Of a stretch of 30,158 nt of DNA, positions 1-30,158 are shown in pieces (position 1 is the stretch's first letter; every line of letters starts with the position of its first letter). Below the pieces are notes generated by a model that did not search any database, was not told the DNA's origin, and saw only the letters and a list, made by a program, of their open reading frames with translations. This DNA is from a virus, in IMG/VR virus record IMGVR_UViG_3300028025_001572, positions 1-30,158 of that record; one strand, written 5' to 3'. The position numbers were made by a program, and so were the translations under genes.

Positions 1-57
1 GATTCTGAGCTTGGCATTGGCATGACAACGCTTGGCTCTGGGATGATGGTGCAGTAA
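1..57 (+). CDS. C-terminal end of an upstream gene (partial)
   Basis: An open frame enters from the left edge and ends at TAA 55-57, giving 18 residues that start DSELG and end GSGMMVQ. The stop overlaps the next start by one base (TAATG), the same coupling seen between many genes further on, which supports it being a real gene end. Too little remains to assign a function. In T7-like genomes the large terminase or another late gene could lie here, but nothing visible shows that. Confidence 0.5.
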   Translation, partial: DSELGIGMTTLGSGMMVQ

Positions 58-746
58 TGGCAACGATGTATCAAAAGAAGCTTGCCATGCGCCGAGGCAC
101 ATCGGACATTGAGCGTTTGGCAAAGCAATACCAACAAGAAATCGCTGGTATCTCTGGCGAATACAAAAAACAATACTCAGCATATGCCGCTGGCATTGGA
201 CAAAAAGAAGAAGTCTTTAACGTCCAGAAAAAAGCCTATGAAGAAAAGTTTGGCTCATACCTTGGTAAGGTTTCTGAGTACAACACAAGCATGAATGCCT
301 ACTCAACTGCCGTTGATGAGTATTTAAAGAAGGAAGCAGAAACTCAAGAGCGAGTAATGGAGCTTCCACGAGACAAATATGGAAAAATTTATTACGATGT
401 AAAGGGAAAAAGAGCTGGTTTGACAGAGTTGGTTGACAATCCAAAAGCTTATGGTTTTGAATATGTGGTTAGTCCATTTGAAGCTGGCTTTCGAGGGACA
501 AGCAAGGTTATTGCCAAGCCAATTAATACATTAACTAAACCAGTTGCGCCTACTACCCCAGAAAAGTTTGCTGAAGCACAACCAGAGATGCCAGCCATTG
601 GTGAGTTTGACGCTTCACAGTTTGAAGCAAAGAAAACTCAGGCAGAACAAACTCTCAAGCGTGAAGTTGGTGAGCGAAGAGCTGCCAAGCTGGGCGCTGT
701 CTCTCGCAAAGCAACACGACCCCTACTCGGAGGAGCAACACCATGA
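57..746 (+). CDS. Hypothetical coiled-coil protein, possibly virion-associated
   Basis: This 229-residue protein is rich in Lys, Glu, Gln and Tyr over residues 15-105, with heptad-like spacing that suggests an extended helical or coiled-coil region. A Pro-rich linker follows at about 152-180, and the basic C-terminus ends RKATRPLLGG. That kind of tail (basic, then RPLL) is seen in uncharacterised proteins next to head genes of T7-like environmental phages; this is recalled from family patterns, not checked. The start is coupled to the upstream stop by TAATG, and the stop overlaps the next ATG (ATGA at 743-746). A structural or assembly role is inferred from position only. Confidence 0.75.
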   Translation: MATMYQKKLAMRRGTSDIERLAKQYQQEIAGISGEYKKQYSAYAAGIGQKEEVFNVQKKAYEEKFGSYLGKVSEYNTSMNAYSTAVDEYLKKEAETQERVMELPRDKYGKIYYDVKGKRAGLTELVDNPKAYGFEYVVSPFEAGFRGTSKVIAKPINTLTKPVAPTTPEKFAEAQPEMPAIGEFDASQFEAKKTQAEQTLKREVGERRAAKLGAVSRKATRPLLGGATP

Positions 747-904
747 AAGAAACATCCAAAATGCAAGCCAAGGTCGCTAAAGTCATGCGTGAGTACAAGG
801 CTGGCAAGTTGCACTCTGGCGGTGATGGCAAGGTTGTCAAGAATCCCAAGCAAGCCGTGGCAATTGCCATGTCTGAAGCTGGCATGAAACAAAAGGCTAA
901 GTGA
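743..904 (+). CDS. Small DUF6496-like protein
   Basis: This 53-residue basic protein overlaps its upstream neighbour by four bases (ATGA) and its own TGA (902-904) overlaps the next ATG. The pattern KVMREYKAGKLHSG, then a short Lys/Val stretch, then KQAVAIAMSEAG matches what I know of the DUF6496 family: small proteins found widely in phages and in some bacteria, with a conserved yKxGkLhSG motif and a helix ending in AiaiAlseA. No function is established for the family. The end-to-end coupling with both neighbours suggests translation as part of the head-gene operon, perhaps as a minor DNA- or head-associated protein. Confidence 0.8.
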   Translation: MKETSKMQAKVAKVMREYKAGKLHSGGDGKVVKNPKQAVAIAMSEAGMKQKAK

Positions 905-1359
905 TGGCAACACGAAACATGCTTGAAGATGTTGAGTTGGAAGAGAACGAGGAAGAGTATTCCTGTCCAATCGCAACAAAAGACTTGGCTGAAAATCTAA
1001 AAGCTCGTAACTATGCCTTTGAGTATTACGGCTATGGCCCTGCCAACCCAAATGACATGAAGAACAACGAAGTCTTCTGGATACGCAAGTCCGTCATGCT
1101 CAATACCTCTGTTGAAGAGGCCATGGGTATGCGTTGCGGTAACTGTGCGGCATTCATTGTCACCAGTCAGATGATGGATTGCATTAAAGCTGGCATTGAA
1201 GCCAAGCGTCCAGAGCAAGAAGCTGGCTATGACGAGGATGTGGTGGAAGCCGCTGGTCTTGGCTATTGCGAACTGTTGCATTTCAAGTGTGCTGACAGCC
1301 GAACATGCGATGCGTGGCTGGTTGGTGGCCCAATCACTGACGAAATGGAAGACGACTGA
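904..1359 (+). CDS. Cysteine-rich protein with a HiPIP-like CxxCxxF motif
   Basis: This 151-residue acidic protein is read from ATG 904, which overlaps the upstream TGA; a GTG directly before it at 901 would add one residue. Cysteines cluster in the second half: C78-GN-C81-AAF, C93, then G-Y-C122, C129 and C135-DAW. The CxxCxxF element and the closing C-x-A-W resemble the high-potential iron-sulfur protein family, in which four Cys bind a 4Fe-4S cluster. Order and spacing are only partly the same, and two further Cys are present, so a metal or cluster site is an inference. The position between small head genes is conserved-looking and suggests a minor virion component. It lacks a signal peptide or membrane segment. 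Confidence 0.7.
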   Translation: MATRNMLEDVELEENEEEYSCPIATKDLAENLKARNYAFEYYGYGPANPNDMKNNEVFWIRKSVMLNTSVEEAMGMRCGNCAAFIVTSQMMDCIKAGIEAKRPEQEAGYDEDVVEAAGLGYCELLHFKCADSRTCDAWLVGGPITDEMEDD

Positions 1360-1952
1360 TGGCTGTCATAACAGTAACTCGTGAGTCAGACACAACCAAC
1401 GCAAGACACGTTGTACTCACTCATAAAAACAATGCTGGCACACAAGTGGTTGCTGGCGCTGATGCGCCTGTCATCATGGTTGACGTTAACCATCAGCGTA
1501 ATCACGATGGTCGTGCTTACTATGCCTACAAGATTGCGCCAGACACCGCTCCATTGGCGGCAGGCGCAAGCATTGACATTGTGATGGCCTCACCATCTGG
1601 CGTGTACCCGCATGTAACCATTGATGGCATGTGCTTGGGGGACGCAGAGCTGTACATCTACGAAAGTACAGCAACAACTGGCGGCACAGCATTCACGCCA
1701 ATCAACAGAAACCGCAACTACGCTGTCAGCAATCCAAGCCAAGTCGCAATGGTTGTTAACCCAACAGTCACATCAGTTGGTGATGTGTTATCTGCTGAAT
1801 TGATTGCAGGCGGCGCAGGCAAAAAATCTGGTGGTGGATCTATTGGGTCAATGGAATATGTGCTGAAGCCACTGACAAATTATTTGTTTAGATTGACCAA
1901 CGTGAATGGCGTGTCACACGCAGCACATTTGCAACTTGAGTGGTACGAATAA
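1359..1952 (+). CDS. Beta-rich virion protein, likely head decoration or fibre-like
   Basis: The ATG overlaps the preceding stop (TGATG at 1357-1361). The 197 residues are rich in Thr, Val, Gly and Asn and lack long helices, as in beta-sandwich virion proteins. Near residues 103-122 it carries a YESTATTGGTAFTPINRNRN-type segment and ends in LEWYE. A GTa-tpiNrNRNs segment followed by a C-terminal L-x-LEWYE is, from memory, typical of a phage family encoded beside capsid genes and often considered a head decoration or surface protein. Function is inferred from this pattern and from its place ahead of the portal. It is not the major capsid protein, which lies at 5723. Confidence 0.7.
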   Translation: MAVITVTRESDTTNARHVVLTHKNNAGTQVVAGADAPVIMVDVNHQRNHDGRAYYAYKIAPDTAPLAAGASIDIVMASPSGVYPHVTIDGMCLGDAELYIYESTATTGGTAFTPINRNRNYAVSNPSQVAMVVNPTVTSVGDVLSAELIAGGAGKKSGGGSIGSMEYVLKPLTNYLFRLTNVNGVSHAAHLQLEWYE

Positions 1953-1962
1953 AGGACAGATC

Positions 1963-2121
1963 ATGAAAGAAGTTTGGGACAAACCAAGACCAAAAGACAT
2001 AGGCAAACCAAAGGAGCTGTCTTCTGTTGAAAAGCGCAATGCCATGCGTCGAGCGGCTAAAGCTGGTAGACCATATCCAAACTTGGTCGATAACATGGCG
2101 GCGGCAAGGGAAAAGAAGTGA
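1963..2121 (+). CDS. Small basic hypothetical protein
   Basis: The start chosen is ATG 1963, with AAAGGA at 1951-1956 as ribosome-binding site; a longer reading from 1906 has no such site and would overlap the upstream gene. The product has 52 residues, is rich in Lys, Arg and Pro, and contains a helix-like central stretch (SVEKRNAMRRAAKAGRPYPN). Its stop overlaps the next gene's GTG (GTGA at 2118-2121). The family is not recognised. Basic charge and location among head genes would allow DNA or capsid contact, but nothing shows it. Confidence 0.7.
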   Translation: MKEVWDKPRPKDIGKPKELSSVEKRNAMRRAAKAGRPYPNLVDNMAAAREKK

Positions 2122-2441
2122 GCAAGTACAAAGATCCAGAGGGTGGGCTGACAGAAGCTGGCAGACGCAAGTTTGAAAGCTCTGGTGAAAGCAAAAACCT
2201 GCAAGCTGGTGTCAAAGAGAAGAACCCAGCAGGTCAAGCTTTGCGCCGTAAGGGTAGCTTTCTGACCCGCTTCTACACAAATCCAAGTGGGCCTTTGGTT
2301 GATGAAGATGGTGAGCCAACACGACTGGCTTTGGCGGCAAACGCATGGGGTGAGCCAGTGCCAAGGACTGCGGCATCAGCAGCAAGACTCGCCGCCAAGG
2401 GGCGCAACATGTTAGAGAAATACGAATTGCAAAAGGGTTGA
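2118..2441 (+). CDS. DUF6321-like protein
   Basis: The product has 107 residues and starts at GTG 2118, overlapping the upstream TGA by four bases. Key stretches are KYKDPEGGLTEAGRRKFE, a basic middle with RRKGSFLTRFYTNPSGP, and RLALAANAWGEPVP followed by AAKGRNMLEKY. This string of motifs matches what I know of the DUF6321 family in phages, where small basic proteins of about 100 residues lie near portal genes. No biochemical role is known to me. The net positive charge suggests nucleic-acid or head contact. The portal gene starts one base after its stop, so both are probably translated together. Confidence 0.8.
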   Translation: MSKYKDPEGGLTEAGRRKFESSGESKNLQAGVKEKNPAGQALRRKGSFLTRFYTNPSGPLVDEDGEPTRLALAANAWGEPVPRTAASAARLAAKGRNMLEKYELQKG

Positions 2442-2442
2442 T

Positions 2443-4050
2443 ATGGAATACGATAAAAAAGCACCAGGCGGTATGCGGCTGAGTCCTGAGCAGATCTTGA
2501 AGCGCCAGCAAGTAGCGCAGACAAAGAAAGATGAGTTTCAGCAGCTATACCAAGATGCCTACGAATTTGCCTTGCCCCAGCGCCAGCTATACGGCGTGTG
2601 GGAAGGCGGCTCTGTTGGCTCCAAGAAGATGCAACGTGTCTTTGACTCGACAGCCATCAACTCTACCCAGCGGTTTGCCAATCGCTTGCAGTCTGTGGTG
2701 TTCCCGCCTCAGCGCAAGTGGGCCAAGCTAGAAGCTGGTAGCCAGATTCCATTTGAGCGTAAGGCTCAGGCACAAGCCATCTTTGATCAGTACTCTGACG
2801 AGATGTTCACAGTGCTGAAGCAGTCAAACTTTGACATTGCCATTGGTGAATTCTTGCTGGACTTGGCTGTGGGTACAGCTTGCATGATGGTTCAGCCTGG
2901 CGACGATGTGAACCCCATCAACTTTATCCCTGTGCCACTGTTCTTGGTGAGCTACGAAGAGGGTGCAAATGGTCAGGTGGACAATGTCTACCGCCGTATG
3001 CGTATGAAGGGTGAGGCTATCCAGCGCCAGTGGCCTGATGCCGAGATCCCAGAAGAGATGGCTCGACGCATTGAGCAAAAGCCAACAGACGAGATCGAGC
3101 TGTTGGAAGCCACCATCTATGACGCAAACCGTGGTGACTATTGCTACCATGTGATTGACCGTGTCAGCAAGACAGAGATTGTCTACCGCCGCCGCAAGAT
3201 GTCACCATGGGTGATCAGCCGCTACATGAAGGTTGCTGGTGAGATCTATGGTCGTGGGCCATTGATTACCGCCCTGCCTGACATCAAGACGCTGAACAAG
3301 ACCAAGGAACTGTTGCTCAAGAACGCATCTTTGGCTGTGGCTGGCGTATATACAGCGGCAGATGATGGCGTATTGAACCCAAACACTGTCAAGATCGTGC
3401 CTGGTGCAATCATCCCTGTGGCTAGAAACGGTGGGCCACAAGGCCCAGCACTGCTGCCACTGCCACGGTCAGGCGACTTCAACGTCAGCCAACTGATCAT
3501 CAACGACATGGTGCAGAACATCAAGCGCATCTTGCTGGATGAATCGTTGCCTCCAGACAACATGTCTGCCAGATCTGCCACTGAGATCGTTGAGCGCATG
3601 AAGGAACTGGCTCAAAACTTGGGTTCAGCCTTTGGTCGTCTGATCAACGAAACCATGATCCCGCTGGTTGCCAAGATCCTTGAGGTCATGGACGAGCGTG
3701 GCTTGATTGATATGCCTTTGCGGGTCAATGGCTTGGAGGTCAAGGTTGTCCCAGTGGCTCCATTGGCTATGGCCCAGAACATGGAAGAGGTCAATGCCAT
3801 CATGCAATTCATGCAGATCGCCCAAGGGCTTGGCACTGACGGTCAACTGGCTATCAAGGGTGATGTGCTGGTGGATTACTTGGCTGACAAGCTGGGTGTG
3901 CCAGCGGCTGTCAGGAACACTGCGGCTGAACGTGCTGTCCTGATGGAAGACATGCAAGCGCAACAAATGCAACAGGCCATGGCTATGCAACAGCAGATGG
4001 CTATGCAAGCCCAAGGCGCACTGCCAGCACCTGAAGGAGCGCCAGTTTGA
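2443..4050 (+). CDS. Portal protein (T7-like head-tail connector)
   Basis: The 535-residue product is almost the length of the T7 portal (536). It would form the dodecameric ring at one capsid vertex through which DNA is packaged and ejected. Supporting stretches are an N-terminal helical part (RQQVAQTKKDEFQQLYQDAYEFALP, residues 25-49), VFDSTAINSTQRFANRLQS near 67-85 and IGEFLLDLAVGTACMM near 136-151. A later segment has MSARSATEIVERMKEL and LGSAFGRLINE, features of the T7-type head-tail connector family. The C-terminus (about 503-535) is rich in Gln, Met and Ala, like the flexible tail of other members. It is followed by the Bbp19-like and scaffold genes in the usual order. The ATG lies one base after the upstream stop. 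Confidence 0.95.
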   Translation: MEYDKKAPGGMRLSPEQILKRQQVAQTKKDEFQQLYQDAYEFALPQRQLYGVWEGGSVGSKKMQRVFDSTAINSTQRFANRLQSVVFPPQRKWAKLEAGSQIPFERKAQAQAIFDQYSDEMFTVLKQSNFDIAIGEFLLDLAVGTACMMVQPGDDVNPINFIPVPLFLVSYEEGANGQVDNVYRRMRMKGEAIQRQWPDAEIPEEMARRIEQKPTDEIELLEATIYDANRGDYCYHVIDRVSKTEIVYRRRKMSPWVISRYMKVAGEIYGRGPLITALPDIKTLNKTKELLLKNASLAVAGVYTAADDGVLNPNTVKIVPGAIIPVARNGGPQGPALLPLPRSGDFNVSQLIINDMVQNIKRILLDESLPPDNMSARSATEIVERMKELAQNLGSAFGRLINETMIPLVAKILEVMDERGLIDMPLRVNGLEVKVVPVAPLAMAQNMEEVNAIMQFMQIAQGLGTDGQLAIKGDVLVDYLADKLGVPAAVRNTAAERAVLMEDMQAQQMQQAMAMQQQMAMQAQGALPAPEGAPV

Positions 4051-4310
4051 GCTGGGAAGAATTAGAGGCTATTGGACAGCCTACTGATGTCAGGGAAGTC
4101 GAGCAAAAGAGGGAAGACCTAGCTCGGCTGACCCTGCGTGTATTTGGCACTGAGGACGGCTTAAAGCTTCTCCAGTGGCTCAAAGACATGTATGTGAATG
4201 TGCCTGTCGCCGTGCCAGGTACGGACTCTTCACACGCCTATTTTGCCGAAGGGCAGAGGACGGTGGTGAGGGAAATTGAAGCACGGATTAACCAAGCGAG
4301 GAAAATTTGA
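4047..4310 (+). CDS. Bbp19-like head protein
   Basis: This 87-residue protein starts at TTG 4047, which overlaps the portal stop by four bases (TTGA); AAGGAG at 4034-4039 is a good ribosome-binding site. The segment FGTEDGLKLLQWLKDMY followed by YFAEGQRTVVREIEARI matches the pattern I associate with the Bbp19-like phage family: a small helical protein with an F-x-t-x-x-G-x-x-vL-x-x-L core and an F-x-eGqR-x-vv-x-x-I motif. Such genes usually sit between portal and scaffold, as here. The exact role in head assembly is unknown. Confidence 0.85.
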   Translation: MSWEELEAIGQPTDVREVEQKREDLARLTLRVFGTEDGLKLLQWLKDMYVNVPVAVPGTDSSHAYFAEGQRTVVREIEARINQARKI

Positions 4311-5101
4311 CCACTGAAGCAACAACTGACCAACCCGCATCCAGCGGCCTATTGGACAATGTGCAAGTGACTGATGAAAGCACTCCATCAAATCCACAGG
4401 CCGTAGAGATTGAACACCGATCTGACACCACTGCGGCAACCAGTAAAGCACCCACAGGCGAGGATGACCCCCTAGAACGTCCAGACTTTTGGCCTGAGAA
4501 CTTCTGGAAGAAAGACTCCAACGAACCCGATCTAGAAGGCATTGCCAAGTCTTGGTCAGATCTGCGTAAGCAAATCAGCCAAGGCAAGCACAAAGCGCCA
4601 GCAGACGGAAAGTACGATATGAAAGCCTTTGGCGACAATGCTGAAGACAACCCCATGGCTAACACCCTGACTGGTTGGGCAAAGGACAATGGGCTGTCTC
4701 AGGCGGCTTTTGACGACTTGGTCAGCAACCTACAGACTCAGGCTCAGGAGATCATGGGCGGGGACATGGTAGACCCAGCTCAGGAACTGAAAGCCCTTGG
4801 CCCCAATGGGAAAGCCATGGTAGACGGCATGGTGAACTGGGCTAGAGGCTTGGTTAACAAGGGAGTCTGGTCGGCAGACGACTTTGAGGAGTTCAAGATC
4901 ATGGGCGGCACAGCTCGTGGAATCAGGGCTTTGATGAAGGTCAGGGAGTCTTATGAAGGACGTATCCCAATTGAGTCTGCCCCCCTGCCTGGCTCTTCCA
5001 GCAAGGATGAGCTGTACCAGATGGTGCAAGATCCCAAGTACAAGACGGATGCTGCATATCGCCAGAAGGTAGAGAAGATGTTCCAAGCGACATTTAAGTA
5101 A
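4307..5101 (+). CDS. Capsid assembly (scaffolding) protein
   Basis: Translation starts at TTG 4307, overlapping the upstream TGA by four bases, with GCGAGGA just before it. The 264-residue acidic, soluble protein has a disordered, Thr/Ser/Pro-rich N-terminus (about 1-65) and then a helical body with RPDFWPENFW and KAPADGKYDM. The C-terminal stretch, with KDELYQMVQDPKYKTDAAYRQKVEKMF, ends in a short basic helix, which in scaffold proteins is the part that binds the inner capsid surface. T7 scaffold has about 307 residues. Its place between portal and major capsid and the family-like P-D-x-x-e-nFW start support the call. A terminator follows at 5129. Confidence 0.88.
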   Translation: MTTEATTDQPASSGLLDNVQVTDESTPSNPQAVEIEHRSDTTAATSKAPTGEDDPLERPDFWPENFWKKDSNEPDLEGIAKSWSDLRKQISQGKHKAPADGKYDMKAFGDNAEDNPMANTLTGWAKDNGLSQAAFDDLVSNLQTQAQEIMGGDMVDPAQELKALGPNGKAMVDGMVNWARGLVNKGVWSADDFEEFKIMGGTARGIRALMKVRESYEGRIPIESAPLPGSSSKDELYQMVQDPKYKTDAAYRQKVEKMFQATFK

Positions 5102-5128
5102 AATCTCCAAGGCAAGCAGTTGCCCCTT

Positions 5129-5157
5129 AGCCCCTACTTGCGTGGGGGCTTTTTTTA
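5129..5157 (+). terminator. Rho-independent terminator after the scaffold gene
   Basis: AGCCCC (5129-5134) pairs with GGGGCT (5145-5150) around a short loop and is followed by a run of T at 5150-5156. It stands 28 bases after the scaffold stop and would separate the portal-scaffold transcript from the separately promoted capsid gene. The sequence around it closely resembles the terminator at 29375-29397. Confidence 0.85.
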
Positions 5158-5178
5158 TGCCATACTTAACTCCGTCAG

Positions 5179-5257
5179 CGTAACGGCACGACACCTAAAG
5201 CCCTTTGGCTCTAGCTTTCTATCCCTTATTTTGGGACACGCCGTTACGTGGAAAGCT
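5179..5257 (+). ncRNA. Candidate pseudoknotted RNA upstream of the capsid gene
   Basis: CGTAACGGC (5179-5187) is perfectly complementary to GCCGTTACG (5240-5248). Inside this nine-pair stem lie AGCC-CTTT-GGCT (5199-5210) and TCCC/GGGA (5222-5236). The inner AGCTTTC (5213-5219) is complementary to GAAAGCT (5251-5257), which lies outside the stem, so both helices together would form a pseudoknot. I compared it by eye with HDV-like, twister, pistol and hammerhead ribozyme cores and could not match any. It may be a structured leader, a ribozyme-like element or a processing site; existence as an RNA is inferred. Confidence 0.35.
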
Positions 5258-5549
5258 GGAACCAGAGGGTTTTTTCTTTCCCGACTCGGGAACTATGCGG
5301 CACGTCGGTGGTAGAACCTTAAATAACCCTGTTACACGAGCAAGCCAGAGCGGGGATGGTGGGCTAAGAATAGAGCCAGGTGGTAGGCCAGAAATGGCTG
5401 TAAGTCTGTTCAGTGCGATGCGATGACATGGCTCCGTAGGGCATGCATTCAAGCATAAGCGAACCTTGATTTTGATCACGGTAAGGCTGTGCTTTGCTCC
5501 AACATTCACCATAGGGCATATATATAAGTTAGATAATTGTTAACAGGTG

Positions 5550-5580
5550 TTGACAAGTGTTAAGAACTGATATATATAAT
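5550..5580 (+). promoter_or_regulatory. Sigma70-like promoter for the capsid gene
   Basis: A consensus -35 TTGACA at 5550-5555 and a consensus -10 TATAAT at 5575-5580 are separated by 19 bases, slightly longer than the ideal 17. The patch is the most AT-rich part of the region, with GTGTT repeated beside the -35 box. Transcription would begin near 5587, leaving a leader of about 135 bases before the capsid ATG. This would let the host polymerase make extra capsid mRNA after the terminator at 5129. Confidence 0.6.
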
Positions 5581-5722
5581 GTAAGCATAGGCATATCTGG
5601 CAACAGACCCTTAACCGCAGTGGATACTGAAGAGTGGCTGGCTTAACCAGCAAGCATTCGGCCCTGACTTTCAGGCTTACCGTGGCGAGAACCCAACTTA
5701 ATCAACCATGTGAGGTATCCAA

Positions 5723-6565
5723 ATGAGCATTTCTTTAAGCAATGCCTTTGTTACTCTATTCGATGCGGAAGTCAAGCAAGCCTACCAAGGTAAGGCAATG
5801 CTGGTTCCAGCGGTTCGCCAGCGTCGTGGAGTCGAAGGTTCAACTGTCAAGTTCCCTAAAGTCGGTCGTGGTGTTGCCACTGTCCGTGTTCCCCAAACTG
5901 ATGTTACCCCTCTGAACGTTGGCTTCAGCTCTGTCACTTTGACATTGGCTGACTACAACGCTGCTGAGTACTCTGACATCTTCTCCCAAGCTAAAGTCAA
6001 CTTTGACGAGCGCCAAGAATTGGTGCAAGTTGTTGCTGGCGCTATGGGTCGCCGTCAAGACCAGATGATTCTGGATGCCTTGGCTGCTTCCAGCACCAGC
6101 TTGACTGTTGCTAACAGCATCGGTGGCTCTACTACCAACATGAACGTGGCTAAACTCCGTGAAGCCAAGCGTCTGTTGGACAAAGGTAACGTTCCTCCTG
6201 ATGGTCGTCACATCATCATCCACGCTAACGGCTTGTCTAACTTGCTGTCTGAAACCAGCGTGACCAGCTCCGACTTCAACAGTGTGAAAGCATTGGTGCA
6301 AGGCGACATCAACACATTCTTGGGCTTCCAGTTCCATGTGTTGGGTGACCGCTCTGAAGGTGGTTTGGCTATCGACGGCTCTCTTGACCGCACTTGCTTT
6401 GCATTCCACAAGGATGCAGTTGGCTACGGTGAAGGTATTGCCATGCGTACTGAGATCAACTACATCGCCGAGAAGACTTCTTGGTTGGTGAACGAAGTCT
6501 TCAGTGCTGGCGCTGTTGCTATTGACGATGAAGGTATCGTCAAGATCACCTGCCGTGAAACTTAA
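5723..6565 (+). CDS. Major capsid protein
   Basis: This 280-residue protein is shorter than T7 gp10A (about 345). It begins with a typical capsid start (MSISLSNAFVTLFDAEVKQAYQ), then GSTVKFPKVG and a beta-rich stretch (TPLNVGFSSVTLTLADYNAAEYSDIF), followed by a long helix with VVAGAMGRRQDQMILDAL. The C-terminal half has RHIIIHANGLSNLL and FLGFQFHVLGDRSEGGL, as in the HK97-fold capsids of T7-like environmental phages. It would form the icosahedral shell. Its own promoter (5550) and leader, the ribosome-binding site GTGAGG at 5710-5715 and the neighbouring scaffold gene fit a highly expressed capsid. All 15 Arg codons are of the CGN type, a useful contrast with the right end of the window. Confidence 0.93.
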   Translation: MSISLSNAFVTLFDAEVKQAYQGKAMLVPAVRQRRGVEGSTVKFPKVGRGVATVRVPQTDVTPLNVGFSSVTLTLADYNAAEYSDIFSQAKVNFDERQELVQVVAGAMGRRQDQMILDALAASSTSLTVANSIGGSTTNMNVAKLREAKRLLDKGNVPPDGRHIIIHANGLSNLLSETSVTSSDFNSVKALVQGDINTFLGFQFHVLGDRSEGGLAIDGSLDRTCFAFHKDAVGYGEGIAMRTEINYIAEKTSWLVNEVFSAGAVAIDDEGIVKITCRET

Positions 6566-6579
6566 TCTAGGAGACTAAC

Positions 6580-6861
6580 ATGGCTTTTTCTAGCACTGGC
6601 TTTAACACAATTGGTGGTCAATCTAAGGCTGGCAATGCACCCTCGATTTATACCTACGCAAGCGCTGACGCACAAAGTGTGATCCGTGCCTCTGGGTATT
6701 TCAACTCGGTTGCATCCATCCTCAAGGTTGGCGATTTGATTTTCTGCTACTCGGCAACTGGTGGCACACCTGTAATGTCTACCGCTTATGTGGTCAGCAA
6801 CGCTTCTGGCGTGGTTGACATCACTGACGGCGTGACCGTTACTGCAACTGACACCGATTAA
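6580..6861 (+). CDS. Small beta-rich head protein
   Basis: The product has 93 residues and starts at ATG 6580 after a good AGGAG site (TAGGAGA at about 6569-6575). It is rich in Ser, Thr, Ala, Val and Gly, has one Cys and ends in an acidic DITDGVTVTATDTD-like strand. Its pattern (SVASILKVGDLIFCY, then a val-x-asGvVdI segment) looks like a small beta-barrel or sandwich. Genes of this size directly after the capsid gene in T7-like phages are often decoration or stabilising proteins; the family is not named here. It lies between the capsid gene and the terminator at 6880, so it is likely made at high levels with the capsid. Confidence 0.75.
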   Translation: MAFSSTGFNTIGGQSKAGNAPSIYTYASADAQSVIRASGYFNSVASILKVGDLIFCYSATGGTPVMSTAYVVSNASGVVDITDGVTVTATDTD

Positions 6862-6879
6862 TCGGTAGTCAATCTGAAC

Positions 6880-6915
6880 AGGCCAGTCACTGAGTATTCG
6901 GGGGCTGGCCTTTCT
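6880..6915 (+). terminator. Probable terminator after the capsid operon
   Basis: AGGCCAG (6880-6886) is complementary to CTGGCCT (6905-6911), with an 18-base loop and a short TTTCT tail. The stem is strong but the T run is short, so termination may be partial, allowing read-through into the tail genes. Late-gene terminators just after the capsid gene are known in T7. Confidence 0.6.
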
Positions 6916-6932
6916 CACATTAAGAGGTAACT

Positions 6933-7547
6933 ATGGCATCAGGTGATACAGGTATTTCAATTTGCTCAGATGCATTGATCATGCTGGGAGCCAAAGCCAT
7001 TACGTCTTTCAACGATGGCACTGATGAGTCAAGCACATGTGACCGCTTGTATAGTGACATTCGGGATTCGACGCTTTCTACCTATCCTTGGACATTCAGC
7101 TTCAAGAAGACCCAGTTAGCCCAGTTGCTGACTAACCCAACATCCGTTTGGAAATACCAGTACCAGTTGCCTGGCGACAAGATTTCCAACCCTCGTGCTG
7201 TGTACAACTCAGCCAACCCTGGCAGTCCTGTGCAAAAGGATTGGGAGATTCAAGGCGATGTCTTGATGACCAACCTGACCAGCGTCTACATTGACTACCA
7301 GTACAGCCTTGGCGAGTTTGCCATGCCCCAGTATTTTGTGCAATTGCTCAAGTACATGATGGCTTGGCACTTGGCTATGCCAATCACAGAACAATCCGAC
7401 AAAGCCCAGTACTGGCAACGTGTTGCCATTGGCGATATTTCAGAGAATGGTCGTGGCGGCTTCTTCCGCACAGCCATGCAAATTGATGGACAGAATAACC
7501 CAGTTCGGGTGATCGAAGACTACAGCCTTATTGCAGTGAGGAACTGA
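6933..7547 (+). CDS. Tail tubular protein A (gatekeeper, T7 gp11-like)
   Basis: The 204-residue product is near T7 gp11 length (196). The start MASGDTGISICSDALIMLG, then STCDRLYSDIRDSTLSTYPWTF near residues 34-55, is the hallmark of the T7-type tail tubular A family (s-a-L-x-x-lG, cn-x-x-Y-x-x-x-r-x-x-lL-x-x-pW). The later LPGDKISNPRAVYN, the IDYQYSLGEFAMPQYF segment and a long helix with LKYMMAWHLA are also family-like. It would form the ring between portal and nozzle. AAGAGG at 6922-6927 is the ribosome-binding site, and the stop is coupled to the next gene by TGATG. Confidence 0.92.
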   Translation: MASGDTGISICSDALIMLGAKAITSFNDGTDESSTCDRLYSDIRDSTLSTYPWTFSFKKTQLAQLLTNPTSVWKYQYQLPGDKISNPRAVYNSANPGSPVQKDWEIQGDVLMTNLTSVYIDYQYSLGEFAMPQYFVQLLKYMMAWHLAMPITEQSDKAQYWQRVAIGDISENGRGGFFRTAMQIDGQNNPVRVIEDYSLIAVRN

Positions 7548-9532
7548 TGGCACGTTTTGTTGACGTAACCACAAACTTCTCCACTGGTGAGCTGGATCCA
7601 TTGCTTCGTGCAAGGGTTGACCTAGCAACGTACTCAAATGCGCTTGCAAAGGCCACAAACGTCCTGATCCAACCCCAAGGTGGTCTGCGCCGTAGACCAG
7701 GCTTAAAACACATTCTGGAGCTTCCCAACAGCAGCACACCGTCTGCTGGTAATGGGGTGCGCCTTGTGCCTTTCCAGTTCTCTGTGGACGACAGCTACAT
7801 GCTGTGCTTCACCCACCAGCGCATGTATGTAATCAAGGCTGGCGCAGTGATAGCAAACATTAATGGCTCTGGCAACAACTACCTGACGACCACTGTCACC
7901 TCCAGCATGGTGGACGACATGTGCTGGACTCAGTCTGCTGACACTTTAATTGTTGTTCACCCAGATTTGCAACCAGTCAAGATCGTCCGTGGCGGCACAG
8001 ATGCCACATGGACAGCAACGTCAATCACGTTTGACACCATCCCCAAGTACGCATTCACGCTGACGACCACCAATCCAGCGGCAACCCTGACACCAAGCGC
8101 CGTGTCTGGCAACATCACTTTGACCGCATCTGCTGGCGTGTTTTCGGCTGGCAGCGTCAATCAGTACGTCAATGTGTCACCACAGGGTCGGGCAAGGATT
8201 GTGGCCTACACCAGCTCTACCGTGGTCAGCGCCATCACTGAATACCCATTCTTCAACACTACGGCTGTTGCCAGTGGCAGTTGGGAATATGAGTCTGGCT
8301 ATGAAGATGTTTGGTCTTCTGGCAAGGGCTGGCCTCGGACAGTTACTTTCCATGAAGGTCGCCTGTACTTTGGCGGCTCCAAGTCTCGTCCGTCTACGGT
8401 CTGGGGTAGCAAGATTGCACTGTTCTTTGACTTTGCCGCTACTGAGTCTTTGGACGATGATGCTGTGGAAGCAACGCTGGACACCAACGATCTGAACGTC
8501 ATTACCGACATCATCAGCTCTCGTGACTTCCAAGTGTTCACTACTGGCGGCGAGTTCTTTGTGCCTCAAGCTGGCACAGATCCGATCACCCCACTGACAT
8601 TCACTTTCAAGAACGTGAGTCGCAATGGCATCAAGCCTGGCACTCGTGTTCAGTCTGTGGACTCTGGCTCTGTGTATATCCAGCGCCAAGGCAAGTCTTT
8701 GAACGAGTTTGTGTTCTCTGACACACAGCTTACCTACATAACCCAGCGCATCTCGCTGTTCTCTGGTCATTTGCTCAAAGCTCCTGAGCGCATTGCTTTG
8801 CGCCGTGCGTCCAGTACTGAAGACGCTGACTTGCTGTTGATGACCAATACGACTGATGGATCAATGGCGGCATTCAGCGTCATGCGCTCTCAGCAGGTAA
8901 CCAGCCCATCAGAGTTCACTACCGATGGACGATTCTTGGATGTTGGTGTGGACATCACAAATATCTACACCGTCACCAAGCGCACATTCAACTCGGTAGA
9001 CAGGTACTTCGTTGAGTTATTCAGCGACACGCTGTACACAGACTGTGCTTTTATCGGCGGTGCTGCGGCAAGCGCCAGCAGTTTGCCTCACATTGGCAAG
9101 GCTTTGAACGTGATCACCGATGGCGTTGTTCAGTCCAATGAGACTGTCAGCGGCGGTGGATCTGTGACGTTTGACCGCTCCAGTACAACCAGCTATGAAG
9201 TTGGATTGCCAATCACTGTGTACGTCAAGACCATGCCTGTTGAAGTCAAATTGCAGACTGGATCTCGTTTGTCGTTCAAGAAGCGCATCGTCGAGATCAG
9301 CCCAATCGTGAAAGACACTCAGCACTTGATCATCAACAATCAGCCTGTGGCATTTCGATTGTTTGACAATCCATTGCTTGATGATCCTGAGCCAACATTT
9401 ACTGGAGTTAAACGTGTGAACGGCGTACTTGGCTACAGTAGAGAGCAATCCATTGAAGTACAACAAAATCTGCCCTTGAAAATGACCTTGCTTGGCTTGG
9501 ACTACAGGGTGGCAGTACATCCAGGGACATAA
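7547..9532 (+). CDS. Tail tubular protein B (nozzle, T7 gp12-like)
   Basis: The 661-residue protein is shorter than T7 gp12 (about 794). The N-terminus (FVDVTTNFSTGELDP, then ALAKATNVLIQPQGGLRRRPG) is the usual start of this family, in which the first 60 residues have an nF-x-x-Ge-x-x-p motif followed by a conserved n-G-g-l-x-rRPG. The rest is beta-rich, with PRTVTFHEGRLYFGGSKSRP near residues 262-281 and FQVFTTGGEFFVPQAGTDPI near 326-345, typical of the nozzle's beta-propeller. It would form the distal tube of the short tail that carries the fibres. The ATG overlaps the stop of the gatekeeper gene. Confidence 0.92.
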   Translation: MARFVDVTTNFSTGELDPLLRARVDLATYSNALAKATNVLIQPQGGLRRRPGLKHILELPNSSTPSAGNGVRLVPFQFSVDDSYMLCFTHQRMYVIKAGAVIANINGSGNNYLTTTVTSSMVDDMCWTQSADTLIVVHPDLQPVKIVRGGTDATWTATSITFDTIPKYAFTLTTTNPAATLTPSAVSGNITLTASAGVFSAGSVNQYVNVSPQGRARIVAYTSSTVVSAITEYPFFNTTAVASGSWEYESGYEDVWSSGKGWPRTVTFHEGRLYFGGSKSRPSTVWGSKIALFFDFAATESLDDDAVEATLDTNDLNVITDIISSRDFQVFTTGGEFFVPQAGTDPITPLTFTFKNVSRNGIKPGTRVQSVDSGSVYIQRQGKSLNEFVFSDTQLTYITQRISLFSGHLLKAPERIALRRASSTEDADLLLMTNTTDGSMAAFSVMRSQQVTSPSEFTTDGRFLDVGVDITNIYTVTKRTFNSVDRYFVELFSDTLYTDCAFIGGAAASASSLPHIGKALNVITDGVVQSNETVSGGGSVTFDRSSTTSYEVGLPITVYVKTMPVEVKLQTGSRLSFKKRIVEISPIVKDTQHLIINNQPVAFRLFDNPLLDDPEPTFTGVKRVNGVLGYSREQSIEVQQNLPLKMTLLGLDYRVAVHPGT

Positions 9533-9535
9533 AAC

Positions 9536-10147
9536 ATGGCTACAAGTTACGAAGCAGCAGCAGGGTTTATAAGCGCATATGGGCAATCAGAAGCCCAAAG
9601 AGCTGCGGCTATCAACCAGCAAACTGGTTACATGGTGCAAGCTAGGGATGCCCTAGCAATTGCCAGTGTTCGTGCGGATATGGACAATCAGTACGCTGAG
9701 ATCCAAGCTGGTCGCACACTGAAGAAAGCTGAGAACGAAGCGATGAACTACCAGATTGCTGGTAACTCACTGCTGAAGAATCTGAGAGCAACCAATGCGT
9801 CTATGAGAGCCAGAGCTGCGGCAAGTGGCGTAGTTGTTGACCAAGGATCATTTGCTGGCGTTGCTCGTGAGAATGTGGCGGCAACCATGCGTGACGTTGG
9901 CATTGCCGACTTGAATGCATTGACAGCCAAGGTGCTTGGTTTTGAAGATGCCAGCGCCATGATTCAGTCTACTCAATACCAAACATTCTTGAACAACTTC
10001 TCCGCACAGCGTCAAGCTGGTCAGTATGAGATGGCGGCTACTGCGGCTCGTCAACAAGGTAACTTGCTGGCTGGATATACATTGGCTAAAGGCGCTATGG
10101 ACTATGCCAAAACATACACTCCATCAACACCTAAGAAAGTAGATTAA
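9536..10147 (+). CDS. Internal virion protein (T7 gp14-like)
   Basis: The 203-residue helical protein is close to T7 gp14 (196). It is rich in Ala, Gln and Asn with few aromatics: an Ala/Gln-rich N-terminal part (AAAGFISAYGQSEAQRAAAIN), a middle stretch RATNASMRARAAASGVVVDQGSF, and AQRQAGQYEMAATAARQQGN near the end. This matches the gp14-type ejection protein, which in T7 leaves the capsid first and forms a channel in the outer membrane. The gene follows the nozzle and precedes two larger internal proteins, as in T7. Its stop overlaps the next ATG (TTAATGG). Confidence 0.85.
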   Translation: MATSYEAAAGFISAYGQSEAQRAAAINQQTGYMVQARDALAIASVRADMDNQYAEIQAGRTLKKAENEAMNYQIAGNSLLKNLRATNASMRARAAASGVVVDQGSFAGVARENVAATMRDVGIADLNALTAKVLGFEDASAMIQSTQYQTFLNNFSAQRQAGQYEMAATAARQQGNLLAGYTLAKGAMDYAKTYTPSTPKKVD

Positions 10148-11904
10148 TGGCTACAAAAATTGAATCAGGACAAATTCAACTGCGTAGTGTTGGTGGCGTT
10201 CCTATGCAACAGACACAGTTGCAAGCTGTTGACCAAATTGGATTTAGAGCGCAAGCACAGACTGACACTACGTTAAGCCAAGTGCTTGATCGCATGAGTG
10301 GATCTTTGTTTGAACAAGCTGGAAAGAAAGCACAAGAGCAAGCACTGAACGATTACTTTAACAATTACCGTGTCACTGACCAGCAAATTGAAAATGCAAA
10401 GAATGGCATTCCTGTTGACTTCTCGTTGGGCAAAGGCTTCAGCATCTACGACATTGCTTTGCAAAAGGCTCGTAGCTATGAGCTGTCAGGACGCTTTGAG
10501 GTTGAAGCCAAGAACGAACACAACATAATTTATGACAAGCTTGTAAACAACGAGATTTCTGTCAAAGATGCTGCCACCAAGATGAAGAGCATTACTGATG
10601 GCTACAGTCGTGTGCTTGGTAAAGAAGATGGCGAAGCTGCATTAAAGTTTGTTGGCTCTATGGGAATGCACGCCAGCACAATCATGGCTAAAGGCTTTGA
10701 GCTTGAAGCAAAGCGCAAGCGTGAGCAAGATGTAATTACGCTTCAGCAAGCATTGCAAAATGAAATTAAGATGCTTCAGCCAACTTTAGAAGAACCGCTT
10801 GAGATGGATGACAATGGTCAACCACGCTCTCCAAATGTAAAGATTGCAGCTAAACGATTAATGCTTGGTCAAGTAGGAACTGCCATTGGCGGTCTTGAAC
10901 GTGGCAATGCCTTGCAAGCAGATTACGATAAAGCTGTTCGTCAGGCAAAAATTGATGTGCTGACAAAAGTAGTTATCTCTGACGAAAACATTGCAAATCC
11001 TACAAAGACATTGGATGCTATTCGTAAAGGTCAACTTGGCAATAAGACGCATATCTTGCAAGACTTGATTGCAACAGACTTAAAAGCTGTTGAAGAAGTT
11101 TCAAAGAACTTTATGCAAGCATTGGCAGATCGCCGCACATTGAACGATGATGCATTGAAAGAAGACAAGCGCCGCAAAGAGGCTGATGCCAATACTCTGA
11201 TGATTGAGTTCCATCAGAAGGGTACGCCAATGAAGCGCAAGGAAGACATTGCCATGCAAGTGGCAAAGATGGGCATCTTCTCTATTGAGCAATTGGATAA
11301 GTACTTGAGTCCTGAGCAAAAGGATGGTGACCCATATGCGTATGCCAACATTGAGACACGCATCGTGTTTGGAGACATCACAGATCCAGCAGAACTGAAG
11401 CGTATTGCAATGCGGTCTGGCATGAGTGGTCAGCAATATACTCGACTGAATAGCAAACTGCTTGAAGGATATACCCAAGAGAAGTCAGATGCTGTGCGCT
11501 ATTTGCGCCGTGTGTCTGGTGTGCCTGATGTTGCCAGCATGTTTTCTAGCGCAGGTGATGAAATAAAGATTGAAAAGAATAATAAACTTAATGATATTTT
11601 TGAGTCTCAAGTAAATACCTTTCGGCAAACAAACCCTGGCGCACCAATCCCATACAAACAAATTGCTCGTGATGTTGAAAAGGAATATAACGCTGGTGAT
11701 CGTGCTGATGCCAATAAAACAAAAGCTCGTGATGAAATACAAAGCACCATTAATGATTTGATTTCCAAAAAGAAATTACCTACTGGTATTGTTATTGATG
11801 CAAATACAAACATTGACGACATTGCCACAAAGTACAAGCTCAAAGAAGAAGATACAACATACTTGCGTCAACGCCAAAGAATATTGCGTAAGGGTAATGA
11901 ATAA
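10147..11904 (+). CDS. Internal virion protein (T7 gp15-like position)
   Basis: The 585-residue hydrophilic protein is strongly helical and Lys/Asp/Gln-rich, shorter than T7 gp15 (747). The start IESGQIQLRSVGGVPMQQT, then DQIGFRAQAQTDTTLSQVLDRMSGSLFEQAGKKAQEQALNDY, resembles the N-terminus of many podovirus internal virion proteins. No enzyme motif was seen. By place (between gp14-like and gp16-like genes) it should be part of the internal core and the periplasmic ejection tunnel. The DNA is somewhat more AT-rich at 11560-11880 than in the neighbours. The ATG overlaps the preceding stop, and the stop overlaps the next start. Confidence 0.82.
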   Translation: MATKIESGQIQLRSVGGVPMQQTQLQAVDQIGFRAQAQTDTTLSQVLDRMSGSLFEQAGKKAQEQALNDYFNNYRVTDQQIENAKNGIPVDFSLGKGFSIYDIALQKARSYELSGRFEVEAKNEHNIIYDKLVNNEISVKDAATKMKSITDGYSRVLGKEDGEAALKFVGSMGMHASTIMAKGFELEAKRKREQDVITLQQALQNEIKMLQPTLEEPLEMDDNGQPRSPNVKIAAKRLMLGQVGTAIGGLERGNALQADYDKAVRQAKIDVLTKVVISDENIANPTKTLDAIRKGQLGNKTHILQDLIATDLKAVEEVSKNFMQALADRRTLNDDALKEDKRRKEADANTLMIEFHQKGTPMKRKEDIAMQVAKMGIFSIEQLDKYLSPEQKDGDPYAYANIETRIVFGDITDPAELKRIAMRSGMSGQQYTRLNSKLLEGYTQEKSDAVRYLRRVSGVPDVASMFSSAGDEIKIEKNNKLNDIFESQVNTFRQTNPGAPIPYKQIARDVEKEYNAGDRADANKTKARDEIQSTINDLISKKKLPTGIVIDANTNIDDIATKYKLKEEDTTYLRQRQRILRKGNE

Positions 11905-12353
11905 TGGCAACTAAACTTGAACAGTCCTTGATGGACAACTATTTGAATGCAACGTACCCTGCATTGCCAGTAGAAACTACTGACAGTATGCAAGCTACGC
12001 CACGCAACAAATACCAAGATGCGCTTGGTGCTATTGCTACAGGCATTCAAACTGGTGCAGAGGCTATTGACTTCAACATAATTGGATTTCCAAATGTTGG
12101 ATATCTGACGCTAAAAGATCTGACTGTTGGCGATCTTGGCAAAGTGCTGGAAAAGATTAGTTATGGAGAGTACCCAGTTGAGGGTGCTGGTGGCATTGCT
12201 GGTACTTCTAAGTTAAACATGGAAGACACACTTGAGCTATTGAATGCTGTTCCAATTGTTGGAGCGGCTCGTAAATTGGCAATCAAAGGTGGCATGAAAG
12301 TTGGTAAGAAGATTATGGAAAAAACTGGCAAAGCTGTTGCGGAGAATAAATAA
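11904..12353 (+). CDS. Small protein between ejection genes, membrane-interaction candidate
   Basis: The product has 149 residues and is coupled to its neighbours on both sides by one-base overlaps (TAATG at 11902-11906 and TAATGG at 12351-12356). Residues 40-125 are rich in Gly, Ile, Val and Leu (AIATGIQTGAEAID, GGIAGTSKL, LLNAVPIVGAARKLA), and the C-terminus is Lys-rich and amphipathic (KGGMKVGKKIMEKTGKAV). Short Gly-rich amphipathic segments like these could insert into membranes. The lack of spacing from the gp15- and gp16-like genes suggests an extra ejection or internal-core component; T7 has no gene at this place. The function is an inference. Confidence 0.7.
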   Translation: MATKLEQSLMDNYLNATYPALPVETTDSMQATPRNKYQDALGAIATGIQTGAEAIDFNIIGFPNVGYLTLKDLTVGDLGKVLEKISYGEYPVEGAGGIAGTSKLNMEDTLELLNAVPIVGAARKLAIKGGMKVGKKIMEKTGKAVAENK

Positions 12354-15300
12354 TGGCAAATGAATCTCTTGATCAGCGTCTAGGTCAAATTCTTCCCGCT
12401 GATCTGCCTCGTGCTGATGTAGATCTTGCTGATGCAGGTGACGACAACACAATCCAAGTGGCGGGTCTTGGCGACAAGCTTATCAAGGGATTGACTCGTG
12501 CCGCAGAAGTTGTAACAGACTTTGGTGGGCCAGCAGGTAGCAAGATTGAAAAAGCTGCGGCAGAGAAGAAGCTGTTGCAAGAGACTGAGAAGGTTATTCC
12601 TCCATCTCCAACACCTGCCGTAACTCCAGCACCAATCCCTGCCACACCAAAGCCACGCAAAGCTAAAGCGGCTCCAACACCAGCGGCAAAGCTTGAGGAA
12701 TTGCCAAAGCAATTAGAAGTCTTTGAAGCCAAGATTGAGACTGCACCTGTCACTGGAAAACCACCAGAGACGCTGATTAATGTCGAGCGCATTGATGGCG
12801 TTGACGACTTCAAGCAGACTGTCAATGCATTGTCAGATGCAAGCGGCATCAAAGTTGACAAGATGACATGGGAGCAAACATTGGCTACTGCCAAGGAGAA
12901 GGGCTTTGGCTCTGACATTCTTGGTGACCTACAGTCAATGAAAGAGCAATACGGTGACATTCCTGTTGACATGGTTCGTTTGCGTCTTGCCAGCTATCAA
13001 AGCTCCAAGGACTTCTACGACTTGGCACGACAGGCATATTTAAATCCTGATGACACGGTATTGCAAGCCAAATTATTGCGTCAGTTGAATCTGCATGGCG
13101 CTGTCAATGATGCATATGTTCTGTCTCGCACTCGTGCAGCTCAGGCTACTTCTGTTGGTCGTATGCAGATTACTGAAGGCAAAGCCGCTGGCATTATGGA
13201 TGAAGCTGGCAATGTAAAGATTCCGTCAATCAATGACGCTGAGATGAAGACCATGTTGGAAGATCCAAATGTGTCTGATAACTTGAAGCTGATGATTGAA
13301 AAGTTTGTGCAACTGACAGATGAAGGCGCACGAGAAGGATTGATCAACAAGGTCAGCAAGGTAGGTTTAATTGCAGACTTGTGGGATCGCACTTGGAAGA
13401 ATGGCTTGCTCTCTGGGACAGGCACACACATTGTCAACTTATTAAGCAATACAACATTCTTGGCAAGCTCAGTGGCGACACGAGCAATTGCTGGTGGCAT
13501 AAGTACAACTAAACGATCTTTTGGCGGCGCAGGTGAGGTTGAGCTTGGCGAAGCTGGAGCATTGCTGTCTGGCATGGTTAACTCATTTCGTGAAGGCATG
13601 AGCCTTAGTTGGCAAGCACTAAAAACTGGTACGACTCGTGAGCAAAGAGCTGGTTTAAATCTTTTAGATGATGGTGGCATGAAGCTTGAAGGCCAATACA
13701 ACATCTTTGAATTACGAGACTACGGCTTTGAAAACGAAACACTCGTCAAAGGTACAAACTTTTATGCAAACTTTGTCACATTGCTTGGTGGCCGTCCGAT
13801 CATGGCAATGGATGAGTTGTTTAAGACGATGGGCTATCGTGCTGAATTGAATGCTCAAGCTTATCGTGCTGCCGCTCAAGCACGGCGTGATGCCATTGCT
13901 AATGGCAAGACTGCACAAGAAGCCGCACAAATTGAGTTGAAGGTAATGGGCGACACATTGGCAAACCCACCTGCCAATATTGATGCGGCTGCTACAGACT
14001 TTGCTCAGATGATTACATTCAGCCGCAAGCTGACTGGTGCTGCCAAGCAAATTCAAGAGTTGTCACAAGATCACCTGATTGGCAGAATCACCATGCCATT
14101 TGTGAAGACTCCAACTTGGGTTGCCAGCGAATCATTGCAACACAGTGGAATGGCATTCTTGTCCAGCCAGTGGCGTAAAGACATGGCGGCTGGTGGCGCA
14201 CAGCGTGAGCTTGCCATGGCTAAGTTTGGCATGGGTTCGGCTCTAATGATTGGTGTTGGCTCTTATGTGGCAGATGGTCGCATCACAGGCGGTGGCCCAG
14301 GCGATACCAACTTACGCAAGATCTATTTGGACAGCGGTTGGAAGCCATATTCATTTGTATTTCAGCCAGGGGAATGGGACGCTGAGTTTGTTGACTACCT
14401 TAAAACCATGAAGATTGACCCATCCATTGGGAAAGATCAGCGGTTGTATGTGCCTTTCCGTGGCATTGATCCACTTGCTGGCCCAATGGCAATGATGGCT
14501 GATGCCGTGGAATATGCTCGGTATGAGGACGATGAAGACTTGGTTGCTCAGGCTATTCTTGGTGCGACATGGGGCTTGTACAGCTATGTCGGTCAACAGC
14601 CATTCTTGACTGGCATAAGCTCAATTGCTGGCGCTTTCAGCCAAAACATACCCAATCCCAAGCAAGCATTCAAAGATGCCTTAAATCAGGTTGCTTCTAC
14701 TGGCGCACAGTATGCAGTAGAAGGATCACCAGTTGGTATGTTCAACAGCGCCAGAGCGCAGATTGAGCGTATTGTTGACCCCAACAAACGTGAGACTGGT
14801 GAATCTCCAAACACGCCTACCGTGATCAAAGGTTTCTATGAGGGTTTGAACAGGTCAATTTCTAAGACTCCGTTCTTGAGTGACTCACTTGGCAAACAAT
14901 ATGATTACCTTGGCGAAGAAATGATGGACATTGACCCAGCCAATCCATGGTTGGCTTCGTCCAGTGGCATTAGATTCAGCACCAGTAAACAGCGTCCAGC
15001 CGACAAGATCATGATTGAGCTTGGCATGTCTATCAAGAAGCCTAATCGGGCTGTTACTGTTGGCGGTGTCAGCGTCAAGTTGGAGCCAGACGAGTACGAG
15101 TACATGATGCGTCAGTTTGGCAAGATCACTGATGGACAGGGCTTGCGCTTGAAGGATGCCATTGTTGAGCGCACCAACGCACCTGGCTTTGAGGACATGG
15201 ATAAGTATGTAAGACAGCAGAATATCGCTGAAGTCTACAGTTCGTTCACAGAAGCCGCCAAACAAGATTTGATAGCAAACAGCAAGTTTTCCACAGCTAT

Positions 15301-15361
15301 CCAACGCCGCATAGAAACTGCTCAAAACAGGCTTCCAAGGGTAGGCAAATATGCCAAGTAA
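12353..15361 (+). CDS. Large internal virion protein (T7 gp16-like position)
   Basis: This is the longest gene here (1002 residues; T7 gp16 is about 1318). The layout is a helical N-terminus, a Pro/Ala/Lys-rich linker at about 80-120 (IPPSPTPAVTPAPIP and following), a region at about 120-340 with helices, and a long central part including LLGGRPIMAMDELFKTMGYRAEL. A glycine-rich hydrophobic stretch lies near 620-640 (KFGMGSALMIGVGSYVADG). The central d-E-l-f-K-x-m-x-Yr-x-e-l motif is shared by ejection proteins of several podoviruses. I saw no lytic transglycosylase motif of the T7 gp16 type (E-S-x-g followed by GLMQ). It would pass into the cell with the DNA. The start overlaps the preceding stop. 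Confidence 0.85.
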   Translation: MANESLDQRLGQILPADLPRADVDLADAGDDNTIQVAGLGDKLIKGLTRAAEVVTDFGGPAGSKIEKAAAEKKLLQETEKVIPPSPTPAVTPAPIPATPKPRKAKAAPTPAAKLEELPKQLEVFEAKIETAPVTGKPPETLINVERIDGVDDFKQTVNALSDASGIKVDKMTWEQTLATAKEKGFGSDILGDLQSMKEQYGDIPVDMVRLRLASYQSSKDFYDLARQAYLNPDDTVLQAKLLRQLNLHGAVNDAYVLSRTRAAQATSVGRMQITEGKAAGIMDEAGNVKIPSINDAEMKTMLEDPNVSDNLKLMIEKFVQLTDEGAREGLINKVSKVGLIADLWDRTWKNGLLSGTGTHIVNLLSNTTFLASSVATRAIAGGISTTKRSFGGAGEVELGEAGALLSGMVNSFREGMSLSWQALKTGTTREQRAGLNLLDDGGMKLEGQYNIFELRDYGFENETLVKGTNFYANFVTLLGGRPIMAMDELFKTMGYRAELNAQAYRAAAQARRDAIANGKTAQEAAQIELKVMGDTLANPPANIDAAATDFAQMITFSRKLTGAAKQIQELSQDHLIGRITMPFVKTPTWVASESLQHSGMAFLSSQWRKDMAAGGAQRELAMAKFGMGSALMIGVGSYVADGRITGGGPGDTNLRKIYLDSGWKPYSFVFQPGEWDAEFVDYLKTMKIDPSIGKDQRLYVPFRGIDPLAGPMAMMADAVEYARYEDDEDLVAQAILGATWGLYSYVGQQPFLTGISSIAGAFSQNIPNPKQAFKDALNQVASTGAQYAVEGSPVGMFNSARAQIERIVDPNKRETGESPNTPTVIKGFYEGLNRSISKTPFLSDSLGKQYDYLGEEMMDIDPANPWLASSSGIRFSTSKQRPADKIMIELGMSIKKPNRAVTVGGVSVKLEPDEYEYMMRQFGKITDGQGLRLKDAIVERTNAPGFEDMDKYVRQQNIAEVYSSFTEAAKQDLIANSKFSTAIQRRIETAQNRLPRVGKYAK

Positions 15362-15391
15362 TCGTACAATTTCTAAAAGGATGGACTGATC

Positions 15392-17683
15392 ATGGCGATC
15401 CCAATTTCCAACGTAACACGCCGAGTGGTATATGCAGCCAGTGGTACTGGGCCGTATGCATTTACCTTTGAGATTCTGGCAAACACTGACATTGCTGTGT
15501 ATCGTGATGACACACTGTTGACGTTGACCACAAACTATACAGTCACTATCAACAGCAATGGCACAGGTTCTATCACTCTGACAGCCGCACCTACTGGTGC
15601 AACTCAGATCGCCATTGTCGGCAACCGCACAATCCAGCGTACTACTGACTTTGTTACTGGTGGCGACTTCTTTGCCAACACAGTGAACGATGAGATGGAT
15701 CAGCAGACCATCTTTGCCCAGCAGAATGCTGAAGGTTTGCAACGTGCTTTGCAAGCACCGCAGACTGATCCAACAACCATCAACATGACTCTGCCACGCA
15801 AAGCAGATCGTGCTGGCAAGTACTTGGCATTTGATTCAAACGGTAATCCAGAGCCTGGCCCAACAAGCCAAGACGTTGACATAGTAGCTGGCATTGCATC
15901 GGACATTACAACTGTTGCTGGCATTGCATCCAACGTAACAACTGTTGCTGGCATCTCTAGCAATGTCACAACTGTTGCTGGTATTTCATCTGCCGTAAGT
16001 ACTGTTGCATCAAACAATACAAACGTCAGCACTGTAGCTACCAACATTGCTTCAGTTAATACCAATGCGACAAACATTGTTGCAATTCAGAACGCATCGA
16101 CCAACGCAACAAATGCCGCATCAAGCGCAACTGCGGCGGCTGGCTCTGCAACATCAGCGGCTGGTTCTGCAACATCTGCCGCCAACTCTGCGGCGGCTGC
16201 GGCCTCTGCGCTGGACAGCTTTGATGACCGCTACCTTGGCACGAAGACATCTGACCCAACGCTGGACAACGATGGCAATGCCTTGGTCGCTGGCGCTTTG
16301 TACTTCAGCACAACTGAAAACGTGATGAAGGTGTATGACGGCGCAAGCTGGATCACAGCCACATCTGCTGGTGCTACTTCCCTGCTGCGCTTCCGCTATG
16401 TTGCGACAAGCGGTCAGACCACATTCAGTGGCGCTGATGCTGCCGCCGCCACGCTGACCTACACCGTCAACAACATTGCTGTGCATCGCAATGGCGTGAC
16501 GTTGGACACATCTGAGTACACCGCAAGCAACGGCACAAGCATCGTCCTAGCAGTGGCTGCTGGTACTGGCGACATTGTTGACATCATTGCATTCAAGAGC
16601 TTCACAGTTGCTGATGCGTTGAGTGCTGTGAGCGGTGGCACTGTGAATGGCGCTGTCACCATCACTGGTGCGCTGACTGCCAACGGCAATGTCATCCTTG
16701 GAGATGCCTCTACTGACACATTGAATGTTGGTAATGGTGGCTTGGTGAAGAATGCAAGCGGTAATGTGGGTATTGGTACGAGTTCGCCGGGATACAGATT
16801 AGATGTTCGTGGTGGAAACGCAAGAATTGCAGCTAACGCATCAGGAGCTTCTGATGGCGTTCTGTATTTTGGAAATGCTGCAACAAACTATATTTTTGGG
16901 GGTGATGGTAATAACTATATGACGTTTGGTGTAAACAACGCCGAACGCGCCCGTATCACCTCCGGCGGTAACTTGCTGGTGGGAAAGAATTCCAGATCTT
17001 TTGGTACGGCAGGGGTTGATTTAAGTCCAACATTAGATTCTCACTTTACTATATCAGGTATTGTTGCTGCTTTTAATAGATTAGATACCGATGGAATCAT
17101 ACTTGAATTTGCACAGGCAGGCACTGTTGAAGGCAACATTTCCGTCTCAGGCACAACAGTCTCATTGGTTGGTGGTCATTTGGCTCGCTGGGCACAAACC
17201 ACCACAGCCAAAGACGAATCTCTAGTCAAAGGCACTGTACTGTCCAACCTCGATGAGATGAACGTCTATGTCGCACCGACAACTTACTGGACTGAAGAAG
17301 ATGAGCTTCCAGAAGGCGTGAGTGTTGGCGATGTAAAGGTCGAAACACATTCTGTTGACAACGAACAGTTGAACAAGGTAAAAGTCTCTGATGTTGAAGG
17401 CGATGTAAATGTCGCTGGTGTGTTCGTCAACTGGACGCACGATGAAGACCACAACGTTGACGAAATCAACATGGCGATGACGGGTGACATGATTATCCGC
17501 ATTGCCCAAGGCGTGACTGTTGCCCGTGGTGACTTGCTCATGTCTGCTGGTGACGGTACTGCCAAGCCTCAAGGCGATGACATTGTTCGCTCTAAGACCA
17601 TTGCCAAAGTCACATCAACCCATGTCACTTGCACCTACGCAGACGGTTCATTCTGTGTGCCTTGTGTGCTGATGGCTTGCTAA
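15392..17683 (+). CDS. Tail fibre protein with T7-type N-terminus
   Basis: The 763-residue product follows AAGGA at 15376-15380. Residues 1-155 form the T7 fibre N-terminal domain that attaches to the nozzle: NVTRRVVYAASGTGPYAFTF, then TDFVTGGDFFANTVNDEMDQQ. Residues 165-224 are six 10-residue repeats (VAGIASNVTT type), followed by an Ala/Ser/Thr coiled segment (about 235-270). Residues 330-410 are a beta domain (FRYVATSGQTTFSGADA). A Gly-rich part contains GNVGIGTSSPGYRLDV and RARITSGGNLLVG, phrases common in modular fibres. The C-terminal 150 residues (GVTVARGDLLMSAGDGTAKP, DIVRSKTIAKVTST, ending FCVPCVLMAC) look like a domain related to Peptidase_G2-type self-cleaving fibre ends; that relation is uncertain. 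The fibre would bind the host surface receptor. Confidence 0.9.
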   Translation: MAIPISNVTRRVVYAASGTGPYAFTFEILANTDIAVYRDDTLLTLTTNYTVTINSNGTGSITLTAAPTGATQIAIVGNRTIQRTTDFVTGGDFFANTVNDEMDQQTIFAQQNAEGLQRALQAPQTDPTTINMTLPRKADRAGKYLAFDSNGNPEPGPTSQDVDIVAGIASDITTVAGIASNVTTVAGISSNVTTVAGISSAVSTVASNNTNVSTVATNIASVNTNATNIVAIQNASTNATNAASSATAAAGSATSAAGSATSAANSAAAAASALDSFDDRYLGTKTSDPTLDNDGNALVAGALYFSTTENVMKVYDGASWITATSAGATSLLRFRYVATSGQTTFSGADAAAATLTYTVNNIAVHRNGVTLDTSEYTASNGTSIVLAVAAGTGDIVDIIAFKSFTVADALSAVSGGTVNGAVTITGALTANGNVILGDASTDTLNVGNGGLVKNASGNVGIGTSSPGYRLDVRGGNARIAANASGASDGVLYFGNAATNYIFGGDGNNYMTFGVNNAERARITSGGNLLVGKNSRSFGTAGVDLSPTLDSHFTISGIVAAFNRLDTDGIILEFAQAGTVEGNISVSGTTVSLVGGHLARWAQTTTAKDESLVKGTVLSNLDEMNVYVAPTTYWTEEDELPEGVSVGDVKVETHSVDNEQLNKVKVSDVEGDVNVAGVFVNWTHDEDHNVDEINMAMTGDMIIRIAQGVTVARGDLLMSAGDGTAKPQGDDIVRSKTIAKVTSTHVTCTYADGSFCVPCVLMAC
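15884..16063 (+). repeat. Six 30-base tandem repeats in the fibre gene
   Basis: Six units of 30 bases encode the 10-residue pattern VAG-I-(A/S)-S-x-(V/I)-T-T. Units 1-4 (15884-16003) are close copies with differing third codon positions, and units 5-6 (16004-16063) are more degenerate. Such repeats in fibres normally form a coiled or beta-helical shaft, and their copy number can change by slippage or recombination, changing fibre length. Confidence 0.85.
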
Positions 17684-17697
17684 AAGGAGAACAAATA

Positions 17698-18780
17698 ATG
17701 GGAAAAACAGCATCATTGGCGAACATCGGCACTATTGCTGATAGCTCGCTTGGGTTTCGGAATCGTCTGATTAACGGTGGGATGACCATAGACCAGAGGA
17801 ATGCGGGGGCGAGTGTTTCAACAAATGGTAGCTATCCTGTTGACAGGTTTCAAATGGGATTAACTGCGGCCATAGGTTCTACGTTTACAGCCCAACAATC
17901 TTCCACTGCTGCGACAGGTTTTACCAATTCATTTGTCTGGACTGTTGGAACAGCAGGAACTGCGACAGGTACGCAAAGCGCACGTTTTGACCAGCAGATT
18001 GAAGGATACAACGTGGCGGACATGGGGTTCGGTGCTGCTGGCGCATCAACCTTTACGCTGTCATTTTGGGTGCGCTCAAGCGTTACAGGAACATACTGTG
18101 TGTTTTTTAACAATAACGCATTAGACCGTTCATATGTGGCGCAGTACACGATTAGCGCAGCAAATACTTGGGAGCAAAAAACCATTACCGTATCTGGTGA
18201 CACATCTGGCACTTGGTTAAAAACAAATGGCTCAGGACTTCGTGTTGGATGGGATTTGGGTTCTGGCTCAGATAGAAACACAACTGCTGGCGCATGGGCT
18301 TCTGGTTTCTTTACCCGCACCTCAAGCCAAACAAACTTTATTGGAAACACAGGAGCCACTTTCTACATCACAGGTGTCCAGCTTGAGAAAGGCTCAACAG
18401 CAACGAGCTTTGACTACAGGCCGTATGGCACTGAGTTGGCTTTGTGTCAGCGGTATTTGCCATACATTGGCGGCATTTCAGGGAATCAGTCTTTTGGGCA
18501 ATGCTACGCCAACAATACAACTACATTGAGGGCTGTCATTAATTTCCCCGTTCAGGCAAGAGCGTACCCAACAGGTCTTGTTACAAGCACAGCAAGTGGG
18601 TTTGTTGGGCAAATGCAAGCATCTTCCAACATAACTGCAAGTGCGCTTGCGGTAACCTCTATCGCTGGATTGACAAGCGCATTAATTGAATTAACAGTTT
18701 CAGGAGCCACAGCAGGGCAACCCGGTAGCATTTACAACGCCGGTGCTGGGTATATGTATTTCACAGGATGCGAATTATGA
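17698..18780 (+). CDS. Second tail protein, adsorption-type with carbohydrate-binding-like fold
   Basis: The start at ATG 17698 is chosen because AAGGAG lies at 17684-17689; the longer frame from 17629 overlaps the fibre gene and has no such site. The 360-residue product has GFRNRLINGGMTIDQRN at residues 15-31, a motif common to phage tail proteins that carry a C-terminal carbohydrate-binding-like beta-sandwich. The central region is rich in Thr, Ser, Gly and aromatics (FTLSFWVRSSVTGTYCVFF, WEQKTITVSGDTSGTW), and FYITGVQLEKGSTATSFDYRPYG ends the sandwich. It would be an added receptor-binding or adsorption protein next to the main fibre. The stop overlaps the next ATG (ATGA 18777-18780). Confidence 0.88.
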   Translation: MGKTASLANIGTIADSSLGFRNRLINGGMTIDQRNAGASVSTNGSYPVDRFQMGLTAAIGSTFTAQQSSTAATGFTNSFVWTVGTAGTATGTQSARFDQQIEGYNVADMGFGAAGASTFTLSFWVRSSVTGTYCVFFNNNALDRSYVAQYTISAANTWEQKTITVSGDTSGTWLKTNGSGLRVGWDLGSGSDRNTTAGAWASGFFTRTSSQTNFIGNTGATFYITGVQLEKGSTATSFDYRPYGTELALCQRYLPYIGGISGNQSFGQCYANNTTTLRAVINFPVQARAYPTGLVTSTASGFVGQMQASSNITASALAVTSIAGLTSALIELTVSGATAGQPGSIYNAGAGYMYFTGCEL

Positions 18781-18935
18781 ACGAACCAACTTGGAAAATT
18801 ATTTCGTCTGAGGTTGTTTGGCGTGTGTGGCCTGATGGTCGTCAAGAGTCATGCCTTGTGACCGCTGAAGAATATGTCAAATGGCTTGAGGCTGGCAACA
18901 CGCCAGAGCCAGCAGATGAGGTGACAGGTGGATAA
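18777..18935 (+). CDS. Small protein next to the tail genes
   Basis: The 52-residue acidic protein overlaps the upstream stop by four bases (ATGA). It reads WKIISSEVVWRVWPDGRQES, then a helix-like TAEEYVKWLEAGNTPEPADE. The second part (d/e-Y-x-x-W-l-a-x-GN-t-P-x-P) resembles the short C-terminal helix of tail fibre assembly chaperones and the small proteins that accompany phage tail fibre genes. It is too short for a full chaperone domain, so the role is a guess based on position right after the adsorption protein and on that motif. Confidence 0.72.
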   Translation: MNEPTWKIISSEVVWRVWPDGRQESCLVTAEEYVKWLEAGNTPEPADEVTGG

Positions 18936-19149
18936 CCAGCAGCTCTTCAATCTGGTGGTCAGTGTTGCTGGCTTCTTGGCGGCATACGTCATCAACAACC
19001 TGACACGCACCATCCAGAAGTTGGAGGATAAGGTCAATGACCTGCCTCACAACTACGTCACCAAGGATGACTACCGATCAGACATTGCTGACATCAAGTC
19101 AATCCTGAAGCAGATCTTCGACAAGCTGGACAACAAGCAAGACAAATGA
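18928..19149 (+). CDS. Holin-like membrane protein with one TM and coiled coil
   Basis: The start is GTG 18928, eight bases inside the preceding gene, with GAGG at 18918-18921 as ribosome-binding site. The 73 residues have an N-terminal hydrophobic segment (about 7-27, LVVSVAGFLAAYVINNL) followed by charged heptads (TRTIQKLEDKVNDL, IKSILKQIFDKLDNKQDK) that should form a coiled coil. T7's holin gp17.5 is also a one-TM protein of 67 residues, and XhlA-type lysis proteins have the same layout in reverse. The gene opens the membrane/lysis block and could be a holin or pinholin. The alternative is a membrane anchor of unknown function. Confidence 0.75.
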   Translation: MDNQQLFNLVVSVAGFLAAYVINNLTRTIQKLEDKVNDLPHNYVTKDDYRSDIADIKSILKQIFDKLDNKQDK

Positions 19150-19150
19150 T

Positions 19151-19849
19151 GTGGATCCAATCAGCATCTGCCTTCTTGCGGCTGGTTTGGTCAAGCAGAT
19201 CCAAGCTGGCTGTGAGCTGTACAAGCAAGCTAAAGAATCTTTTGTTGAGATCAAAGCAACTGCGGATGAAGTTATCGCTATCGGCAGAGAGGTTCAAGGC
19301 TTCTGGTCGAAACTTAGCGGTTTCTTTGGCGCTAGTCCCAAGCCTAAAGTTGTTAAGCCTGTTGCAAAGTCTAAGAAGTCTGCCTATGTCGCTGTTGATG
19401 AGACTCAAGTCAAAGTTGACATTGTCAAAAACCTGACCGAGTTTTTCAGACTGCAAGAGCAGTTGGCTGCACACATCAGGGAGGAAGAGGAGAAGAGCCA
19501 GAACGTATATGACCCTGATCAGAACCACATGGAGGCGGCACTCAAGCGAGTGATGGCACAGCAAGAGATGGCAAAGCTTGAGGTCACCATCAGAGAGACC
19601 ATGGTGTACCAAAGCCCACCTGAAATGGGTGCGCTGTACTCAGATGTGTTCAAGATGCGGGATGTTATTACTGAAGAACAGGAGCAAGCAAGGCTAAAGC
19701 AAGAAGCTAAAAAGAGGCAAGAGGCATGGCAACGACAGGAGGAAGAAAGAAACTTCCAGCTAAAACTAGCGTACCTGGCGGGAACTACTATATTCCTCCT
19801 CTACCTGTGGCTCTGGTTCCACCTCGTAAGTCGCTGGGGGAAGAACTGA
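19151..19849 (+). CDS. Membrane protein with long coiled coil and C-terminal TM
   Basis: The start is GTG 19151, one base after the previous stop. The 232-residue protein has a hydrophobic N-terminal helix (about 3-20), a Lys/Pro-rich basic middle (about 62-78, GASPKPKVVKPVAKSKKS), long charged helices (about 90-200, ITEEQEQARLKQEAKKRQEA and neighbours) and a clear C-terminal TM (about 203-227, LAYLAGTTIFLLYLWLWFHLV). The family is not recognised. The coiled coil plus C-terminal anchor would suit a cytoplasmic protein bound to the inner membrane, perhaps a holin regulator or part of an exclusion system. Its stop and the next start form TGATG. Confidence 0.75.
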   Translation: MDPISICLLAAGLVKQIQAGCELYKQAKESFVEIKATADEVIAIGREVQGFWSKLSGFFGASPKPKVVKPVAKSKKSAYVAVDETQVKVDIVKNLTEFFRLQEQLAAHIREEEEKSQNVYDPDQNHMEAALKRVMAQQEMAKLEVTIRETMVYQSPPEMGALYSDVFKMRDVITEEQEQARLKQEAKKRQEAWQRQEEERNFQLKLAYLAGTTIFLLYLWLWFHLVSRWGKN

Positions 19850-20016
19850 TGGGCTGGATTGCTGCTTGTGTGCTGGTTGCTTTGCTTCTTCCAATTGGAG
19901 CCATGCTGTACCTCGATATCTTGGAAGCCAAGCATGAGGTTAAGGAACAGGTCGAGAAGGTAGAACGGTTAAGAAGGCAAGTAGAACAGGAGAAACGCAA
20001 GAATGACAAACCATGA
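19849..20016 (+). CDS. Small inner-membrane coiled-coil protein, spanin-like
   Basis: I read this from ATG 19849. This choice gives a TGATG junction with the upstream stop and a strong GGGGAAG site at 19837-19843. A longer frame from ATG 19726 would add 41 residues and overlap the neighbour by 124 bases. The 55-residue product has an N-terminal TM (about 3-23, WIAACVLVALLLPIGAMLYL) followed by a charged coiled coil (EAKHEVKEQVEKVERLRR and beyond). This is the layout of an inner-membrane spanin (Rz-like), only shorter. The next gene encodes a lipoprotein, so the two could form an additional spanin-like pair. Confidence 0.68.
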   Translation: MGWIAACVLVALLLPIGAMLYLDILEAKHEVKEQVEKVERLRRQVEQEKRKNDKP

Positions 20017-20206
20017 ACTTAAACTGCTGGCGCTGACTGTTTGTGCTGGCATCCTTTGCGGGTTGCTGGCTGGCTGTGAAGATAGATTTCGTTACCCCTG
20101 CCAAGATCCAAAGAACTGGGAAGCTGCCGAGTGCAAGCCGCCAGTCTGCACAGCAACAGGCACATGCCCTGACCAACTCACCAAGCCAGAAAAGGAGTCC
20201 AAGTAA
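20003..20206 (+). CDS. Cysteine-rich outer-membrane lipoprotein candidate
   Basis: The 67 residues start at ATG 20003, with AGGAG at 19988-19992, and overlap the preceding gene by 14 bases. Residues 6-24 are a hydrophobic signal ending in the lipobox L22-A-G-C25, so C25 would be lipidated. The mature part has four further Cys (C33, C44, C49, C55) and an EAAECKPPVCTATGTCPD stretch, which would allow disulfides. It could be the outer-membrane spanin partner of the preceding TM protein. However, unlike Rz1 it is not Pro-rich and carries more Cys, so a different periplasmic role is possible. The stop overlaps the next ATG (TAATGG). Confidence 0.72.
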   Translation: MTNHELKLLALTVCAGILCGLLAGCEDRFRYPCQDPKNWEAAECKPPVCTATGTCPDQLTKPEKESK

Positions 20207-20541
20207 TGGCAACCATCGGATACAAACCAAACAACCGTCTGTCCCCAGAAGAGATTGAAGCTCGTGTATGGGCATGGGTGATCTTCGTGATCTCCATCAT
20301 CTTGCTTGGCTCATGCTTTAGCTTCATCTACAGCGTGACGTTTGTGACTCAGCCTATGGTCGGCATGGCTCCGATAGATAAAGTCTATACAAAGATGATC
20401 AACGATATCATGTTGCTGTGTACTGGTGTGTTGGGTGGCGTGGCTGGACGCAAGGCAGTGTCTGCTGCTGTTGCTACTGCTACTGCCAAAGCGGAGGCTA
20501 CTGACAATGATCCCGAACCTAAACTGGAAGCCAAGGAATGA
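20206..20541 (+). CDS. Two-TM membrane protein, holin candidate
   Basis: The 111-residue product has an N-terminal cytoplasmic stretch, TM1 at about 21-47 (VWAWVIFVISIILLGSCFSFIY), a short polar loop, TM2 at about 65-85 (INDIMLLCTGVLGGVAGR) and an Ala/Glu-rich charged C-terminus. Length, two-TM topology and its place just before Rz, Rz1 and the endolysin fit a holin of the class II type, which would permeabilise the inner membrane and release the endolysin. The ATG overlaps the upstream stop (TAATG) and its own stop overlaps the next ATG. Function is inferred from layout, as there is no diagnostic motif. Confidence 0.75.
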   Translation: MATIGYKPNNRLSPEEIEARVWAWVIFVISIILLGSCFSFIYSVTFVTQPMVGMAPIDKVYTKMINDIMLLCTGVLGGVAGRKAVSAAVATATAKAEATDNDPEPKLEAKE

Positions 20542-21020
20542 GTTTGTTCAACCCATGGGTACTGCTAGGTATCGTCCTAGCTGTTCTTGGTGCAGGTACG
20601 AGCGGCTATCTCAAAGGCGGTGCAGATGAGTTTGACCGACAGCAACTAGAGATTGCTAGGTTAAACGAAGAGGCACGAGTCAAGGAACAGGCGCTTGTCA
20701 CTGCTGTCCAGACGCAAGCAAATCAATTGGTGAAAGCTGAACAACATGCAAAAACTATTTCTCAAAAGCGCAATGCTGACATTGACTCTGGTACTTTGCG
20801 GTTGCGGATCCCTGTCAAGGCCACCTGCCCAACCATACAAGCCACCACAGATGCCGCCCCTGCCTCCAGAGATAGCGTTCAAGCAGACACCGAACTTGAC
20901 AGAGAGACTGCTAAAGCTCTTGTCGCCATCACAGATGACGGAGACAAAGCCATCAGGCAATTGAACGCATGTATAGATGCGTATAACGCTGTGTATCAAA
21001 CCATGAAAGGAACCCCATGA
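20538..21020 (+). CDS. Inner-membrane spanin subunit (Rz-like)
   Basis: The 160-residue product has an N-terminal TM anchor (about 5-24, NPWVLLGIVLAVLGAGTSGY). A long periplasmic helix follows (about 30-85, EFDRQQLEIARLNEEARVKE onward), then a Thr/Ala-rich link (CPTIQATTDAAPASRD) and a C-terminal helical part with LVAITDDGDKAIRQLNACI. The final a-Lv-x-It-x-dGD-x-AI-x-q-LN-a-C pattern is typical of phage Rz proteins. Rz and Rz1 fuse the inner and outer membranes in the last lysis step. Its Rz1 partner is embedded in the +1 frame at 20746-20964. The ATG overlaps the upstream stop by four bases, and the endolysin gene starts over its stop. Confidence 0.88.
   Translation: MSLFNPWVLLGIVLAVLGAGTSGYLKGGADEFDRQQLEIARLNEEARVKEQALVTAVQTQANQLVKAEQHAKTISQKRNADIDSGTLRLRIPVKATCPTIQATTDAAPASRDSVQADTELDRETAKALVAITDDGDKAIRQLNACIDAYNAVYQTMKGTP
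20746..20964 (+). CDS. Outer-membrane spanin lipoprotein (Rz1-like), nested in Rz
   Basis: This 72-residue gene lies wholly inside Rz in another frame, the classic lambda Rz/Rz1 arrangement. It has a basic, hydrophobic signal (KLFLKSAMLTLTLVL), then a lipobox LCGC whose C20 would be lipidated. The mature part is Pro-rich (SRPPAQPYKPPQMPPLPPEI), a hallmark of Rz1. No strong ribosome-binding site stands before ATG 20746, so expression may rely on coupling with Rz. Nested position, lipobox and Pro content together make the assignment firm, although the -2 Cys in the lipobox is unusual. Confidence 0.88.
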   Translation: MQKLFLKSAMLTLTLVLCGCGSLSRPPAQPYKPPQMPPLPPEIAFKQTPNLTERLLKLLSPSQMTETKPSGN

Positions 21021-21628
21021 ACGCAGAGCAACTGGCGCAAGCCTTGAAGATGACCCCAGCAAAAGCAGAGGAGTGGATAGATGCAATCAATGAAACTTTT
21101 GATCGGTTTGAAATTAACACACCTGAGAGACAAGCTTGCTTCTTGGGGCAGTGCGCTCACGAGTCGGCTGGATTCACTGCGCTCAAAGAAAACCTCAACT
21201 ACTCAGCAGAAGGATTGACCAAGGTTTGGCCTAAGCGGTTCCCATCATTGGACGCTGCCCAACCCTACCACCGCAACCCTGAGAAGATCGCCAATAAGGT
21301 CTATGCTGATCGCATGGGCAATGGCGACGAGGAATCTGGTGAGGGCTTCAAGTACCGTGGTCGTGGCTTGATCCAGTTGACTGGCAAGGACAACTACACA
21401 GCGTGTGGTGAAGCATTAGGTGTTGACCTGGTAGAAGATCCAGATCAGGTGTCTAGTCCTATGTACGCTGCCCTGTCAGCAGGTTGGTTCTGGAACAAGA
21501 ACAAGTTGAATCAGTTTGCTGATGCCAACGACATGACCACCTTGACCAAACGAATCAATGGTGGAACCCATGGCATGGATGACCGCATTGCACGGACACA
21601 ACATGCCTTGGATACCTTGATGGCTTAA
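21017..21628 (+). CDS. Endolysin, GH19 chitinase-like
   Basis: The 203-residue enzyme would cleave the glycan strands of peptidoglycan at lysis. The GH19-type fold is supported by CAHESAGF (H48, E49), then E58 within LKENLNY, and a later FKYRGRGLIQLTGKDNYTACG stretch (111-131) that lines the substrate groove. E49 and E58 are the predicted catalytic Glu pair, by analogy with endolysins of this type such as SPN1S. The C-terminus has SAGWFWNKNKLNQFAD and TLTKRINGG, also typical. No signal or anchor is present, so the holin must release it. The ATG overlaps the Rz stop, with AAGGA at 21007-21011. Confidence 0.94.
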   Translation: MNAEQLAQALKMTPAKAEEWIDAINETFDRFEINTPERQACFLGQCAHESAGFTALKENLNYSAEGLTKVWPKRFPSLDAAQPYHRNPEKIANKVYADRMGNGDEESGEGFKYRGRGLIQLTGKDNYTACGEALGVDLVEDPDQVSSPMYAALSAGWFWNKNKLNQFADANDMTTLTKRINGGTHGMDDRIARTQHALDTLMA

Positions 21629-21741
21629 TCTTGGCCTAATAGCCAAGTGTGGAAATCAACAGGGGGTTTGCCATTGGTTTGACACTGATGGCAATACTCC
21701 CTGTATTCCTTATCCAGCTTCTCCCAGTCCGTTGGATTCAT
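21625..21741 (-). CDS. Tiny ORF overlapping the end of the Erf gene
   Basis: The frame runs from ATG at 21741 to a TAA at 21627-21625, giving 38 residues (MNPTDWEKLDKEYREYC, then CQTNG and HTWLLGQD). A purine-rich AGAAAGAAG stands directly before the ATG. It overlaps the Erf C-terminus by 32 bases, and its stop overlaps the endolysin stop on the other strand by four bases. The residue mix (Tyr, Cys, Trp and acidic residues, C-x-x-C) looks protein-like, but at 38 residues chance cannot be excluded. No family was recognised; if real, it is the last gene of the recombination operon. Confidence 0.45.
   Translation of the reverse strand: MNPTDWEKLDKEYREYCHQCQTNGKPPVDFHTWLLGQD
21630..21647. terminator. 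Hairpin between convergent operons, possible terminator
   Basis: CTTGGC (21630-21635) is complementary to GCCAAG (21642-21647) with a six-base loop (CTAATA). It lies just past the endolysin stop and before the ends of the minus-strand genes, where a two-way terminator would be useful. Neither strand has a T run after the stem, so intrinsic termination is not clearly supported. The hairpin also falls inside the small minus-strand ORF at 21625. Confidence 0.35.
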
Positions 21742-22432
21742 CTTCTTTCTCCTCCAGTTGTGCGCCCAGTCTCTTTAAGCGCAGTTGATAATCCCCAACC
21801 AACTTAGCCTTATGCTCAGGGTTGATCTTGTTCACCTGATCCTCGTTGGCCTCTTTCAGTTCCCGAAGCTTAGTCATTTTTGTGCGGGTTGCCAATGCTG
21901 ATTTCTCTACCTTTTCCCGCAGTTCAATCGTCCCATTTGCGTAAGACTCTGAGTCTGCGTACTGGCGTGGCTCTTTGCCTGGTATGGTCAGCACATATGG
22001 CAGGGTGACTGCTGGCGCTGGCTTGATGTTGTCCAAAGGGTTGGCGGCTGGCGCTTGTTTGCGTGTGCCAGCATTGCCATCGTCGTCTTCTGGTGCAATG
22101 CCACAGGCTGACATCAGGCTGTACCGACGAGCGTAGGTCAAGGCACTGGCGTACCCTTGTGGATCTTGTTTGACAGCAGGGAAGTGGACGATGCCGCACT
22201 CCAGCACCTCGCCTGACTCATGGACAAAGACTGTCTCGCACATGATGCCGTCATTGCAGTCGTAATTTTTTTGCAGTAAAAAGATGCCATTCTCATTTAG
22301 CGCATCAATGACCGCCTCAATACAGGCTGACAGGTCAGCATATCGGCTGCGGAAATGTGGGTTGGTGCTGGTCTTAAGAGCTGGGCCAAAGGCACGTTGG
22401 GCTTTGACAAGGGCTGATGCTATATTTTTCAC
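21710..22432 (-). CDS. Erf-like single-strand DNA annealing protein
   Basis: I place the start at the GTG ending at 22432: it overlaps the exonuclease stop in a GTGA junction and is preceded by AAGGA. A longer reading from 22531 would overlap the neighbour by about 100 bases. The 240-residue product shows the ERF core: IASALVKAQRAFGPALKTST, then NPHFRSRYADLSACIEAVID, and QGYASALTYARRYSLMSACGIAPEDDDG. The Q-x-x-Gsa-x-TYarRY-x-L element and the acidic e-d-D end are diagnostic. The C-terminus (about 145-240) is Lys/Glu-rich. It would anneal single strands produced by the neighbouring exonuclease. The two form a Red-like recombination pair for DNA repair or concatemer formation. Confidence 0.88.
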   Translation of the reverse strand: MKNIASALVKAQRAFGPALKTSTNPHFRSRYADLSACIEAVIDALNENGIFLLQKNYDCNDGIMCETVFVHESGEVLECGIVHFPAVKQDPQGYASALTYARRYSLMSACGIAPEDDDGNAGTRKQAPAANPLDNIKPAPAVTLPYVLTIPGKEPRQYADSESYANGTIELREKVEKSALATRTKMTKLRELKEANEDQVNKINPEHKAKLVGDYQLRLKRLGAQLEEKEDESNGLGEAG

Positions 22433-23379
22433 TTGTTTTCCTTGATTGTTAGTGTTGACTGACGTACTGAATAAGCTTCTTTGGCTGGCGTGATCTTCTG
22501 AGGCTGTGCCTTGTAGTGGCGCATGGGCCATTTGACTGTCCAGTGACCAGCTTTGCCGCTTGCACTATCTTTCATCATGGTCTTAAGGTCTTTCTCCCAG
22601 CGGTCTATATCCTCTTGAAGGCTGTCCATCTTCTGCTTGGCAACGACGATCTCTGCTATCAGATCCTCGCCATCAATGCCTAAGTCAACCTCATCTTCTT
22701 TGGCTATTGCCCAGACTCGGTTGGCATCTTTGGTGTTGGCGGCTGGGTAATATTGGATGTCGCCAGTCTCAGTGAAGGTGGTCAGTCGGTGGTCAAAGTC
22801 TTCAGCCATTCTGCGGATCTCATCCCTTGTCGTGCCATGTGGCTTGAACAGGAAGATGCGTAGTTCCACGCCTGAGTAGAGGCAACCGATTGCCGCCCAG
22901 TCCAGCCCTGTACACATCATCACGCCTTGGACTTGGATTGGCCCACGGTACAGGGGCAACTCCTCTTCTGGATGACCACGAGTCAGCTTAGATTCCAACA
23001 CACCGTTGCCGATCAGGGCAATGCTGTCTGCGCCAACCACATAGATACCATTGCTGGGATCGTGCTGGATTACAACATTGTCATTTGGCACACCGATGGC
23101 ATCGGCGCTGGCGGCAAGGGGGAAGTCTGGGTGCTGGAAGGCCACATCAGGCATGGTGTAGCTCTTCAGGCCAAGGCGCTTGGACATCTCAGCGATGATG
23201 GCTGGCTCCAAGGCATTGCCCCAGTCTGCGGCTTCCCCTGCTTTAGTGCGTGGATCTTCACCTCGCAGGGCTTTCAAGCAGAAGGTCAGCACATCGTTGG
23301 GGGTGCTGTAAGGGCTGACACCAAAGAGGCTGGGCAGTTGGGAACAGGACAGGCTGGTGTCCGAGGTGAGCTTAGGCAT
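22429..23379 (-). CDS. YqaJ/lambda exonuclease-like recombinase nuclease
   Basis: The 316-residue PD-(D/E)XK nuclease has SQLPSLFGVSPYSTPND at residues 13-29, G54-NALE58 with the first catalytic-side Glu, an acidic D93 in ASADAIG, then E129-S-K131 in GVLESKLTR and Q149/Q151 in IQVQGVMMCTGLD. The E-x-K pair and Q-x-Q-x-x-m are the metal-binding and helix motifs of lambda exonuclease and YqaJ proteins. It would resect double-strand ends 5' to 3' for the annealing protein encoded next. The start ATG (23377-23379) is preceded by GGAG and overlaps the upstream gene by eight bases. The last 90 residues are a helical Lys-rich extension. Confidence 0.9.
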   Translation of the reverse strand: MPKLTSDTSLSCSQLPSLFGVSPYSTPNDVLTFCLKALRGEDPRTKAGEAADWGNALEPAIIAEMSKRLGLKSYTMPDVAFQHPDFPLAASADAIGVPNDNVVIQHDPSNGIYVVGADSIALIGNGVLESKLTRGHPEEELPLYRGPIQVQGVMMCTGLDWAAIGCLYSGVELRIFLFKPHGTTRDEIRRMAEDFDHRLTTFTETGDIQYYPAANTKDANRVWAIAKEDEVDLGIDGEDLIAEIVVAKQKMDSLQEDIDRWEKDLKTMMKDSASGKAGHWTVKWPMRHYKAQPQKITPAKEAYSVRQSTLTIKENK

Positions 23380-23680
23380 TGTGAAACTCCTTGATGATGA
23401 GAACCCGCTGTCTTCTGCCTGACTTGCCAGGGCGGGTCAGCCCAGTGTCAATGATGTAACCCTTGTCGATCAGGGCTTTGAATCGGGCTGTCACTGTAGA
23501 GTAGGGGTAGCTCATTAACTGAGCTAGTACCTCATCTTGAATGCATCCCTTTGGATAACTGGCAATCACCTCGTAGACAATTTGCTCCATGTTGGTGGTG
23601 TTGACCAACTGGGCGGCTTCCTGACTGGTGGGTGGTGCGTTGCGGCGAACAAGTTTTTTCCAAAATGTGCCGAATTCCAT
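23372..23680 (-). CDS. Winged-helix DNA-binding protein
   Basis: I read this from the ATG at 23680, after AAGGAG in the right place; a longer frame extends into the control region without such a site. The 102 residues have a helix-rich first half (TSQEAAQLVNTTNMEQIVYE) and a winged-helix-like second half: CIQDEVLAQL, YSTVTARFKALIDKGYIIDT, then a basic wing GLTRPGKSGRRQRVLII. The recognition helix probably lies at STVTARFKALIDKG. It is first in the leftward recombination operon, so it could regulate that operon or work in phage replication. The target is unknown. Confidence 0.8.
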   Translation of the reverse strand: MEFGTFWKKLVRRNAPPTSQEAAQLVNTTNMEQIVYEVIASYPKGCIQDEVLAQLMSYPYSTVTARFKALIDKGYIIDTGLTRPGKSGRRQRVLIIKEFHNA

Positions 23681-23814
23681 AGAACTCTCCTTAGTAGGTA
23701 GGTTGTTTGCCTTGCATGATTGCAAAGTGATAGCATGATACAACACCGATAGATGCTGGTTTTCTAGGTAGTTTCCCTAGTTGCACATCTTGAGTGTGAT
23801 ATAGAATTGATAGC
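23681..23814. promoter_or_regulatory. Divergent control region between two early operons
   Basis: This 134-base region separates the leftward recombination operon from the rightward one. It holds two copies of the 11-base TGATAGCATGA (23728-23738 and 23808-23818, the second overlapping the rightward start codon). It also holds the near-palindromes TTGCA-TGAT-TGCAA (23712-23725) and CTAGG/CCTAG (23764-23780). A rightward promoter can be proposed with TTGCAC at 23781 and TAGAAT at 23802. The ribbon-helix-helix protein encoded next is the best candidate to bind the repeated sites. Confidence 0.6.
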
Positions 23815-23818
23815 ATGA
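23728..23818 (+). repeat. 11-base direct repeat TGATAGCATGA (two copies)
   Basis: TGATAGCATGA occurs at 23728-23738 and again at 23808-23818, 80 bases apart. The downstream copy includes the start codon of the ribbon-helix-helix gene. An 11-base match at both ends of a divergent promoter region is unlikely by chance and fits an operator pair that could allow DNA looping by an Arc-like repressor. Binding is an inference. Confidence 0.55.
23781..23807 (+). promoter_or_regulatory. Candidate promoter for the RHH operon
   Basis: A -35-like TTGCAC (23781-23786) and a -10-like TAGAAT (23802-23807) are separated by 15 bases, short of the ideal 17. The ATG at 23815 starts seven bases after the -10 hexamer and no ribosome-binding site precedes it, so transcription would start very near the ATG and the mRNA could be leaderless. 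The second TGATAGCATGA repeat covers the presumed start site. Confidence 0.45.
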
Positions 23819-24021
23819 AACACACACCCAAACCAAAGATCGAAACTCATCAACTTCTTGTGCGGGTAAGACCGCAAGCCAAGGTGTTGTTACAGAAAGC
23901 ATCTGTTGACCAGCGCAAAAGCCAGTCGGCAATCGTTGAGGACTTGATCATTGATGGCCTGAGCGCCGCATACTCCAGTCCTGATGACAGGATTCAAGCT
24001 TTTTTGAAGGGAAACATATGA
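23815..24021 (+). CDS. Ribbon-helix-helix (Arc-type) regulator
   Basis: The 68-residue protein contains a short beta strand (HQLLVRVRPQAKVLLQKA) and two helices (QRKSQSAIVEDLIIDG, then AAYSSPDDRIQAF). That is the ribbon-helix-helix layout in which the strand of a dimer enters the DNA major groove. It is the first gene of the rightward operon, and its start codon lies inside one of two identical 11-base repeats, which suggests autoregulation. The stop overlaps the next gene (ATGA). The partner binding site and the genes it controls are inferred from position. Confidence 0.8.
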   Translation: MKHTPKPKIETHQLLVRVRPQAKVLLQKASVDQRKSQSAIVEDLIIDGLSAAYSSPDDRIQAFLKGNI

Positions 24022-24230
24022 CCGACAAATGGATGCCACCAGAAGGTACAAAGATCACCATGCCAAGCGTTCGTGTAACTGCTGGCGGCTTTAAATACCA
24101 GCGTGGTGCTGATGTCCAAGCAACATGGCGCAAGCATGGATGGACACCACCGAGCGCCAACATGCCACCACCACCACCTGAGAAGCCATCTGAACTGCCA
24201 TTCATCAAGCCATTGAGGGCTGTGCGATGA
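24018..24230 (+). CDS. Small Pro-rich hypothetical protein
   Basis: The 70-residue product starts at ATG 24018, overlapping the RHH stop (ATGA), with AAGGGA at about 24007-24012. The first half looks folded (KWMPPEGTKITMPSVRVT, then a W-x-x-hGWtPP stretch) and the second half is Pro-rich (MPPPPPEKPSEL). The family is unknown. It is translated together with the RHH protein and the next gene, so it is likely an early-expressed small protein of the phage. Nothing in it shows a catalytic site, metal site or membrane segment. Confidence 0.7.
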   Translation: MTDKWMPPEGTKITMPSVRVTAGGFKYQRGADVQATWRKHGWTPPSANMPPPPPEKPSELPFIKPLRAVR

Positions 24231-24487
24231 CTTTCGAGGATGCCATCAGGGTATTGGATTGCGTCAAAGAGGGTAGACCGATGCCCGACAGCGTGGTGAA
24301 CAGGGCTTTGCAAATAACAGGGGATCTTGATGACTTTGATGGTGAATTTTTGCGTCTTTGGCGAACCTGTGGGGAAAGGCAGGCCGAGATTCGCTCGTCA
24401 AGGGGGATTTGTCAGGACATATACCCCCCAAAAGACAGCCAATTGGGAGCTGGAGATAGCTCAGGTAGCCAGACAAGCCATGGGTAG
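24227..24487 (+). CDS. Hypothetical protein overlapping the RusA gene
   Basis: ATG 24227 overlaps the previous stop (GATGA). The first 52 residues look like a conserved phage protein: FEDAIRVLDCVKEGRPMPDS, then VVNRALQITGDLDD, resembling a family I recall from phages with an AL-x-iTGDL element of unknown function. From about residue 53 the gene shares 158 bases with rusA in another frame, and that part (Ser/Gly/Gln-rich) reads like a by-product of overlap. It could instead end early through a different, undetected start. Function is unknown. Confidence 0.6.
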   Translation: MTFEDAIRVLDCVKEGRPMPDSVVNRALQITGDLDDFDGEFLRLWRTCGERQAEIRSSRGICQDIYPPKDSQLGAGDSSGSQTSHG

Positions 24488-24755
24488 CCAAGCGCCATTG
24501 GACACGCCTGTAGCCCTTTCTGTGCGGGTTTACAAGGCTATCCCTGTGAGCTGGTCAAAGGCCAAGCGGCTCCAAGCGGAGACAGGTGTGCTTAGGCCAG
24601 TTGGCAAGCCTGATTTGGACAACTACATCAAGGCAATCATGGATGCTGGCAACGGCATTTTGTGGGTGGACGACAGTCAAGTGTGTGAGTTACATGGGAG
24701 CAAGGCGTATGGTTCACCTTGCATTGAGGTAACAGTAATGGAGTTATTGCCATGA
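24330..24755 (+). CDS. rusA: RusA-like Holliday junction resolvase
   Basis: The 141-residue product starts at ATG 24330, six bases after a GGGG site; ATG 24339 is also possible and would match the usual RusA start more closely. FCVFGEPVGKGRPRFARQGG at residues 7-26 and KPDLDNYIKAIMDAGNGILWVDDSQV at 93-118 are diagnostic: D95 and D97 with D114/D115 correspond to the acidic residues that hold Mg2+ in RusA. It would cleave four-way DNA junctions to resolve recombination or replication intermediates and so release the branched DNA made by the exonuclease and annealing pair. It is of normal RusA length (about 120-140). Confidence 0.93.
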   Translation: MTLMVNFCVFGEPVGKGRPRFARQGGFVRTYTPQKTANWELEIAQVARQAMGSQAPLDTPVALSVRVYKAIPVSWSKAKRLQAETGVLRPVGKPDLDNYIKAIMDAGNGILWVDDSQVCELHGSKAYGSPCIEVTVMELLP

Positions 24756-24916
24756 CAGAAGAGACTTTGGAGCAGCGCATCAGCCATCTTGAGCGCCAGT
24801 TTGAGCAGATGTCCGAGGCTTTTAGTGCCAACAGCCAGTTAATGGTGATGCTGGCAAGGGAACTGAAGCGGGTCAGGGATTGCCTGAGCGATGAAGATCC
24901 TATGGGGATGCAATGA
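24752..24916 (+). CDS. Small coiled-coil protein
   Basis: The 54-residue acidic product overlaps the RusA stop (ATGA at 24752-24755) and its own TGA overlaps the next ATG. It is one long helix with heptad-like hydrophobic positions: LEQRISHLERQFEQM, then NSQLMVMLARELKRVRDCL. This suggests a small coiled-coil dimer. Many phages have such leucine/glutamate-rich proteins without known function. Its close coupling between RusA and the Mom-like gene indicates joint expression only; partner binding is speculation. Confidence 0.75.
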   Translation: MTEETLEQRISHLERQFEQMSEAFSANSQLMVMLARELKRVRDCLSDEDPMGMQ

Positions 24917-25581
24917 AAGTTTTGCCAATTAATTCTTTTGAAGTTGAACCTTGGTTATTGGAAAAACATTATGCAAAACGCATGTGTCCAATTTCCTATG
25001 CGTTTGGGCTTTACAAAGATAGTCAACTTGTTGGCGTTGTGACTTATGGCGTACCTTCCAGCAGCAATTTACGGTCTGGCATTTGTGGAGCAGAGTACGA
25101 AAAAAACGTGATTGAGTTGAATCGCTTGTGTTGCAACAATGAGCCAAACTTTGCATCATATTTAGTTGGTAAATCTTTACAGATGCTTCCCAAGCCATTG
25201 ATTGTTGTTAGTTTTGCTGACTTAAAGCAAGGACATGTTGGATATGTTTATCAGGCTACAAATTTTGTGTATACGGGATTGAGTGCCAAAAGAACCGATT
25301 GGAAAATAAAAGGCATGGAACATTTGCACGGAGCAACAATTGCCGACATGAGTAGAGGTCAGCCAAACAGAGCCGAGTGGATGAAAGAAAAATTTGGTGA
25401 TGATTTTTACTTGGAAGACAGGTCAAGGAAGCATCGGTATATTTATTTTCTTGGAAGTAAAAAACAAAAAAAAACCATGATTGATGCATTGAAATACAAG
25501 ATAGAACCATATCCAAAAGGTGAGTCTAGACGGTATGACTCAGGAAATATCGTTAAAACTCAACAACTTTTATTTACATAA
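24913..25581 (+). CDS. Mom-like DNA modification protein
   Basis: The 222-residue protein resembles the Mu Mom family, GNAT-fold enzymes that turn DNA adenines into methylcarbamoyl-type derivatives and shield phage DNA from restriction. Motifs: EKHYAKRMCPISYAFGLYKD near residues 17-36, LVGVVTYGVPSS, VIELNRLCCNNEPNFASYLVG near 66-86 and LIVVSFADLKQGHVGYVYQATNFVYTG. The stretches fGL-y-x-d-x-l-vG-v-v-t-fG, v-ELnRL and hvGyiYqA-x-Nf-y-tG are family hallmarks. The gene is clearly more AT-rich than its neighbours (long A/T runs near 25440-25480), a sign of separate acquisition. It overlaps the previous gene by four bases. The 3' end holds poly-A tracts. Confidence 0.88.
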   Translation: MKVLPINSFEVEPWLLEKHYAKRMCPISYAFGLYKDSQLVGVVTYGVPSSSNLRSGICGAEYEKNVIELNRLCCNNEPNFASYLVGKSLQMLPKPLIVVSFADLKQGHVGYVYQATNFVYTGLSAKRTDWKIKGMEHLHGATIADMSRGQPNRAEWMKEKFGDDFYLEDRSRKHRYIYFLGSKKQKKTMIDALKYKIEPYPKGESRRYDSGNIVKTQQLLFT

Positions 25582-25597
25582 ATAAGGGAAATCTTGT

Positions 25598-25801
25598 ATG
25601 AAGCGTGGCTATAGAGGCGGTGGTCGCAAGCCCATCCAGATTGATGAGCGCAGGGCTTTCAGTTTGCATGACCAGGGCTTCAGCAAGAAGGTCATTGCCG
25701 ATCGGTTTGGTGTGCCATACAAGTCTTTGCTGACCATCTTTCGCAAGGCTGGCAGGGTCAAAGTCAGGGGCAAGTACAACTGGAAGGACAAGCATGGATG
25801 A
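25598..25801 (+). CDS. Small HTH DNA-binding protein
   Basis: This 67-residue basic protein starts after TAAGGGA. A Gly/Lys-rich N-terminus (RGYRGGGRKPIQIDE) is followed by a helix-turn-helix: AFSLHDQGFSKKVIADRFGVPYKSLLTIFRKAG. The first helix ends in QG-fs, the second in ADRFGV, and the recognition helix is YKSLLTIF, as in resolvase-type or Hin-type HTH units. The C-terminus is Lys-rich. A regulator or DNA-packing role is likely, but the target is unknown. It lies after the Mom-like gene, so it could be a transcription factor for that region. Confidence 0.75.
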   Translation: MKRGYRGGGRKPIQIDERRAFSLHDQGFSKKVIADRFGVPYKSLLTIFRKAGRVKVRGKYNWKDKHG

Positions 25802-26006
25802 AAGCACATGGCGCAAGCGGCAGATTGAGCAGCGTGTGGAGTCTGCTGAAGAGGCTGTCCAAGAGTTGCGTGGCAGGGTGGAGTCGCTGAATCCCTACCG
25901 CAACCACATCATTGAAGAGGTGGCTCAAGCCATTGAGCGCATGGAATCGTTTGGCAAGGACACGATCAGTAGCTTTGCCATCTACATCAGGAGCATGAAG
26001 GAATGA
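25794..26006 (+). CDS. Coiled-coil hypothetical protein
   Basis: ATG 25794 overlaps the previous gene by eight bases and follows AAGGA at 25784-25788. The 70 residues are almost wholly helical: WRKRQIEQRVESAEEAVQEL, then VESLNPYRNHIIEEVAQAIE, ending FAIYIRSMKE. Charges and hydrophobic residues alternate as in a coiled coil, with one proline break near residue 35. No signal or catalytic motif is seen. The stop overlaps the next start, so it is part of the same small-gene chain. Function unknown. Confidence 0.7.
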   Translation: MDESTWRKRQIEQRVESAEEAVQELRGRVESLNPYRNHIIEEVAQAIERMESFGKDTISSFAIYIRSMKE

Positions 26007-26254
26007 CACATAAAGCATTGATTAGACAGCTTCAGATCAGTTGCCTTGGGCTTGATCGTATTGACCCATTGTGCTTGCTTGTTGACGATGTGATTGCGGC
26101 CTTGACACAGACAGAGCGCACATGGGTAGGGCTTGATGAGGTAGAAATCATTGGTTGCACTTGTGAATGCATAGATGAAGGTGAATTCAACATGGATTGC
26201 GCCATTGACTTTGCTAGAGCCATTGAAGTCAGACTCAAGGAAAAGAACACATGA
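26003..26254 (+). CDS. Conserved hypothetical phage protein
   Basis: The 83-residue product starts at ATG 26003 with AAGGA directly before it. Residues RTWVGLDEVEII near the middle and the C-terminal FARAIEVRLKEKN are phrases found in many small phage proteins (W-v-GL-d-e-e and f-a-R-AIe-a-kLkEKN), usually of unknown function. A C-T-C-E-C cluster in between (GCTCECID) could bind metal. The N-terminal helix may mediate dimer contacts. It is coupled to its neighbours by short overlaps in the small-gene chain. Confidence 0.75.
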   Translation: MTHKALIRQLQISCLGLDRIDPLCLLVDDVIAALTQTERTWVGLDEVEIIGCTCECIDEGEFNMDCAIDFARAIEVRLKEKNT

Positions 26255-26427
26255 ACCAACCTAAGTCAGCATTTGACACATCAGGGCCAAGCATCTGGAC
26301 ACGAGACACACAGCTTATCTTCATCAACAATGGCAAGATCAATGGCTCCAAGCGCAGGGAAGTCATGCGTAAGACAGAGCAATTGAATCTGGGAAGCAAG
26401 AAAACTAAGGCAGCGGGTAAGAAATGA
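26251..26427 (+). CDS. Small paralogue A (SAF-x-PSIWT protein)
   Basis: The 58-residue basic protein starts at ATG 26251, overlapping the upstream stop. Its opening, KSAFDTSGPSIWTRDTQ, is shared with the next gene (KSAFESIKEPSIWTTDK), while the rest is Lys/Arg-rich (KINGSKRREVMRKTEQLNLG). Together the two look like tandem paralogues. The charged C-terminus may bind nucleic acid. No family was recognised; the short conserved N-terminal motif could be a protein-contact peptide. Confidence 0.72.
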   Translation: MNQPKSAFDTSGPSIWTRDTQLIFINNGKINGSKRREVMRKTEQLNLGSKKTKAAGKK

Positions 26428-26600
26428 GTACAGTGAAATCAGCGTTTGAGTCGATCAAAGAACCCAGCATCTGGACAACAGACAAGAAGGCCAAGCGCCA
26501 GCAGGTAGCCATCAAAGCCGCAGCCACTGAGCTGAAGAACAGGGGCTTGCGTATGCGGGACGACTTCACTACCTACAGCAAGGCAAGGCCATCCAAATGA
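26424..26600 (+). CDS. Small paralogue B (SAF-x-PSIWT protein)
   Basis: The ATG at 26424 overlaps the previous stop (ATGA). This 58-residue product has exactly the same length as its neighbour. The shared KSAFES-x-x-x-PSIWTTD opening is followed by a Lys/Ala-rich helix (KAKRQQVAIKAAATELKNRG) and a basic end. Identical length, shared N-terminal motif and direct adjacency point to duplication followed by strong divergence, with the N-terminal motif kept. Function unknown. Confidence 0.72.
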   Translation: MSTVKSAFESIKEPSIWTTDKKAKRQQVAIKAAATELKNRGLRMRDDFTTYSKARPSK

Positions 26601-26707
26601 TTGCAACGATCCTGTGCTTGTTCATTGGTGCAGCCATTGCCATTGGTACATTGTTTGTGTTTGCCAACGTGCTGGCGTGGATGCAAGATGCTAATGAAAG
26701 AAGTTGA
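26597..26707 (+). CDS. Tiny single-TM protein
   Basis: A 36-residue frame starts at ATG 26597 and overlaps the previous stop (ATGA). It is one hydrophobic helix, IATILCLFIGAAIAIGTLFV and on to about residue 28, followed by a short charged tail (MQDANERS). The strong overlap coupling supports translation. Very small membrane proteins in early phage operons often block host membrane enzymes or exclude other phages, but that is only a general possibility here. Confidence 0.62.
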   Translation: MIATILCLFIGAAIAIGTLFVFANVLAWMQDANERS

Positions 26708-26888
26708 TCCTGAGCATTACCAGGCAACGCTAGACCACTTGGTAACCATGGCAAGGATGCCAGCATTCAAGCGCCATGCATGGCACAGGGTAAAGGAGCT
26801 GGAAGCAGACCCGTATGCCTTTTACGCTGGCTTGAAAGAGGATTTCTTGGCGATCATGCAGGTGGAGAAGCCAACAGAAAACGCATGA
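26694..26888 (+). CDS. Small helical hypothetical protein
   Basis: I chose ATG 26694, which gives 64 residues (MKEVDPEHYQATLDHLVTMA and following); ATG 26688 would add two. A longer frame starting at 26601 covers the TM gene in another frame and was not used. The product is helix-rich with aromatic and His residues (FKRHAWHRVKELEADPYAFY) and an acidic C-terminus. The pattern m-P-a-x-k-x-hA-w-x-r-v-x-el-e-x-dp is reminiscent of short phage proteins of unknown role. It is the last gene of the rightward early chain before the gene-free stretch. Confidence 0.65.
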   Translation: MKEVDPEHYQATLDHLVTMARMPAFKRHAWHRVKELEADPYAFYAGLKEDFLAIMQVEKPTENA

Positions 26889-26919
26889 AATTGCTGGCAA
26901 AAATTGTCAAATTGCTGGC
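26888..26919 (+). repeat. Direct repeat AAATTGCTGGC, two turns apart
   Basis: AAATTGCTGGC occurs at 26888-26898 and 26909-26919, start-to-start distance 21 bases, i.e. two helical turns, so both copies face the same side of DNA. A further AAATTG stands between them at 26901. This resembles iteron-type or regulator-binding spacing; binding is inferred. Confidence 0.5.
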
Positions 26920-27295
26920 GCTGAATTCTGGGAAATAATTTCATGGCCCCAACATGAGGGTTCCATTTTGCCTTGCATCGGCATGCCAGTAGGTAATTTG
27001 TGGCACTGTGCAGGCATACAGGTGTTGCCTAGAATCAGCCAAAATCTACCTGTTGAAAACAGAATAGTTAATTCTGCTGTCAGCCATGGGAAAACCTGCC
27101 AGCAGGGGCAGCAGATCAGGGCAGATCAGCGGGCATGCAGGTGCTGGCTGTTGCATTTTCGTTGACTGTCAACAAATAAATTCAGATCTAAGGGTTTATC
27201 CCTATTACATACAGCATGCACGTGCGTTAAATTACGTGCATCGGTTAGCAATTCAGCGCCGATACATTCTGAAACCACCTACTAAGGGGCTTGAA
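26889..27295 (+). other. 407-base gene-free region with direct and inverted repeats
   Basis: No protein gene is supported here; the open frames have poor starts and no family pattern. It holds a direct repeat AAATTGCTGGC (26888-26898 and 26909-26919, 21 bases apart), GAAAT-A-ATTTC (26932-26942), CAGAAT/ATTCTG (27060-27076), GTTGAC-T-GTCAAC (27161-27173) and ATGCACGT/ACGTGCAT (27216-27241). A tract near 27100-27130 repeats GCAGATCAG. Such a cluster fits an operator, replication-origin or processing region at the junction to the right-hand module; which one cannot be told from sequence alone. Confidence 0.55.
27060..27241. promoter_or_regulatory. Cluster of three perfect inverted repeats
   Basis: CAGAAT-5-ATTCTG (27060-27076), GTTGAC-1-GTCAAC (27161-27173) and ATGCACGT-10-ACGTGCAT (27216-27241) lie within 182 bases just ahead of the right-hand gene chain. 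All arms match exactly. The first and third could be hairpins or operators; the second is a compact operator-like palindrome. A -35-like TTGACT at 27162 coincides with the second one, but no clear -10 follows. Confidence 0.5.
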
Positions 27296-27457
27296 ATGAG
27301 AAAAGACTATTCATTCACTATGTACTTAGGCTTGAAAGCCTGCCTGTGTTTTATCGGTTATGCATTCGGTACACAGGATTTTGCATTTTTATGGGCTGCT
27401 ACTGGCTCGCTGCTGTTTATGCCTGCTGCCTTGTATATTGAAAACCAAGGGGCATAA
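27296..27457 (+). CDS. Small two-TM membrane protein
   Basis: ATG 27296 follows AAGGGG at 27284-27289. A longer frame beginning at 27086 lacks such a site and covers the repeat region. The 53-residue product is strongly hydrophobic: about 8-24 (MYLGLKACLCFIGYAFG) and about 28-47 (FAFLWAATGSLLFMPAALYI), with a short polar N-terminus and a charged end. It opens the right-hand module, whose ribosome-binding sites are all AAGGGG-like. Function unknown; perhaps a membrane-active accessory protein. Confidence 0.7.
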   Translation: MRKDYSFTMYLGLKACLCFIGYAFGTQDFAFLWAATGSLLFMPAALYIENQGA

Positions 27458-27458
27458 C

Positions 27459-27650
27459 ATGAAAATCACAGTAAAGCTTGATAAAAATTATGGTAACTGG
27501 GTGGTTTACCCTGTATGCGCTAAAGCGCAGATATTCGCAGCCATGGCAGGCACTAAAACCCTGACAGAGAAAACCTTAGACCAGATTATGGAACTGGGTT
27601 ATGAAGTGCAGGTTTCCCCTGACCAGATCAAATGGCAGGTGGCAGCATGA
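27459..27650 (+). CDS. Small hypothetical protein
   Basis: The 63-residue product starts at ATG 27459 after AAGGGG at 27447-27452. The start MKITVKLDKNYGNWVVYPVC looks like a beta strand with a turn, then CAKAQIFAAMAGTKTLTEK and LDQIMELGYEVQV. Pattern and size suggest a compact alpha/beta protein; the phrase v-y-P-v-c-x-x-A-x-x-fA-x-ia-g-tktLT is common in proteins of unknown function from plasmids and phages. The stop overlaps the next ATG (ATGA at 27647-27650). Confidence 0.72.
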   Translation: MKITVKLDKNYGNWVVYPVCAKAQIFAAMAGTKTLTEKTLDQIMELGYEVQVSPDQIKWQVAA

Positions 27651-27841
27651 ATCACCTAGAAAAACAGCAGGCCATGTTAGTTAATGCACTGGCACTGGCT
27701 ATCACTGCACCCAGCGACAGCAAAGCGCAGCAGGCCACACAAATAGCTTTGCAGTTAACGCAGGGCTTAACAGAAAAACAGGTAGATATCTGCAAAAAAG
27801 CAGCCCTTGCATTATTGGAATTTCAAAATGAAACAAACTAA
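27647..27841 (+). CDS. Small helical hypothetical protein
   Basis: The ATG overlaps the previous stop. The 64 residues form a helical, Gln/Ala-rich protein (HLEKQQAMLVNALALAITAP, DSKAQQATQIALQLTQGLTE, KKAALALLEF). Leucine spacing suggests helical bundles. No motif for function is seen. It overlaps the next gene by 14 bases. The Gln codon CAG and Ala codon GCA are frequent, as in the whole right-hand module. Confidence 0.68.
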   Translation: MNHLEKQQAMLVNALALAITAPSDSKAQQATQIALQLTQGLTEKQVDICKKAALALLEFQNETN

Positions 27842-28505
27842 AACAGCAGCAGCAGCAGTAAAAATCAGCATAACGTCTAAATTAGACGGTATCCGTTCAT
27901 GGTCATTACAGGCACTTGATACCTGCCCTGGCAGTATTGAAAGCCCTGGGGTATTGGTTGACGCATGCAAGGGCTGCTATGCAACAACAGGGTTTTACGC
28001 CATGCAGGTGGTGAAAGCCCCTAGGGAATTCAACAGGATTGACTGGCAGCGCATAGACTGGGCCGATGATATGGTGCAGGCACTGGCTAAAGATACGTTT
28101 TTTCGGTGGTTCGACAGTGGCGATATGTACAACCTAGCACTGGCTGAAAAGATTCTTGAAGTTATGCAGCGCACACCATGGGTAAGGCACTGGCTGCCCA
28201 CACGCATGCATAAATTCCCAAAATACAGGCAGGTGTTAACAGCCATGGCTGCATTGTCTAATGTGTCTGTCAGGTTTAGCAGTGACAGCATAAACGGCCA
28301 ATATACAAAAGGGCTGCACGGATCGGTGATTGTGGCTGACAGCGACAGCCTGCCAAAAGGGGCAGCACTATGCAGGGCTTACGAGAATGCAGGGCAGTGC
28401 AGCGGGTGCAGAGCCTGCTGGGACAAAAAGGTAAAAGTTATCGCTTACCCAGCGCATGGCAAGAAAATGCATAAAGTTATTCAATTGAAGCAGGTGGCAG
28501 CATGA
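27828..28505 (+). CDS. GP88-like cysteine-rich protein
   Basis: I read 225 residues from ATG 27828. Near the N-terminus C33-P-G, then D-A-C47-K-G-C50-Y-A, followed by RWFDSGDMYN, W-l-P-T-R-M-H-K and a C-terminal C182, C191-S-G-C194-R-A-C197 cluster, fit what I know of the GP88 (mycobacteriophage gene 88) family: CYA motif, R-x-x-x-sGD, and f-w-x-x-TR. These proteins carry many Cys, probably a metal or Fe-S site, and their role is not established. Arg is mostly AGG (6 of 12) and Ala mostly GCA (15 of 27), unlike the structural genes. It overlaps both neighbours. Confidence 0.75.
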   Translation: MKQTKTAAAAVKISITSKLDGIRSWSLQALDTCPGSIESPGVLVDACKGCYATTGFYAMQVVKAPREFNRIDWQRIDWADDMVQALAKDTFFRWFDSGDMYNLALAEKILEVMQRTPWVRHWLPTRMHKFPKYRQVLTAMAALSNVSVRFSSDSINGQYTKGLHGSVIVADSDSLPKGAALCRAYENAGQCSGCRACWDKKVKVIAYPAHGKKMHKVIQLKQVAA

Positions 28506-28588
28506 TAGATAAAGCAGACAAACCCGTCATGGTGGCCTGCCTGCTGGCTGCTGTGTTTCTAATCGTTTTTCTTTTAATGGGGTATTGA
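28502..28588 (+). CDS. Tiny single-TM protein
   Basis: This 28-residue frame starts at ATG 28502, overlapping the GP88-like stop (ATGA). Residues 8-25 form one hydrophobic helix (PVMVACLLAAVFLIVFLL), preceded by a charged start (MIDKADK) and ending MGY. It is coupled by overlap to the preceding gene and followed closely by the next, so translation is plausible. Function is unknown; size and topology allow a small membrane toxin or a membrane anchor. Confidence 0.55.
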   Translation: MIDKADKPVMVACLLAAVFLIVFLLMGY

Positions 28589-28589
28589 C

Positions 28590-28886
28590 ATGCAAAACAA
28601 TGTATTTCCTAAGTATGAAAAGCACCTGCATGTAAATTGTTTCCACTGTGCTGCACCGATAGGGCATGAAAAGCCCTTGTTTTATGGTTTCCCTGCTGGG
28701 GCTTATGGCATGTGGTGCGATACCTGCAAGCTTCGCACCTACTATGACACCACCGATGCATCGATTAGGTTTGATGCAAAAGGGGATCCACTGGCAGCGA
28801 CATGCACCTGTGGCTGCACAGTACCACAGGAACAATGGGATAGCAGCGAAGGGTGGCCTCGCTGCCCTGAATGTCAATATATTTAA
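28590..28886 (+). CDS. Zinc-ribbon-like cysteine protein
   Basis: ATG 28590 follows ATGGGG at 28577-28582. The 98-residue product has four Cys groups: C17-FH-C20, C43-DT-C46, C72-T-C74-G-C76 and C92-PE-C95. Two CxxC pairs plus the C-terminal PRCPEC give a zinc-ribbon or rubredoxin-like look, with aromatic residues around (FYGFPAGAYGMW). Such small zinc proteins bind nucleic acid or proteins. No catalytic site is seen, and the exact family is not recognised. Confidence 0.75.
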   Translation: MQNNVFPKYEKHLHVNCFHCAAPIGHEKPLFYGFPAGAYGMWCDTCKLRTYYDTTDASIRFDAKGDPLAATCTCGCTVPQEQWDSSEGWPRCPECQYI

Positions 28887-28895
28887 GGGGCTGAC

Positions 28896-29132
28896 ATGCA
28901 GAAAACAATGATTGCAAAGTACAGGGGAAAATGCGCCATTTCAGGTGCAGCGATAAACCCTGGCGACGAAATAACCTACGATACAGCCACCAAAAAGGCA
29001 TGGTTTACAGAGCCTGGGGACAGCAGGGTTAATACGATAACCCTAAATGACCAAGGCAGATATCGCACGTTTACCCGTAACGCAGCGGGCAGGTGCATAG
29101 ATGCGCCATGCTGCGGCTGTTGCACTATTTAA
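28896..29132 (+). CDS. Small Cys-containing hypothetical protein
   Basis: The 78-residue product follows AAGGGG at 28885-28890. The beginning (IAKYRGKCAISGAAINPGDEITYD) resembles a small zinc-binding beta hairpin with only part of the Cys set: C13 is present, but a CxxC partner is replaced by ISG. The C-terminus ends GRCIDAPCCGCCTI, with five Cys in 12 residues. Beta strands in between (WFTEPGDSRVNTITLND). It may be a divergent or degenerate zinc-ribbon protein. Function unknown. Confidence 0.72.
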   Translation: MQKTMIAKYRGKCAISGAAINPGDEITYDTATKKAWFTEPGDSRVNTITLNDQGRYRTFTRNAAGRCIDAPCCGCCTI

Positions 29133-29141
29133 GGGGATAGC

Positions 29142-29354
29142 ATGACATTCGATCAATTTCATGCACTGGCAGCACTGGCACGGTTAAAGCCTGGCGGGAA
29201 AGCCTGGCAGGGTGCATGGCTGTTTTTTGTGCATAAATCTAATCAGCAGACAGCAGCACAGCAGGCAGGGTGCAGGCAGTCTACAGTCAGCGCAGCAGTC
29301 AGGAAAATAAGGGCAGCGCAGCGTTTAGCTAACCATGGCGCTGACAGGCACTGA
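29142..29354 (+). CDS. TrfB/KorA-like HTH regulator
   Basis: The 70-residue product follows AAGGGG at 29131-29136. Layout: an N-terminal helix (TFDQFHALAALARL), a central helix with AWLFFVHKSNQQTAAQQAG, and the HTH recognition part CRQSTVSAAVRKIRAAQRLA. This resembles the DNA-binding part of TrfB/KorA, the IncP plasmid repressor family (T-x-x-qF-x-a-l-a-L, q-x-a-A-x-x-G-x-x-x-x-V-s-x-AV-r-r-i). KorA-type proteins silence plasmid replication and transfer operons. Presence here points to plasmid-like control. It is followed by a terminator and then by the candidate replication gene. Confidence 0.68.
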   Translation: MTFDQFHALAALARLKPGGKAWQGAWLFFVHKSNQQTAAQQAGCRQSTVSAAVRKIRAAQRLANHGADRH

Positions 29355-29374
29355 CAGCCAGCAAAGCCACTAAC

Positions 29375-29397
29375 AGCCCCTTAAATGGGGCTTTTTT
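29375..29397 (+). terminator. Rho-independent terminator after the TrfB-like gene
   Basis: AGCCCC (29375-29380) and GGGGCT (29387-29392) form a perfect six-pair stem with loop TTAAAT, followed by TTTTTT at 29392-29397. It ends the right-hand gene chain. It nearly repeats the terminator at 5129-5157, including the ATGCC that follows. Confidence 0.9.
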
Positions 29398-29410
29398 ATG
29401 CCTGCTTACA

Positions 29411-30055
29411 ATGCAGGCCATGCAGCCAGTACCAATAGCATTACCTAAAAAGCCCAGGATCAGGCAAAAAGAAAAGCAGCCAGATCTACGTCATTTCGCT
29501 GTAGTGCCATTCAGGGCAATCACTGACAGGTCATTAACTGAGATGCAGCTCAGGGTTTTATTGATGCTGTGCGCTTACAGTAACAGGGCAGGGCTGACAT
29601 GGGTAGGCTTGCAACGGATAGCAGATCATTTTGGGGTTAGCCTAAACAGGGCAGCAGTGCTAACCCGTGCGCTGATCAAAGCAGGGTATGTAAAAGTGAT
29701 CTATTACGGGTTCAAGGGTGAACGGGCGCATACGAGGCAGGTTATCTATAAAGCAGATCTAACCCTGCAAGACATCATAGGAATCACAGGGGAATCAGCC
29801 CCATTTATGCAAGAGAATCAACAGCCTACAGGCGCAAAAGGGGAAACCATGGGAAAACGCAAAGCAGATAAAGTAAATGACCAGCGGGTTAGTAATCTGA
29901 AGCAGGCAGATAGTCAACAGAATACGGATGAAATGACAATTGAGCGATTAAGCAAGGCAGTAGGCAGCGAGATACTAGCAGCAGCGCAGCAGCAGGCAGG
30001 GCCAGCAGCGACAGTGGCAGATATCGAAGCAGTGCTAGCTAAGATGTTAACCTAA
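29411..30055 (+). CDS. Winged-helix protein, candidate replication initiator
   Basis: The start is ATG 29411 or ATG 29420; neither has a good ribosome-binding site. The 214-residue product has a basic N-terminus, then VPFRAITDRSLTEMQLRVLLMLCAYSNRAGLTWVG near 32-66 and an HTH part (RIADHFGVSLNRAAVLTRALIKAGYVKVI) ending in a wing with GFKGERAHTRQVIYK. The C-terminal half is polar and Gln/Lys-rich. This is the architecture of phage and plasmid replication or primosome-loading proteins with a winged helix. That role is an inference; a regulator is the alternative. Arg codons are mostly AGG (8 of 15). Confidence 0.7.
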   Translation: MQAMQPVPIALPKKPRIRQKEKQPDLRHFAVVPFRAITDRSLTEMQLRVLLMLCAYSNRAGLTWVGLQRIADHFGVSLNRAAVLTRALIKAGYVKVIYYGFKGERAHTRQVIYKADLTLQDIIGITGESAPFMQENQQPTGAKGETMGKRKADKVNDQRVSNLKQADSQQNTDEMTIERLSKAVGSEILAAAQQQAGPAATVADIEAVLAKMLT

Positions 30056-30158
30056 GCATTCAACAGCGTGTACTAGTTAACATAATGGACATCGTATCAA
30101 GCAGGTGTTACTACAGATCGAGCCTAAGTAATGCATATAAGTAGCACATACCGCCAGC
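30056..30158 (+). other. Short non-coding end of the window
   Basis: The last 103 bases after the winged-helix gene hold no open frame beyond 19 residues (one from ATG 30087 ends in TAG 30144) and no clear hairpin with a T run. An AT-rich TTAACATAAT patch at about 30077-30087 could be part of a promoter for a gene beyond the window, but no matching -35 is visible. Confidence 0.4.

Follow-up and report, generated by a model that had tools for sequence, protein, structure and literature searches.

Freshwater phages of many unrelated kinds carry one copy each of a structured RNA in which a pseudoknotted 5′ domain (domain I) leads, directly or via a linker, to a second domain (domain II) bearing two more covarying pseudoknots; domain I leads to domain II in this way in well over 100 viral contigs. 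The copy described here lies in a window of 30,158 nucleotides, the whole stretch of viral DNA that was analyzed, where the genes run portal, scaffold (ending at 5101) and capsid (starting at 5723), names taken from an earlier note on this DNA and from relatives. That note had seen a possible pseudoknotted RNA of about 80 bases ahead of the capsid gene; the element is much longer, spanning about 5174-5520 (roughly 350 nt) with further pseudoknots, and the region around PK1, the pseudoknot first noticed, is its 5′ domain. Coordinates are collected in Table 1.

The terminator that follows the scaffold gene also occurs in relatives without the element, and the capsid promoter is kept in relatives. 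A second structured leader occupies 5589-5686, directly 5′ of the capsid gene; it occurs in capsid relatives whether the element is there or not, with two-sided changes in 10 of 23 predicted pairs across 33 sequences.

Table 1. Features of the RNA and its immediate surroundings in the window
Feature	Position	Strand	Basis or remark
Terminator 3′ of scaffold gene, outside the RNA	5127-5157	+	stem AGCCCCTACTTGCGTGGGGGCT + T7
-10-like box CATACT of the element's own promoter	5161-5166	+	inferred RNA start about 5173-5174
P1 hairpin	5174-5192	+	GTC 5174-5176 with GAC 5190-5192; PK1 strand in loop; alignment A1
PK1 5′ strand CGTAACGGC	5179-5187	+	P1 loop; covariation on alignment A1
P2 5′ strand AAAGCCCTTTGGCTCTAGCTTTC	5197-5219	+	fold and covariation
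Mini hairpin CCC..GGG, tip of P2	5223-5235	+	compensated variation in relatives
PK1 3′ strand GCCGTTACG	5240-5248	+	bulge, 3′ side of P2
P2 3′ strand and T6 tract, intrinsic-terminator-like end of domain I	5251-5275	+	
Domain II, type A	5276-5520	+	about 245 nt; common to 23 contigs; diverged from type B/C
Type A hairpin (5281-5285 with 5304-5308) and its own pseudoknot (5289-5295 with 5312-5318)	5281-5318	+	alignment A4
PK3 5′ strand GGTGG	5358-5362	+	pairs with 5507-5511
PK3 3′ strand TCACC, then Shine-Dalgarno-like ATAGGG	5507-5517	+	
Capsid gene promoter, downstream of the element (context)	5550-5580	+	TTGACA ... TATAAT

The 5′ domain and its pseudoknot

Both exact pairings that the earlier note had described are present: CGTAACGGC pairs perfectly with GCCGTTACG over 9 bp, forming PK1, and AGCTTTC (5213-5219) pairs exactly with GAAAGCT (5251-5257), crossing PK1 and making a true pseudoknot. 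The second helix needs recasting, since its seven exact base pairs are just the innermost part of a 22-bp terminator-like hairpin, P2 (5197-5219 with 5251-5273): AAAGCCCTTTGGCTCTAGCTTTC pairs over some 22 positions, and TTTTTT (5270-5275) follows. PK1 ties the P1 loop to P2, at a bulge on that hairpin's 3′ side. As to the two hairpins said to be enclosed by PK1, CCC..GGG is compatible with P2 and stays in the model; AGCC..GGCT competes with P2, is not conserved in relatives and was not kept.

That such a structure is beyond chance, as had been supposed, is evident from two comparisons. A 96-nt stretch folds better than its shuffles (z -3.0), and a scan for the architecture, defined as P1 plus a hairpin with a T-run plus a loop-bulge match of at least 7 bp, gave 120 matches in the fetched sequences, nearly all of them true relatives; shuffled sequence (1.48 Mb) gave 2. 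Compensatory changes, which the earlier note had proposed as its own test, are abundant in both helices among relatives. On alignment A1 the seven core pairs of PK1 form in 53 of 53 domain I sequences, six of the seven with two-sided changes, and 95% of P2 cells are paired, with two-sided changes in 11 of 15 pairs. The 53 sequences were chosen with PK1 in view, and we therefore ran a separate test anchored on a downstream motif only; here a PK1 complement of at least 7 nt is found in 49 of 58 distinct elements, as against 8% with swapped partners and 6% after shuffling.

The window carries P1, P2 and PK1, by which domain I of the new family is defined. Two models of the family, R1 and R3, both match 5171-5274, and for R3, which was built without the window's own type (type A, below), this is the best match (E 3e-4). 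Conservation in the same pairs is consistently lower for PK1 than for the remainder of domain I (0.73 vs 0.85). Close relatives differ more in the PK1 strands than in the parts of the domain around them, and type A alone has at least five PK1 alleles; this divergence fits selection for difference, and also plain structural neutrality.

P2 has the GC-rich hairpin and U-tract of an intrinsic terminator, at which transcription may be predicted to end; it is missing from a consensus terminator scan because its loop is longer than that of a simple terminator. The T-run is retained in nearly all relatives; in two loci (L144 and L148) the T-tract is absent, with the P2 stem and PK1 retained.

Domain II and the variable linker

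Domain I is common to three types of the element, A, B and C, type A comprising the window and 23 contigs. In type B/C the named helices of domain II form in 96.8% of cells (38 sequences), with a covariation score of 0.54 vs 0.14 for shuffles. PK2 is paired in 100% of cells in these 38 sequences, with two-sided changes in six of six pairs; when another 31 distinct sequences were aligned by a model lacking PK2, 96.6% of the PK2 cells were paired and again all six pairs show two-sided changes. PK3, a pairing of GGUGR (P9 loop) with YCACC at the 3′ end, is retained in types A, B and C; it is G-C in most and swapped for A-U in several B/C lineages (in L126, L143 and L194 it was read by eye from the sequences).

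Domain II of type B/C (P4-P9 and PK2) was not found in the window by model R2, even unfiltered, and PK3 is the only feature that the window's domain II shares with it. Since R3 finds the window and R2 does not, domain I there is a member of the family; domain II of this copy either has diverged strongly or is a different module, and homology of the type A and type B/C domains is not supported. The type A hairpin with its own pseudoknot shows two-sided changes on A4, drawn from few haplotypes and with a two-pair mismatch in the window haplotype. A start codon follows PK3 in some type A relatives and is missing in the window copy.

Several candidate helices were set aside. A 7-bp hairpin, P3 (CCGUCAG/CUGAUGG), is broken in the wider set and was withdrawn, its invariance in the first set being due to the choice of contigs by that same 21-mer. 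A closing helix around domain II (CCCAAG/CUUGGG) is predicted by folding without covariation support and is not claimed, and a further candidate (no. 5) was out of register and dropped. A smaller hairpin around UCAGGGCG shows one compensatory exchange.

Between P2 and domain II lies a variable linker, in which some copies have a tRNA-like module, additional hairpins or an ORF. In L121, L131 and L187 a tRNA-like module of ~150 nt, with a T arm (CTGGTTCGAATCCAG) and acceptor-like ends, lies between the domains; ARAGORN does not call it. Protein-coding ORFs appear to occupy the same place in L277 (2294-1682, minus strand) and L330 (8338-7524, minus strand). In L169 a natural deletion after the 21-mer has removed the interior of domain II but spared domain I and also the 3′ end, together with its gene.

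Loci, promoter and downstream genes

The earlier note had placed the RNA between scaffold and capsid genes; a tie to that locus does not hold, since copies occur at unrelated loci and are not capsid-specific. For comparison, 80 capsid homologues were fetched: the scaffold-capsid gap is ~245 bp without the element in most, and 590-650 bp with the element or a related insert in 14. One 21-mer retrieves 79 contigs of type C, and another pattern at least 120 stretches. Copies of type B/C are also found in a phage group without capsid, scaffold or portal match, and at another locus after a terminase-like gene. In 50,697 phage records searched, the one convincing match is in MW202484.1, a podovirus of lambda-like layout with its copy in the early region; the other rows are matches of 22-43 nt. 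Variovorax paradoxus 110B is the sole carrier among 301 genomes searched in its family. In what is probably a prophage, its copy of domain II (L341, 1246-1414) lies near and upstream of portal-, scaffold- and capsid-like genes, with no domain I adjacent.

Whole-record searches found one copy each in 20 of 20 carriers, weaker matches being the same hairpin on the other strand, and none in 20 of 20 capsid relatives. One copy per genome rules out a gate at every operon and a multicopy transposon. A protein partner was likewise rejected: no gene is common to all carriers tested, some of whose genomes are incomplete.

A TATAAT-like hexamer ends 7 nt 5′ of P1 (36 nonredundant elements), with A at -9 in 89%. 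At the other end, most type B/C copies have a start codon at a fixed distance, set by the conserved YCACCCUUGGGGAACCUAUG. Of 38 distinct elements located away from the capsid locus, 33 have an ORF that begins within about 45 nt of the conserved 3′ end, often at an AUG 16 nt from the start of CACCCU, or where the stop of a mini-ORF overlaps the next start. All 12 distinct scaffold-capsid copies examined have an intact RNA whose 3′ end is followed by mini-ORFs only (e.g. MPK, MSKNS), and the capsid gene there has its own promoter. L330 and L303 are without the AUG, as is the window copy.

The downstream genes are mutually unrelated, including Mom, a DNA methylase, a PAPS reductase, YbcO and unknowns; two are Mom-like, and the one scanned matches Pfam Mom. 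Elsewhere in the window, 24913-25581 encodes a protein resembling those that follow the element in L176 and L180; because the L176 protein is the one matching Pfam Mom, this resemblance makes a role in DNA modification likely.

Possible functions and relation to known systems

Our preferred reading, held tentatively and at somewhat less than even confidence, is that this modular single-copy element is a cis-acting transcript leader, combining a terminator gate with a translation start, and defines a new structured-RNA family of phages. RNA polymerase would start at the promoter that makes the P1 hairpin the 5′ end of the transcript; P2 would act as an intrinsic terminator whose side bulge is tethered to the P1 loop by PK1, and PK1 would set how frequently polymerase passes the T-tract, so that the product would be either a short RNA of ~105 nt or, after read-through, a long one. 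In the long form, domain II would fold with PK2 and PK3, and since PK3 lies directly 5′ of a Shine-Dalgarno-like segment, we propose that the long form may serve as a leader gating the following unit. The window copy has lost its start codon, so only the transcriptional part could apply there. Against a cis leader stand the unrelated downstream genes, the intact capsid-locus copies with no ORF following, the copies without an AUG (the window, L330, L303), domain II without domain I in Variovorax, and the loss of the T-tract in L144 and L148; furthermore, a nearby start codon is weak evidence, because phage genes are compact and co-oriented. We are more doubtful of a bolder reading, in which the element represents a hitherto unrecognized class of large phage RNA, with three pseudoknots, that serves as a protein-independent gate of transcription and translation, and in which PK1, as a hypervariable, co-evolving kissing helix, may prevent interference between the copies of different phages.

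Nearly as likely as the cis leader is a large structured noncoding RNA that acts in trans, alone or with host proteins, in the manner of GOLLD and ROOL, its 3′ end simply abutting a gene. It owes this standing to copies that are intact where no gene depends on them, to the element's occurring once per genome and at unrelated loci, and to the unrelated downstream genes; the lack of a phage protein family common to all carriers tested and the variable linker agree with it too. It accounts less well for the co-oriented gene that usually begins right at the 3′ end outside the capsid locus, and for a terminator-like hairpin that is internal and not at the 3′ end.

We think it unlikely that the element is a nascent-RNA antitermination element like put of phage HK022, which suppresses distal terminators, and so protects transcription of the downstream operon with no phage protein. 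Both are promoter-proximal nascent phage RNAs, the element begins at a promoter with co-oriented genes following it, and no phage protein is common to the carriers tested; put itself requires no protein factor (PMC9378689). However, put is an RNA of ~70 nt with two stem-loops, present twice in HK022 (PMC9378689), and the element is ~350 nt, has another order of helices and is single-copy; in MW202484.1, moreover, minus-strand genes part it from the late operon.

More improbable still is that domain I alone is the product, a promoter, a pseudoknotted small RNA of ~105 nt and a terminator, with domain II a separate leader: the compact promoter-terminator unit, the occurrence of domain II without domain I and the faster divergence of PK1 than of the remaining domain I would suit this, but the domains adjoin in most copies across unrelated loci and the T-tract is dispensable in L144 and L148. 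A protein-coding or chance structure is scarcely tenable, for although MW202484.1 annotates a hypothetical protein over the RNA and a long open frame is kept in 15 of 44 elements, no frame is open over 80% of the length in 29 of the 44, the commonest PK2 sequence has a stop in the sole frame that the conserved motif leaves open, and PK1, P2 and PK2 covary. The annotated protein, UOF77725.1 (33533-33892), is probably not a gene.

To our knowledge, phages have yielded only a handful of large structured RNAs, and the nearest of these all lack a settled function. With well over 100 contigs, covarying tertiary contacts, a predicted promoter and a Variovorax carrier, this one should be expressible, mutable and testable. 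It would add a missing family to RNA annotation, where one record now labels the element a hypothetical protein.

As the earlier note had anticipated of a new phage RNA, no scan gave an Rfam match: Rfam 15 returned none at the gathering threshold for the window and nine related loci, which rules out a known Rfam family, the large phage RNAs in Rfam included, and relaxed scans of four elements gave chance-level matches only. ARAGORN finds no tRNA or tmRNA in the loci scanned. The evidence speaks neither for nor against ribozyme activity, one of the roles that the earlier note had considered. Riboswitches and attenuators also use a terminator hairpin, and a pseudoknot beside a Shine-Dalgarno segment; here, by contrast, the downstream genes are unrelated and the terminator precedes the conserved domain instead of following it. 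In openly licensed papers on phage structured RNAs, antitermination and leader RNAs, the closest systems were GOLLD/ROOL, put and Mu mom, and nothing alike was found. The mom mRNA of phage Mu is controlled by Com (PMC6483171); control of a phage gene at the level of RNA translation is the likeness, and two of the genes downstream of the element are Mom-like, but Com is a phage protein, whereas no protein is shared here and the downstream genes differ. A homo-oligomeric nanocage is a hallmark of GOLLD and ROOL. Both have conserved domains and a variable linker, in GOLLD sometimes with tRNAs (PMC12286853). The element is shorter than these, has a promoter-proximal terminator-like hairpin, no Rfam match and no tRNA called by ARAGORN; like them, it is a large pseudoknotted RNA of phages and prophages. 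The RNA family appears to be new, and its kind, the large structured phage RNA or leader, already known.
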